Under the pieces are notes generated by a model. That model saw nothing but the letters and a program-made list of their open reading frames with translations. It did no database searches and was not told the DNA's origin. Source: Candidatus Tectimicrobiota bacterium (GTDB lineage: Bacteria > JACPUC01). From it: a stretch of 64,000 nucleotides of DNA. This document shows positions 1 through 64,000 of the stretch, piece after piece. Position 1 is the stretch's first letter; the number at the start of each line of letters is the position of its first letter. The DNA is taken from NCBI GenBank assembly GCA_016192455.1, contig JACPUC010000006.1, positions 62,001 through 126,000 of the forward strand. The letters are read 5' to 3'. The translations under genes and the position numbers were made by a program.

Positions 1-442
1 GCAAGGTGAACAGGCAGAGGAAGAGCTGCAGGACGTTGCGCGGCGTCTTGCCCGCGATGTTGCCCGCCACCGCGCCGATGGTCGGGTCCTCCCCGAAGGC
101 CGCGGCGAGTCGTTCGATCCAATCCGGCGCCGGCTCGCAGTCGGCGTCCGTCATGCAGACGAGGTCGCCGGCCGCGGCCTCGACCCCGCGGTTGCGGGCC
201 GCCGCGGCGCCGCGAAACGGCTCCTGCAAGAGCTTCACGCCGGCGACCGCCTGCTCGTCGATGAAGCGCTCGATGCAGGCCACCGTCTCATCCGTCGAGT
301 TGTTGTCGACGATGAGGACCTCGACGGGAGGCTGCGTCTGGCGCCGCAGCGCCTCCAGGCAGCCGCGGATCGTCGCGGCGCCGTTGTAAACCGGCACGAC
401 GACGGAGACGCGCCGCGGCGAGGCCGGGCTTGCTACCCGCAT
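1..442 (-). CDS. Glycosyltransferase family 2, partial (runs off left edge)
   Basis: Reverse-strand translation MRVASPASPRRVSVVVPVYNGAATIRGCLEALRRQTQPPVEVLIVDNNSTDETV...LVCMTDADCEPAPDW: GT2 GT-A fold signature with DxD-like motif. Confidence 0.85.
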   Translation of the reverse strand, partial: MRVASPASPRRVSVVVPVYNGAATIRGCLEALRRQTQPPVEVLIVDNNSTDETVACIERFIDEQAVAGVKLLQEPFRGAAAARNRGVEAAAGDLVCMTDADCEPAPDWIERLAAAFGEDPTIGAVAGNIAGKTPRNVLQLFLCLFTL

Positions 443-750
443 GTCGGTGCTCCAGGACGGAGGACGCCCGCGGCGAGGCCGGCATGCGCCTCCCCACCAC
501 ATAGTGTATGCTGGGGAGCCTACGGGAGCAAAGCGGCGCAGGGGAACCACCCGCGCCGCCTCGGCCTCCGCGCGCCGTCGCCGCAATCGTCCACCTTCGC
601 GGCGCGCCGTCGCCGGTGCGGGAGCTGAACCCAGGCGCCCGGACGCGGCGGGGGCGTCAGGGCGGCGGCATCTCCTTCCAGGCCGGGAGGGCTCGGAAGG
701 GTGTCGGCGCGTCGGTCCCCTCTCGACACTCCTGCCGGCGGATCGTCCCC

Positions 751-1875
751 ATGGCCACGATCACCATCGACGCCTTACCCCTGCTTGCCGAAGGCGGCAT
801 CAGCAACTACGTCCGCCCGTTCACGCACGCCCTCCTGGAGCAGAACGAGAGCCACGCCATCCGCTTGCTCTTCCGCCTCGGCCGGCGGCGACAGCGCCGC
901 GAGCGCTACGCGGCCTACCGCCGCCGGCGCCCCGCGACCTCCGAACGCGATCTCCTCGTGTCGCTGCCGGACCGCCTCGTGCGGCTCCTTTGGTGCTCCC
1001 CCTGGAGCCTGCCGCCGCCATGCGGAGCCGGTCGGTCCGAGTACTTCCTCGCCACCACGGAATTGCTGCCCCGCTGGCGGCGGGTGCGGAAGGTGCAGAT
1101 CGTGTACGACCTCAACCCGCTGCGCCTGCCGCAGTTCTTCCGCCTTGACCATGCCGCCTTCCGGCGCGCCCGCGAGCGCCAGGCGGCGGCCTGCGAGCTG
1201 ATCATCGCCATTTCCCGCTCAACGCAGCAGGACGTCATCGAGCTCCTGCGGGTGCCGGAGGAGAAGACCCTCCTCCTCTACCCGGGCCCGCCGCAGCTTG
1301 CCGGGCCGGCACCGGAAGCCGAGCTCGCGGTACAGCCGGAGCGGCCCTATATCCTCTACATCGGCGCCCTGGCCCTGAACAAGAATGTGGACGGCCTGCT
1401 GCGCATCTTTGCGCGCTGCGTGCACGAGCATGGGCTCGACTACCATCTCTACCTCACCGGCAAGGATTTCCTCGGCGAGGAGTTCCGCGATCGGCTGCTG
1501 GGGGAGCTGCGCCTGGGCGGGCGCGTCCACTTCCTGTCGTGGATTCCCGAGGCGCACCTGGTGCGCTACTTGCTCGAGGCCCGCATGCTCTGGCTCTTCT
1601 CCTGGTACGAGGGCTTTGGGCTGCCGGTCCTCGAGGCGGCCTGTCGCGGCACTCCCGTGCTCTGCAGCAACCGCGGCTCGCTGCCGGAGATTCTCGCGGC
1701 GCCGGAGCAGCTCATCGATCCCGACCAGGAAGAGGAGGCCGCGGCGTATGCGGCGCGCGTCTGCCGCGACGACGCCCTCCTCGCCGCCTGGGCGCGGCGC
1801 GCCAGGGAGCGCGCCCGCTGCTTCTCCTGGGAGCGCTCGGCCGCCGCGCTGCTGGCCTGGTTCAACGCGCACTAA
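751..1875 (+). CDS. Glycosyltransferase family 4 (GT-B)
   Basis: MATITIDALPLLAEGGISNYVRPF...; C-terminal SWYEGFGLPVLEAACRGTPVLCSNRGSLPEI, the typical GT4 nucleotide-sugar motif. ATG at 751 chosen inside ORF 508..1875. Confidence 0.85.
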   Translation: MATITIDALPLLAEGGISNYVRPFTHALLEQNESHAIRLLFRLGRRRQRRERYAAYRRRRPATSERDLLVSLPDRLVRLLWCSPWSLPPPCGAGRSEYFLATTELLPRWRRVRKVQIVYDLNPLRLPQFFRLDHAAFRRARERQAAACELIIAISRSTQQDVIELLRVPEEKTLLLYPGPPQLAGPAPEAELAVQPERPYILYIGALALNKNVDGLLRIFARCVHEHGLDYHLYLTGKDFLGEEFRDRLLGELRLGGRVHFLSWIPEAHLVRYLLEARMLWLFSWYEGFGLPVLEAACRGTPVLCSNRGSLPEILAAPEQLIDPDQEEEAAAYAARVCRDDALLAAWARRARERARCFSWERSAAALLAWFNAH

Positions 1876-2330
1876 GGCGACGCCGGAGGCGATGCGGGCC
1901 GCGTTCCGCCAGGTCTCCTCTTGCGTGGGTCCGGCGTGACGGCAAGCGTGGAATGTGCGGTCCCGGCCCGTGACGAGGGAAGGTTGCGGAGCCTGCTTGA
2001 TCCTTTGGGAATGGGTCCAGTCACCACTCGACTTTAGCCGAGAAGCCTCGACAGGGCAAGGAGATCCACAAGTATCCCCTTGAATTACAAAGGGAAAAGG
2101 GAGTGCGACGCGGCGCCGAGCCTTCGCTGAAGGGAGACGGAGGGAGACGGAGAGAGCCGCGGGGGCGGAACAACTGGCGCAATCCTGCCCTTCCGAGGAG
2201 GGAGCGACGGGGGGGGCGGTCGGCATCGAAGCGCACGGTTCCCCGCCGCAGGTTTTGACCTGCAAAGGGGCGAGCGCTTTCTTCTCCAATCCGCGCCTCG
2301 CCGTCCGTCCGCCGGGCGACAACCTGGGTG

Positions 2331-2435
2331 GTGCGCCAGGCGCTGCCGGCTTTCATGGAGCCTTACAACCGCCACTGGCTCATCGATCCCCATGGCTGCC
2401 GCACCCGGACCTGGTGCGCGCAGCAGCTCGCCCTA
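2331..2435 (+). pseudogene. C-terminal remnant of an rve-type (IS3/IS481-like) transposase
   Basis: Frame at 2331 reads VRQALPAFMEPYNRHWLIDPHGCRTRTWCAQQLAL, resembling the transposase C-terminus '..ALrxFvexYNreWLiexhGyxtP..'; no upstream catalytic domain in frame. Confidence 0.4.
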
Positions 2436-3233
2436 TCTGGAGGGGGAGGCGTGACGTTGCACCGCTTCCTCTGACCCACCAGAAACCGGGGCGGTGCGGG
2501 GGAAGAGCCCCGCCCCTTCACCCCTTGAATTTCCTGCGCTGGTTGCCTACACTCATCGCCTGTTACTCAACCCCGGAATTGGCCGCAATCCAGCCAGAGC
2601 GCCTCTGGCTCGCCCGGCAGGGTAGTTCTGTGTCCCTTGTCTCAAGATCCAAGCAGTTCGTCGGTCTAGTCACGGTACTGTTCTGCGTGGACATCCTGCT
2701 GCACTTCGTGGTCTGCCCTCTGCCCGTGCCGTCAAAGGCGTCTCCCTGGCAGGAGACGGTTCTTAGCCAGCCGGCGCCCACTTCCGCCGGCTTCGACCGT
2801 GTTGCCGAGGAGTTCTGTTCCCCAAGCGACTCCAATACCCTTCTCCCTTGGCGCGAGCCGGGCAGCGTCTGCGTCGAGGTCTCCTTCACCCCCATCCTCC
2901 TCTCGGCCGTCTCCCGGACGGAGATTCCACCCCCCGAAGCGTAACCCCTCCACTACCCCCGTGTGATCGAGACGTTACCGCAGCCGCTTCCTGATGGTTC
3001 AGGAAGGTCCGTCGGCAGCAGGATCGTTGCGCCCGGAAGCCGGCTGCCAGCGGCGCGGAGAGCGCCTCGACCACACGAGCCCGAAACCTGATCCGCCGCG
3101 TCCGAGACCGCCCAGCGTCAAGGGGCCGGTCTGCGCAGGGAGGGCGTGACGCCGCTCACGCGACTGCCGGCGGATCACCGAGCTTTGCATCTCAGGGCCC
3201 CCCGAGGGCCAACTTGGTGGGAGTAACGCAGCC

Positions 3234-4742
3234 ATGCCGAAGTATCAGACTCAAGGCAATCCTCTCCGTCGCTGCGGAGCCACACTTGTAATGCTGTTCC
3301 TTGCCGTCGCGGCGGTAGGATGGTTCACCACCCCGGCCATGGCCATCCCGGCTTGGGCCAGGAAACACAATCTGCAATGCAGCACTTGCCATACACGCCC
3401 GCCGCGTCTCAACCGTTTTGGCGAGCAGTTCCACGAGATGAATTTCATGATTCCCAACACCAGCGAGGAGAAGCGGCCGGAGAGGCAGCAGCTCGGCCCC
3501 GTCAGCCTCGAGCAGCAACTGGGCAACCACCTGGCCTTCCGCGTGCTGGGCAACCTGGCGCAGGGGTTCGAGTTCAAGGGCCGTTCAGGCCGCTCGGAGA
3601 TCTCCTTCCCCAATGAGCTGGAGATCTTCATTGCCGCTAACCCGACGGACGACATCGCCGTCTTTGTCGAACTGGAGAACGAGTTGAAGGAGCTGGAGTT
3701 CAACGCCGGAGAGTTCGAGCTGGAGCAGCACTTCGGCCTTGGCCACGAGGCGTTCCTGATGATCAACTTGGCGAAACCCCTGCGCCGCCTCGGCCTGCCG
3801 ACGATGGTGCATGGCGCCGAGGCGGGGGGGATGGTGCACTCCTCCATCCTGGGGCACGGGCCGATGCTGATGATCGGCCTGGTCGATCCCTCGACGAACT
3901 TCTCCTTTCCCACGGCGCGGCAGGTGATGACCAGCCTCCCCGCCGACGTTGAGAACGAGGAGCTGTTGCGCCTGCCCATCACGCCCTACGCCTTCGGCGG
4001 CAAGTTCTTCGGCCTCTACAAAGCCAATGAAAACGATCCGCTCCTCGCCACCACGCCGACCCTCTACAACACGGCCGGCGCGCTCGGCGCCGACTTCCAT
4101 GGACGCCTCTTCGGCAACCTCTTGCTCTACCAGTTCGGCGTCATGAACGGCGCCAACGAACGCAGCAGCGACGCCAACGAGAAAAAGGATTACTACGCCG
4201 GGCTGCGGCTCGATCTCGGCGAGTCCAACTTCGCGCGCTTCAACATCTCCGGGTTTGCTTACTGGGGCAACGACACGGCCAGGGCGCCGCGCGCCTCGGA
4301 CCCCAGCCGCCCCGGCAGGCTGATCGACTGGCGGCGCTACGGCCTCGGCGCCAATCTGACGTGGCGCTGGCTCGACCTCTACGGCGCCTACGTCTGGGAT
4401 AAGATCAATGATGAAGACCTGCCGGTCTTGCTGCGGCCGCACTTCGACAACACGGCCAGCGGCCTGACCCTGGAAGCAGACTTCCTGCTCTCCAACAAGT
4501 GGCTGGCCTCCCTCAGATACGATAGCCTGGACGGCGGAGGGCTGATGGAGTCATCCGGCGCCACCGGCGTGCCCGGCGGCCTGCGCGCCAACGGCGCCAT
4601 GCTCGGCGCCCAGGCCCGCTACTACATGCGGCAGAACGTCTCCCTCTACCTGCGTTACCAGTACAACCTCGAGCAAGACGAGGAGAGCCCGCTCACAAGT
4701 TGGGTCCACGGCGCCATGCTCGGCATCGACCTCGACTTCTAA
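3234..4742 (+). CDS. Secreted/outer-membrane porin-like protein with a single N-terminal heme-c site
   Basis: Signal-like N-terminus then MAIPAWARKHNLQCSTCHTRPPRLNRFGEQFHEMNF (CxxCH); remainder rich in alternating aromatic/polar beta-strand pattern. Confidence 0.75.
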   Translation: MPKYQTQGNPLRRCGATLVMLFLAVAAVGWFTTPAMAIPAWARKHNLQCSTCHTRPPRLNRFGEQFHEMNFMIPNTSEEKRPERQQLGPVSLEQQLGNHLAFRVLGNLAQGFEFKGRSGRSEISFPNELEIFIAANPTDDIAVFVELENELKELEFNAGEFELEQHFGLGHEAFLMINLAKPLRRLGLPTMVHGAEAGGMVHSSILGHGPMLMIGLVDPSTNFSFPTARQVMTSLPADVENEELLRLPITPYAFGGKFFGLYKANENDPLLATTPTLYNTAGALGADFHGRLFGNLLLYQFGVMNGANERSSDANEKKDYYAGLRLDLGESNFARFNISGFAYWGNDTARAPRASDPSRPGRLIDWRRYGLGANLTWRWLDLYGAYVWDKINDEDLPVLLRPHFDNTASGLTLEADFLLSNKWLASLRYDSLDGGGLMESSGATGVPGGLRANGAMLGAQARYYMRQNVSLYLRYQYNLEQDEESPLTSWVHGAMLGIDLDF

Positions 4743-4762
4743 GACTTCCAAGGAGACTCAAC

Positions 4763-6130
4763 ATGCCCCGGTTTCAGATGCCTTTGAATAGATGGCTCGG
4801 CCTGCTTGCCGCGCTTTTCCTCATCAGCGCGGGCACACCCCCGCTACGCGCCGACACTCCTGCCGAGCGCCGTCCCCACGGCCACGAACAGCCGGCGATG
4901 ATGCAGCAACCCGCGGCGCACGAGGAGAAGGACAAGGCCCCTCATGGGGAGGAGGGGGAGAAGGGCCACAAGGAGGAAGCGGCGCCGCCCGCGGTCAGGG
5001 AGGGTGAGCAGAAGCGCGACGCCCACGGGGAGGACGGGCACGCCAAGGAGTCGCGGGGTCTCGAGCACCTGCATTTTCCCGTGCCGCCGCCGTACCGCAA
5101 GGTGCAGCCGCCCGACAGCCTTTGGACTGATCCCCAGGTGTTGGCGCGCGGCGAGAAGACCTACACCCAGTTCTGCGCCGTCTGTCACGGTGTGAAGGGG
5201 GATGGCCGGACCCCCGCCGCGGCCGCCCTGGCCCTGCCGCCGGCCGACCTCACCCAGAGCCGCGAGATCGCCGAGATGCCGCCCGACTTCTGGTTCTGGA
5301 GAGTCAGCGAAGGCAATACGCCGGGCCCGTACAAGGCGTTCAACTCCGCCATGCCGCCGTGGAAGAGCATCCTCGGCGAAGAGGATCGCTGGGCCGTCAT
5401 CGCCTACATGCATCTCTTCTCGGGACACCGAGGTCCCCACACCCTGCGGCAGCATCCGGGAGCCACCCAGGCGGAGAACCACGGCTCGATGCTATACAAC
5501 ATGGCCTGCACCTGGTGCCATGGCAAGGCGGGCAAGGGGGACGGCCCGGCGGCGTTCTTCGTCGGCGCCTACTCCGCGCCGCGCCCGCGCGACTTCACGC
5601 GCGGCGAGTTCAAGTTCCGTTCTACTCCCAGTGGCGAGCCGCCGACCGACGACGACCTCTACCGCACGATCACGCGGGGCATCCCCGGCTACATGCCGTC
5701 CTTCGCCACGATCAGCGACCTGGAGCGCTGGATGCTCACCCTGTACATCAAGCGCTTCATGCCGGCTCCGGGGCCGGAGGCCGTGCAGCCGATCAAAGTC
5801 CTTGCGCCTCTCGCCATGACGGAGGAGAGCGTCAAGAAGGGCTTGCTCCTCTACCAGCAGGCGGAGTGCTGGACCTGCCACGGCTTCCTCGGGGAGGGAG
5901 ACGGACCGAGCGCCGCAACGCTGAAGGATGCCGACGGCCTGCCGATCACCGCCGCCAAGTTGAGCCGCCCCTCAACCTTTAAGAACGGCAGGTTGCCGGA
6001 GGATATCTACCGCACGCTGATGACGGGGCTGTCGGGCACGCCGATGCCAAGCTACGCCGATGCCTTCGAAGGCCAGCAGGAGGATGTCTGGCACCTCGTC
6101 AACTACGTGCGGTGGCTCTCCACGGAGTAA
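4763..6130 (+). CDS. Triheme c-type cytochrome with His/Glu-rich linker
   Basis: AAGGAGA Shine-Dalgarno then MPRFQMPLNRWLGLLAALFLISAGTPPLRA signal; CAVCH, CTWCH and CWTCH heme sites. Confidence 0.85.
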   Translation: MPRFQMPLNRWLGLLAALFLISAGTPPLRADTPAERRPHGHEQPAMMQQPAAHEEKDKAPHGEEGEKGHKEEAAPPAVREGEQKRDAHGEDGHAKESRGLEHLHFPVPPPYRKVQPPDSLWTDPQVLARGEKTYTQFCAVCHGVKGDGRTPAAAALALPPADLTQSREIAEMPPDFWFWRVSEGNTPGPYKAFNSAMPPWKSILGEEDRWAVIAYMHLFSGHRGPHTLRQHPGATQAENHGSMLYNMACTWCHGKAGKGDGPAAFFVGAYSAPRPRDFTRGEFKFRSTPSGEPPTDDDLYRTITRGIPGYMPSFATISDLERWMLTLYIKRFMPAPGPEAVQPIKVLAPLAMTEESVKKGLLLYQQAECWTCHGFLGEGDGPSAATLKDADGLPITAAKLSRPSTFKNGRLPEDIYRTLMTGLSGTPMPSYADAFEGQQEDVWHLVNYVRWLSTE

Positions 6131-6390
6131 CGAAGTATGGGAGGGGGCGGGACCGCTTTCCGCACGGCGTGCAGCACCGTCGTGAGGCGCACCGCGCGGG
6201 GCGGCGGTCCTGCCGCCGTGGCGAGGGTGGGGCTGGAGGCACAGGATGACGCCGCGGGGTCGTGCCGCGTCTGCCGGCGGGCGGTACCGCCTGTGGTCGC
6301 TCCCCTTTCGCAGGCCGGCGGCACGCGCCAGAGGAGAAGAGTGGTTTGCAACGTCCCTGTCAAGGTCAAGGGCGAGGGAGCGACATCACG

Positions 6391-6555
6391 CTATGCCAGT
6401 CGCCTGCGGAAGACGCCAAGGCCGAGCGCGAAGACGCCGAGGCCGAGGGCCGCCATGGTCACGGTCTGCCGCCAGAGCACCTCGAGGCCGACGCCCTTTA
6501 GGAAGACGCCGAGGCCGATTTCCAGGTAGTAGCGCAGCGGGCTCAGAAGGGAGAC
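6391..6555 (-). pseudogene. C-terminal remnant of an ABC-2 type permease
   Basis: SLLSPLRYYLEIGLGVFLKGVGLEVLWRQTVTMAALGLGVFALGLGVFRRRLA matches the characteristic ABC-2 permease C-terminus; preceding residues in the ORF are not membrane-protein-like. Confidence 0.75.
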
Positions 6556-6789
6556 AGCCTGGTTTCTTCTGCGGCGGTTGGAGGAAGTGGCAGCCAAAGG
6601 ATGCACCCCATCTCTCCATTTCACCTTCTCCCTCCAGGCTCAGCAGAAGATCTCCCTCAGAAAACAGGGCGCCGTGGGAGTTCGGGTTGCCAATTCGGCA
6701 CCAAGAAATTCTTGTAAGTTATTGTAATTAAAAGAGACATGTGAGTTTTTCGGCGTGGGAGTTCGGGTCGAAATCGGTTTGGCTTGAGT

Positions 6790-6987
6790 TCTGCGGATCA
6801 CCCGCCTCGCTACCTACCGCTGGGGCATCCTGAACTTCTACGATGTCAGCGTCTCACCGGGCCGTTGGAAGCCGTCAACAACAAGATCAAGCTCCTCCAG
6901 CGCATGGCCTTCGACTTCCGCGATCACGAGTTCTTCAAGCTCCGCATCATGGGCTTCCATGAAGCGAAGTACACTTTAACCGGATGA
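6790..6987 (+). pseudogene. ISL3-family transposase C-terminus, truncated and frame-broken
   Basis: TGPLEAVNNKIKLLQRMAFDFRDHEFFKLRIMGFHEAKYTLTG is the ISL3 transposase C-terminal signature; the preceding piece RLATYRWGILNFYD is in a different frame, implying a 1-bp indel near 6850. Confidence 0.8.
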
Positions 6988-7640
6988 GCCCTTAAAAGCG
7001 TCCCATCGACAGAATTGCCTCACGCCTGCCCGTCTAGCCGTCGCCGGCGCCAACCGCACCGCGGCAAGTAGGAGCTACTTGTCGTCCGTGACTCCGAAGA
7101 GGAAGGCTCGCACTTCATCGCGGGCTTCGGCAGCGTCGGTAGCCGTGCGGCCCTCACGTAGGGGCCACCGGTGCTTGGGCAGCTGGCAACGGGTAGCAGC
7201 AAGCTCTCCCGTCGCAAAAGCAGAGAGACAGACGTAACGGGAGCACCTGGGGAAGTTCAAGATTCGGCAGGTCATGAAGTTTCAGTCAGGAAAAGTCTCC
7301 TCGAGGAAAGCAGCAGCAGGAGAGTTGCGGGGAGGGGGGAAGGTGTTGACGGGGGATGACAGGGACCAGGAGAGTAGCTGTACTCCCCACAACCTGATCC
7401 GCAAAAGACCAAACATGAGTCAACGATAGACGTGACCCCTTTATGTTCAGGCGGCGTAAGCCCCGCCTCTACGAGGCGAATCGCCTGGTGCGCTCCCGCA
7501 TGCCCGCGATGTGGCGGGAGTCGCTGGGAGACGCCCGGCGCCCCGATTTCGATTGACGCTTAGCAAAAAACATGCCGTGCCGCAGGAATGGAAACGATTA
7601 CGTACGGCCATTCCCTCCCCTCAGCCAGCAGATTTAGGGC

Positions 7641-7668
7641 TTGACATGATTGGGGCAGGTATTATAGT
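7641..7668 (+). promoter_or_regulatory. Candidate sigma70-like promoter
   Basis: TTGACA (7641-7646), 16-nt spacer, TATAGT (7663-7668). Confidence 0.4.
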
Positions 7669-7803
7669 ATTGACGATAGTTACAGCACATTCTGTGTTTT
7701 CAGCCGCTTTCAGCTCACGGTCTGCAGCGATGTGGCGCGCAGGCAGCCTCAAGTGCCCCGTGCGGCGCCCACGATGAAACCCATGGTAGGGCGTCACGCA
7801 TCA

Positions 7804-7859
7804 TCGAGACCGGGGTCAGTTCATCTCCCGCCGGTATTCGGGCGGGGGATTCGTCTCGA
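7804..7859 (+). promoter_or_regulatory. Potentially structured 5' leader
   Basis: Perfect 7-bp outer pairing TCGAGAC (7804-7810)/GTCTCGA (7853-7859) enclosing hairpin CCCGCC-GGTATTCG-GGCGGG (7827-7846), 70 nt upstream of the 7929 start. Confidence 0.35.
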
Positions 7860-7928
7860 AGTCTCAAGTGTGCGGAGCTAGTGGTGCCAATCGGCTTCCC
7901 TATTAGCTTTGCGAAGGAGATAAGTGTT

Positions 7929-8945
7929 ATGAGAACAATTCGGCAACCCCTAGTGGCTCTCGCGATACTGTGTGCGCTCGTGATTGCTGCTCCGGCAGAG
8001 GCTATTGTGATCGACTCCTTCGATGCGGGGCCTCAAACTATAGGCCCAATAAACGCCTTTTCCTCACCAAACCCGAGAACTAATCTCTATGTAGGCCCCG
8101 GCCCCATTGGCAACCGACGTGAGTTTAGGGCAGGGGAGGGTCACCCTACCAATGGGACGACGTTCACCATTACGGGGACTCCACCAGGCGAAAACAGCAT
8201 TGCATGGACTGGGCCCTTTGGGGCAACAGCGCAGTGGCTCAGATACGGCACGCGTATTGTAACCGCTGCTCCCCAACAATTGAACGTGGATTTCTCTGGG
8301 GAGACGGCAATTGAACTGGATTTTCTCAATCTCGCGGGTGGTGTTCCTAATCCAGGTCCCAGTGATACCACTTGGTTTGTTCAAGTATGGCTCACTACGA
8401 AGGCTGGAACGGTTGACGAAGACACTTGGTCAGCGTTTGACGCACGTGTTCCATTCATCGGGGGGCCAATCACGGTCTCACTACCGTTAGCTGACTTCCG
8501 GAATGGTTCAAGCATCGCACCGACAGCAGCGGACCTTGCTGACGTTGACGGAATCGAGGTCTTTCAGGGGAATAATGGCAATTTTCAAGCCGGGGCTCCG
8601 GATAGGCACGTAGTTCTGGGCGAAGTGAGGACCGCCGGTAACCCCGATGAGGATAATGACGGGGTCGTTGACACAGAGGACCTCTGTCCGGGTACGATGA
8701 TCCCAGAAGCAACGGTTCCCTCGAGGAGACTTGGCACGAACCGCTGGGCGTTGGTTGATGCGGACGGCGTGTTCGATACCACGCAGCCCAAGGGTAGGGG
8801 CCCGCAAAAGAGTTTCACCATCGAAGAGACTGCCGGCTGCTCGTGCGAGCAGATAATTGCGATCGGCGAGCTCGGTGAAGGTCATACGAAATTCGGCTGC
8901 AGCATCAGCGTGATGGAAGAATTTGTGGACGCCGTCGCGCCGTAG
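7929..8945 (+). CDS. Secreted protein with thrombospondin type-3 Ca-binding repeat and a Cys-rich C-terminal motif
   Basis: MRTIRQPLVALAILCALVIAAPAEA signal; NPDEDNDGVVDTEDLCPGT TSP3 motif; C-terminus AGCSCEQIIAIGELGEGHTKFGCSISVMEEFV; GAAGGAG RBS. Confidence 0.75.
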   Translation: MRTIRQPLVALAILCALVIAAPAEAIVIDSFDAGPQTIGPINAFSSPNPRTNLYVGPGPIGNRREFRAGEGHPTNGTTFTITGTPPGENSIAWTGPFGATAQWLRYGTRIVTAAPQQLNVDFSGETAIELDFLNLAGGVPNPGPSDTTWFVQVWLTTKAGTVDEDTWSAFDARVPFIGGPITVSLPLADFRNGSSIAPTAADLADVDGIEVFQGNNGNFQAGAPDRHVVLGEVRTAGNPDEDNDGVVDTEDLCPGTMIPEATVPSRRLGTNRWALVDADGVFDTTQPKGRGPQKSFTIEETAGCSCEQIIAIGELGEGHTKFGCSISVMEEFVDAVAP

Positions 8946-9221
8946 CTGAAGAAGCTACGCTCCAAATCAATTCGCAAGGAGGCGGCGGTCGCCCCCGTTG
9001 CCTCCTTTCTGCCTGGAAAAAAGAATCTCTAAGTAGTTGATTTCACGACCTTGCAGGTTTGCCGCCGTGCGTGTCGCAGCGGGCGGGATGTTCAGAGCCG
9101 TAGGGGCGGGCGAGGATCAATGATCCTGCCCCGCCCTCCGAGTCGCCCCCGCTAAGTCGCCAGCCTCATCTCAGCCATCCAGAGCCGCTCAAGTGAGGTA
9201 TGTGCCGTACCTTCGGCACCA

Positions 9222-9656
9222 CTAATGATGTCCCGGCATTGTTATCATGGGTGCGATCCTGGTGCGCGACTCCTCCCGCGCCAGGGTGACGGCGCTACGC
9301 GCCGCCTCGGCCTCCCGTTTGGCCTCCGGCACGCGGGCGTGCGCCGCCGCGAGCTCCTGCCTGGCGGCGTGGACGAGGTGCTCGGCCCGGCGCAACTCGG
9401 CCTGCGCCACCTGCGAGTCGAGCTGGGCGATGAGCGCTCCCTCCTCGACCCGCGCCCCTTCCGCGACCAACAGGCTGGCGACGGCGCCGGCTACCTTGGC
9501 GGCGACGGCGGCCTGCTCCCCTTCGATGCGGCCGCTCGTCTCCAGGGTGCCGTCCAGGGCCGCCTTTGGGGGCCACAGAGAGTACCCCGCCGCGACGAGC
9601 GCCAGAGACGGAAGGATGAAGATCAGGAGTTTTCTTCGCAGCTTCATCGTCGCCAT
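9222..9656 (-). pseudogene. Truncated HlyD-family (membrane fusion) adaptor, N-terminal part only
   Basis: MATMKLRRKLLIFILPSLALVAAGYSLW..LETSGRIEGEQAAVAAKVAGAVASLLVAEGARVEEGALIAQLDS..; ends after about 140 aa, without the second lipoyl half and beta-barrel. Confidence 0.75.
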
Positions 9657-9716
9657 CGTCGAGTTGTGAATCCGAGGCGCGCCCGCACCATCGGTCGGAC
9701 GTGCGCCGGCCAGGCA

Positions 9717-10091
9717 TCAGCGGGCGATGAGCTTGCCGCGCAGCATCCCCATCTGGCAACTGAAGGGATACTCGCCCGGCTTGTCGATCTTGAACTCGAG
9801 GGTGACGTCCTCTCCTGGCGGCAGCGCGGCGCTCTTTTGGAAGTCGGGGAAGACGATCATCTCGGAGCAGGCGGCGGTCTCCTGGCGGGTGAACGTCAGG
9901 CGCACCGGACGGCCGGCTTGCACCATGATGAGGTCGGGGGTATAGCCGCCCTTCACGGTAACGCGCGCCTCCTGCACGCCGGAGGAAGCGACCGAGGCTT
10001 CCACGCCGCGCTTCTTTCCAAAGAAGAACCAGAGGATGAACCCCGAAACCGCCAACCCGGCGGCCGTGACGATCCAGGCCGCGGCATCCAT
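9717..10091 (-). CDS. Membrane-anchored cupredoxin-domain protein
   Basis: N-terminal TM; VKGGYTPDLIMVQAGRPVRLTFTRQETAACSEMIVFPDF...GEYPFSCQMGMLRGKL (cupredoxin-type C..M arrangement). Confidence 0.8.
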   Translation of the reverse strand: MDAAAWIVTAAGLAVSGFILWFFFGKKRGVEASVASSGVQEARVTVKGGYTPDLIMVQAGRPVRLTFTRQETAACSEMIVFPDFQKSAALPPGEDVTLEFKIDKPGEYPFSCQMGMLRGKLIAR

Positions 10092-10093
10092 GC

Positions 10094-12736
10094 TTACACC
10101 TCCCGCATCGTGAACCGCCGCAGGCGATTGGCGTTGCTCACCACGGTGACGGAGCTGAACGCCATGGCCGCGCCGGCGATGATAGGAGAGAGGAGGAGAC
10201 CGAAGAAGGGGTAGAGCACCCCGGCCGCGATGGGGATGCCAAGGGCGTTGTAGATGAAGGCCCCGAACAGGTTCTGCTTGATGTTGCGCATCGTCGCCCG
10301 GGAGATGGCGATGGCGTGCACGACGCCGCGCAGGCTGCCCTTGATGAGGGTGATGTCCGCCGCTTCGATGGCCACGTCGGTGCCAGTGCCGATGGCCAAG
10401 CCTACGTCCGCCTGCGCCAGCGCCGGCGCATCGTTGATGCCGTCCCCCACCATCGCCACGACCTTCCCCTCGGCCTGCAGGAGGTGAACGTTCTGCGCCT
10501 TGTCCTCGGGCAGCACCTCGGCGAGCACGCGGTCGATCCGCACCTGCCGCCCGATGGCCGCCGCCGTGCGGGCGTTGTCGCCGGTGAGCATGATGACCTC
10601 GAGCCCCAGCCGCTTGAGGGCTTGGATCGCCGCCACGGAGTCCGCCTTCACGGTATCGGCGACGGCGATGATGCCCGCGGCGCGCCCGTCGATGGCGACG
10701 AACATGGGCGTCTTGCCGTCGTCGGCGAGTGCGGCGCTGGCCTCGGCGAGCGGTCCCGGCTCGATGCCGCGTTGGCGCAGGAGCTTTAGGTTGCCGAGAA
10801 GGACGTGGCGGCCCTGCACGCGCGCCTCGACGCCGTGCCCGGGGATGGCCTGGAACCCCTCCGCCGCCTCCAGGCTCAGGCCGCGCCCCTCGGCGCCCCG
10901 CACGATGGCCTCGCCGAGCGGGTGCTCGGAGCCGCGCTCGACCGAGGCGGCGAGGCGCAGCACCTCGTCGTCGGTGAATCCCTCGCTCACCCGCACATCG
11001 GTGAGCGACGGCTCGCCGACGGTGATGGTGCCGGTCTTGTCGAGGACCACGGCCCCGATGCGCTGGGCGGTCTCCAACGCCTCGCCGTTGCGGATCAGGA
11101 TGCCGTGTTCCGCGCCCTTGCCGATGCCGACCATGAGGGACATGGGGGTGGCGAGACCCAGGGCGCACGGGCAGGCGATGATGAGCACCGTGACCGCGGT
11201 GATGAGGGCGTAAACGACGCGGGGGGAGGGACCGAAGTCGAACCAGACAACGAACGTCAGGACGCCGATCACCATCACCACCGGCACGAAGTAGCCGGAG
11301 ATGACGTCCACGAGCCGGGCGATGGGGGCCTTCGAGCTTTGCGCTTCCTGGACCATCTTGACGATCTGCGCCAGCATGGTCTCCTTGCCCACCTTCGTCG
11401 CCTTGAACCGGAAGCTGCCGGTCTTGTTCAGGGTGGCGCCGATCACCTCGTCGCCAGCGTGCTTCTCGACCGGGATCGACTCGCCGGTGATCATCGACTC
11501 GTCGACGGTCGAGCTCCCCTCGATGACCTCGCCGTCGACCGGGACCTTCTGGCCGGGCCGCACGATAACCACGTCGCCGCGCAGCACCTCCTCGACCGGG
11601 ATGTCCTGTTCCCGCCCGTCCCGGAGCACCCGCGCGGTCTTGGCCTGCAGGCCGATGAGCTTCTGGATGGCCTCGCTGGTGCGGCCCTTGGCGCGCAGCT
11701 CGAGGGCCTGGCCGAGCACCACGAGGGCGATGACCACCGCCACCACGTCGTAGAACGGCTCCACGTTGCCTTCGGGGAAGATCGACGGCGCCAGCACCAC
11801 GACCGTCGAGTAGAGCCAGGCGGCCGAGGTGCCCAGGGCGATGAGGGTGTTCATGTTCGCGGAGCGGTGCCGCAGGGCGGCGACGGCGCCGGTGAAGAAA
11901 TGCTGGCCGGACCAGAAGAGCACCGGCAGCGTCAACAGCCCCAGGCCGCCCCAGATGAGGCGGATGCTGCTGAAGCTGAGGTCGCGGAGGCCTGGGAAGT
12001 AGGAGGGGTACCCGAGGATAATGACGGGGAGGCTGATCACGGCCGCGAACCAGAACTTCGCCAGCAGGCCGTGGTACTCTCGTTCGCGCGCCTCTTGCTC
12101 GCTCGGCGTCCCCGGCTCTTCCCCCTTCTTCGGACGATAGCCGTTGGCGGCGATCGCCGCCTCGATGGCTGCAACCGAGGTTTCGGCCGGCAGGTAGCTG
12201 ACGCGCGCCGTCTCCGTCGCCAGGTCAACCGTCGCTGCCAGCACGCCGCGCACCCGGCCCAGCGCCCCCTCCACCTTGGTCACGCAGGAGGCGCAGTGCA
12301 TCCCCGCAATGCCGACTGTGAGCTTCAGCACGCCTGTCTGGAACCCCTTGGCTTCGATGGCCTCGATGATGCGCGGGACCTCGATGCGGCTGGGGTCGTA
12401 GCGCACCGTCCCTTCGCCGGCGGCGTGGTTCACGTGCGCCGCCATCACCCCCGGCAGCGCCGCCACCGCCACGCGAATCGTCTCGGCGCAGTGGTGGCAG
12501 GTCATGCCGGAGATCGGCAGACGCAGTTCCTCGGCGGCATCGACCGCTGCAGGCTCCGCGGCCTGATGTTCGCCGCGAAGCGCCGCGGGGAGGTACTGCT
12601 GTGGAGCGGCGTCGAACCTCGCGGCGCAGGCGTCGCTGCAGAAGCAGAACGTGGCGCCGTCATACGACCGCGAGGCCGCCGCGGCCTCCTCATCTATCTC
12701 CATGCCGCACACGGGGTCTGTTGCCATGATTCCCAT
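10094..12736 (-). CDS. copA: Copper-translocating P-type ATPase with N-terminal YHS domain and two HMA domains
   Basis: [14 protein letters not shown] (YHS), GMTCHHC and GMHCASC HMA sites, [29 protein letters not shown]. Confidence 0.95.
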
Positions 12737-12831
12737 CCCTTGCTCTGCGATGGTAAGCGCGGCGCTGCCGCGATGGTGTGGTCTGCCTCGCCGCGCTCCG
12801 CTGCTGACCCCAAAGCGCTGGGGACCGGCGT

Positions 12832-13269
12832 TCACGCCTTGCGGGTGACCATCACCTGATCCCCGCGCAGGGCCACCTGGAGCTCCTCGAGGGGACGCGG
12901 CGGCGGGCCGCCCACGTTGCGTCCGAAGAGGTCGTAGTGGCCGTTGTGGCAGGCGCACCAGATGTGCGCAAGGTCCTCGCGGTACTGCACGGTGCAGGCG
13001 AGGTGCGTGCACACCGCGTTGAAGGCCCGCACCTCACCGCCGGGCGTCTTGATGACGATACCGGGAATGCTGCCAAAACGGAAGATCTTGCCGCTGTTCG
13101 GCTGGAGCTCGCCCGTTTTCGCGGCGACCACGGTGGGTTGCCCCGCCGACGCCAACTTTGGCGGCAGGAGGAAGCGGAACGCCGCCTGAAAGATGGTTCC
13201 CGCCCAAAGGAGGAACCCACCTCCCAGGAACAGATTGCTGAAAGTTCGCCGACTGAGGAGCCGTTTCAT
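12832..13269 (-). CDS. Rieske [2Fe-2S] protein
   Basis: RR-type N-terminus [25 protein letters not shown]...CACHNGHYD (CxH...CxxH). Confidence 0.9.
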
Positions 13270-14488
13270 CGTCGTATCCTCCCAGCCACGCATGGCTACC
13301 GGACCCATTGCCAGGAAAGCTCAACCGCCGCGCCGGCCGCGTCCGCCGCGGTCGCATCCACTGGAGGAGGGCGCGGCCGGCCTGGCGTCGGAACTCGAGC
13401 CAGACCGCCCGGTACCGTTCATCGCCCCGCAGCACCGCCAGGGCGGACGCCCGTACCGCCTCGTTTTCGGTCAGCACTCGATACGCCAGCTTCGGGAACG
13501 AGTAGAAGAACGTTGCGACCCTCCGCGCCCAGGCGAGCTCGGGGCAGAGCTCGCGCCGCAGGGCAGCTTCGTAGCGCACAAGCGCGGCAGCGTCCTCGGT
13601 GGCGCCGAGGAGGCTGTCGGCTGCAAGCTGGCCGCTGCGCACGGCGTAGTAGATGCCCTCGCCGATGAATGGATCGACAAGCTCCGCCGCATCCCCGGTG
13701 AACAGGCAGCGCCGCGTGCCGAACTGGGCGCCCCTCCGCGGATGCAGTGGGATCGCCCAGCCTCCCCGGTTCCTGAGCAAGGAGGCGGCGGCGAGGCGCT
13801 CGCGCGAGACGTACGAGGTGTAGTAGGCTTTCAGACTGCCGATCCGCCCTTTCAGTCCCCCCACGCCGACCGACACATGGTCGGCCTTCGGGAAGACCCA
13901 GGCGCAGCCGAAGGGGATCGTGCCGAACTCGATCCGCACCTCGTCCCCCAGGGCACCGAGGCGCGGCTTGCCCACCGCCACCTCGCTCTCCAGAGCCAGG
14001 GCCACTTGGCGCTCCCGCCGCCGCCCGAGCTGCCGCGCCACCGTGCTGGCGGCGCCATCCGCCGCAATGAGGAAGCGCCCCTCGTAGTCGTGCCCGCGGG
14101 TGGTGACGACGATGGCATCCGCTGCTTCCCTCACGCGCAGGACGCGCTCCCCGGTGCGCGCCTCTCCGCCTCGCCGCAGGGCCGCCTCGAGGAGGTAGGC
14201 GTCGAAGCGTTCGCGCATTGTCATGTACCCAAGGGGACGCGCCGCGCGGAAGTGGAAAGAACGCTCTCCCCGGTAGCTGAGGGTCATGCCCCGCACCGTC
14301 CGCTCCACCACGGAGTGGAAACCGGGAGCCAGCACCTTGTCGAGTTTCAGGGAGAGGCAGCCGGCGCACACCTTGGGGCGCGGGAAATCAGCCTGATCAA
14401 GGCCGAGGACGCGCCATCCGGCCGCAGCCAAACTTTCCATGGCCGTTGATCCCGCTGGTCCGAGACCGACAATAATCGCGTCGTACAT
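13270..14488 (-). CDS. Geranylgeranyl-reductase-family FAD-dependent oxidoreductase (open frame actually continues to 13034)
   Basis: MYDAIIVGLGPAGSTAMESLAAAGWRVLGLDQ, KVCAGCLS, GDAAELVDPFIGEGIYYAVRSGQLAA. True 3' end uncertain because the ORF runs into the Rieske gene in another frame. Confidence 0.8.
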
Positions 14489-14539
14489 GGCTCGCTCCCG
14501 ACCCAGCGCGACGGCCGCCTGCCGCGCCGGGCGGCATCG

Positions 14540-15283
14540 CTACGGCTCGGCCTCCGTGGGTTGCCGAACCGGTGGAAGCAGGCCCGCCGGCGCCTGGCGT
14601 TCGCCTCGTCTCCTCGCCAGACGCGGCAACAGGAGGTAGCGCCAATCTCTCCCCCGCGGTATGAACATCGGCACTTGCTGCCGGTAGAGTGCGTAGTCCA
14701 GACCCCACTGCGCGGACAGGACCTGCTCCTCGCGCCGCGCCAAGCGGCAGTAGGCCCAGACGATCAGCGGCGCGAGGAGAACCGTCGGGATCGTGGGCCA
14801 GTGGATGACTTGGCCGAGGATCGCCAGGAAGATGCCGACATACTGCGGGTGTCGGACGATGCCGTAGAGTCCGGTCGTGGCGAGACGCTGTTCCTTGCGC
14901 GCCCGGTACACCTCCCGCCAGCCTTCGATGAGCAGCGAGAGGCCGGAGAAGACGAGGAGGTAGCCGACCATCATCTCGATGGAGATCATCAGGGGTCCCC
15001 AGCCGAAGAGGCTGGCCCACAGATGGCCGTTCTCGTGCAGCCAGGGGATGCGCAGGCCGAGCCACCCCGTCAGGAAGTAGATGGTCAAGGGGAAGCCGTA
15101 CATCTCGGCATAGAGCGCGATGATGAACGCCTGCACCAGGCCGGCGCGGCTCCACTCCCGCCAGCTCTTCGGCGCCACGAAGCGGTAGAGCACCCACGAG
15201 GCGATGACCACCATCACCAGCGTCAGCTCCCACACGCCTCCCAGCGGCAGACTTGCCTCAAACCCGATCGGTGCCTCTTCCAT
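14540..15283 (-). CDS. Isoprenylcysteine carboxyl methyltransferase (ICMT)-like integral membrane protein
   Basis: Multi-TM with TTGLYGIVRHPQYVGIFLAILG and RREEQVLSAQWG..YALYRQQVPMFIPR, typical of ICMT/PEMT-like proteins. Confidence 0.8.
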   Translation of the reverse strand: MEEAPIGFEASLPLGGVWELTLVMVVIASWVLYRFVAPKSWREWSRAGLVQAFIIALYAEMYGFPLTIYFLTGWLGLRIPWLHENGHLWASLFGWGPLMISIEMMVGYLLVFSGLSLLIEGWREVYRARKEQRLATTGLYGIVRHPQYVGIFLAILGQVIHWPTIPTVLLAPLIVWAYCRLARREEQVLSAQWGLDYALYRQQVPMFIPRGRDWRYLLLPRLARRRGERQAPAGLLPPVRQPTEAEP

Positions 15284-15542
15284 TGCTGTTCGGTACCATG
15301 AGGAAAAGGGTCAGTCCCGGTTGTGGTTTCCTCGCGCCGCCAACCAGGGCAGCCGGCACGCGGCCGGAGGTCCTGCTCGCCGCCCGCGGCTCGCGGCCAC
15401 CGCAGCGGCCTCTCCTGAATGCTCAAGGACTCTCCACGACTATCCCTCTCACGGCCCGGGAAAGCTGCCGCGTCATGCATCGAAGTCCTTCAACTTGCGC
15501 GGCGGAGCTGACAGCCCAGCCTCGGCAGCGTTCTTAGCGATC

Positions 15543-15854
15543 TCAGGGCCGCAGCCCTGGCTGCCGGAGGAGCACCAGGATCTCCTCGACCTTGTCGCGC
15601 TGCGCCTCGCTGCCGCCGCTGCGCAGGGCCTCCGCCACGCAGGTGAGGAGGTGGCGGCGCAGCAGCAGCTCCTCCACCTTGCCGATGGCGGCTGCCGCGG
15701 AGCGAAGCTGCGCCAGAACTTCCATGCAGTAGCGCTCCGTGGCAACCATTTGCTGGATGCCCCGGAGTTGCCCCTCGATGCGCTTCAGGCGCATGATGAC
15801 ATCGCTTTGCGCTCCGCGATCCGCAATCACCCCCGTGGCCGGCGCCGGTGTCAT
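15543..15854 (-). CDS. csoR: CsoR/FrmR-family metal-sensitive repressor
   Basis: RLKRIEGQLRGIQQMVATERYCMEVLAQLRSAAAAIGKVEELLLRRHLLTCV: conserved Cys-His-Cys fingerprint. Confidence 0.9.
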   Translation of the reverse strand: MTPAPATGVIADRGAQSDVIMRLKRIEGQLRGIQQMVATERYCMEVLAQLRSAAAAIGKVEELLLRRHLLTCVAEALRSGGSEAQRDKVEEILVLLRQPGLRP

Positions 15855-15903
15855 GGTTCCCTCCGCGAATCGACGATGGGCCGCGGCTTCTTGCTGAAAC
15901 CCC

Positions 15904-16965
15904 TCACAACGCTCCCTGGCCGAACGAGATGCTGTGCGGCCCCGGCCAGAGGGGGAGGCTGGTGGTGACGGCCTCGCGCTCGGGATCGATGATGACGAGC
16001 CGGTTCGAGCCGGTATTCACCGTGAGGTACATCAGCCCATCCGGACCAACGGCGAGGTGCTCCGGTTGCTGGCCGACCTCGAGGCGCCGGCGCACCTCCA
16101 GCGTGGTGGCGTCGATGACGGTCAGGAACGTCGAACCGCGCACGCCGACGTACACCTTCCCGCCATCCCGCGTCACCGCAACGGCATGCGGCGCCTTCCC
16201 CACCGTGATCTTTGCCAGGCGCCTCTTCGCCACCACATCGAGCACGGTAAGGGTGTCATCCTGCTCATCCGTGACGTACAGCCGCGTGCCGTCCGGGCTC
16301 ACCGCCACGTGGCCCATCATCGAGCGACCGACCGGCAGGACGGCCACCTCCTTCGCCGTAACGGGATCAACCACGGAGAGGGTCGTCCCCATGTTGAGGA
16401 CGTAGAGCGCCCGCCCATCCGGAGCAAACTCCAGGTGAAAGGGTGGCTCGGTGAGGCGAATCGTGCGCACGATGCGCTGCGTCGCGGTATCCAGGACGAG
16501 CAACTGCTTGGCCGCCACGTAGAGGAGCTTCCCATCAGGGCTGACCGCCATGTGATGGGAGATGTCTCCGACATCGAGGGTGCGGACGACGCGGCGGGCG
16601 GCGAGATCAACGATGGAGATGACCTTGCCGCCCATGTTCGCCGTGTAGAGGAAGCGCCCATCCGGGGTGACCGCCCCGCCGTGGGGGGCGCCCTCCACCG
16701 GAATCGTGGCGCGCACGGCGCCTTGCGCCAGATCGATGACCGCCACATTCCGCGCGTCGCCCATCGGGATGAAGGCGAGCGTCGAGCCTTGATTGGAGCG
16801 CGGCGTTTCTGCGGCCAGGCGCCCCTGGCTGCCGTTCTCCTCGCCGCCCGCCTCGGCGGCGGCAGGGAGGCTGAAGAGAAGCAGCCCGGCAAGGAGCAGA
16901 ACGGGGGACAGCGAGACGGTGGTGCGTAGCGGAAGTTTCGTGATCACGAAGGCACTCCTTCTCAT
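15904..16965 (-). CDS. Secreted YVTN-type beta-propeller protein
   Basis: Signal-like N-terminus; repeated VSPDGTRLYVTDEQDDTLTVLD / VTPDGRFLYTANMGGKVISIVDL motifs. Confidence 0.88.
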   Translation of the reverse strand: MRRSAFVITKLPLRTTVSLSPVLLLAGLLLFSLPAAAEAGGEENGSQGRLAAETPRSNQGSTLAFIPMGDARNVAVIDLAQGAVRATIPVEGAPHGGAVTPDGRFLYTANMGGKVISIVDLAARRVVRTLDVGDISHHMAVSPDGKLLYVAAKQLLVLDTATQRIVRTIRLTEPPFHLEFAPDGRALYVLNMGTTLSVVDPVTAKEVAVLPVGRSMMGHVAVSPDGTRLYVTDEQDDTLTVLDVVAKRRLAKITVGKAPHAVAVTRDGGKVYVGVRGSTFLTVIDATTLEVRRRLEVGQQPEHLAVGPDGLMYLTVNTGSNRLVIIDPEREAVTTSLPLWPGPHSISFGQGAL

Positions 16966-17040
16966 CAGAAAGACGCGGAGAGGAGGGCGGCACGGCGGCT
17001 TGCGCGCGGGAGGGCGCAGATTTCGCCGCCTGCTTCCGCC

Positions 17041-17331
17041 TCAACTGCGAACGATCGGCTTCTGGCCGTCCAGCTCCTCGGCAGGCGCCGGCGAAGCACT
17101 CAGGCGCTTCCCCCCTTCGTCCACCTGAGGAACCTCCGCCGCCGGCTTGGCGCCCCCGCAGCAGCTCGACGCCGCGACCCGCGGAGCGCCTTCTGATCCC
17201 TGCGTGTCATGGTGGTGCTGCCCCTCCCCATGCTTGCCGCCGTGGCTGTGGCTGCCGCATCCCATGCCAAACCTGTGCATGAGGAACATGAGTCCACCAA
17301 AGAGAAGCAACGGGATGAGGTATTCGAACAT
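17041..17331 (-). CDS. Small His-rich membrane protein (metal-resistance associated, DUF2933-like)
   Basis: MFEYLIPLLLFGGLMFLMHRFGMGCGSHSHGGKHGEGQHHHDTQ...SSCCGG. Confidence 0.65.
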   Translation of the reverse strand: MFEYLIPLLLFGGLMFLMHRFGMGCGSHSHGGKHGEGQHHHDTQGSEGAPRVAASSCCGGAKPAAEVPQVDEGGKRLSASPAPAEELDGQKPIVRS

Positions 17332-17646
17332 TCAAGCATCTCCTGCGCGGCGCTGGGCCGCGATATGAGGTGCTGGGGAGTGCATGCCTCCGCGCCGCCA
17401 CGCGCTTGCTTTGCTGGCGCGGCGCCTGGCAGTCACGCCCCGGTAGGACTCCGGCATGGGCACCGGCCTCGCCTCCGACCACGAGCGCCATGCTGCGCCG
17501 CCGAACCCGGCACCTTCCAGGGTGAGCAGGGTGCGACTACGCGATGGACACCTTCGCCGAGGCTCGATGCACATCAGCACGCCGACCTGGGAGGGATGAC
17601 GCCGATTCCCAGCCGGAAGTCCCGCAACGAAGGGGCGAGAAGGGTG

Positions 17647-17925
17647 CTACCCGCGCGGAGGGTGGAAGCGCTTGCCGAGCGCGAGTCGAGAAGGCAGGCT
17701 GAATCGAGGCAGAGCCAGGAGGGAGAGGAAGACGAGCGTCGCCACCGGGGTCCAGCCGAGGAGGGCCAACGGGCAGCCTTGCGGGGCGCGCGCCGTGCAC
17801 AGGCTGTCGTGCTGCGCGCCGAGGCCGACGACGAAGAGGAGCGCCAGGGTGAGGAGCGCCATGACCGTGACGGCCGCCGCGGGGTTACGCCAACCGATTG
17901 TCACACGCGCGAACGTGCGCCGCAT
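17647..17925 (-). CDS. Small hypothetical membrane protein (two TM)
   Basis: MRRTFARVTIGWRNPAAAVTVMALLTLALLFVVGLGAQ...LLGWTPVATLVFLSLLALPRF; first gene after the putative CsoR operator. Confidence 0.5.
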   Translation of the reverse strand: MRRTFARVTIGWRNPAAAVTVMALLTLALLFVVGLGAQHDSLCTARAPQGCPLALLGWTPVATLVFLSLLALPRFSLPSRLALGKRFHPPRG

Positions 17926-17966
17926 GATCCTACCCGCTCGCCGTCAACCGAAAGGGCCGAATGGGG

Positions 17967-17981
17967 TACCCCCCCATGGTA
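17967..17981. promoter_or_regulatory. Putative CsoR-type operator
   Basis: TACCCCCCCATGGTA: TACC/GGTA inverted ends flanking a G/C tract, directly upstream of the minus-strand metal cluster that encodes CsoR. Confidence 0.5.
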
Positions 17982-18149
17982 TAATCTACTATGCGACCTC
18001 GCCGCAGCGAGTGCAAGGGAAATCCGCGAGGGCTGCTTGCGCTCGTGATTCCCAGGGACCTCCGTCAGAGCCGACAGGACTTGGCGGTCATGGGTCCGGG
18101 GGGAGCGAAGCGGCGGGCGGCCTGGCGGCTACCGTCGCCGCCCCGCGTC

Positions 18150-19733
18150 TCATAAGGGCGCCGAGGTCGACTGGCGCCCTGCGGCGCGTCCCGGCAGGAG
18201 GAGGATGAGCGGCACCGTGATGAGAAAGAGGATGCCGAGAACCCAGGCGACGTCGTTGTACGCCAGCATCGTGGCCTGACGGTTGACGACCGCGTTGATG
18301 TAAGCATATCCGGCCTGCGGCGCCAGGGTCGGGTTCATCCCCGCCTGCGTCAGGTGGGCGGTGACCTGGCGGTGGTAGCTGAGGAAGGTGGGGTTGAAGG
18401 AGCTGATGTGGCCGACCAAGTTGGCGCGGTGCACCTGCTGACCACGGGCCATCAGGGTGGCGATCAGGGCATAGCCGACGTTCCCGCCGACGGTGCGCGC
18501 CAGGGTGTAGAGGCTGGAGGCATCCGTCATGTCGCGCCGGGCCACGGTGCTCAACGACACCGAGGTGCTGGTGACGAAGACGAAGGGGATGCCGATGCCC
18601 ATGATCAACAGCATGGGCACGAGGTCCCAGATGCCGACCTGCAGGGAGAGCTGGGCGAGGTCGTAAAAGGACCAGAGAATGAGCGCCATGCCGCACAGCA
18701 CCAGGAGGCGAGCGTCAAGGTAGCGGTAGAGCCAGCCGGCGACCGGCATGAAGATCAGCAGGGTGAGCGCTCGGGGCATGAGCACCAAGCCGGCTTCAAA
18801 GGCCGAGTACCCCAGCAGGACCTGGGTGAATTGCGGCAGCATGAAGCTGGTTCCAAACAGGCCGATGCCGAAGACGACCCCCATGGTCGAGGTGACGGTG
18901 AGGGGCACGTTGCGCAGGATGCGAACGTTGACCACGGGCTCCGAGGTCCGCAGCTCCGCGAAGATCAGCACGAGCAGCGAGAGGCCGCTGACGATGGCGC
19001 CGACGACGATGAAGCGTGACTCGAACCAGTTCAGCACCTGGCCGCGCTCGAGAACGATCTGCATGCCGGTGAGGGCCACGGTAAGCAGCACGATGCCCAG
19101 CCAATCGACGCGGCGCACGCCGCGCCGCAGATACGCCGGGTCCTCGACGAAGGCAACCACCATGAACATGCCGATGATGCTGACGGGGACATTGATGTAG
19201 AAAATCCAGGGCCAGCCGTAGGTGTCGGTAAGCCAGCCGCCGAAGATGGGGCCGATCGCCGGGGCCAGCACCACGCCCATGCCGTAGATGGCCATGGCCA
19301 TGCCTTGCTCGCGCGTCGGGAACGTCTCAGCGAGGATGGCCTGGGAAACGGGGATCAGCGCCCCCCCGCCGATGCCCTGGATGGTGCGGTAGAGCAGCAT
19401 CTGCGGGAAACTCCGCGCCGTGCCGGAGAGGATGGAGCCGGCGGTGAACACCGCGAAGGAGAGGAGGTAGAGACGCTTCCGGCCCAGCAGCGTGCTCAGC
19501 CACCCCGTCATCGTCACCAGGATGATGGCGGCAATGCTGTAGCTGGTCGCCACCCAGGTAATGGAGGAGAGATCCTGCCCGAAGCTTCCCATCATGTGGG
19601 GCAGCGACACATTCACCACGCTGGTGTCCATTACCGCGATGAAGGTGCCGAACATCACGGTGACGGCCACCACCCACTTGTTGATCGCTCGTGGCCTCTC
19701 CTGGTTCGCGTGCAGGGCGGCGGTGCCGGTCAT
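18150..19733 (-). CDS. emrB: DHA2-family MFS drug efflux transporter (EmrB/QacA type)
   Basis: 14-TM MFS; MDTSVVNVSLPHMMGSFG..ITWVATSYSIAAIILVTMTGWLSTLLGRKRLYL; GIGGGALIPVSQAIL. Confidence 0.92.
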   Translation of the reverse strand: MTGTAALHANQERPRAINKWVVAVTVMFGTFIAVMDTSVVNVSLPHMMGSFGQDLSSITWVATSYSIAAIILVTMTGWLSTLLGRKRLYLLSFAVFTAGSILSGTARSFPQMLLYRTIQGIGGGALIPVSQAILAETFPTREQGMAMAIYGMGVVLAPAIGPIFGGWLTDTYGWPWIFYINVPVSIIGMFMVVAFVEDPAYLRRGVRRVDWLGIVLLTVALTGMQIVLERGQVLNWFESRFIVVGAIVSGLSLLVLIFAELRTSEPVVNVRILRNVPLTVTSTMGVVFGIGLFGTSFMLPQFTQVLLGYSAFEAGLVLMPRALTLLIFMPVAGWLYRYLDARLLVLCGMALILWSFYDLAQLSLQVGIWDLVPMLLIMGIGIPFVFVTSTSVSLSTVARRDMTDASSLYTLARTVGGNVGYALIATLMARGQQVHRANLVGHISSFNPTFLSYHRQVTAHLTQAGMNPTLAPQAGYAYINAVVNRQATMLAYNDVAWVLGILFLITVPLILLLPGRAAGRQSTSAPL

Positions 19734-21169
19734 GGCGCGCGGCCCTGGGACCGCGCCGCGGACCCGCTGGACGCGCCTCCCGCCGGCGAGGCCGCGGCGC
19801 GGTCTGGCGGCGCCAAGGAGACGACCGGAATCACGGACATCCCCGGCACGAGCAAGTAGGTGCGAAGTTGCTGGGGGTCGTTGAAGACGATCTTCACCGG
19901 CACCCGCTGCACCACCTTGACGAAGTTGCCCGTGGCATTGTCCGGCGGCAGCAGGCTGAAGCGGGCTCCGGTGCCTCGTTGGATGCTGTCGACGCGGCCC
20001 GCGAAGACGACACCGGGGTAGGTGTCGATTTCGATCTCCGCCGCCTGACCCGGCCGCATGCGGGTGAGCTGGGTCTCCTTGAAGTTCGCCAGCACCCAGA
20101 GCTGCGACTGCACGATCGCCAACAGCGCTTGCCCCACCTGGACGTAGGAGCCTGCTTCCACCGCCTTGCGCGTGACGTTGCCCGCGCTGGGCGCGGTGAT
20201 CTTGGTGTAGGAGAGGTCGAGCCGCGCCCGCGCCGCCTCGGCCTCCGCCCTGGCGCTCTCCGCCTCGGCGACCTCGAGCTCGGCGCGGCGATACGCCGCC
20301 TGCTGGGGAGCTCCCTTCGCCGCGGCGAAGCGGGCCTTCGACTCGTCCATCTCGGAGTTGCGGGCGCTCACCTGGGCCTGTGTTTCCAGCAGGTTATCTT
20401 CCGCCGTCCTGAGCGCCGCTCGGCTTTGCTCGACGGCCGCCTCCTGGGTGTCCACCTTGCGCCGCGCCGCATCAAGGGCGGCGGCCGCCATGCGCTCCGC
20501 GGCGGCCGCGTGATCCAGTTGCTGCGTGGCGGCGATGCCGGTCTTGACCATCTCCCGAACGCGCTGCAGGTCGGCATGCTCGCGCCGGTACCGCGCGTCC
20601 GCGACGAGGAGCTCGGCCCTGGCCTGCTCCAGCTCGGCGCGCGCCGCGGCCAGGCGGGCCCGCGCTTGAGAGCGCTGGCTGGTGGCCCCGGCGACCAGCG
20701 CCTTGGCGCGTTCAATCGTCGCCCTGGCGGTCTGGACGTTCCCCGTGGCTTCGTCGACGCCGGCCGACGAGGTGATGGTGGTGAGGTCCACGGTGATGCG
20801 CCGCGACCGCTGGGTCGCGTGCGCGACGCGCAGCGCCGCCTCCGCCGCCGCGAGCCTCACCTGAAACTCAGCCGGGTCCAATTCAACCAGGAGGTCGCCC
20901 GCGTCCACCCATTGGTTGTCCCTCACGTGAACCTTCAGCACCTGGCCCGCCACGCGGGAGCCGATGGGGACGATCTGTCCCTCGACGAAGGCATCATCGG
21001 TTGACTCGTGGGCGATGGCGTACAAGTAGTAGCGCACGCCGAGCAGCAGCCCCGCGCTCATGAGGAGAGCGACAACGCCCCAGAGAATGAGGCGGCGGGG
21101 CTTGCGCGGGGAGGGGGGACGCATCGAGTCGAGGGTGATGTCGTCAGTGGCGTCGTGGGTTCCCAGCAT
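19730..21169 (-). CDS. emrA: HlyD-family efflux adaptor (EmrA type)
   Basis: Single TM then ESTDDAFVEGQIVPIGSRVAGQVLKVHVRDNQWVDAGDLLVELDP; long coiled coil; immediately upstream of emrB. Confidence 0.92.
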   Translation of the reverse strand: MLGTHDATDDITLDSMRPPSPRKPRRLILWGVVALLMSAGLLLGVRYYLYAIAHESTDDAFVEGQIVPIGSRVAGQVLKVHVRDNQWVDAGDLLVELDPAEFQVRLAAAEAALRVAHATQRSRRITVDLTTITSSAGVDEATGNVQTARATIERAKALVAGATSQRSQARARLAAARAELEQARAELLVADARYRREHADLQRVREMVKTGIAATQQLDHAAAAERMAAAALDAARRKVDTQEAAVEQSRAALRTAEDNLLETQAQVSARNSEMDESKARFAAAKGAPQQAAYRRAELEVAEAESARAEAEAARARLDLSYTKITAPSAGNVTRKAVEAGSYVQVGQALLAIVQSQLWVLANFKETQLTRMRPGQAAEIEIDTYPGVVFAGRVDSIQRGTGARFSLLPPDNATGNFVKVVQRVPVKIVFNDPQQLRTYLLVPGMSVIPVVSLAPPDRAAASPAGGASSGSAARSQGRAP

Positions 21170-21688
21170 CGGTTGCTCTCTTCTTTGCTCATCTCGTTGG
21201 CCGGAGCGCTTTCCAGCCGCAGCGGCTTGGCGCTGCCCACCCGCCCTTCGATGTTGTACCATTTCTCGCGCGGAAAGTGTCGAAGGATCTCGCCGAGGTA
21301 GGCCTCTCCGCCGCCTCCAGTCCGCACTTCGCTCGGCATGTTCGCCAGGTGCTGAACCGCCGGCGTCAACCAAGCCGCAAGAGACGCCGGTGTCTGCCCC
21401 GTCGGAAGTGATGGAGACGGCATGTCCTTTTATGGGCGGAGCGAGGGGAGGGGTGCTTCAGGAGATCCCGGAGGTGGCGGGGTGAGGCGGCAGACGATCC
21501 TGGACCGTCACCACGCGGATGGTGGGGTGCGGGATCACGCGGCGCAGCCCGACACCTCGCCACAAGCCGGGAACGTTCGCTTTCGCGAAGGGAGGGGGAG
21601 AGCGCCGCGCCGATGCCCGGCCGCGGGCTTGCGCGCGGTCTCCTCGCTGACCTCCGCCCCACCGCCTGGGACCTCATCTTCGTGATGA

Positions 21689-22825
21689 TCATGAGTAGGC
21701 GCCGTACTCACGGCAGGTCTCAAACATGGCCTCGACGTTCTCGCGCTTGGCGTCGGGCGCCAGCTCGCAGCCCGAGCCGAGGAGGAAGCCGCCGCCGGGG
21801 GCCAGGCCGTCGATGAGCTTCCTGCAGTACTGGCTCACCTCGTCGGGGCTTCCCAGGGTGAGGAGCGTCGGCCCCACGTCGCCCATGATGCACATGTGAT
21901 CGCGCAGGACCTCCTTGGCCTTGAAGATGTCAGTCCAGCCGTCGAAGTGCACGAGGCACTTGCCGCGCGGCAAGGACCTCAGGTAGGGGAGGTTCTTCGT
22001 CCAATCTTGGTCGAGGTGCAGGTAAGCGTAGAACCCGGCGTCGATGATATGCTCGACCATGTACTGGATTGAGGGCCAGACGAAGCGCTCGAACTGCGCC
22101 GGCGACACGAAGGCGCAACTGCTGCGCAGGCCGGCGATCCACACGGCCAGGCCGCCGGCGCCTTTCGCCATGCGCAGGGCGGTATCGGTGATGTCCTTGG
22201 TGACCACCCTGAGGACTCGTTCAACGAGATCGGGACGGCGGAAGAGGTCGAACGTGAACTCTTCGAAGGAGCGCATCTGAGAGATCTCATCGAACGGCGT
22301 CTCGGCGATGCCGCCGACCAGCGTCGGCACGTTCTGCGCCTCGTACTTCGCGATGGCCGCCTTCTGCAAGTCGCGGATGAGGACGGCGCGCTCATGCAGG
22401 GTGGTGCTCTGCCAGTCGGGGTGGAGGCGGAAGAAGTAGTCGCGCAGGAAGGCCTTGTAGCCGACATCGAGGATGCGCTCGTAGTCGTCCACGGTCATGA
22501 TCGGCTTCTCATGCACCTGGTACATGACGTCCGGGGGAAGCTCGCGGCCCGGCTGCGCGATGGGGATGGGACGCAGGTCGTTGACGAAGCCCTCCGGCCG
22601 GGGAGCCATCACCCAAGCGTCCCAGCCGCCCAGCCCCCGCCAGGTGACGTCGAAGGCGCCGGCGCACTTCTCGGTATCGAAGAGGTGCTCTTCCATGGTG
22701 ATGCCGGCGTAGCGGGCCGCGAACTGTTGCAGTTGGGGCACGAGCGGCACGCGGTCGGGCGTCTCGAGGTTGAGCGCTTTCAGCACACGCTCTTTCGGTG
22801 TCACCATTTGCTCCTCCACACTCAT
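21689..22825 (-). CDS. Uroporphyrinogen-decarboxylase-fold corrinoid methyltransferase
   Basis: TPKERVLKALNLETPDRVPLVPQ; C-terminal GGFLLGSGCELAPDAKRENVEAMFETCREYG: UroD/MtaA-like zinc-site region. Confidence 0.85.
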   Translation of the reverse strand: MSVEEQMVTPKERVLKALNLETPDRVPLVPQLQQFAARYAGITMEEHLFDTEKCAGAFDVTWRGLGGWDAWVMAPRPEGFVNDLRPIPIAQPGRELPPDVMYQVHEKPIMTVDDYERILDVGYKAFLRDYFFRLHPDWQSTTLHERAVLIRDLQKAAIAKYEAQNVPTLVGGIAETPFDEISQMRSFEEFTFDLFRRPDLVERVLRVVTKDITDTALRMAKGAGGLAVWIAGLRSSCAFVSPAQFERFVWPSIQYMVEHIIDAGFYAYLHLDQDWTKNLPYLRSLPRGKCLVHFDGWTDIFKAKEVLRDHMCIMGDVGPTLLTLGSPDEVSQYCRKLIDGLAPGGGFLLGSGCELAPDAKRENVEAMFETCREYGAYS

Positions 22826-22878
22826 TGCAACGGGGAAGCGCCGCGGTCCGCCGCCGACCTCCCGCCGCGCCCCGGCGG

Positions 22879-23685
22879 TCAGCCGCCGGCCTCGGCCTGA
22901 AGGCGGCCGGCGCGGTAGGCGGTGACGTACTTCATGCAGGAGGCGTCGTTGCCCAGCAGCGTCCGCGCCGTCACCAGCGTGGCCATGGCGGCGCGGTCGA
23001 GAGGATCGAGAATGGCGGCATCGAGCCCCCGCGCCATGGCGAGCGCCAGGAAGGTGCGGTTGAGAGCGCGGCGCAGCGGCAAGCCGAAGGAGACGTTGCT
23101 CAGGCCGAGGATGGTGTGGACGCCTCGGAACTCCGTCATGATCAGCTCGATGGCCCGCAGCACCTCGCGACCGCTCTGCTGGTCGGAGGCGACGGGAAAG
23201 AGGCAGGGATCGACGTAGATGTCGTCGAGCGCCAACCCCGCGTCGGTAAAGCGCCTGAGCAGGTGCTCGGCGATCCTCAGCTTGCCGTCGGCGGTCTTCG
23301 GGATGCCGTTCTCGTCGAGGCAGAGGGCGATCACCTTGGCCCGGTGTTCGAGCGCCGCCGGCAGCAGCGCCTCAAGGCGCCTCGGTTCGGCGCTCAACGA
23401 GTTGATCAAGGGCCGCTTCGCAACCTTCGGCAGGGCCGCCAAGATGACCTCGCTGATGGAGGAGTCGACGCAGAGCGGCTTCTGCGACACCTCCTGCACC
23501 GCCTCGATGATCCACTGCAAGGCCTCCGTCTCCTGGCCGAGGACGCCGCCGTTCACGTCCAGGTAGTCGGCCCCCGCCTCGTCCTGTCGCCGCGCCAGGT
23601 CCTGGATGAACTTCCGGTCCCGCGCCTCCACCGCCGAGGCGACCTTCTTGCGCGTGCAGTTGATCAACTCTCCAACGATCAGCAT
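22879..23685 (-). CDS. Methyltetrahydrofolate:corrinoid methyltransferase (pterin-binding)
   Basis: MLIVGELINCTRKKV...QDEAGADYLDVNGG...PLCVDSSISEVI..NSLSAEP..GLSNVSFGLPLR: AcsE/MtgA-type pterin-binding fold. Confidence 0.9.
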   Translation of the reverse strand: MLIVGELINCTRKKVASAVEARDRKFIQDLARRQDEAGADYLDVNGGVLGQETEALQWIIEAVQEVSQKPLCVDSSISEVILAALPKVAKRPLINSLSAEPRRLEALLPAALEHRAKVIALCLDENGIPKTADGKLRIAEHLLRRFTDAGLALDDIYVDPCLFPVASDQQSGREVLRAIELIMTEFRGVHTILGLSNVSFGLPLRRALNRTFLALAMARGLDAAILDPLDRAAMATLVTARTLLGNDASCMKYVTAYRAGRLQAEAGG

Positions 23686-23700
23686 GCCTGGCCCTCTGCT

Positions 23701-24654
23701 TCAGTCTGCTTCGGGGGAGCGGCTCGGGCGAGGTAGCAACCCGGCCTGTTTCACCACCTCCGGAATGATCATTTCCCAGTTCACGGTAATGATGTGGATG
23801 CCGTGGACGCCCGGCTCCTGGCGAAGCTGCTCGATGATCTCCAGGCAGAGGGTGATGCCCTCCGCCTCCTGGTCGCGGGCCCGGCGCATGCGCTGCACCA
23901 GAGCCGCCGGCACGGAAACCCCCGCGACGTTCCGCGCCAGGAACTCGAACCCCTCGGCCCGGCGCATGGGGATGACGCTCGGCAGGAGGTGGACTTTCTC
24001 ATGCAGCCCGAGGTTGCGCACCTCGCGCATCCAAGCGCGGAAGACGGCAACGTCCAGCACCGGCTGCGTCTGGATGAACCGCGCCCCGGCGCTCACCTTC
24101 TTTGCCAGCCGCAAGGCCCGGAACCGCAGCGGCTCGGCGAAGGGATTGGCGGCGGCGCCGATGAAGAGACGCGGCGGCGTGAGCGGGGATTTCGAGCTGT
24201 TGCGAATCTCGACGCCCGACTCGAGCACCCCCTTCTCGCACATCCTGCGCGCCATGGCGAGGAAGTTGATCGAGTCGAGATCGAAGACCCCCTTGGCCTG
24301 CGGATGGTCGCCCAGGCTCTGATGATCGCCCGTCAGGCAGAGCACGTTGCCGATGCCCAGGCTGGCGGCGCCCAGCAGGTCGCTCTGCAGGGCCAGGCGG
24401 TTGCGGTCGCGGCAGGTGAGCTGCAGCACCGGCTCGTGGCCGTGGCCGCGCACACGCAGCGACGCGGCCAGGCTGGAGACGCGCACGCGGGCGGAGAGGT
24501 TGTCGGTGAGGTTGACCGCATCCACGCTGCCGCGCAGCGCCTCGGCCTTGCGGTCAAAGGCGGCGAAATCGAGGCTGCGCGGCGGCGCCAGCTCGGCCGT
24601 CAGCGCGAACTCGCCCCGGCTCAGGATGCTCTCAAGGTGCGTGCCGGCCTGCAT
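23701..24654 (-). CDS. metF: Methylenetetrahydrofolate reductase
   Basis: FALTAELAPPRSLDF...VDAVNLTDNLSARVRVSSLAASL...GIGNVLCLTGDHQSLGDHPQAKGVFDLDSI: MTHFR TIM barrel. Confidence 0.9.
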   Translation of the reverse strand: MQAGTHLESILSRGEFALTAELAPPRSLDFAAFDRKAEALRGSVDAVNLTDNLSARVRVSSLAASLRVRGHGHEPVLQLTCRDRNRLALQSDLLGAASLGIGNVLCLTGDHQSLGDHPQAKGVFDLDSINFLAMARRMCEKGVLESGVEIRNSSKSPLTPPRLFIGAAANPFAEPLRFRALRLAKKVSAGARFIQTQPVLDVAVFRAWMREVRNLGLHEKVHLLPSVIPMRRAEGFEFLARNVAGVSVPAALVQRMRRARDQEAEGITLCLEIIEQLRQEPGVHGIHIITVNWEMIIPEVVKQAGLLPRPSRSPEAD

Positions 24655-24785
24655 GGGAATCCTTCGGGAGAACCCCGGCGGGGCGGCGGCAAAGCCGTCC
24701 CCGCCCGCGCCGCGCGGCATCCGTGGGCCGCGGCGGGAAGCCACGGCTCCCAGGCTCTTGGGGTCCCACCCTGAGGATGTCCGAC

Positions 24786-25430
24786 CTAAGCCACGCCCAG
24801 CGCCGCCTTCGCCAGCCGAACCGCCTGGCCCGCATCTTGTCCCACGTAGTCGGCGCCGGTGTACGCCCGCACGCGCTCGTCCGTCGGGCCGCCGCCGATC
24901 ATGATGCGGCACCGCTCCCGCAACCCCGCCGCATGCATGGCGGCAACGGTCTCCTTCATGGGATTGAACGAGACCGTCAGCAGGCCGGAGAGCCCGAGCA
25001 GATCAGCGTTCACTTCGCGCACCTTGTTCACGAAGGTCTGGGGCGGCACGTCGATGCCGAGGTCGTGGACGAGGAACCCGGCGCTGCGCAGCATGATGAT
25101 GACGATGTTCTTGCCGATGTCGTGCAGGTCCCCCTTCACCGTGCCGATCACCACCGTGCCCAACGCCTGGCTCTGCTGCCGGCTGCGCTCGAGGGCCGGC
25201 TCCAGATCGACCATCGCCTCCTTGAAGATCTTGCCGGCCATGATCAGCTCGGTCAGGAAGTACTCCCCCTTCTCGAACTTCTGCCCGACCTCGGCGACGC
25301 CCTGCCGCAGGGCGGCGATGATCTCCAGCGGCGCCTCGCCGGCGGCGAGCCGCTGCCGCACGAGCTGCAGCACCTCCTCCTCACGCAGCTCCAGGATGGC
25401 GCGGGTGAGCTGCTCGGAAGTATCGGCCAT
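24786..25430 (-). CDS. Methyltransferase corrinoid protein (B12-binding)
   Basis: GTVKGDLHDIGKNIVIIMLRSAGFLVHDLGIDVPPQTFV (DxHxxG B12 motif). Confidence 0.95.
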   Translation of the reverse strand: MADTSEQLTRAILELREEEVLQLVRQRLAAGEAPLEIIAALRQGVAEVGQKFEKGEYFLTELIMAGKIFKEAMVDLEPALERSRQQSQALGTVVIGTVKGDLHDIGKNIVIIMLRSAGFLVHDLGIDVPPQTFVNKVREVNADLLGLSGLLTVSFNPMKETVAAMHAAGLRERCRIMIGGGPTDERVRAYTGADYVGQDAGQAVRLAKAALGVA

Positions 25431-25475
25431 AGCGTTCCCCTTCAGGCGTATCGCCAGGACACGAGGTCTCGCGGT

Positions 25476-25973
25476 TCAGGACTGCCGCTCTGGGTTGTGT
25501 GATACGGGCGCCGCGACCAGCGATCGGCGACGGAGCACGGCGCGGGCGCGCCGGCGCCGCCAGGCCAGCCACGGGCGCCGCAGCATGGCGCCGACAATCT
25601 GCCGGCGGCGGCTGTTGAGCTGGGCATAGGGGATGTGCGCATCGGCGTTGCGCCAGTGGTTCAACCAGGCGGAGGTGCCCTGGAGTCGCCAGTCGATCGG
25701 GGGTTGACAAATGCTCAGGGCGGCAAGCTGGCCGGTGGCTTCCGCGTAGGTGTACGCCTGGTGCCAGCAGCAAGCCCCTCCGCCGTCCACCTCGCAGGAC
25801 CCGTCCGGTCGCACGCCGCCGCACGGGCCGTTGCGCAGGTTCTTGGGGCACTGCATGGGACAGACGAAGCCCGTGAACTGCAGGATGCACTGGCCGCACA
25901 TCTGGCAGCCAAATGCGGCGGACTTGACCAGCCGTTCAAATCCGGTCAGCACGCGCAGGGCCAACCTCGGCAT
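25476..25973 (-). CDS. MTHFR C-terminal-domain (MetV-like) Fe-S protein
   Basis: GCQMCGQCILQFTGFVCPMQCPKNLRNGPCGGVRPDGSCEV, the MTHFR_C cysteine signature; adjacent to metF and the corrinoid protein. Confidence 0.85.
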   Translation of the reverse strand: MPRLALRVLTGFERLVKSAAFGCQMCGQCILQFTGFVCPMQCPKNLRNGPCGGVRPDGSCEVDGGGACCWHQAYTYAEATGQLAALSICQPPIDWRLQGTSAWLNHWRNADAHIPYAQLNSRRRQIVGAMLRRPWLAWRRRRARAVLRRRSLVAAPVSHNPERQS

Positions 25974-26523
25974 CGTTCCTCCTGGGAAACCTCGCCGGCG
26001 CCTCTGGCACGCCGGGATCCCGTGGCCACCTTGGAGGTGCTCGCCCCCGGCGGACTTGTCGATCGCATGGCGCGGGGTTCTCGCGCGACGCCCTCATGCG
26101 ACGCCATGGTAAGGAGGAATATGCGGCAAACGCCACAGAAGCTCAAGTTTCTTGACCAGGTAAGCAGGGAAAAACCACCTGCTGATCCTGCTGCGGGGAC
26201 GAAGGCGGAGTGGGAAGAAGGCTTGGCCGCGGCTGCCCAACGTCGGGGGCGGCAAAGTGTCGCTGGTGGCCGAGAGAGCGTCGATCCTGCCCCCAGGGCG
26301 CGTGTCAACCTGGGTGCTGCATGAGACCCTGAAGATAGCTGGGGCGCGTTGAGCCCGGCCTTGGACGTCGCCTCCGCACTCCATTGGCGCGGCTGCTCGC
26401 GGCTCGCGGGGAGAAGGGGCGCCCCGCTCCCCTGTCCGCACCGACGGGTGTGGGATCGAGAAACACCATCACCCACCCCAGCTCCAACGCCTCCGGGTCT
26501 TCTGGCGAGTGCCGGGACGCGCC

Positions 26524-28176
26524 CTAGGCGGGCAGCGCCGTGCAGACGCACTGTGATTGCTCTTGGGTGAGGGCGACATGACAGAGCCAGTTCGCGTCGT
26601 CCCGCTGCGGGAAATCGGTTCTGAAGTGCGCTCCCCGCGATTCCGTACGGGAGAGGGCGGCGGTGGTGACGAGGGTGGCGACATCGAGGAGGTTTGTCAG
26701 CTCGCAGAGCTGCCGGAGCTGCTGCCGGGTGGTGGCGCGCAGGCGAGGCAGTGTTTCGGCGCCCAGGCTGTGAATCTCGTTCAGCGCGGCCTGCAGACTT
26801 TCAGCGCTGCGCACAATCCCCACGTTCTTCCACATGAGCTGACGCAGCCGGGACTCAGCGGCCTCGATCTCCGCCCCTTCCTCGGCGCTGCCGGTGCGAG
26901 GCCGTTCACGCCGCGGGAGGGCCGCGCGGGCCACCTCGGGGGCCTCTTTCGCCGCGCCCCGAGCGAGGGCTTCGCAGGCCGCCTGCCGGCCGGCGCGGGC
27001 GCCGAACACCTGCGTCTCCATGAGGGCGTATCCGGCCAGGCGATTCGCGCCATGCAGCCCGCCGCAGATTTCGCCGGCGGCGTAGAGACCAGGAAGACTG
27101 CTGCGGCCCTCGGCATCGATCCGCACCCCTCCCATGAAGAAATGCACCGAGGGGCTCACCAGCAGCCACTGCTTCCGCAGGTCCACGTTCTTTGCGGCGC
27201 AGGCTTTCAGCAGCCGGGGATAGTTCTCCTCCAGGGTGAGCCGCGGCACCTCGCTGAGGTCGAGCGCCACGCCGCCGTCGATGCCCTGCCCCTCGAGGAC
27301 CTCCAAGAAGATGCCGCGCGACAGGCGATCGCGCGTGGTGTACTCGCCCTGCTCGGGCTCGCGCCGCAGCATGAAGCGCTCGCCGGCGGCGTTGCGCAGC
27401 ACCGCGCCTTCTCGAAGCATCCCCGTGCTGACGAACAGGTTCGGGAACGGGGCAAACGCCATCAAGGGGTAGAACTGCACGAACTCCATATCCTGCAGCA
27501 CGGCGCCGGCGCGATAGGCAAGGGCATAGCCGTCGCCCGTGACGTCGCGCGGATTGTTCGTGCGCGCGTAGAGGCGGCCCGCGCCGCCGGCGGCAAGGAC
27601 GGTGCTGGCGGCACTGATGACCTGCCCGCGACCGGAGCGCAGGTCGAAGCCGACGGCGCCGCACACCCGCCCGTCGTTCACCAGCAGCTCGGTCAGCATG
27701 ACGCCTTCCAGCCTCAGCAGGTCGCACTCGCGCACGGTGTCGCGCAGAGCGCGCGAGAAGCTCAAGCCGAACCGTTCGCCAGTGGAGTAGGCGCGGGCCG
27801 CCGAGTGGCCGGGCGGCTGGCGCAGGTAGAAGCCGCCCTCGCGCCGGCGAAACTGCAGGCCATACTTCTGCAGGTCGGAGAGCCGCTCGGCGGACTCGTG
27901 GGCCAGGGGCTCGAGCAGGGCTGGCTCGGCGAGATCGCAGCCGCTCCGCCTGGCATCGGCCGCGAACAGCTCGTACCCGTCCTCGGGGTTGTTCTCGTGC
28001 GAGAGCGCCACGATGCCCCCCTCCGCGAGGTACGTGCAGCCGCTCTTGCCGATGGCGCCCTTGCTCACCAGCGCCACGCGCGGCGCCACCTCCCGCGCCG
28101 CCAGGGCGGCCCGCATGCCGGCCCCCCCGCCGCCGATCACCAGCACGTCCGCCTCAAGTCTGTCGAATCCGCGCAC
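26524..28176 (-). CDS. FAD-dependent fumarate reductase/succinate dehydrogenase flavoprotein-type oxidoreductase
   Basis: ADVLVIGGGGAGMRAALAA...LVSKGAIGKSGCTYLAEGGI...QPPGHSAARAYSTGERFG...GLYAAGEICGGLHGANRLAGYALMETQVFGARAG. Confidence 0.9.
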   Translation of the reverse strand: MRGFDRLEADVLVIGGGGAGMRAALAAREVAPRVALVSKGAIGKSGCTYLAEGGIVALSHENNPEDGYELFAADARRSGCDLAEPALLEPLAHESAERLSDLQKYGLQFRRREGGFYLRQPPGHSAARAYSTGERFGLSFSRALRDTVRECDLLRLEGVMLTELLVNDGRVCGAVGFDLRSGRGQVISAASTVLAAGGAGRLYARTNNPRDVTGDGYALAYRAGAVLQDMEFVQFYPLMAFAPFPNLFVSTGMLREGAVLRNAAGERFMLRREPEQGEYTTRDRLSRGIFLEVLEGQGIDGGVALDLSEVPRLTLEENYPRLLKACAAKNVDLRKQWLLVSPSVHFFMGGVRIDAEGRSSLPGLYAAGEICGGLHGANRLAGYALMETQVFGARAGRQAACEALARGAAKEAPEVARAALPRRERPRTGSAEEGAEIEAAESRLRQLMWKNVGIVRSAESLQAALNEIHSLGAETLPRLRATTRQQLRQLCELTNLLDVATLVTTAALSRTESRGAHFRTDFPQRDDANWLCHVALTQEQSQCVCTALPA

Positions 28177-28362
28177 GGTCCGCCCTCCAGCGTCTGTGAA
28201 GCCTTGTCCCTTTTATTCTTCTCACCGGTCCTGAAGCTGGACGCGATGCAGAGACTCGATGGCGTGCTGCGTGGCGGGAAAGAACCTGGCGCCAATGCGG
28301 CCCAAAGCTCCCGCCCGCCAAGGATCGCTTGCCCCGTGACGCTCACACCTCATCGAAAACAT

Positions 28363-28450
28363 TGGTGCCGAGGGCCGGACTCGAACCGGCATGGGGTTGC
28401 CCCCGAGGGATTTTAAGTCCCTTGCGTCTACCTGTTCCGCCACCCCGGCA
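28363..28450 (-). tRNA. tRNA-Leu (anticodon TAA), CCA encoded
   Basis: Reverse strand TGCCGGGGTGGCGGAACAGGTAGACGCAAGGGACTTAAAATCCCTCGGGGGCAACCCCATGCCGGTTCGAGTCCGGCCCTCGGCACCA: acceptor stem pairs, long variable arm, T-loop GTTCGAGTC. Confidence 0.96.
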
Positions 28451-28698
28451 GGTTCTCTCCCGCGCTGGCTCATGAGCGTTGCGCACCACCAACACCCCTG
28501 TCGCGGCGACGACCTGGCGATGGGGGCCGCCTGGCAGACTCGCGGACGGGCCATGACGACCAGGGCGGGTCTTGCCGCTCCTTGGCCTCCGTTCGTCCTG
28601 GGTCTGCCGCCAGGCCGCGGGGCTCGCGGCGCGCTGGAGTGCCCTCGTGGGTTGCCGAGGCCGCCTCCCCCAACGGCCGACAGCCCGGCGGCCGAAGC

Positions 28699-29745
28699 CT
28701 AGCGATACGAGACCTCGCGCGGCATGGAGCGGAACATGCCGTCCATGACGGTCACGGCCTGCGGCGGCAGGAAGCCAAGCTCGATGTTCTTCTTGATCGC
28801 CAGCTTGGTGTTCTCAAGCATGGCGGCGTTCCAGAACTGCGGATAGAACAGAGCCATGCGGGCCGAGGCGGTCTTCACCTCCGCATCGGTCTTCAGACCG
28901 AGGATGCCGGTGTTCGCCCGCACCGCCTCATCGGGGTGCTGCCAGAGGTAGCGGATGCTGTCGGCGATCATGTTCTGCACGGCGCGGGTGAGGTCCGGGT
29001 TCTTCTCGATCCAGTCGGCGTATGCTCCGATGCCGACCGAAAAGAGGTAGTCCGCTCCGGTCTGGCGTTTCCACATGGCATCCACGTTCTCCAGCTCGCG
29101 GGCCCAGCCGGCGGCGAGGAGTTTGCTCACCAGGGGCTCAAAGAGGACGATGGCATCGAGCTCGCGCCGTTTCAGGAGACCGATGTACACCTGCGGCGCG
29201 CCGGTCACCACCTTGAAGTCCTTCTCGAAGTCATAGCCGGCGAGTTTGAGGTTGACGGCGAAGTCGGCGTACGTGCCGGTGTTGCGGTCCAGGATGCCGA
29301 GGCGCCGCCCCTTCAGGTCGGCGATGCTCTTCGCCGCGTCGTCAGTGTTCACCAGCACGCTGAAGTGGCTCGTCATCAGCGGCGTGATCAGGCGCAGGTC
29401 TCGGCCGCGAAGGTTGGCGCGGGCGGCGGCGATGACGGGCAGGTAGCCAAGCTCGATCTTGCGGAAGAGGAGGGCGTTGATGCCTTCACTGATGGCGAAG
29501 TACTTCACCTCGAGGTCGATGCCGTGTTTCACGTCGAACTTCTGGCCCTTGGCGATGCTGGTGATGTAGCCGAGGGTCCCCTGCTCCACCGACGCGAAGC
29601 TCAGCTTCTTCGGCTGCTGGGGTTGCTGGGCTGCCGCGAAGGTGACGGCCCCGGTCACGAGAGCCACCAAGATCACGAGCGCAACCCAGACCGCTCGCCC
29701 GCAACGTTCCCCCCACGAACCTCCCACCCGGTACCTGGTTCCCAT
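28699..29745 (-). CDS. ABC transporter substrate-binding protein, NitT/TauT (SsuA/THI5-like) type
   Basis: Signal peptide; KLSFASVEQGTLGYITSIAKGQKFDVKHGIDLEVKYF...DLKGRRLGILDRNTGTYADFAVNLKLAG. Confidence 0.85.
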   Translation of the reverse strand: MGTRYRVGGSWGERCGRAVWVALVILVALVTGAVTFAAAQQPQQPKKLSFASVEQGTLGYITSIAKGQKFDVKHGIDLEVKYFAISEGINALLFRKIELGYLPVIAAARANLRGRDLRLITPLMTSHFSVLVNTDDAAKSIADLKGRRLGILDRNTGTYADFAVNLKLAGYDFEKDFKVVTGAPQVYIGLLKRRELDAIVLFEPLVSKLLAAGWARELENVDAMWKRQTGADYLFSVGIGAYADWIEKNPDLTRAVQNMIADSIRYLWQHPDEAVRANTGILGLKTDAEVKTASARMALFYPQFWNAAMLENTKLAIKKNIELGFLPPQAVTVMDGMFRSMPREVSYR

Positions 29746-29808
29746 CGTCGGTTTTCCTCCCCCACGGGCTGCTTGATCAGAGGATTTTTGCAGTAGGGCA
29801 CTGCTGCT

Positions 29809-29836
29809 ATTATACGGAAGCCCGGCGGGGGAACAA
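29809..29836 (-). promoter_or_regulatory. Candidate promoter for the 28699-29745 SBP gene
   Basis: Reverse strand TTGTTC, 16-nt spacer, TATAAT. Confidence 0.45.
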
Positions 29837-29941
29837 GCGTTGCCCGCCTCATCGGGCGGATCGCCGTGCCATCTCGCCGAGAGCCGAGGAGCCAGCCGTC
29901 GGGGGAGGCGGCAGGCCGTCGCGTCGCGGCCGCTCGCGGAG

Positions 29942-29970
29942 TTGGTGCCGGGCAGGTCATCTGCTACAAT
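29942..29970 (+). promoter_or_regulatory. Candidate promoter for the hyuB-like gene
   Basis: TTGGTG, 17-nt spacer, TACAAT; 43 nt upstream of ATG 30014. Confidence 0.45.
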
Positions 29971-30013
29971 CACGCCTCGCCATGGTCACGCGCGGCAACT
30001 CACGAGGGGCGGC

Positions 30014-32242
30014 ATGACACAGCACCACGGGGCTCCGGAGCCGGTCGATCCCTTCACCTTCGAGATCGTCAAGCACCGCCTGCATGCGATCACGGAGGAG
30101 CAAGGGATTACGTTGAAAGCAGTGTCGGGCTCGCCCATCGTCACCGAAGCCTGCGACTTCAACACCGGCATCTACCTGCGTGACGGCTCCATCGTCTGCA
30201 TCGGCATGCAGGTGATCATGCAGGCGGGCTCGATGGCGCTGGTCATCCGCAACGTCATCAAGGACTGCACGGAGAATCCCGGCATCGAGGCGGGGGACAT
30301 GTTCATCCTCAACGACCCGGCGAAGGGGGCCCTGCATCCGCCGGATGTCTCCATCGTCGCGCCGGTCTTCGTGGAGGATCGCTGCATTGCCTGGGTCGGC
30401 ACCTGCGCGCACGTCCTCGACGTCGGCGGCATGGAGTTCGGGAGCTGGTGCCCCACGGCCACCGAGCGCGTCCAGGAAGCCATGCTCATCCCGCCCTTGA
30501 AGCTCGTCGAGCGCGGCCGGCTGCGCAACGACATCTGGCGCATGATCCTCGGCATGACCCGCCTGCCGCAGCTCGTCGGCCTCGATCTGAAGGCGATGAT
30601 CGCCGCCAACAACGTGGCGCGGCGCCGCCTCCTGGAAGCTGTGGCGCAGTTCGGCGAGGCGACCGTCCTCAAGGTCATGGAGGGGCTGATCGCCTACTCG
30701 GAGTCGCGGCTGCGCGCCAGGCTGCGCGAGCTTCCCGACGGCGTCTTCACGGCGGTGGACTACCAGGACCACGACGGCCATGCCAACCGTCTGTACCGCT
30801 GCCACCTCGAGCTGCGCAAGCACGACGACCGGCTCGCCTTCGATTTTTCCGGCAGCTCCCCGCAAAGCAGCGGCTTCATCAACGCCACCGAGTCCTGCCT
30901 TATCGGCGGCGTCTGCGCCGCGCTCTTCACCATGCTCGCCTTCGACATCCCATGGACCGAAGGGCTGCTGCGGCCGGTGGAGATCGTGGCGCCCGAGGGG
31001 ACGATCTGCAAGGCGCGGACCCCGGCGCCGGTGGGCATGGCGACCGTCGCCACCGGCTTCTCGGTGATGAACGCCAGCGTGGCCGCCGTGTCGCGGCTGC
31101 TCTCCTGTCACCCCCAGTACCGGCGCCATGCCCGGGCCGTGTCGCGCGGCGCCGCGCCGGTGCTCAACCTTGCGGGCGTCACGCCGGAGGGCGAGCGCTT
31201 CGGCACCCTCCTCCTCGACATCCTCGCCGGTGGCGGGGGGGCGATGCTCGGCAGGGACGGCCTGAACGCCGGAGCCAGCTACCCCATCCCGACGCCCAAC
31301 ATCGCCAACGTCGAGACCAACGAGAGCATCGCGCCGATCCTCTACCTTTACCGCAAGTTCATTCCCGACACCGGGGGAGCCGGCCTGTACCGGGGCGGCC
31401 TGGCGGCCGGCATGGCGCTCACCCCCCACAAGGTGCCGGAGGTCATGGCGAACCTGGTGACCCATGGGGTTGAGGTTCCCAATGCCCAGGGGCTGTTCGG
31501 CGGCCATCCAGGCTCCTGCGTGGTCAACACGCTGGTGGAGGGGAGCGATTTGAGCGAGTTTCTGGCGCGGCGGACCTGGCCGGCGGATGTGGCGGAGCTT
31601 GGAGGGCAGCACCGCAACCTCGGCGCCAAACCCGGCCGCTTCCGCCTGCGGAGCGGCGAGGTCTTCGCCTACACCTGGCAGGGGGGCGGCGGCATCGGCG
31701 ATCCGCTCCTGCGGCCGGCGCAGGCCGTGGCCCGCGACGTGCGCCTCGGCTATGTCGGCCGCGCCGCGGCGCGCGACCTCTACGGCGTGGTGCTGAGCCC
31801 TGAGCATGGCGCGGCCTTGGAGGAGGAGACGAAGCTGCTGCGGCAGGCCCTGAGCCGGGAGCGGGGGGCGGTGGGGAGAGCGCCGACGAGCGGCGGGGGA
31901 TTGGCCGAAGGGAAGGGAAGGGGGGACCCGGAGAGCGCGTGCGGCCTCCTGCTCTTGCTGCGGCACGACGGGAACTCCTACCTCGCCTGTCCATGCGCCC
32001 ACCGGTTCTGTCCGCCGCAGGAGAACTGGAAGCGCCTGGCCGTGCGGCTGCGGCTGGCCCCCAACGCGCTCGGGCCGCTCATCACGCTGCACGCTGGGCT
32101 GCAGGCCTACGGATTCGCCTGCCCAGCGTGCGGGCGCCTGCTTGCGATCGACCTGCTGGAGCACGATGAGGCGTGGCTGCACGAGGCGAGCCTCACCGGC
32201 GCCGTTGCCCTGGCGCCCGCCGGCATGGCGCTCCGCCCGTGA
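30014..32242 (+). CDS. Hydantoinase B/oxoprolinase-family (acetone carboxylase alpha-like) subunit fused to C-terminal acetone-carboxylase-gamma-like Zn domain
   Basis: DPFTFEIVKHRLHAITEEQGITLKAVSGSPIVTEACDFNTGIY (HyuB); C-terminus SYLACPCAHRFCPPQENWKRLAV...FACPACGRLLAIDLLEHDEAWLHEASL. Confidence 0.85.
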   Translation: MTQHHGAPEPVDPFTFEIVKHRLHAITEEQGITLKAVSGSPIVTEACDFNTGIYLRDGSIVCIGMQVIMQAGSMALVIRNVIKDCTENPGIEAGDMFILNDPAKGALHPPDVSIVAPVFVEDRCIAWVGTCAHVLDVGGMEFGSWCPTATERVQEAMLIPPLKLVERGRLRNDIWRMILGMTRLPQLVGLDLKAMIAANNVARRRLLEAVAQFGEATVLKVMEGLIAYSESRLRARLRELPDGVFTAVDYQDHDGHANRLYRCHLELRKHDDRLAFDFSGSSPQSSGFINATESCLIGGVCAALFTMLAFDIPWTEGLLRPVEIVAPEGTICKARTPAPVGMATVATGFSVMNASVAAVSRLLSCHPQYRRHARAVSRGAAPVLNLAGVTPEGERFGTLLLDILAGGGGAMLGRDGLNAGASYPIPTPNIANVETNESIAPILYLYRKFIPDTGGAGLYRGGLAAGMALTPHKVPEVMANLVTHGVEVPNAQGLFGGHPGSCVVNTLVEGSDLSEFLARRTWPADVAELGGQHRNLGAKPGRFRLRSGEVFAYTWQGGGGIGDPLLRPAQAVARDVRLGYVGRAAARDLYGVVLSPEHGAALEEETKLLRQALSRERGAVGRAPTSGGGLAEGKGRGDPESACGLLLLLRHDGNSYLACPCAHRFCPPQENWKRLAVRLRLAPNALGPLITLHAGLQAYGFACPACGRLLAIDLLEHDEAWLHEASLTGAVALAPAGMALRP

Positions 32243-32349
32243 GACCGCGGAGCTCTCCGGGGCGGGATTTGAGGGCGAGCCCGTTGGTCCCGCCGAGTGC
32301 TGAAGCGCCAGCCCCGTCTGCCGCGCGCCCGCTTGAGGGGTGAACCTCC

Positions 32350-34464
32350 ATGCACGTCGTAGGGGTCGATATCGGCGGCACGTTTACCGACGTGGCGGTC
32401 ATCACCGACGCCGGCGAGGCCCACAGTTTCAAGGTTCCCTCCACGCCCGATGATCTCATCGCCGGGGTCTTTCACGGTCTTGATGAGGCGGCCGCGGCGT
32501 TCCGCATGACCCTGAAGGAGTTTCTCGGCTGCACGCGCCTCTTCAATCACGGCACCACCATCGCGACGAACGCCTTCATCGAGCGCAAGGGCGCGAAGAC
32601 GGGTCTCATCACCACCAGAGGCTTCGGCGACACCCTCCTCATCCAACGCATGCTCGGCATGACCGCCGGCCTCACCGAGAACCAGCTCCCGGACTACACC
32701 CAGCGCTCCTACCCGGAGCCGATCGTGCCGCGCCACCTCATCAAGGAGGTCTCCGAGCGCGTTGACCGCTACGGCGAGGTGGTGCTGGCCCTGAACGAGG
32801 AGGAGACGCGGCGGGCCCTGCGCGAGCTGCGTGCCGAGGGGATCGAAGCGCTGGCGGTCTGCTTTCTCTGGTCCTTCCAGAACCCTAGCCATGAGCGCAT
32901 CGTGAAGCGGCTGGCGGCCGAGGAGGCGCCGCGCCTGCCGTGCACCATCTCCAGCGATCTCATCCCGGTCATCCGCGAGTATGAGCGCACCGCCACGACG
33001 GTGCTCAACAGCTACCTCCAGGCAACGGTGGAAGCCTACGCCGGGCGTCTCGAAGCGCGCCTGCGCGAGCTCGGCATGGGCGCGCCGTTCCTGATCATGA
33101 ACTCCCTCGGTGGCGTCTTCACCGCCCAGGAGGCCCCCAAGCAGGTGGTGTCGCTCCTCCTCTCCGGTCCCACCGGCGGCGTCATCGGCTCGCTCGGCGT
33201 CGGTGGGCTCCTGGGGCATCGCAACATCATCACCGCCGACATGGGAGGAACAAGCTTCGACGCCAGCCTCATCTTCAACGGGCAGCCGCGCCGGGCCACC
33301 ATTTCCGAAGTGGGGCGCTACCACATCCTGATGCCGATGATCCAGATCGAGACCATCGGCGCCGGCGGCGGCAGCATCGCGGCGGTGAACGAGGGGCGCC
33401 TCACCGTCGGTCCGGAAAGCGCCGGAGCGCGGCCCGGTCCCGCCTGCTATGGCCGCGGCGGGGTGCTGCCAACGGTCACCGATGCCGACCTCGTCCTGAA
33501 CGTCATCGATCCCGCGCGCTTCCTCGGCGGCAAGCTGCGGGTGCGGCGCGAGCCGGCGCTGGCGGCGATTCGCACCTACGTCGGGGAGCCGCTGGGCATC
33601 GGCGTGATCGAGGCCGCCGCCGGCATCCGGCGCGTCGTCGATCAACGCATGGCCGACCTGCTGCGGCAGATCACGGTGGAGAAGGGGCACGACCCGGGCG
33701 AGTTCGTGCTCTACGCCTATGGGGGAGCGGGGCCCGTGCACTGCGCCGCATTCGGCGGCCAGTTGCGGGTGGGGCGCATCGTGGTGCCGGCATTCTCCAC
33801 CGTGCACTCGGCGTACGGTTCCGCCACCGCCGACATTCACGTCTCCCACGCCGTCACCGACCTGCTGCGCACCCCTGCCTTCGCCCAGGATGCCGCCCGG
33901 CACCTCGATGCGGGCCGCATCGGCGACCTCTTCGCAGGCCTCGAGGCGCGCTGCGGCGAGCAGCTTGCGCGCAATGGCGTCGCAGGCGAGATGAGGAGCC
34001 TGCAGCGATTCATGGAGATGCGCTACCGCCGGCAGACGCACGAGCTGTCGGTTCCCGTGCGCTCCGGCGCCCTCGACCAAGGCGCGCTCGCGGCGGCGCT
34101 GGCGGACTTCGAGCGCCTCTACGAGGAACGCTACGGCCCGGAGTCGGGCTTTCGGGAGGCAGGCATCGAGATCACCCGCTTCCGGGTGGACGGAGTGGGG
34201 CGGGTGACGAAGCCGACGCAGCAGCCGGAGCCTCTTCAGGCGCGAGAGCGTGCCGCCGTCCAGGCGGGATGGCGCGAGGTCTATTTCCCCGAATCGGCCG
34301 AGCCGATCAAGACCGCCATCTACGACGGCGACGCGCTGCGTCCCGGCGACCAGCTTGATGGGCCGGCCATCCTCGAGTACATGGGAACGACGATTGTCGT
34401 CCCTGCCGGGCAGCACGCGAGTATGGATGGGTATCGGAATATCCATATCTTGCTGCGCAAGTAA
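32350..34464 (+). CDS. Hydantoinase A/oxoprolinase-family (acetone carboxylase beta-like) subunit
   Basis: MHVVGVDIGGTFTDVAVITDAGEAHSFKVPSTPDDLIAGVFHGL...NHGTTIATNAFIERKGAKTGLITTRGFGD...ADMGGTSFDASLI. Confidence 0.93.
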   Translation: MHVVGVDIGGTFTDVAVITDAGEAHSFKVPSTPDDLIAGVFHGLDEAAAAFRMTLKEFLGCTRLFNHGTTIATNAFIERKGAKTGLITTRGFGDTLLIQRMLGMTAGLTENQLPDYTQRSYPEPIVPRHLIKEVSERVDRYGEVVLALNEEETRRALRELRAEGIEALAVCFLWSFQNPSHERIVKRLAAEEAPRLPCTISSDLIPVIREYERTATTVLNSYLQATVEAYAGRLEARLRELGMGAPFLIMNSLGGVFTAQEAPKQVVSLLLSGPTGGVIGSLGVGGLLGHRNIITADMGGTSFDASLIFNGQPRRATISEVGRYHILMPMIQIETIGAGGGSIAAVNEGRLTVGPESAGARPGPACYGRGGVLPTVTDADLVLNVIDPARFLGGKLRVRREPALAAIRTYVGEPLGIGVIEAAAGIRRVVDQRMADLLRQITVEKGHDPGEFVLYAYGGAGPVHCAAFGGQLRVGRIVVPAFSTVHSAYGSATADIHVSHAVTDLLRTPAFAQDAARHLDAGRIGDLFAGLEARCGEQLARNGVAGEMRSLQRFMEMRYRRQTHELSVPVRSGALDQGALAAALADFERLYEERYGPESGFREAGIEITRFRVDGVGRVTKPTQQPEPLQARERAAVQAGWREVYFPESAEPIKTAIYDGDALRPGDQLDGPAILEYMGTTIVVPAGQHASMDGYRNIHILLRK

Positions 34465-35475
34465 CTCCACGCAAGCTCGTCTCCGTCCTGGACCGCCCCT
34501 TCACCTTCACCCGCCCAAGAGCCGCTCTCGGTGTCTCCCCGACATCCTTCCCGAAGCACTCTGCCGATGCGTCACGTTGCCCGCGACGGGAAGCGCGGAG
34601 CTGTGTGCGGGCAAGCGGAGCAGGGCGCTTCGTGGGAGCCTTGCGCCGCCGCCCGCGGCTGCGCGCTCGGAGGCTGACCGGCAGCCCCGCGCAGCGCCAA
34701 CCTTGAGCAGAGGAGGGTGGGGTGAGCTTGCCTGGGAATCGGGCGCGGAAAGGCGGCTCAAGACGGCATCCTGGACGATGCTCCGAGCCGGGCGCCACAA
34801 CCTCGCTCCGCAACGAAGCTCCCGGAGGCGGCCCGAAACCTGGACACAAGTCCTTGGCTATGCTACGGTTGCAGCCATCTCAGGGGAGCGGTTCAGGCGT
34901 CCGTCCCAGGCGGCTGCGGCAGGCCCTTCCTGAAGCAGTTCCCCATGGGGGGCCTTCGGCCCGCCCGCGGAGGGATGAACATGGGGGTTACAGGGAGCGT
35001 CCGTTTCTCCTGTCGAAGGGTGCGGTACCCTGGGTGTAGGGGCGCCGCTTGCTGCGCCCCGCCCTGTCGACTCAGAGGGGGCGGCTCAGAGGGGGCGACT
35101 CGGAGGGCGGGGCAAGCCCCGCCCCTACGGCTCTGAACATCCCGTCCGCTATGACACGCACGCTGGCAAACCTGCACTGTCGTGACATCAACCACGTAGG
35201 GGTTCTTTTTTCCAAGCGGGGATGGAGCGTGTCCCCGCCCGCCGGCGTTACCGGCACGCCGCGGCTGGGGTGAGATCGCCGACCTCTCGCCGTAGGAGAG
35301 CACTCGTCGGAGCTCGCTCCAGGTTGAGCCTTGGTCGATCAGCTCCAGGCGACCCGGGCTCCCCCCATAGTGGAGAGAATCGGATCAGACGACGCCGACA
35401 CGGCTCTCTTCCCCCCTTCACCTCCGTATGCCATGAGTGCATTGCCGACCTGCCCACTTCGAGAGGAGCCACACC

Positions 35476-36480
35476 ATGAAGCGAGCCTTGCTCTACGGCC
35501 CCAGGGACCTGCGCGTCGCCGAGGGCGACATCCCCACGCCGAAGCCGAACGAAGTGCTCATCAAGGTTATCACGAGCAGCATCTGCGCCACCGATGCGCA
35601 CATCTACGAAGGAACCTTCAAATTTCCCTATCCTTCCATCCAAGGACATGATTTTACAGGGGTTATCGAGGCTGTGGGGGCGGAGGTGCGCTCCCTGGCG
35701 GTGGGCGACCGCGTGACCATGGACCCCATCAGCTTCTGCCTGCATTGCCGCTACTGCCGGGCGGGCCGCTACAACATCTGCGAGACCAGCACCTACATGG
35801 GGATGGAGGTGGAGGGTTGCTTCCAGGATTACCTGACCCTGCCGCAGCATCGCGTTTTTCGTCTTCCGGAGCAGGTTGATGAGGAAGAGGCCGCCGTCAT
35901 GGAGCCGCTGCACGTAGCGCTCAACACCATGCGCAAGCTCGGCTACAAGGTGGGGGAGACCGTCGTGGTGCTCGGGCAGGGACCGATGGGCCTCTGCCAG
36001 GGGCAGGTGGCCAAGATGGTGGGATGCCGGGTCATCGTCGTTGACGTGCTGCCGAAGCGCCTGAAGCTGGCGGAGAGCTACGGGGTGGATTTCGCCCTGA
36101 ACGCCGCCGAACTCGAGGTGAACAAGGAGATCGCCACCATCTGCGGCGGTGACGGGCCGCATTGCGTCATCGATACCGCGGGAACCGAGAAGACCAACCG
36201 GCAGACCGTGCGCATCGCCGCCAACGGCGGCAAGATCGCCATCATCGCGGGCCACTTCGCCGTGCCGGTGCCGTTCATGATCGGCAAGGAGCTGCAGGTG
36301 TTCGGCATCCGCGGAGGCGGACCGGAAAACGTTGAGCTGGCAATCCGCCTGCTGCAAGAGAAGCGCATTGATCTGCGCTCCACCATCACCACGCACTTCG
36401 ACTTCAAGGATATCGGCGAAGCGTTCCGGCAGTTCTACGAGAACAAGGAGAACGTGGTCAAGATCATGCTGCGGAATTAG
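35476..36480 (+). CDS. Zinc-dependent medium-chain alcohol dehydrogenase
   Basis: SSICATDAHIYEG..IQGHDFTGVIEAVG..VGDRVTMDPISFCLHCRYCRAGRYNICE..VVLGQGPMGL. Confidence 0.92.
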   Translation: MKRALLYGPRDLRVAEGDIPTPKPNEVLIKVITSSICATDAHIYEGTFKFPYPSIQGHDFTGVIEAVGAEVRSLAVGDRVTMDPISFCLHCRYCRAGRYNICETSTYMGMEVEGCFQDYLTLPQHRVFRLPEQVDEEEAAVMEPLHVALNTMRKLGYKVGETVVVLGQGPMGLCQGQVAKMVGCRVIVVDVLPKRLKLAESYGVDFALNAAELEVNKEIATICGGDGPHCVIDTAGTEKTNRQTVRIAANGGKIAIIAGHFAVPVPFMIGKELQVFGIRGGGPENVELAIRLLQEKRIDLRSTITTHFDFKDIGEAFRQFYENKENVVKIMLRN

Positions 36481-36877
36481 CCGGACGGCGCCGCGGCACG
36501 CCCGCCGCTGCGAAGCTCCGGGGAGCGAATTGCCTTGAACCCCGTCGAATGCCGCCGGCCTCTTCCCCTCGGCGACCTTCTGGGGCAACGGCTTGCCCTT
36601 TCTCTTGCCGGTGGTGCGAGAGTTCGCGGTCGCGACCGTCTCTCCTGCTCGTTCTCCATGGCGCTGACGCGTGCCGCGGCGAGAGGCTCGTCCCTGCGGT
36701 GCGTGCCGATCATCCCGCGCCCTTCTGATGACTTGACGTCAAGGAGGATTCCAGAGGTGAACGGCGGAACGTGAGCGCCGCCATGCCGGGAGGGGCCGTT
36801 TCCTTGACACTGCTGGAGCCCTGTACTAGAAGGTGCACTGAGGTCGAGGATGGCCACTCATGCGAAGGAGTCTCAGG

Positions 36878-37792
36878 ATGGAGCGCGCAAACGTGACGCG
36901 CAGCGTCGAGGACGCCGCGGCTCTCATCAAGGATGGAATGACCGTGGCCACCGGGGGCCTGCTGTTCGCCAACCATCCGATGCCCATCATTCGGCAGATG
37001 ATTCGCAACGGCGTGCGCAACCTCACCCTGGTGGGACCTGCCTCCAGCGGGCTTGATGTTGACCTGCTCATCGGCGCCGGCTGTGTCACGACGCTCATCT
37101 CCCCCTACGTCTCCGGGGAGTCTCTGATCGGTTATGGGCCGTGCTATCGGCAGGCGGTCGAGCGCGGCGAGATGAAGGTGTGGGAGGTCACCGAAGGGCT
37201 CGAATACATGGGCCTGCGCGCGGCGGCGCTGGGCCTGCCGTTCCTGCCCTATCGCGGCGGCGTCGGCAGCGACATCCCGAAGCTCAATCCCGAGATCAAG
37301 GAGTTCCGCGACCCGATCAAGGGCGAGCTGCTCTGCGCCGTGCCGGCGATCAAGCCCGATGTGGCGCTCATCCACGTGCAGCGCTCCGACTGTTACGGCA
37401 ACGGGCAACACCTCGGCTCCACCTACGGCGACCGCCTCATGGCGCATGCCGCCGACTGCGTCATCCTGACCTGCGACAAGCTGGTCTCCAACGAGGTGAT
37501 CCGCCGCACCCCGTTGCTCACCACCATCGCCTACGCCACGGTGGTCGTGGAGACGGCGTTCGGCAGCCATCCGTACGCCAGCCATGGCCTCTACGGCGAG
37601 GACACCGAGGTGCTACGAGAGTACGTGGAGGCGGCGGAGAGCCGCCGCACGGGCAATCCCGACAAGTTCGCTCGCTTCCTGGACAAGTATATCCATGGAC
37701 CCGCCGACCACTTCGCGTACCTGGATCTGGTTGGCGCCGCCAGACTGGTGCGCCTGGCCGCCAGCTACGACGACCTGGTGCAGGGAGGCTGA
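36878..37792 (+). CDS. CoA-transferase family, subunit A
   Basis: SVEDAAALIKDGMTVATGGLLFANHPMPIIRQMIRNGVRNLTLVGPASSGLDVDLLIGAG; GAAGGAG RBS upstream of ATG 36878. Confidence 0.88.
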   Translation: MERANVTRSVEDAAALIKDGMTVATGGLLFANHPMPIIRQMIRNGVRNLTLVGPASSGLDVDLLIGAGCVTTLISPYVSGESLIGYGPCYRQAVERGEMKVWEVTEGLEYMGLRAAALGLPFLPYRGGVGSDIPKLNPEIKEFRDPIKGELLCAVPAIKPDVALIHVQRSDCYGNGQHLGSTYGDRLMAHAADCVILTCDKLVSNEVIRRTPLLTTIAYATVVVETAFGSHPYASHGLYGEDTEVLREYVEAAESRRTGNPDKFARFLDKYIHGPADHFAYLDLVGAARLVRLAASYDDLVQGG

Positions 37793-37794
37793 GG

Positions 37795-38583
37795 ATGGGG
37801 TTGGATGCCGCTCCCTACGAGATGATGGCAATCGCGATTGCTCGCGACCTGCAGAACGGCAAGCGCGTGATCGTTGGGGCCGACACGCAGATTCCCCACG
37901 CCGCCGTGATGCTGGCGCAGAACCTGCACGCGCCCGACTTGAAGGTCATCTACGGCGCCAACTGCTTTTGGGGCAACACGCGCGGGCGCAACCCGGACCT
38001 CTACGTCTCCTCGGGGGCGTACCAGATGATCCGCTCGGCTGAGTCGCGCTTCGACCATCCGGAGATCTTCCACCGCTTGTGGGCCATCGACCACTTCTTC
38101 GCCGGCGGCATCGAGGTGGACAAGTTCGGCAACGTCAACATCCTCGGCATTCCGGACGGGGCCGGCGGTTGGAAGTTCCGGGCGGCGGGCCCGGTGGGAC
38201 TGCCGGACATCGCGGTGAACGTGCGCGAGCCGTACATCTTCTCGAAGCGGCACGATCGGCGCGTCCTCGTGGATCGCGTGGCCCTGAACAGTTGCCCGGG
38301 GTTTCTTGACGGCCCCGGCGGGCGCGAACGGCTCGGCCTCTGGGGCAAGGGCCCGCGCTGGATCATCACGCCGAAGTGCATCTTCGATTTCCACCCGGAA
38401 TCGAAGCGCGCCCGGCTGCACCGCTTGCTGCCGGGGGTGACGGTGCAGGAGGTGATCGAGGCAACCGGCTTCGAGATCGAGCTCCCGGAGCGCGTCGAGG
38501 TGCTCCCCGGCCCCGCGGAAGAGGAGCTTCAGTTACTCAGGAGTATTGATAAAGACGGCAACCTGCGGGTGAGGCCGAAGTGA
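37795..38583 (+). CDS. CoA-transferase family, subunit B
   Basis: EMMAIAIARDLQNGKRVIVGADTQIPHAAVMLAQ...FFAGGIEVDKFGNVNILGIPD; starts 3 nt after subunit A. Confidence 0.88.
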   Translation: MGLDAAPYEMMAIAIARDLQNGKRVIVGADTQIPHAAVMLAQNLHAPDLKVIYGANCFWGNTRGRNPDLYVSSGAYQMIRSAESRFDHPEIFHRLWAIDHFFAGGIEVDKFGNVNILGIPDGAGGWKFRAAGPVGLPDIAVNVREPYIFSKRHDRRVLVDRVALNSCPGFLDGPGGRERLGLWGKGPRWIITPKCIFDFHPESKRARLHRLLPGVTVQEVIEATGFEIELPERVEVLPGPAEEELQLLRSIDKDGNLRVRPK

Positions 38584-38643
38584 GGGCATGCGCCCGCGGC
38601 AGGATGTCCCAACGTCCACGAACGGCATCAGGGGGGTGGCGCG

Positions 38644-40263
38644 ATGCCTGATTTTGGCAGGTGGCGAGAATCCGTTGATTTCACCCTGGCGTGCCGGCGC
38701 TACGTCATCGGCGAAGTGCTGGCCAAGCATGCGCGGAGCGAACCCCGCAAGCTGGCCTTCGTGGACTACACGCGCGGCAAGCGCTTCAGCTACGACGAGC
38801 TGAACCGCCGCGTCAACCGCCTGGCGCGGGCGCTCCAGGGGTTGGGGATCGTCGCCGGCGACAAGGTGGCCTTCCTCTTCTTCAACTCGCACGAGATCAT
38901 CGAGTGCTACTTCGCCTGCGCCAAGATCGGCGCCATCGCCGTGCCCCTGAACTTCCGCTTCTCGCCGGACGAGCTGGGGTATTGCCTGGAACAGTCCGAT
39001 GCCTGCTGTGTCATCCATGGGGGCGACTTCGCGGCGACGCTGAACGGCCTTCGTTCGAAGCTGCCCTTGGTAAGGGCGTACGTCTGCGCCGAGGGGGCGG
39101 CCGGGTCCCACGACCATGACTACGAGACGCTCCTCGCCGCGGCCGAGGAGTCGGAACCGGGCGTCCTCGTTGACGATGATGACTATGCGCAGATTTTCTA
39201 TACCTCGGGCACCACGGGGTTCCCGAAAGGGGCGCTGCTGACGCATCGCAACTACCTCACCCACGCGCCCTGCTACCTGCTCGAGCTGGCGCAATCGCCC
39301 GGCGGCATCAGCCCGCGCGATGTCTACCTGCAGAACTCCCCCCTCTTTCACGCCGGCGGCTGGGGCTTGACTTTCTCCCACCTCTGGTTCCGCAACACTG
39401 TGGTGACGCTGCGCGCCTTCGACGCGGAGAAGCTCCTGGAGTGCATCGAGCGCGAACGGGTCACCATCACCTGGCTGGTCGCCACCATGTCCACCTTCGT
39501 CCTCGGCTCACCGAAGTTCGGCGACTACGACACCTCCAGCCTGCGCATCTGCGTCTCCGCCGGTTCGCCTCTGCCCACGGTCTTGAAAGAGAAGCTGCGC
39601 GAGAAGTTTTCCGGCCTGCACGTCATCGACGTCCTGGGGCAGACCGAGCTCTCCGCCGGCATCATGGCCCTGGCGCACCCGGAGGACGTGAGGAGGAAAG
39701 TGGCCTGTGTGGGTCGGCCGCTGACGATGACCGAGGCGAAGGTGGTCGATGACACGGGGCGCGAGCTGCCGGCGGGAGAGGTGGGGGAGATCGTCTACCG
39801 CAGTCCGCAGCTTGCGGCCGGCTACTACAAGAAGCCGGCCGAGACCATCGAAGCCTACCATGATGGCTGGTTTCACTCGGGCGACCTGGCGCGCCGCGAT
39901 GACGAGGGGTTTTTCTACCTTGTCGATCGCAAACACGACAAGATCGTTTCGGGAGGCGAGAACATCTTCCCCACCGAAGTGGAGGAGGTTCTCTACACCC
40001 ACCCGAAGGTTGAGAACTGCTGCGTTGTCGGGGTCCCCGACCCGCTGTGGGGCGAGGCGGTAAAGGCCGTGGTGGTGTTGAAATCGGGGGCGGAGGCCAG
40101 CGGACGGGAATTGATCGACTACTGCGTGGGGAAGATCGCCGATTACAAGAAGCCGAAGAGCGTCGACTTCGTCAACGACCTTCCCCGCAGTTCGGTTGGC
40201 AAGGTGTTGCGCCGCGAGGTGCGCGCCCAGTACCAGCAGGAGAAGACGTACTACACGACGTGA
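38644..40263 (+). CDS. AMP-forming acyl-CoA synthetase/ligase
   Basis: IFYTSGTTGFPKGALLTHRNYL; LGQTELSAGIMAL; YHDGWFHSGDLARRDDEGFFYLVDRKHDKIVSGGENIFPTEVEEVL; SSVGKVLRRE. Confidence 0.95.
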   Translation: MPDFGRWRESVDFTLACRRYVIGEVLAKHARSEPRKLAFVDYTRGKRFSYDELNRRVNRLARALQGLGIVAGDKVAFLFFNSHEIIECYFACAKIGAIAVPLNFRFSPDELGYCLEQSDACCVIHGGDFAATLNGLRSKLPLVRAYVCAEGAAGSHDHDYETLLAAAEESEPGVLVDDDDYAQIFYTSGTTGFPKGALLTHRNYLTHAPCYLLELAQSPGGISPRDVYLQNSPLFHAGGWGLTFSHLWFRNTVVTLRAFDAEKLLECIERERVTITWLVATMSTFVLGSPKFGDYDTSSLRICVSAGSPLPTVLKEKLREKFSGLHVIDVLGQTELSAGIMALAHPEDVRRKVACVGRPLTMTEAKVVDDTGRELPAGEVGEIVYRSPQLAAGYYKKPAETIEAYHDGWFHSGDLARRDDEGFFYLVDRKHDKIVSGGENIFPTEVEEVLYTHPKVENCCVVGVPDPLWGEAVKAVVVLKSGAEASGRELIDYCVGKIADYKKPKSVDFVNDLPRSSVGKVLRREVRAQYQQEKTYYTT

Positions 40264-40442
40264 GGGCCTGGGGCAGGGGGGCAACTCGATGGCCGGTTGA
40301 CGTTCACGAGGCGGACGAAACTGCACCATGAGCGTGCGGAGCAAACATGCCGCCGGATTGAGACCGCCGGCTCAGGCCCGTCGACGAAGGGCAGTGCCGC
40401 CCGCGCGTGGATTCTTTGCGAGCCACGGTCAGTCGAACGGAA

Positions 40443-41939
40443 TTATCGCATCAGCAACAAGGACCGGAGTGACACAGGAACAATTCTCGCATCAAGGACT
40501 TCCACGTTTTCGAGCATCGTTACCAGGACGGCGAACGGGGCGTTGTAGTGGGTCTTCTCAAGGAATGACCGCAGCCCGAGCGTGTCGCGGTGCGCATCGA
40601 TCCGCCGACGATACTTCACTTCAACAGGGATTCGCTTCTCTCCAATTGTCAGCACGTAGTCGACCTCCGGTTCCGTGGCGCGCTCCGGGAAGTGTGCCAG
40701 ATCGAGGTGCGGAATAGCGGTGAAGAATGCGCCGACTATGCTCTCCGCAATGTGACCGGCTAGGTCCGTCAAGTGGGGAGCGGCCTCAAGTTTTTGAGGG
40801 TCAAGCGGGATACTTTCTTCTAACCAGCTCGCCCTCAACCCATGGTCCGCGACGCAGAGCTTGAAGGCGCCACGCACCCTTTTCAGCCGCAGCTCGAGGG
40901 GGCGCACCAGCCGCAGCAGCAGGGAACTCTCCAGGAACTGGAGATAGGTGCGGATCCGTTGCCAACCGATATTGGCGCCCAGAACATCCTTGAGTTCAGT
41001 GATTAAGGTTGCCGGCGCTGGGGCCTGCCCGGTGTACCGGCAGCCAAGGCGGAAAACCTCCTCGATCAACTGTGGGTCGCGTTTGCGCCCTCGCTCGCCA
41101 ACCCGAAGATCGTGCTGGATGACGCGACGGATCACCGTCTCATTGAGCTGATCCGCAACGGCCGGCCACTCCACCTCGGCGCGGGCGTGAGCTATCGGAT
41201 ACCCGCCCCTTTCGGCGAAAGCTGCAAAGGCGCGATCTCGCAACTCCCGATGACGTTCCCCATGCCTGTTGAGATCGCGCCAGAAGTCGATATCCAGAAG
41301 GCGCTCGAACCCGTTCGCAGGAAGCAAGGGATCGAGCTCCTCCCCGAACCGTAAGCCCGCAATCTCCCGCAGGAGAAGGGTCCCCATCTCGAGGGTTGTC
41401 ACCCGACCCGCCAAGCTCTCTCGACCTGCCTCGATGCGCAGGGCAGAGCTTCCCGTCACGACGACGTGGGCTGTGTGGTGGTCCACGAGTGCCTTGATTT
41501 GCGCCGCCCAATCGGAGAGATTCTGTACCTCATCGAAGAAGAGGTACGTTTGCTCTCCGCGATGCGCTGATTCATTTAGTGTGGCGCCAAGAATCTGGGT
41601 TTCGAACCAGCGAACGATCGCGAGGATCGGTTCGCTCAGGCGAGCTAGGCTCGGGAGATCGTCGAACTGGACACGGAGAATGCGCTTGGCGTTGACCCGC
41701 TCCTCTCCGAGGAGATGCTGGATGACTTGCTCTTGAACCGTGGTCTTCCCTACCTGGCGAACACCCCTCAGCACCACGGCGGGAGCCAAGCGTGTTTCCA
41801 ACTTTCCCAGAAGTGAATGAAAGGCCCACCGTCGGTATGTTGGTAAGATCTTCGCTGGCTTACCTTGCCACCACGGGTTCGTATTGCGTAAGAAGTCATC
41901 CAGCTCCGGCTTGTCGAAGATTTTCTGCCCACGAACCAT
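40443..41939 (-). CDS. AAA ATPase with DUF4143-type C-terminus
   Basis: VVLRGVRQVGKTTVQEQVI (Walker A); TYLFFDEVQNLSDWAAQIKALVD (Walker B); VVVTGSSAL; EVDYVLTIGEKRIPVEVKYRRRID. Confidence 0.88.
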   Translation of the reverse strand: MVRGQKIFDKPELDDFLRNTNPWWQGKPAKILPTYRRWAFHSLLGKLETRLAPAVVLRGVRQVGKTTVQEQVIQHLLGEERVNAKRILRVQFDDLPSLARLSEPILAIVRWFETQILGATLNESAHRGEQTYLFFDEVQNLSDWAAQIKALVDHHTAHVVVTGSSALRIEAGRESLAGRVTTLEMGTLLLREIAGLRFGEELDPLLPANGFERLLDIDFWRDLNRHGERHRELRDRAFAAFAERGGYPIAHARAEVEWPAVADQLNETVIRRVIQHDLRVGERGRKRDPQLIEEVFRLGCRYTGQAPAPATLITELKDVLGANIGWQRIRTYLQFLESSLLLRLVRPLELRLKRVRGAFKLCVADHGLRASWLEESIPLDPQKLEAAPHLTDLAGHIAESIVGAFFTAIPHLDLAHFPERATEPEVDYVLTIGEKRIPVEVKYRRRIDAHRDTLGLRSFLEKTHYNAPFAVLVTMLENVEVLDARIVPVSLRSLLLMR

Positions 41940-42175
41940 TACGTCTGAACTCCGGCAAAACTTCCCGCCGCTGCATCGGCTGGATCAGCGCTTTATCGAG
42001 AGGCAGCACTCCCCTAAATTCGTGACCTCAAGACAATCGACCAGCGCGGCGGCCTTGATCGGCTTCCACAGGACCAGGGCTGCCCCGGGCCGCGTCCGCC
42101 GGTGGACGGTGGACGGCGAATGAGCGGCACCAGTGAGCAACTGCAGCAGGCAGAGCCGTGTCCTCCCACGCAGGT

Positions 42176-43225
42176 CTACTTCTTCTTGAACGCGTCCCAG
42201 AACTTCACGAAACGGGCGTCCACCACCTCCTCGTACTTCAGCGGGCGCGAGATCAGCTTGTTGGTGGTGAGGAGGATGTTGTTGTTCTCCACGGCTTTCT
42301 TTGTGAGGTGCGGTGCGTAGCTGTGCAACTGCCGGCGGACGCTCTTGCGCAGCACCTCGGGGTTCGCATCGGGGAATTCCTTCTGCGCCACCTTCACCAC
42401 TTCCTCGAAATTCGCCGGATCAACCACGAAAGACTGTGCCCTCACCAACGTGCGCACCACCTTCTCGGCGGTGGCCAGGTTCTTCTCCAACCAGCTTACC
42501 CTCGCCTGGAGGCTCACGTAAGCGATCTCCTGGAAGATCTCCGGCCCCTCACCGGCCAAGATGTCAAACACGTAATCAGCCAGCTTCAGTGTATCAACCA
42601 GCATGGTGTTGAAGGGTTCGATGGCCATGGTTCCATCGATCTCACCTGCCTTCATGGCCGCGATGTGGGCCGGGAAGCCGAGGATCGGTTTGAGGATCGC
42701 ATCGCGGTCGGGATCGAGCTTCGCCGTCGTGAGCACGTAGCGGACCAGCATGTCGGCCAGACCGCCCCGCGCCAGGGTGGCGATGCGCAAGCCTTTCAGG
42801 TCATTGACCGTGGGCTTGCGGCCGAGCCGCTGCACGACGCTCTTCGACACCAGGATGCCGCCGTTGACCGGCCCCTGCACATTCATGAGCGCCCGCATCG
42901 GCTGGCCCTGGTCGATGACCTTGAACATGTTCTCGGTGGCCGCCGCCTGCATGTCGGTTGAGCCGCCAAGGATGGCGCGGGAGGCCTCCGCGCCGCCGCG
43001 GAAGTTGAAGATCTCCACGTCAAGCCCTGCCTCCTTGAACCAGCCGAGATTGTTCGCAACGTAGAGGGGGAGGCTGAAGAGGCTGCGCACGGAGCTGGCC
43101 AGCTTGAGTTTCTGGGCTTCAACCCCAGGGCTCCAGGAGAGAGAGAGAACGACGGTCATCACCAGGAGCAGAACCAGGCGGCTCTGCCGACGACGGATTG
43201 CGCGCGCACATGGATGCTCTCTCAT
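42176..43225 (-). CDS. ABC transporter substrate-binding protein, NitT/TauT type
   Basis: Signal peptide; LKLASSVRSLFSLPLYVANNLGWFKEAGLDVEIFNFRGGAEASRAILGGSTDMQAAATENMF. Confidence 0.9.
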   Translation of the reverse strand: MREHPCARAIRRRQSRLVLLLVMTVVLSLSWSPGVEAQKLKLASSVRSLFSLPLYVANNLGWFKEAGLDVEIFNFRGGAEASRAILGGSTDMQAAATENMFKVIDQGQPMRALMNVQGPVNGGILVSKSVVQRLGRKPTVNDLKGLRIATLARGGLADMLVRYVLTTAKLDPDRDAILKPILGFPAHIAAMKAGEIDGTMAIEPFNTMLVDTLKLADYVFDILAGEGPEIFQEIAYVSLQARVSWLEKNLATAEKVVRTLVRAQSFVVDPANFEEVVKVAQKEFPDANPEVLRKSVRRQLHSYAPHLTKKAVENNNILLTTNKLISRPLKYEEVVDARFVKFWDAFKKK

Positions 43226-43353
43226 GGGATTCCTCCTCCAAGGCTCGACGAGAGCCCGCATGGTTCCCACGTAGCGGAACAGTGTGGAGCAGCACACCAA
43301 CGCCCCCGTATGGCCGCGGCTTCAGCCGCCGGCGGCGCGACCGGCGCGCCGCC

Positions 43354-44187
43354 CTAAAGCTGGCCCACCTGCGGGGGGCGCCACTTCAGGAGCCGTTTTT
43401 CCAAGCGCAGCATCAGAGCATTGAGGGCCACGGCCAAGAGCATGAGGGCGAGGAGGGGGACGAGGATGCCCGTGGTGTTGAAGGCGCCGCTGGCCCGATC
43501 GATCAAGAAGCCGATGCCCTTGGTGCTGCCGAGGAACTCGCCGACGACCGCCCCGATGTAGGCGAAAGCGACGCTGACGCGCAGACCGGCGAAAATCCAG
43601 GGGACGCTGTGCGGCAGCGTGATCTTCACGAAGATGTCGCGCTGCCGGGCCCCCAGCATGCGCAACGCGTTCACCAGAACGGGATCGATGCTGCGCGTTC
43701 CCGCGTAGGTGTTCACCAGCATGATCACGGCCACGAGGGAGAAGGCCAGCATGATCTTCGACAGCAGCCCAATGCCCACCCAGATGATGAGCAACGGCGC
43801 CAGGGCGACCCGCGGCAGGCTGTTCAACGCCATGATGTAAGGTTCGAGGACCTCCGCCAGGAGCTCCCAGCGGGCGAACAGAAAGCCGCCGGCGATGCCA
43901 ACCGCGGCGCCGAGCACCAGCCCGGCCAGCGATTCCCCGAGGGTGATGCCGGTGTGCAGGGGCAGCGAGCCATCGGCCAACATGGCGACGAACCGGCGCA
44001 CGAGACTCACCGGGCTGCTCACCCAGAACTCGCTGAGCACCTCCGTGCTGACCAGCCCTTGCCAGCTAACGAGGCACGCCAGAAGGAAGGCCAGCCGCAG
44101 CCCGAGCAGGCGGAGGCCCCGCGGCGCCGGGGCGCGCGCCTTTCGCCTGGCGGTTGACCTGCCTGCGGTGTCAGGCGCGGCTGCCAT
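43354..44187 (-). CDS. ABC transporter permease (SsuC/TauC type)
   Basis: Multi-TM; SLAGLVLGAAVGIAGG..NSLPRVALAPLLIIWVGIGLLSKIMLAFSL..EFLGSTKGIGFLIDRASGAFNT. Confidence 0.92.
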   Translation of the reverse strand: MAAAPDTAGRSTARRKARAPAPRGLRLLGLRLAFLLACLVSWQGLVSTEVLSEFWVSSPVSLVRRFVAMLADGSLPLHTGITLGESLAGLVLGAAVGIAGGFLFARWELLAEVLEPYIMALNSLPRVALAPLLIIWVGIGLLSKIMLAFSLVAVIMLVNTYAGTRSIDPVLVNALRMLGARQRDIFVKITLPHSVPWIFAGLRVSVAFAYIGAVVGEFLGSTKGIGFLIDRASGAFNTTGILVPLLALMLLAVALNALMLRLEKRLLKWRPPQVGQL

Positions 44188-45043
44188 ACGGCCGTTCTCC
44201 CTGCATGGTGCGCAGCACTTCCTTGCGCAACTGTTCCCAGAGAAGCGACCGGTGGTGCTGGAAGGAGGGATGGGTGCGGGCTTCGGTCGCTGAGCGCGGT
44301 CGCGGCAACTCGATCTCCTGCTCGAGCATCAGCCGCGCCGGTCGCGAGCTCAAGAGCAGGACACGGTCGGCGAGGGAGACCGCCTCATCGAGATCGTGGG
44401 TGATGAAGATCACCGTCTTGCGGCTGCGTTCCCAGATGGTCAGGAGTTCATCTTCGAGGAAGAGCTTGGTCTGGCTGTCGAGACTGGCGAATGGCTCGTC
44501 CATCAGGAGGATGTCGGGGTCGCGGATCAAGGTGCGGGCCAGGGAGACGCGCTGGCGCATCCCTCCGGAGAGCTGGTGGGGGTAGTTCTCCTCGAAGCCG
44601 GAGAGGCCGAAGGTGTTCAGCAGCTCACGCGAGCGGGCGTGCCGCTCCTTCTTCTCCACGCCGGCCAGCTCCAGGCTGATCTCCACGTTGCTGAGCACCG
44701 TGCGCCACGGCAACAGGGCATCACACTGGAACATGTAGCCCACGCGCGGGTGAGGGCCGTCGACCTCCTGGCCCAGGACCCTTACCACCCCCTCACCCGG
44801 CCACAGCAAGCCGGCGATGACGTTGAGCAACGTACTTTTGCCGCAGCCGCTCGGCCCAATGACCGACAGGAACTCCCCCGCCGGACACCTCAAGGTGATG
44901 TCCGCAAGCACGGCGACCGGACTGCCGCCGTCGCGAGCAAACGCCATGGAGAGCCGCTCGCACTCGACGGCGGGCGCCTGGCCTGGAGATTGCGCCGCCT
45001 TCGTGGGCGTCCATGATTCATCTGCGGGGCGAGACGTCGCCAT
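44171..45043 (-). CDS. ABC transporter ATP-binding protein (SsuB/TauB type)
   Basis: VIGPSGCGKSTLLNVIAG; HQLSGGMRQRVSLARTLIRDPDILLMDEPFASLDSQ; THDLDEAVSLADRVLLLSSRP. Confidence 0.95.
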   Translation of the reverse strand: MATSRPADESWTPTKAAQSPGQAPAVECERLSMAFARDGGSPVAVLADITLRCPAGEFLSVIGPSGCGKSTLLNVIAGLLWPGEGVVRVLGQEVDGPHPRVGYMFQCDALLPWRTVLSNVEISLELAGVEKKERHARSRELLNTFGLSGFEENYPHQLSGGMRQRVSLARTLIRDPDILLMDEPFASLDSQTKLFLEDELLTIWERSRKTVIFITHDLDEAVSLADRVLLLSSRPARLMLEQEIELPRPRSATEARTHPSFQHHRSLLWEQLRKEVLRTMQGERPYGSRA

Positions 45044-45125
45044 CCCTTGAGACCTCATCTCCCTGAGAGCCCACGGAGCCCCACGGCTGGACCTCCTCGG
45101 CAGCGGCGCCGGCGCGTGCGGTACG

Positions 45126-46712
45126 CTACTCCACCCGCCGGCGCTGCTGCGCCAGCTTCTCGCCGGTCTTGAAATAGTCGCCACGCAGCGCCATCTCGGC
45201 CTCTTCCTCGAGCTCCTCGCTCCACTTCCCCAGGTTGTAGCCATGCCACGGCGACTTCAGCCGCAGCGGCGGCAGCCCCTCTCGCTCCCAGAGCTTCATG
45301 GCGTGCTCCATGAGGTCTTTCCTGGGAAGCGAGATGGGTGGGTAGGGCCACTTGCGCGTCGCATCAATCAGCAGCGCGGAGTTGCCGCTCGGAAACGGGA
45401 AGATGTCGGTCTCCCCCTGGGGTGACCCGGAGTGGTCGAGGAAGCCGGTTCTGCCCTGCACGACGAGCATATCCCGGTGCGGCTGCATGAAGTAGCACAG
45501 CGCCCAGTTCACCGCCTCGGGGTCGCGCGGGTCAACGGTCTCATCCACGGCGACGAAGATCTTGCCGATCGTCGGATCGAAGCCCACCGCCGTGTTCAGC
45601 GCTTGCATCGGCTGGCTGGGGTTGGTCTTCTTGAGCTGGATGACGATGTAGTGCCAAGCTCCGCCGGATTCATGGAAGGCCACATCCAGCACCCCGTCGA
45701 TGTTCGCGTGGTGCCTGAGGTGCTTGTAGAGCACCGGCTCATAGGCCATCTGCCGAATCTTGCTGCTCTCGCTCGGCGGGAACTGGCTGAGGATGGCGCC
45801 GTAGATGGCGTCGCGGCGATGGGTGATGCAGCTCACCTCGAAGTAGGGGTTGAACCGCCGCTCGCCGATGAAGCCGACGAACTCGCCGAAGGGGGCCTCC
45901 GGCTCGACGTACTCGGTGGTGATGTTTCCCTCGACGACGATCTCCGCCCAGGCCGGCACTTCGAGATCGACGGTCTTGCAGCGCACCAGCTCAACCGGCT
46001 CGCCGGCGAGCGCCCCGGCCACGCTCAATTCGTCGAGGCCGGGGAGCTTGGCCACCGCCGTGTACGAGAGGTGCGGCGGACAGCCGAGGATGAGGGCGGC
46101 CTGCAAGGGCTTGCCCTGCTGGCGACACTTCTGCCAGTGCAACCCCACGTCCTGGGTGGGGATGACGAAGATGCCGAGCCGGGTGGAGGATTTCAGGTGG
46201 CCCCGGTAGTTCCCCAGGTTGCGCAGGCCGGTTTCGGGATCGCGGGTGATCCAGTGGGACATCGTGGTGTAGGGCGCGCAGTCGAAGCCGGGGGTGGAGA
46301 TGGGGATGGGGATGCGGTCGAGCCCTTGCCCCTCCTTCAGAAGCTCATCCCCTTGCAGAACGACCTCGTGCACCGGCCCCTTCTCAACCAGGCGCGGAGG
46401 GATCGGATGGAGCTGCGCCTGCGTCCATTTCTCCAGCAACTGGCCGGCCTCGCACTGCATGCCAAGGCAGTAAATATCGCGCGATGCGGCAAGCGCGCCA
46501 ACCAGCACCGGCATGGCATAGCGGCGGCCGTTTGAATCCGTCACGTTTTCGAACAAGAAGGCCTTGCGTTCCTCCTCGGGGAGTCCGCGGAATTGCAGCC
46601 GCACCAGGGGCATCAACTCGGTATCCTTATTGATCTCGGAGCTGATTCTAATCAGCTTCCCGTGGCGCTCCAATTCCTCGACGTAGACATGCAGGTCTCG
46701 GTAGCCCGACAT
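45126..46712 (-). CDS. UbiD-family decarboxylase
   Basis: DLHVYVEELERHGKLIRISSEINKDTELMPLVRLQFRGLPEEERKAFLFENV...FGEFVGFIGERRFNPYFEVSCITHRRDAIYGAI. Confidence 0.93.
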   Translation of the reverse strand: MSGYRDLHVYVEELERHGKLIRISSEINKDTELMPLVRLQFRGLPEEERKAFLFENVTDSNGRRYAMPVLVGALAASRDIYCLGMQCEAGQLLEKWTQAQLHPIPPRLVEKGPVHEVVLQGDELLKEGQGLDRIPIPISTPGFDCAPYTTMSHWITRDPETGLRNLGNYRGHLKSSTRLGIFVIPTQDVGLHWQKCRQQGKPLQAALILGCPPHLSYTAVAKLPGLDELSVAGALAGEPVELVRCKTVDLEVPAWAEIVVEGNITTEYVEPEAPFGEFVGFIGERRFNPYFEVSCITHRRDAIYGAILSQFPPSESSKIRQMAYEPVLYKHLRHHANIDGVLDVAFHESGGAWHYIVIQLKKTNPSQPMQALNTAVGFDPTIGKIFVAVDETVDPRDPEAVNWALCYFMQPHRDMLVVQGRTGFLDHSGSPQGETDIFPFPSGNSALLIDATRKWPYPPISLPRKDLMEHAMKLWEREGLPPLRLKSPWHGYNLGKWSEELEEEAEMALRGDYFKTGEKLAQQRRRVE

Positions 46713-47094
46713 CGCTTCAATCCTTCAGCGAAGGGAGTGAGATTGGAACCCCCGACTGAGTGCCAGTATATGCCAACGAATCCTCTCTTTGTCAAGCCAC
46801 GCTGCGCCATGGTGGTGGCAAGACCGGCGTGGCGGAGCGCGGCGAGTGTGTTTTTGCTGCTGGCTGTCGAGGTGGTGGCGGGGAGGGTTGGCGAAGCGTG
46901 CGAGAGGCGCGCGGTGGTTGAAGGGGCGTGGGGGATGCGTGCGCGCGCCCCGCGCGGAGCGCGCAGGCAGTGCAAGCCGCCCGGAGAGGGCCCTCGCCTC
47001 TCCCCAGGCAGTTCCCCATGGGCCTGCGGCCCGCCCGCAAGGTCATGAAAATAAGCGGACACTTCTTTCTCCGCAGGCTTCCATGCCATCGACC

Positions 47095-47122
47095 GTAGGG
47101 GCGGTTCGCGAACCGCCCCTAC
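47095..47122. repeat. Short dispersed palindromic element (GTAGGGGCGGTTCGCGAACCGCCCCTAC)
   Basis: Near-perfect inverted repeat; related sequence near 35036 and a weaker GTAGGGGCGGG at about 9100. Confidence 0.6.
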
Positions 47123-47195
47123 CATCCACATGCAAGGAACCGTGGAGGGAGGCGGACATCGGTGTGCCTCCGTGTCGAGCGCTGGTTCCTTCCCC

Positions 47196-47273
47196 TACCT
47201 TCTCTGCGTTCTCTGCGTCTCCGCGGTGCACTCCATTGAACCGCAGAGGCGCAGCGGGCGCAGCGGTGAAGGA
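47196..47273. repeat. Imperfect inverted intergenic repeat
   Basis: CTTCTCTGCGTTCTCTGCGTCTCCGCGGT ... ACCGCAGAGGCGCAGCGGGCGCAGCGG arms about a 15-nt centre. Confidence 0.5.
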
Positions 47274-47483
47274 CACCGGCCGCCCGAACGTCAGCCTCAC
47301 CGTCACGTCAAATCAACCACTTCGACGCTTATTTTCGAGGCAGATGGAGGGAGGGAGAGGGAGCGATGCTGGGGGGGGCTATGATGAGGGATGAAACCTC
47401 ATGGGCTGGCGCGGCTTCCTCGCCATCCAGGCAGCTATGGGAACCTCACCGCCGTCGCCTTGGAGCCGCTGCGGACGACGAGG

Positions 47484-47693
47484 CTAGCCATGCCGCCGGG
47501 AGCGCTCGCGGGCGCCTTCGCGCTGGCGCCGATCTGCCGCCTGCACCCGTTCGTCGACCTCGAGCAGGTCGGGATGCTCGGCATAGTACCTTGCCATGAA
47601 CTCCACGCGCCGCTCCTCTGGCTCGCCATCCTCGTTCTGGGCCAGCAAACGCCGGACGCGCTCGCGAAGATGGTCATCGGAACTCATCGCCAT
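47484..47693 (-). CDS. Small hypothetical charged protein (69 aa)
   Basis: MAMSSDDHLRERVRRLLAQNEDGEPEERRVEFMARYYAEHPDLLEVDERV...; begins 12 nt after the cytochrome b gene ends, same strand. Confidence 0.45.
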   Translation of the reverse strand: MAMSSDDHLRERVRRLLAQNEDGEPEERRVEFMARYYAEHPDLLEVDERVQAADRRQREGARERSRRHG

Positions 47694-47705
47694 CGCTCCT
47701 CCACT

Positions 47706-48629
47706 TCACGCCACTGGTTGTCCGCTTTCCGGTTTGGGCAACCCGGGCCGACGATTGCCAGGCGGCTCGCGCTCCTCGATGCTTCCCTCGGCGCCGAAAA
47801 GCTCGCGATACCAAGCGGGATGCCGCTCCTGCACATAGGCGCGGCTGAGCGGCCGGCCGAACATGGAGCGGAGCAACCCCCAGTGCGACGGCAGGGCGAG
47901 GTAGCGGATGAGGTGCTCGAGGAGCTTGGCGCCGGCCAGGAAGAGGGTCGAGACGTGCAGGGCGCTGATGAAGAAGAGGACGGGTCCGGGCAACGGATTG
48001 TAGATGTAGCGAAACGCCTTCAGGGCGCCCGTGACGAGCGCCAGTGCGATGATGAAGGCCCAGATGGGAAACGACACCAGCCGCGAATAGGGAGAGTACT
48101 TGCCCGCTTCACGATCGCCGGGGCGATTGCGGCGGCGAACCTGAAGGAGGAGGCGAGCCAAATCGCCCCGCCGCCAGAGGATGCCGTAACGGCCGAGGGT
48201 GAGAGCGTGGGCCAGGTAGAGCGCCACGGCGAAGACCACCATGGAGGCGCCGACGAAGTGGAGCTGATAGACGCGATCCAAGGGGGCGCTCCGCCAGAGG
48301 AGGCGGTACTGGACGATGCCCGTCGCCATGGCGAGCATGATGCCGACCGCGTTCACCCAATGAGCTGCGATGACCAGCGGGGCGTGCCGCGCCACCTTGC
48401 CGTCGGTGGCCCTCTCCTGCCGCCCGCGGCGCGCCCGCCAGCCCGCCGCCAGTCCCAGACCGAGGCCGAGGCAGGCGGCGAACGGCAGCACCTTGAGGAA
48501 CCGCACTTGGTTCCTCAACAGAGCCCCGCGCGGCGCCCAGTCGTGGCGCTCGGCCAGAGCGGGGGCGGTCATGATGAAGAGAGCGCCGAGGCACGCGCCC
48601 GCCTGGATGAGCCGCAGGGTGCGAGGCAT
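47706..48629 (-). CDS. Cytochrome b-type quinone-interacting membrane subunit (FdhI/HyaC-like)
   Basis: HAPLVIAAHWVNAVGIMLAMATGIVQY...QLHFVGASMVVFAVALYLAHALTLG...FFISALHVSTLFLAGAKLLEHLIRY: TM helices with paired His. Confidence 0.8.
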   Translation of the reverse strand: MPRTLRLIQAGACLGALFIMTAPALAERHDWAPRGALLRNQVRFLKVLPFAACLGLGLGLAAGWRARRGRQERATDGKVARHAPLVIAAHWVNAVGIMLAMATGIVQYRLLWRSAPLDRVYQLHFVGASMVVFAVALYLAHALTLGRYGILWRRGDLARLLLQVRRRNRPGDREAGKYSPYSRLVSFPIWAFIIALALVTGALKAFRYIYNPLPGPVLFFISALHVSTLFLAGAKLLEHLIRYLALPSHWGLLRSMFGRPLSRAYVQERHPAWYRELFGAEGSIEEREPPGNRRPGLPKPESGQPVA

Positions 48630-48647
48630 GGGGAATCGCTTTCAAGC

Positions 48648-49340
48648 TCAGGCAATACTGTCGTAGACCTTCGTGGTGGCTCTCGTCACGTCCAGGCAGA
48701 GGCGGTCGGTCTTCAGGACGCCCTGCCGAATGCGGATGTTGATGGGACAGCGCTCGACGCAGATCGGCCCGCCCTCTCTGCCGCGGCACATGTCGCACTT
48801 TGTGAAGACTCCCTTCTGCTCGTCGAAGAAGATGCGCTTCCACGCCACCGGCTCCGCCGTCTCCGTCAGGATGCCGTCGATGGGGAACGGGCAGGCGGCC
48901 TCGCAGCGCCCGCAGGCCACACAGCGCGCCTCGTCAATGAAGCGCGCCCCGTTCGCCCCGTCAAGGCGCATGGCGTTGACCGGGCAGACGTAGACGCACT
49001 CGGGATGCGGGCACTGCTTGCACGGCTGCTGGAGAAATTGCCCACGACCAGGGTACTTGCGCTGAATCTCGGCATGGAGCGTCGTCGCCGAATGGTTGAG
49101 GATGCGGATGCGCGGCTTGTCGGAAAGGCCCTGTTCGCGGTGGTAGCGGCCGCACACCACCTCGCAAGTGAGGCAGCCGATACAGAGGGAGGGATCGGGC
49201 ATGATCGCTCCCTCCGAGAGGGGGAGGGCCTGCGGCTGCGTCCCGAGGTTCGCCAGGCCCAGGACCGCCGCTCCCGCAGCCACCGCCCCCACGGCGCCAA
49301 GCCGCAGGAAATCGCGCCGTGTCACCGCCGCCTCGGTCAT
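48648..49340 (-). CDS. Tat-targeted multi-[4Fe-4S] ferredoxin subunit (HybA/DmsB-like)
   Basis: MTEAAVTRRDFLRLGAVGAVAAGAAVLG Tat signal; CIGCLTCEVVC, CKQCPHPECVYVCP, CVACGRCEAACP, CDMC..CVERCP. Confidence 0.92.
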   Translation of the reverse strand: MTEAAVTRRDFLRLGAVGAVAAGAAVLGLANLGTQPQALPLSEGAIMPDPSLCIGCLTCEVVCGRYHREQGLSDKPRIRILNHSATTLHAEIQRKYPGRGQFLQQPCKQCPHPECVYVCPVNAMRLDGANGARFIDEARCVACGRCEAACPFPIDGILTETAEPVAWKRIFFDEQKGVFTKCDMCRGREGGPICVERCPINIRIRQGVLKTDRLCLDVTRATTKVYDSIA

Positions 49341-49467
49341 CGGTTCCTCGCCTCTTCCGCGGCCTCCTCGCCACCGCCTGCCGGCAGGAGGGAGGGGCGG
49401 GCGCCCGGCACCCACCCCTCGATGGCAAGCGCGAAATCCTCCGCCTCCGCCTCCGCCGTCCCCGGCC

Positions 49468-50442
49468 TCAGGCAACGGCCAGCAGCGCCTTTTCCACCAG
49501 GGAGCGCGTCAGGTCAACCTTGTAGCGGTTCATGGTCATCGGCCGCGCGCCGGCGGTGGCAAGCTGCGCGGCTTGCTGGCTCAGCTCGCGGGTGATCTTC
49601 TTGCCGGCCAGCGCGCGTTCGGCCCGCTCGACGCGCAGCGGCACAGGCGCCACCCCGCCCAGGGCCAGGCGGGCAGCTTGGCAGACGCCGTTTTTCGCGG
49701 TGCAGCGCACCGCCACGCTGGCCAAGGCGAAATCCCAGGAGCCGCGGATGCGCGTCTTCAGGAAGGTGCTGCGGGTGTTCGCCGGCGGCGTGGGCACCAC
49801 GATCTCGGTGATGAGTTCGGCCGGCTGCAGGATGTTCTCGCGCAGAACGTCCTGGCGCGGCCCGATAAAGAAGTCCTCGGCCTTGACGGTCTTCTCCTTC
49901 TGGGGACCGGCAATGGTGATGCGGGCATCGAGGGCGAGGAGGGCGACAGCGGTATCGGAGGGGTGGACCATGTAACACAGCTCGCCCTTCAGGATGGAGT
50001 GGTAGTAGCGGTTATCCCCCGTCACGGCGAAGCAGAAGTCGCCCCCTTTCTTGTAGCAGTGGAAGGCGCCACGGTAGTACCAGCAGCGCGGCCGCTGGCA
50101 GAGGTTGCCGCCGATGCTCCCCATGTTGCGGAGCTGCGGCGAGGCCACGGCGCCGGCCGCCTCGGCGAGCGCCGTGTAACGGCCGAGGACGGCCTCGTGC
50201 TCGGCGAGGTCGGCCAGGATCGTCATGGCGCCGATGTGCAGCCCGTCCTTCTCCTCGCGGATGTAGTGGATATCCTTGACGTCGCCGATGTTCACGACGA
50301 ACTCGGGCGTGTCGATGCGCTCCTTCATGAGCGTCGTGAGGTCGCCGCCCCCGGCGAAGATGCGGGCCTTCTTGCCGTGCTTGGCAAGGGCCCCCTTCAC
50401 CTCCTCGATGCTCTTCGCATTGATCCAGGTAAAGCTCTGCAC
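49468..50442 (-). CDS. Xanthine dehydrogenase family FAD-binding subunit with extra Cys-rich loop
   Basis: ARIFAGGGDLTTLMKERI; ASPQLRNMGSIGGNLCQRPRCWYYRGAFHCYKKGGDFCFAV. Confidence 0.9.
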   Translation of the reverse strand: MQSFTWINAKSIEEVKGALAKHGKKARIFAGGGDLTTLMKERIDTPEFVVNIGDVKDIHYIREEKDGLHIGAMTILADLAEHEAVLGRYTALAEAAGAVASPQLRNMGSIGGNLCQRPRCWYYRGAFHCYKKGGDFCFAVTGDNRYYHSILKGELCYMVHPSDTAVALLALDARITIAGPQKEKTVKAEDFFIGPRQDVLRENILQPAELITEIVVPTPPANTRSTFLKTRIRGSWDFALASVAVRCTAKNGVCQAARLALGGVAPVPLRVERAERALAGKKITRELSQQAAQLATAGARPMTMNRYKVDLTRSLVEKALLAVA

Positions 50443-50461
50443 GTTCCCTCACCTCCCTTCG

Positions 50462-52798
50462 CTACACGGCCGCCCGCAGGGCCTGGAGGACCTTGCTCGG
50501 CGTGATCGGGTAGTCGCGGATGCGCACCCCGGTGGCGTTGTACAGGGCATTGGCGATGGCGCCGCCGGCCCCCGTCACGGGCGGCTCCCCGAGCCCCTTC
50601 GCGTTGATGTTGTTGGAGAGATCATGGGTCTCGATGGGCACCACGGTCACTTGGTCGGGAATGTCCAAGGCGGTCGGACAACCGTACTCGTGGTAATTCG
50701 CATTGAGTTGCACGCCGGTCTCGGCGTCGAGAATGCGCTCCTCGTAGAGCGCCATGCCGAGCCCCTGGATGAAGCCGCCCTGCACCTGGCTCTCGTAAGT
50801 GAGGGTGTTGATCGGGCGGCCGGAATCGTGGGCCAGGACGGCCCGCAGGACCTTGACGTTGCCGCTCGCCGTATCGACCTCGACCTCGACCATCTGCGCC
50901 CCGAAGATATCAACCTTGCGGCCGGCGGGGTTCGGCAGACGCTTCCCCTTGCCGATCAGCAGGTGCCGCCCCTGCATCCAACCCAGCTTGCCGGTCACCT
51001 CCTTGAAGTTTGCTTTCTTCTCCGGCTGGCTCTTCGCGGCGAAGACCCCGCCGGCATACTGCACGTCGGCGACGGGAACCTTGAGGGTTTCCGCGGCCAG
51101 GGCGATGAGCTGCTGCTTCGCGTCGGCGGCCGCCATGCGCACTGCCGGGCCGCCTTGGAACGTCGTCCGGCTGCCGTAGCTCGAGTTGATGGTGTACGGC
51201 GTTCCGGCCGAATCGCCGTAGGCCACGCGCACCATCTCGAGCGGCACGTCGATCTCCTCGGCGGCGATCTGGGCGAAGATCACCTGCGCCCCGACGCCGA
51301 GATTGGCGATGCCGACATTGACCTCGACCGTGCCGTCCGGATAGATGGTCACCAAGGCCTGGCTCGGTTCGCCCTCGAAACCGTGCCAGTGGACGGCGCT
51401 CATGCCGATGCCGCGGCGCTTGGTGCCCTCGACGGTCGACTTCGGCTTGCGCCGCTGCCAGCCGAAGGTCTTGGCGGCGGCCTCGTAGCTCTCGCGCAGG
51501 CCGTTGCTGAAGTACGGCTCGTTCTTCGGTTGGTAGACGGCCGTGAAGTTCTTCAGGCGCAGCGCGATGGGATCAAGGTCGAGCTTCTCGGCCGCCTCGT
51601 CCATGAACTGCTCCAGGGCGAAGAGGTTCTCGGTGTTGCCCGGACCGCGGCAAGCGCCGGGGGACGAAAGGTTCGTGTGCACGGGGATGTTCGTCGTGCG
51701 CAGGTTCGGGCACTTGTAGAGCTCGTTCGTCGGCGACCCCACGGCTGGTGCGGCCCAGTACATCCCTCGGTCGTTCCAGGCGCCGCCGCGCCCGATGACC
51801 TCGTAGTCGATGGCCGTTAGGGCGCCGTCCTTCTTGAAGCCGGCCTTGATCTTTTGGATGGTGAGCGGTCGGTGCGAGGAGAGGAGGAAGGTCTCGAAGC
51901 GATCCAGGAAGAGGCGGATGGGGCTCCCCGTGGCGCGGCTGAGCATCGCCGCGATGACGTGGTACTCCTTCACGCCGTTCTTGGAGCCGAAGCCGCCGCC
52001 AAGGTGCTCGTTGAGCACCCGCACCTTGCTGATGGGCAGACGCAACTTCAGCGCCAGGAGGTCGCGCGTCAGGTGCACCCCTTGGGTGCTGTCCCAGACC
52101 GTGAGCATGCCATTCTGCCAGTGGGCGACGCAGCCGTGCATCTCCAGGCAGGCATGGTGTTGCTCGGAGGTCGTGTAGGTCTCTTCTAGGACAACGTCGG
52201 CCGCCGCGAATCCTTTCGCCAGGTCGCCGCGCTCGTAGACCTTCGGCTTGCCCTCCCAGATGTTGCCGTACGGCTGCAGTTTCGGCGCGCCGGGCCGCAT
52301 CGCCTCCCGCACGTCGATGACGTGCGGCAGCACCTCGTACTTCACCTTGATGAGCCGCACGGCGTCGTCGGCAATCTGCTCAGTATCGGCCGCCACCGCC
52401 GCGATGTCGTCGCCGATCAGGCGCACGTGATCCTTGAACACCGCCCGCTCGCGGTCCCAGGGCTGTTTGCCGGCGTTCTTGTGGCTGAGGACGGCGCGCA
52501 CGCCGGGCAGCTTCTCCGCGGCGCTCGTTTCGAGGTCGAGGAGTTTCGCATTGGCATGAGAGGAGCGCAGAACGCGGGCGTGGAGCATGCCGGGAAGCTG
52601 GACGTCGTAGGCATACTTCGCCTCTCCCGTCACCTTCTCCCGGGCGACCTTCTTCGGGAAGCGCTTGCCGACGTACTTCAGCGTCTCATTCTTCCCCCAG
52701 GGCGCCAGCATGGTTCCCCCTTCCCCCTGGAGCGCCGCCGACTCGTCCTCGACGGTGTAGGTCTTTCCCTCGACGATAATCTGCTTCATCGCAGCCAT
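50462..52798 (-). CDS. Xanthine dehydrogenase family molybdenum-cofactor-binding subunit
   Basis: VTGEAKYAYDVQLPGMLHARVLRSSHANAKLL; LGGGFGSKNG; GACRGPGNTENLFALEQFMDEAAEKLDLDPIALRLKN; KGLGEPPVTGAGGAIANAL. Confidence 0.95.
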   Translation of the reverse strand: MAAMKQIIVEGKTYTVEDESAALQGEGGTMLAPWGKNETLKYVGKRFPKKVAREKVTGEAKYAYDVQLPGMLHARVLRSSHANAKLLDLETSAAEKLPGVRAVLSHKNAGKQPWDRERAVFKDHVRLIGDDIAAVAADTEQIADDAVRLIKVKYEVLPHVIDVREAMRPGAPKLQPYGNIWEGKPKVYERGDLAKGFAAADVVLEETYTTSEQHHACLEMHGCVAHWQNGMLTVWDSTQGVHLTRDLLALKLRLPISKVRVLNEHLGGGFGSKNGVKEYHVIAAMLSRATGSPIRLFLDRFETFLLSSHRPLTIQKIKAGFKKDGALTAIDYEVIGRGGAWNDRGMYWAAPAVGSPTNELYKCPNLRTTNIPVHTNLSSPGACRGPGNTENLFALEQFMDEAAEKLDLDPIALRLKNFTAVYQPKNEPYFSNGLRESYEAAAKTFGWQRRKPKSTVEGTKRRGIGMSAVHWHGFEGEPSQALVTIYPDGTVEVNVGIANLGVGAQVIFAQIAAEEIDVPLEMVRVAYGDSAGTPYTINSSYGSRTTFQGGPAVRMAAADAKQQLIALAAETLKVPVADVQYAGGVFAAKSQPEKKANFKEVTGKLGWMQGRHLLIGKGKRLPNPAGRKVDIFGAQMVEVEVDTASGNVKVLRAVLAHDSGRPINTLTYESQVQGGFIQGLGMALYEERILDAETGVQLNANYHEYGCPTALDIPDQVTVVPIETHDLSNNINAKGLGEPPVTGAGGAIANALYNATGVRIRDYPITPSKVLQALRAAV

Positions 52799-52814
52799 TC
52801 CGCATCACCTCCTC

Positions 52815-53435
52815 TCAGAGTTTTTTCGCGGCCGCCAAGACGGCCTCGAAGATGTGGTGGTAGGCGCCGCAGCGGCAGATGTTCCCCGACAGCGCCTGCT
52901 TCACTTCCGCCAGGGTGGGGCTCTTCTTCTTGTCGAGGAAGGCCTTGCCGGCCAGAATCTGCCCCGGTGTGCAGAAGCCGCATTGGTAGGCGTCGTACTC
53001 GATGAACGCCTCCTGCAGCGGATGGAGCCGCCCGTTCTTGGCCAACCCCTCGATGGTCTCGATCTCCCTGCCCTGCACGTTGACGGCGAGCAGCGAACAG
53101 CCGTACATGGCGCGCCCATCGACGATCACCGTGCACGCCCCGCACTCGGCCCGGTCGCAGCCGATCTTCGTGCCGGTGAGATTGAGCTCGGTGCGCAGGA
53201 CGTCGGCCAGGGTGCGGCGCGCTTCGATGGTGAGGGCGTAGCGCCGGCCATTGATCTTCAGCTCCACCGGCACGTAGGAGAGCCCCTCCACCAGCGGCGG
53301 CACCGCGGCCTTTCCCGCCCGGGGCTTGACGAGGCCGGTGGCGAGAGCGGTCGAGGTGGCCGCCCCCACTCCCATCCCCTTCAGGAAGCTCCGGCGCGAC
53401 ATCCGAAGTCGTTCATCTCCCTTCGTGGTTGCCAT
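52815..53435 (-). CDS. Xanthine dehydrogenase family [2Fe-2S] subunit with N-terminal Tat signal
   Basis: RLRMSRRSFLKGMGVGAATSTALATGLV; CDRAECGACTVIVDGRAMYGC; QCGFCTPGQI; GNICRCGAYHHI; GGAGG RBS. Confidence 0.94.
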   Translation of the reverse strand: MATTKGDERLRMSRRSFLKGMGVGAATSTALATGLVKPRAGKAAVPPLVEGLSYVPVELKINGRRYALTIEARRTLADVLRTELNLTGTKIGCDRAECGACTVIVDGRAMYGCSLLAVNVQGREIETIEGLAKNGRLHPLQEAFIEYDAYQCGFCTPGQILAGKAFLDKKKSPTLAEVKQALSGNICRCGAYHHIFEAVLAAAKKL

Positions 53436-53526
53436 AGATGTTTCCACCTCCTCCCAACGACAGGTTCTCTGAAATCGCTTGGCTCGCACAGAGCCTGCCC
53501 AACGTCCCTCCTCCTGGTTGGTTGCC

Positions 53527-54501
53527 TTACCTCCTCCCTCCCACCTGTGGGCCGCCCGCCTCGCCGAGCGGTGCAAGGTAGATGTTGCTCTCGCCCAGCA
53601 ACACCGCATCGAAGACGATACTCCGCCCGTCGGGGCTGATGTCGAGGCCGCCGGCAAAGCTCACCGACGGGGTGGCGGGGCGGCGGTCGGAGCCGTCGGG
53701 GCGCATGGACCACAAGCCGTGGGTGCCCTCCCCAGAGCCGTGCGGCAGGTAATAGATGCGACCGTCGCGGCGATTCCAGCGCGGGAAGTGCTCGGTCTTC
53801 GGTCCGTTGGTGAGGGGGCGGGCGTCGCTGCCGTCGCGGCGCATCAGCCAGATGTCGTAGTTCCCCGCCGCGAACGAGTCGTAGGCGATAAACTGGCCAT
53901 CCGGACTCCAGGCGATCTGCCGGCCGAACTTCTTGCCGAAGCTGAGCAGCGTCGGCTTCGTTTCCTTCCCTCCATCAACCGCCGTCACCAGCAACTCGAG
54001 TTGTCCGGCATTGTTTTCCGCATAAGCCAGCGAGGCTCCATCGGGGCTCCAGCCGAGGCTGATGTGCCAGTTGGAGCCATGGGTGATCTGGCGCGGGTTG
54101 CCCCCCTCGCGGTCCATCACCCACACCTGGTAGGCGCCGGTCCGATCCGAATCGAAGGCGATGCGATGGCCGTCGGGGGAGAAGGAGGGGTGGGAATCAT
54201 GCCACGGGCCGCTCGTCAGCGGACGCGCGTCGCTGCCGTCGGCGCGCATGATCCAGATGTGGAAATGGCCGCCGCGATTGGAATCGAAGACAATGTGCGC
54301 GCCGTCGGGGCTCCAGACGGGGTGACGGTCGGTGAAGGGGAGGAAGGTAAGCTGCTTTGCCCCCGCGGGGAGCTCATGCGCCACAGGGGCGGACACCGCC
54401 GCGCACCAGGCAAGGAGCAGGACCATCCCGCCCAAGAGGCGGCGGGGTAGGCACCCACCCCCACGCTCCTGCGGTGACGCGGCGCGCCGTCGCATCTCCA
54501 C
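53527..54501 (-). CDS. TolB/PD40-type beta-propeller secreted protein
   Basis: Repeats [36 protein letters not shown] / [36 protein letters not shown]. Confidence 0.88.
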
Positions 54502-54744
54502 CCCCCCAGGTGATCTGCCCGTATCGCCTCAATACTACCAAGAAACAGACTACGTCAAGGAGATTCTTTCTTACCCCAGACGCTGCGGGGATGTGCTCTC
54601 CTCTCCATTTGAGGATGGGTTCTTTCGGCGCGCAGTCTACCCTCGATGGCCTAAGGCAAGGAGCGCTCTCCCTGTTGAACGTCAGGGGGAGCTCCCTGTA
54701 TTCCCGACTTCCCGGCCGCGGCAGGGGGGGAGAAAGAGGCCTGC

Positions 54745-54966
54745 TTAGTAGTAACCCCCTCGCTGCCAGCTCGGATCGAGCGAGCCGACGGTGCGCAGGG
54801 TGACTACGTGCCGCAGGTTCACCAGCACGGTCTGCTGGTTCTCTTCCTGAAGGAGGAGGAAGGCTGGGTCTTCGGCCACCACATCGGCCAGCACTCCGTG
54901 CAGGGTCTGGTTCGGCAGCCCCACCTCGATCTGCTTGCCTTTCAAGGCCTCGATGCACTCATACAT
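54745..54966 (-). CDS. Small Sm/LSm-like protein (73 aa)
   Basis: MYECIEALKGKQIEVGLPNQTLHGVLADVVAEDPAFLLLQEENQQTVLVNLRHVVTLRTV: Sm-like beta pattern; ATG overlaps the preceding gene's stop. Confidence 0.55.
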   Translation of the reverse strand: MYECIEALKGKQIEVGLPNQTLHGVLADVVAEDPAFLLLQEENQQTVLVNLRHVVTLRTVGSLDPSWQRGGYY

Positions 54967-55261
54967 CGCCGCTCTGGGCCTCCCTGAACTCCATGGTCTC
55001 GAACAAGCTCGGCTCGGCCATGGCGAAGTAACAGAAGCTGCCAGCGCGGCTTGGCCGGTCGCGCCGCAGGTAGCGCATGCGAATATCAAGCTGGTTCTTC
55101 TGGAAAGAGAGCTGGTAGCAGCGGCGGCTCCGCAGCGGGAAAGGGTTCGGCGCCTCGCCACAGCGAAAGACGTAGTGCTCCGTGCGTTCGTCAATGTTCC
55201 AGGCATCAAAGCTCAGCAGCACGCGCTGCCCGTCGCGAACTGTCACATCTTCCTTGTTCAT
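54959..55261 (-). CDS. Hypothetical protein (100 aa)
   Basis: MNKEDVTVRDGQRVLLSFDAWNIDERTEHYVFRCGEAPNPFPLRSRRCYQLSFQKNQLDIRMRYLRRDRPSRAGSFCYFAMAEPSLFETMEF; natural-looking composition, coupled to next ORF by ATGTATGA. Confidence 0.5.
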   Translation of the reverse strand: MNKEDVTVRDGQRVLLSFDAWNIDERTEHYVFRCGEAPNPFPLRSRRCYQLSFQKNQLDIRMRYLRRDRPSRAGSFCYFAMAEPSLFETMEFREAQSGDV

Positions 55262-55473
55262 CTACACCTTCACTCGGAACGGATGGCTCGTCAGACCGCC
55301 GGCCCCGCCTCTCAGGCTAAATGAATAGGCAAGAGGCGCAGCACCTTCGCTCCCGGTTCTTCCGCGCCGTCCGCCGCTTACCTCCCGTGGATAACGGCCC
55401 CGGACAGGCCCAGCGAAGCGACAGGCCGGCCCAAACGCCGCAGCGGCAAAAGGTGCGAGCGTGCTGACCCCGT

Positions 55474-57066
55474 TCAACCCTTTAGGGTCTTCGATGGCCG
55501 CCACCACCACTTCTTCATCTTGTAGTCATCCGCAATCGCCCCGGCGCAATTAAACCCCGGCGCGCCGGTCACCCCACCCATGGGATGCGCCGAACCGCCG
55601 CACAGGTAGAGGTGCTTCACCGGCATGCGGTAGTTCGCCCAGCCCGGCACCGGCCGCAGGTCGCCCATTTGGTTGGGGCTGATGTGGCCGTGCGCGATCG
55701 AGCCCTCGAACATGGAGATGGTGGTCTGGCTGATGTCGTACGGCGAGTAGTTGAAGTGAGCGAGGATATTCTCACCCTGCATGTTCGGAGCGTAGTCACA
55801 CCACACCTTGCGGATATGCTCGCCGTAGTCCTCCTTTATCTTCAGCCAGTGTTCCGGCCCTTCTTTCAGGCGGAAGGGGGCGACCTGCCAGGTAAAGGCG
55901 GTGTGCTTGCCAGGCGGAGCCTGCGAGGGATCGTGCACGGTTGGAGCAATGGAGAACGCCACACACTCCCTCGGCACCAGCCCTTGGCGGAGCTGGTAGT
56001 GGTGCGACAGAATCTCAGCGGAGTGCTCCACGCCCCAGGCGACGCCCAAGGCTTTCTGCACGTCGGGGTTTTTCCGCGCCGCGGCGTAGAGGGGCGGTTC
56101 GTTGAGCGCGAAGTGCGGCGTAAAGAATGACACCTCATCGGCCTGGAAGGCGCGCACGCGGCGGGCGAACTCGTCATCCAGGCATGCCTCGCCCACCAGC
56201 TCGAGCATCAACGCCTTCACGTTGGTATTCGAGGCGATGGCGCAGCGCGCCATGATCTGCGAGCCGTTCTCCAACTCAACTCCCGTGGCGGTTCCATGTT
56301 CAACGATCACCTTCGCCACGTGGCTGTTCTTGCGCACGGCGCCGCCCGCGGCCGTTATGACGTTGACGAGCGCCTCGGCCAACATGCGCGAGCCGCCGAT
56401 GCAGATGCCGTTGGAATGTCCGTGCATGGCACTCACCATGGTGGGAATCTGCAGACCGGTGCCGGCGAGATCGTAGGGGACGGAACCTTGCATGGCCGCG
56501 ATGGCCAGCCAGCACTTCACGGCCTCATTCTCGAAGAAAGCGTCGGTCACCTGCTTCACCGACGAGTTCAGAATCTGAATCATCAGTTTGCCGTCCGGCG
56601 CGCCCTCCAGCAACGCGTACAATTTTGATAACGGCAGCGGTTCGGAGTGCCAATAGGCATTCACGACTTGACGCAGGTGCTGAAACTTCTCGTTCAGGCT
56701 CTTGTAGGTTTTGGCGTCCTTCTTTGAGAATTGCGCGATGGTCTCGCAGGTGGCATCGACATCCAGGTAGGACAAGATGGCCCGCCCATCGCGCGTGACG
56801 AAGGCGTAATTCGGATCGGGACGGACGTACTTGGCGCCGTACTTGTCGAGTTCAAGGGTGCGGTACATGGGGCCGCCGATGTGCATCACCGAGTGCAGGT
56901 TATGCTTGAACCCCGGCAGGGTGACCTCTTCGGTGGCGCAGCCGCCGCCGATGTTGTGCCGGCGCTCGAGCACGCAGGTGCTCATGCCGGCTTTCTGCAG
57001 GTAGGCCGCGCACGCCAGGCCGTTATGACCGCCACCGATGACAACCAGATCAAATTCCTCGGCCAT
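55474..57066 (-). CDS. Phytoene desaturase-like FAD/NAD(P)-binding oxidoreductase
   Basis: EFDLVVIGGGHNGLACAAYLQKAGMSTCVLERRHNIGGGCATEEVTLPGFKHNLHS; C-terminal LYLCGGSAHPMGGVTGAPGFNCAGAI. Confidence 0.92.
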   Translation of the reverse strand: MAEEFDLVVIGGGHNGLACAAYLQKAGMSTCVLERRHNIGGGCATEEVTLPGFKHNLHSVMHIGGPMYRTLELDKYGAKYVRPDPNYAFVTRDGRAILSYLDVDATCETIAQFSKKDAKTYKSLNEKFQHLRQVVNAYWHSEPLPLSKLYALLEGAPDGKLMIQILNSSVKQVTDAFFENEAVKCWLAIAAMQGSVPYDLAGTGLQIPTMVSAMHGHSNGICIGGSRMLAEALVNVITAAGGAVRKNSHVAKVIVEHGTATGVELENGSQIMARCAIASNTNVKALMLELVGEACLDDEFARRVRAFQADEVSFFTPHFALNEPPLYAAARKNPDVQKALGVAWGVEHSAEILSHHYQLRQGLVPRECVAFSIAPTVHDPSQAPPGKHTAFTWQVAPFRLKEGPEHWLKIKEDYGEHIRKVWCDYAPNMQGENILAHFNYSPYDISQTTISMFEGSIAHGHISPNQMGDLRPVPGWANYRMPVKHLYLCGGSAHPMGGVTGAPGFNCAGAIADDYKMKKWWWRPSKTLKG

Positions 57067-58148
57067 GGTCTCCTCCCCCAACCGCGACCTGCAACCGCCT
57101 CTTTCCGCAAGTGGAATGCGGTCGCCGGCCGGCGCAACGAGATGCTCCCGCGGCCTAAAATAGTCCGGCTGAACCCCGGTCAGGTATCGCCGGACCACGC
57201 CGCGCGCTGCCTTGGCGGCTCTTGCCTCGGCAAGCCATGATCACTGGAATCATGCTCTGTTGTCAATTGCCCGAACATGATGGGGGCCGCCGCCTCCCTC
57301 CCGTAAGTAAGGGTCCGAGTCAGGCCCGGCGAGGCGGCAGGTTCGCTCCGGGCGCTCCGGGGCGCCTGCGGCCAGGAGTGCAGACCGCTCGCCAGTCAGC
57401 CTCGCCCTTCTCCGCTTGCCTTGGACCAAGCCGCGCGGCATTTCCAAGAAGGTCGATGCAATTCCTGGCGCGGCGAGGTCTCTGCCCCCGCGCGTGCCTG
57501 CTTGCTCTCTCCGCAGCGATCGTCAGCGATCTGACGATCTCCCGCCTTGCCCACGCCGCATGCCGCCCGACGAAATGCCGGTGCATCTTCTAAGGTCTTG
57601 CAAACTCGCTGGTTGTCTTGGTTCCGCAAGCTTGCGGCGGGGCCTTGTGGGTGTGGCACGAGGGATGCACCGTCCTCGCCGCGGATGTGAAGGCCGGGGT
57701 GAAACCACGGGAGAAATGGGGTGAGGGGATGGATGAGAGGGTTCTGGAGCTGCTGGAAGCCGACGGAGACGCTCCTGCCGTCGATGAACCGACGCGCCTG
57801 CTCCTGCACGTGAAGCACGTGGAGGGTCTTCTTGCCGGCTTGCTCACCGATCTCGAACGGTTTATTGGTCACTCCTAACTGCAATTACAGGTGTAGCCTA
57901 ACTGTCAAGAATCCCTCACCGCGGCTGTCGCGCCAGGAATATGACGCTCTCCGGCCGGTTTCCAACCTGCGTGTCTTGATCGTGGACCGTTGATCCCCCC
58001 TTTGTTCGGAAGCTGGGCGGCAGGCGGGGGTGGGGTGCGCCGTCCGCCTGAGAGGTGAGCGCGATTTCCGGGCAACCAACCAGCGCGCTGCTCGGCTGAG
58101 GCTCGGCTGTGGTGGGAGGTTGCCGGCTGGGAATCTCCGGCAGAGACG

Positions 58149-59378
58149 CTAGCCGCGCGGTGCGAGGAGGAGGAAGCGGCGCTTCCCCACCTTGATGCGG
58201 TAGGTCTGGTCGGCTCGCAGGGTGGTCTGGGCGTCCTCGATCTTGACGCCGTTGCACTGGATGGAGCCTTGCGAGAGCAGACGGCTCCCCTCGCTAGTGC
58301 TGGACACCAGCTTGAGGTCCTTCAGAACGTAGATGATCCAGCGCTCGTCTTCCTCCCACCTCCAGGTGTGCCGTAGCGCCTGATCGTCGGGGAAGTGTTG
58401 GTGCTGGAAGGTGGCACTGAATTGCGCCGCCGCCGCGGCCGCCGCCGCCGCGCCGTGGAAGCGGCACACCAGTTCGCGCGCCAGGCGCCGCTTCGCCTCC
58501 ATGGGGTGCTCGCGGCCGTTCTCCACCGCGGCGCGCAACGCCGCCACCTCCGCCAGCTCGAGGTTGCTGAGCAGCTCGTAGTAGCGCCACATCAGGCCGT
58601 CCGAGATCGACATGAGCTTGCCGTACATGTCGAACGGCTCGGCGGTAATGCCGATGGCGTTGTTGAGGCTCTTGCTCATCTTCTGCACGCCGTCGGTCCC
58701 CTCCAGCAGCGGCATGGTGAGGATGACCTGCGACTCCTGTCCGTAGGCGCGCTGCAGCTCCCGCCCCACCAGCAGGTTGAATTTCTGATCGGTGCCTCCC
58801 AGCTCGACATCGGCGCACAGCGCCACACTGTCGTACCCCTGCATCAGCGGGTAGAGAAACTCGTGGATACTGATCGGCTGGTTGGCGGCGAAGCGTTTTT
58901 GGAAGTCATCCCGCTCCAGCATGCGCGCCACCGTGTACCTGGCGCTGAGGCGGATGATCTCCTCCGAGCTGAGGTTGTTGAGCCAGCGGCTGTTGTAGTC
59001 GATGACCGTCTTCGCGGGGTCGAGGATCTTGAAGATCTGCTCCTTGTACGTCTCGGCGTTGGCGGCGATCTCCTCGCGGCTGAGGGGCGGGCGCGTCTCC
59101 GACCTGCCGCTCGGGTCGCCGATCAGCCCGGTGAAGTCGCCGATCAGGAAGATGACCTCGTGCCCCAGCTCCTGGAAATGCTTCAGCTTCTGGATGAGGA
59201 CGGTATGCCCAAGGTGCAAGTCCTTGGCGGTGGGATCGAAGCCCGCCTTCACCCGCAGCGGCGCGCCGCCGGTCCGGCTGCGCTCCAGCTTGTGGACGAG
59301 CTCCGCTTCCGGGACGATCTCCACCGCGCCGCGGCGGATCAGCGCAAGCTGCTCATCAATGGGGGGGAACTCGGCCAT
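58149..59378 (-). CDS. tyrS: Tyrosyl-tRNA synthetase
   Basis: [56 protein letters not shown]-terminal S4-like domain. Confidence 0.95.
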
Positions 59379-59631
59379 GGCGTGAAGAGCGTAGCGTCCG
59401 TGAGGGAGGGAATCACCCCGAACACGCAGCCGTGAACCACCCGCCGGCGCCGCCCAGGTCATGCTGCGCCGCCGGCCTGCTGCTCACCATTCGGGGTTGA
59501 AAAAGCTCCGGCCTCCGAGGATGAAGTGAGTATAGCCGCAAGCCGTCAGGTGGGCAATGGGGCTGCTGTGCGGAGGAGATCATTCGCCGCGCGCTGCGAC
59601 GGAAGCCGCCTCCGGTCGGCCGCAACGGGGA

Positions 59632-59871
59632 TCAGCCACCGGAGATGGGCGGGAAGATGCTCACCACGTCCCCCTCCTGCACCTCATCGTCGGCGTCGGC
59701 GTGTTGGCCATTGAGGAGGAAGATCACCGGCAGGTCATCCGGCAGCTTCAACCGAGTAGCGAGGTCCTGAATCCTCGCGCCGGCCTCGCTCGGCACCTTG
59801 GCGGTGTACTCCTGCGAGTCGGCGGGGAGGTACTCCCGCAGCGAGGCAAAGAGTTTCACATCTATCAGCAT
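59632..59871 (-). CDS. MoaD/ThiS-family sulfur carrier protein
   Basis: MLIDVKLFASLREYLPADSQ...LPVIFLLNGQHADADDEVQEGDVVSIFPPISGG: beta-grasp with terminal Gly-Gly. Confidence 0.92.
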   Translation of the reverse strand: MLIDVKLFASLREYLPADSQEYTAKVPSEAGARIQDLATRLKLPDDLPVIFLLNGQHADADDEVQEGDVVSIFPPISGG

Positions 59872-60065
59872 GGTCGGATACTCCGTTGCTATGGCAGGAG
59901 AAGTACCGCCGCCTCGCTCGCCGGCGAGACGGTCCGCGCGCCTCGGCCGCCCGGCAGGACAACGTCTATGGCACGATGCCAATCTAATCACGCCGCGGGA
60001 TGGCGGCAACCCTTGGGTCGATGCGTCGGGGACCGCGGTGGGCGGCGGACGCCAGGCGCCCGCGC

Positions 60066-62123
<2,058 letters not shown>

Positions 62124-62266
62124 GGAGAGCGTCCCCGCGTGTTCCGGGAGAGAAAAATTCGCCTTACCATAGAAAGGCGACCCCTCTCTGTCAACCGTGG
62201 GGCGCGGCGGGGGCGCCCCTCCGCCGCGCCGCGTAGACCGCCGCGGGAGTCATCGAGAGTTTCGCC

Positions 62267-62677
62267 GTGAGCCGTCTCTTTGCGTTGCTGCGAGACTGGT
62301 GGCTAGGCCGGCAGGGGGCCGGCGCGGGGGATGACGTCGGCGCCCCGGCATTCGGGCGGGGCCGGCTCGGCGGGGTGCTTCCCACCCTCGACCTCCACGG
62401 CGTGGGGGTGCGCGAGGCGATTGAGCAGGTGGAGGAGTTCCTGCGCGCCTCGCGGCACCTCGGCGTGCGGCGCGTGCGCATCGTCTACGGCAAAGGCAGG
62501 CACAGCCGCGGCGGCCGGGGCATCCTTCGCGAGGTGGTGCCCAGGTGGCTGGAGACAGAGGGCGCGCGCTACGTGGCGCGCTGGGAGCGTCGCCTCGATG
62601 CCAGCGGCCTCGATGGCGGCGCCGAGGTGGTGCTCCGCCCGGCAAGTCCGCAGCAGCGGGAGGAGAGCGAGACGTAA
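62267..62677 (+). CDS. Smr-domain protein
   Basis: LPTLDLHGVGVREAIEQVEEFLRASRHLGVRRVRIVYGKGRHSRGGRGILREVVPRWL (LDLHG...GxGxHS..G.L). Confidence 0.88.
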   Translation: MSRLFALLRDWWLGRQGAGAGDDVGAPAFGRGRLGGVLPTLDLHGVGVREAIEQVEEFLRASRHLGVRRVRIVYGKGRHSRGGRGILREVVPRWLETEGARYVARWERRLDASGLDGGAEVVLRPASPQQREESET

Positions 62678-62713
62678 CCGCTGCCGCATGGCCTCGTTGG
62701 GAACGCTGCCCCC

Positions 62714-64000
62714 TCACCTCGTGCGGTAGCCGCCGAGGCTGCGGCGTAAGTTCTCGCGCGCCCCCTGGAGACCCGGCTTCCGCAGCACCGCTGCGGCATA
62801 GGCGGCGTGGGCCTTGTCGGGCCGTCCGCGCGCCGCGAGCACGAGGCCGAGGTTGTTGCGGGCCTCGGCGTAGTCCGGCAGCAGGGCGAGGGCGCGCCGC
62901 AGCGTCGCTTCGGCCGGCTCGTACTCCCCCAGCCCGTAGTGGGCGATCCCCAGGTTGGCGAGGCTCCTGGCCTGGGCCGGATGCTCCGCCACGAGCCTGC
63001 GGTACTCCCGCCGCGCCGCCTGCCAAGCGTGTCGCTGTAGGAGCACCGTCGCCAGGTTGTGGCGGGCGGCGGCGTAGCTCGGCTTCGCGGCCAGGCTCTG
63101 CGCGTAGCTTAGCAGGGCCTTGTCCCAGGCGCCCCGACCTTGCAGGGCCGCGCCGAGATTCTGGTATCCCAGAAAGCTGCGCGGGAAGCGCGCCACCACC
63201 GGCGTCCAGAGGGTCTCCGCCCGCCGCCAGGCGTAGGTGCGCTGCACGCTGAGCAGGGCGAAGGAGAGGGGCACGAGGAGGGCAAGCGCAAGGGGCGCTG
63301 CGGCCGCGCTCCTCCCTCGTTGCGGCCCGGTCCCCGGCGGCAGCGCCCGGCGATGCCACAGCGCCGCCCAGCCAAGCCCACCCAGCATGCACCCCCCAAG
63401 CAGCGGCAGGTAGAGGTAGCGCTCGGCGAGCGGGTGAGCCAGGGGGTACACGTTGCTCGCCGGCAGCCAGCTCACCAGCAGCCAGCCCAAACCTAGCCCA
63501 ACGGCGCTGCCACGCAGGCGCCACGCGGCCAGCAGATACGCGGCGAGGCCGAGCACCGCGGCGACGCCGAACGGCCAGGCCCCGATTCCAGGCGCCAGCC
63601 CAGCGCGCGCCGCCACGACATAGTCCACGCTTAGCGGCGCCGGCAACCACAGCAGCTTCAGCTCGTAGGCGAAGATGCGGCTCGTCACGAAGAGCCGCTG
63701 CAGCCAGCCAAGGTGCGTCAAACCGCGCGCCGCCTCGGCGGGATTCACCAACAGCGCGAACCGCAGCACGAGGTAGGCCGCGGTCACCAGCGCGACGGAG
63801 GCGAGCAGACCTGCGGACCTTGACGGTGGCCGGGGCGCCGGCGAGTCCGCCGCGCCGGCCCCGGGCGCGATGATGAGCAGCCCCACCAGGAGCGGCAAGG
63901 CGAGCGCCGACTCCTTCGCCAGCAGCGCCAGGACATAGGCGAGGAGGGCGAGCGCAAGGTAGGCCCAAGTTCGGTATCGCCCTGTGGTACTCAGCCACGA
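62714..64000 (-). CDS. Multi-TM protein with C-terminal TPR repeats (PMT/Tmtc-like), partial at right edge
   Basis: Open frame continues to 64000 (SWLSTTGRYRTWAYLALALLAYVLALLAKESALALPLLVGLL..); RYLYLPLLGGCMLGGLG; TPR block RSLANLGIAHYGLGEYEPAEATLRRALALLPDYAEARNNLGLVLAARG. Confidence 0.85.
   Translation of the reverse strand, partial: SWLSTTGRYRTWAYLALALLAYVLALLAKESALALPLLVGLLIIAPGAGAADSPAPRPPSRSAGLLASVALVTAAYLVLRFALLVNPAEAARGLTHLGWLQRLFVTSRIFAYELKLLWLPAPLSVDYVVAARAGLAPGIGAWPFGVAAVLGLAAYLLAAWRLRGSAVGLGLGWLLVSWLPASNVYPLAHPLAERYLYLPLLGGCMLGGLGWAALWHRRALPPGTGPQRGRSAAAAPLALALLVPLSFALLSVQRTYAWRRAETLWTPVVARFPRSFLGYQNLGAALQGRGAWDKALLSYAQSLAAKPSYAAARHNLATVLLQRHAWQAARREYRRLVAEHPAQARSLANLGIAHYGLGEYEPAEATLRRALALLPDYAEARNNLGLVLAARGRPDKAHAAYAAAVLRKPGLQGARENLRRSLGGYRTR

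Follow-up and report, generated by a model that had tools for sequence, protein, structure and literature searches.

Introduction

To our knowledge, the feeding of quinone through a ferredoxin and cytochrome b module has so far been described, among molybdoenzymes, in the DMSO-reductase family only. Exported molybdenum hydroxylases of the XO family are known as well, and the PaoABC trimer is carried out of the cytoplasm by the signal of its PaoA subunit (PMC4273604), although the terminal acceptor of this enzyme has been reported as unidentified (PMC3958847). In acetic acid bacteria, the MCD-dependent membrane aldehyde dehydrogenase is an XO-family enzyme that has been described in a review as reducing ubiquinone from the periplasmic side (PMC9171043).

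Here we analyse a locus from Candidatus Tectimicrobiota, lying in a stretch of 64,000 nucleotides of contig JACPUC010000006.1 that is referred to throughout as the window. We consider it probable (roughly 0.75) that this locus encodes a respiratory molybdenum hydroxylase which, judged from its sequence, would sit at the outside of the cytoplasmic membrane and would feed quinone via a polyferredoxin and a cytochrome b. A preliminary description of the locus had reached the same interpretation, and it is supported by the present analysis, with electron transfer to quinone as a prediction. No description of such a triad combined with a ferredoxin and cytochrome b was found in the literature searched, which covered few subscription papers.

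Results

Gene set and layout

The window comes from a genome of 4.46 Mb (G000) whose phylum has no second member among the genomes compared. The genes of interest follow one another on the minus strand in this order:

53527..54501, minus strand: secreted PD40/TolB-like beta-propeller, 324 aa (PF07676), with orthologues at ferredoxin loci
52815..53435, minus strand: small subunit with 2x[2Fe-2S] and Tat signal SRRSFLK, ATG at 53435 (PF00111, PF01799; PF10518 just below cut-off)
50462..52798, minus strand: Moco subunit, 778 aa (MoCoBD_1/2 and Ald_Xan_dh_C; PF02738, PF20256, PF01315)
49468..50442, minus strand: FAD subunit with four-Cys insert (FAD_binding_5, PF00941; CO_deh_flav_C, PF03450)
48648..49340, minus strand: polyferredoxin with Tat signal TRRDFLR and 16 Cys (Fer4 dicluster domains)
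47706..48629, minus strand: FdnI-like dihaem cytochrome b (Ni_hydr_CYTB, PF01292)
47484..47693, minus strand: small charged ORF, 69 aa, ATG at 47693 preceded by GGAGGAG; a plausible gene

The successive gaps are 91, 16, 19, 127, 18 and 12 nt, GC3 lies between 0.85 and 0.91 in the six conserved genes, and a purine-rich sequence resembling a ribosome-binding site precedes each of the small, Moco and FAD genes. All six of the same-strand ORFs that had been claimed between 47484 and 53435 were recovered; Pfam assignment is clear for five of them, and the subunit types proposed for these five agree with their Pfam domains and Tat motifs. The spacing of mostly 12-19 nt holds for four of the gaps (16, 19, 18 and 12 nt) but not for the 127 nt between the FAD and ferredoxin genes. 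The original gene list is otherwise sound for its five conserved members, but omitted the upstream propeller gene and included a sixth ORF that is not conserved. Further downstream on the minus strand (42176-46712) are genes for a UbiD-family decarboxylase, an ABC ATPase, a permease and a NitT/TauT-like binding protein, which may import an aromatic acid and decarboxylate it.

The catalytic triad

A Tat motif is present in the small subunit and absent from the Moco and FAD subunits, and TatC is encoded in the genome. The small subunit is 45% identical to E. coli PaoA and the FAD subunit 33% identical to PaoB, the best PDB matches of the latter being 5y6q_B and 5g5g_B (PaoB). An insert in the FAD subunit (C120-C129-C137-C156) is conserved in the alignment and is kept by the FAD subunits of Tat-type triads; it is a predicted [4Fe-4S] site, as in PaoB and HcrB, and would provide a natural electron exit towards the ferredoxin.

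The catalytic glutamate of the Moco subunit, Glu738, stands in a GEP motif whose Glu is kept in all rows compared. After GGGFGxK, at the alignment position that we take to be that of Glu802 in bovine xanthine oxidase, the window protein has an Asn and the other ferredoxin-linked rows likewise lack Glu. The window enzyme thus does not have the residue expected of a xanthine dehydrogenase, and a purine substrate is disfavoured. Two ferredoxin-linked Moco subunits elsewhere (L184:3421-5985 and L191:12342-14816) have an altered GGGFG cofactor-binding motif with the GEP glutamate intact, and a cupredoxin-like protein (PF00127) is encoded immediately upstream of the Tat-type triad at L191:16117-16587. 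Scores against the curated NCBIfam families remain well short of what is needed for both PaoA (191 of 322 bits) and PaoC (426 of 1180), and no subunit of the triad reaches an equivalog cut-off that would name the substrate.

The best PDB match of the Moco subunit is 1rm6_A, the alpha subunit of 4-hydroxybenzoyl-CoA reductase (HBCR), with PaoC also among the top matches. Since the FAD subunit of HBCR also carries an extra cluster, one might suppose that electrons run in reverse, with quinol reducing the ferredoxin and the enzyme acting as a reductase in a dehydroxylation like that of HBCR. We regard this as very improbable, given that export speaks against CoA-ester substrates, that quinol is a weak donor for reductions of this type, and that none of the three subunits comes near its cut-off for the HBCR families (488 of 994, 179 of 405 and 168 of 258).

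The preliminary description had also suggested looking for a chaperone of the PaoD/XdhC type. There is none in or beside the operon, but a single XdhC_C match occurs on another contig of the genome (G000:C28). The same genome holds some 32 XO-family Moco loci in its 4.46 Mb, yet just this one XdhC_C match, and a polyferredoxin of the present family was found at 0 of the 20 XO paralogue loci examined there.

The polyferredoxin

The 16 cluster cysteines of the ferredoxin are invariant in 17 of 17 aligned rows, except that the last can be judged in 16, all of which have it, because one row ends earlier; they are the putative ligands of four [4Fe-4S] clusters. A Tat motif is found in the ferredoxins of the family. 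The window protein is 230 residues long and lacks a C-terminal hydrophobic helix that could anchor it in the membrane, and it falls below every NCBIfam cut-off, the best matches being YdhX (76 bits, cut-off 213) and HybA (67.5 bits, cut-off 263). Its earlier designation as HybA-like is apt at the level of the HybA/YdhX superfamily, but by score and by the missing anchor it is not a member of HybA itself. An AlphaFold2 model built from three rows reached a pLDDT of 30.

The family comprises 18 loci in 14 genomes, namely the window genome, Chloroflexota and one Bacillota MAG (L114), the last with two copies. Its limits are sharp, in that a three-row profile run against 35 genomes with Moco relatives gave matches at or below 4e-85 or none at 1e-30. 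In the contig search for the Moco subunit a single-sequence query matched nothing, and an alignment was used. The ferredoxin is present in 11 of 400 Chloroflexota genomes and, in a profile search of 250 genomes from the phylum of the Bacillota MAG, in 0 of the other 249. A single-sequence query at 1e-25 against 386 genomes, one per family, recovered the window's own genome and 0 of the 385 other representatives.

Cytochrome b

Four histidines of the cytochrome b (His90, His124, His225 and His239) are invariant in 13 of 13 rows and align with the haem ligands of FdnI at positions 18, 57, 155 and 169, as does a C-terminal HPxWYRE motif. FdnI (1kqf_C) is also ranked first by Foldseek, with an E-value (0.012) that is weak because the model is only of moderate quality (pLDDT 66). 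The score against the NCBIfam formate dehydrogenase gamma family is 30 of 116 bits, and by sequence the protein appears as a relative of that family and not as a member of it. The proposed FdhI-like cytochrome b is, as such, better termed FdnI-like, and by analogy it is a predicted dihaem quinone reductase. At several Chloroflexota loci a protein of 70-76 aa with two predicted membrane helices is encoded 3' of the cytochrome b (L190:7-225, L191:8065-8277, L184:10808-11029 and L188:8344-8574); the L184 copy has no Pfam match, and the protein is a possible extra subunit.

Linkage and history of the module

XO-family genes adjoin the ferredoxin at 17 of the 18 loci, which span at least three phyla, and at the sole exception (L186) no more than 116 bases separate the ferredoxin gene from the end of the contig. 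A cytochrome b adjoins the ferredoxin at 16 loci, the other two lying at contig ends, and in the 14 genomes every copy of its family belongs to such a locus save one (G511:C16), which is accompanied by a propeller. The Tat motif was found in all 10 of the Tat-type small subunits recovered at ferredoxin loci. The preliminary description had named two observations that would tell against it, namely a failure of the two modules to co-occur in other genomes and an association of the ferredoxin and cytochrome b with a different kind of catalytic subunit; the linkage just given answers the first, and no case of the second was seen at the loci examined. It could be argued that the triad is an ordinary PaoABC-type system for aldehyde detoxification which uses soluble acceptors and has the ferredoxin and cytochrome b as chance neighbours, and triads without the module are indeed common. 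The expected chance of the observed linkage is, however, about 4e-13, a generous estimate based on the unusually dense set of XO loci in the window genome, and with linkage at nearly every locus this explanation is strongly disfavoured, to the point of being scarcely credible.

The arrangement of the genes varies. At L168 the order is small subunit, FAD subunit, ferredoxin, cytochrome b and Moco subunit, and at several Chloroflexota loci the module is convergent to the Tat-type triad or stands beside a second triad without an export signal, so that the catalytic partner is less certain there. Such a second triad lies upstream of the module at L167:10272-16057, L187, L189 and L196. In its FAD subunit the four cysteines follow another pattern, and at L167 it is accompanied by a MobA-like nucleotidyltransferase, a phosphoribosyltransferase and an IclR regulator.

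On the Moco tree the ferredoxin-linked subunits are found in at least three separate positions; a single clade is rejected (p-AU 1.9e-37), three changes are also counted on a 97-row tree, and a minimum of three gains or losses of the module is therefore required. The closest relative of the window's Moco subunit is its sister L083 (55% identity), which belongs to a triad with no adjoining ferredoxin or cytochrome b, in a genome where a three-row profile search found no ferredoxin of this family; enzymes of this type therefore do not require the module. On these sequences the module appears to have been mixed with several Moco lineages and not inherited with them as one unit. Such a history, the rejection of one clade, the closest relative that lacks the module and the loci with two triads beside one module would all suit a general periplasmic electron hub, in which ferredoxin, cytochrome b and propeller serve several dehydrogenases, exported or encoded nearby, and the triad is one loosely coupled client. 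We nonetheless judge the hub to be unlikely, since an XO-family triad is present wherever the locus is not truncated by the end of its contig, in most cases of Tat type with a four-Cys FAD subunit, and the genes form compact single operons in the window and at L109, L190, L193 and L195.

The propeller and the sixth ORF

When the 14 genomes with the ferredoxin were searched with the window's propeller, the best match in 9 other genomes was encoded at the locus of the ferredoxin (E 6e-43 to 2e-34), all remaining propellers of the searched genomes having E-values of 9e-24 or worse. In G511 the best match adjoins a cytochrome b of this family, and at L109 a PD40 propeller gene stands between ferredoxin and cytochrome b; none was found at L193-L195, nor at either locus of the Bacillota MAG. 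The propeller belongs to the conserved gene set. In the Chloroflexota proteins the C-terminus carries a hydrophobic helix and a basic tail, whereas the window protein has an N-terminal signal only. Its role is probably that of a scaffold or of a docking protein at the periplasmic side.

The small charged protein listed as the last member of the operon is outside the conserved set. It matched no family in a Pfam search and has no homologue at the other ferredoxin loci, and as it is not conserved with the gene set we reject it as a subunit or chaperone.

Discussion

The gene content suggests how a respiratory molybdenum hydroxylase of this kind may operate. The trimer of 2Fe-2S, Moco and FAD subunits would be assembled in the cytoplasm and then leave it as a unit, directed by the Tat signal on the small subunit, with the polyferredoxin exported by its own. 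We infer that these proteins form a complex with the cytochrome b in which electrons flow towards quinone. The Moco centre would hydroxylate a substrate that is presumably an aldehyde or a (hetero)aromatic compound, and electrons would pass from Mo through two [2Fe-2S] clusters to the FAD subunit, with its FAD and its [4Fe-4S] cluster, and onward through the four [4Fe-4S] clusters of the polyferredoxin and two haems b to quinone. Should quinone bind towards the cytoplasm, as it does in FdnI, that analogy would suggest an electrogenic reaction.

A broader proposal, which we put forward tentatively and hold to be slightly short of an even chance, is that the locus represents a hitherto undescribed, modular class of respiratory complex. 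A unit of polyferredoxin, dihaem cytochrome b and propeller, dedicated to molybdenum hydroxylases of the XO family, would have been joined to different exported triads on at least three occasions, and would reduce quinone electrogenically in the manner of formate dehydrogenase-N.

For one exported XO-family lineage, spread over several phyla, a likely answer to the question of the acceptor can thus be read from the operon. If the respiratory reading is correct, the XO family joins those molybdoenzymes whose electrons reach quinone by way of a ferredoxin and cytochrome b module, and uncultured Chloroflexota and their relatives could use aldehydes or heteroaromatics as energy sources with no need to import them. 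The beta-propeller family likewise gains a plausible setting.

Comparison with known systems places the locus between two of them. E. coli PaoABC (YagTSR) is alike in having a Tat-bearing small subunit, a Moco subunit and an FAD subunit with a four-Cys insert in one operon, but has no ferredoxin or cytochrome b gene, and its paoD chaperone gene has no counterpart adjoining the window operon. Formate dehydrogenase-N shares, in FdnHI, the four-cluster ferredoxin and a cytochrome b with the four haem-ligand histidines and HPxWYRE; its catalytic subunit, however, is of the DMSO-reductase family, the window ferredoxin differs from FdnH in its own Tat signal and its want of a C-terminal membrane helix, and the window cytochrome b has about two more N-terminal helices than FdnI. 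The YdhX and HybA ferredoxins are the nearest curated families to the window ferredoxin, which scores below their cut-offs, and they work with other catalytic partners. HBCR (1rm6) resembles the window enzyme in its Moco subunit and in the extra [4Fe-4S] of its FAD subunit, but it is cytoplasmic and reductive. The aldehyde dehydrogenase of acetic acid bacteria is a periplasmic XO-family enzyme feeding quinone, as is predicted for the window system, but according to a figure legend of the review cited above it uses a c-type cytochrome in place of FAD/[4Fe-4S] ferredoxin and cytochrome b (PMC9171043). By sequence, the window system appears to combine a catalysis like that of PaoABC with an electron exit like that of FdnHI, and by curated cut-offs it is a member of neither.
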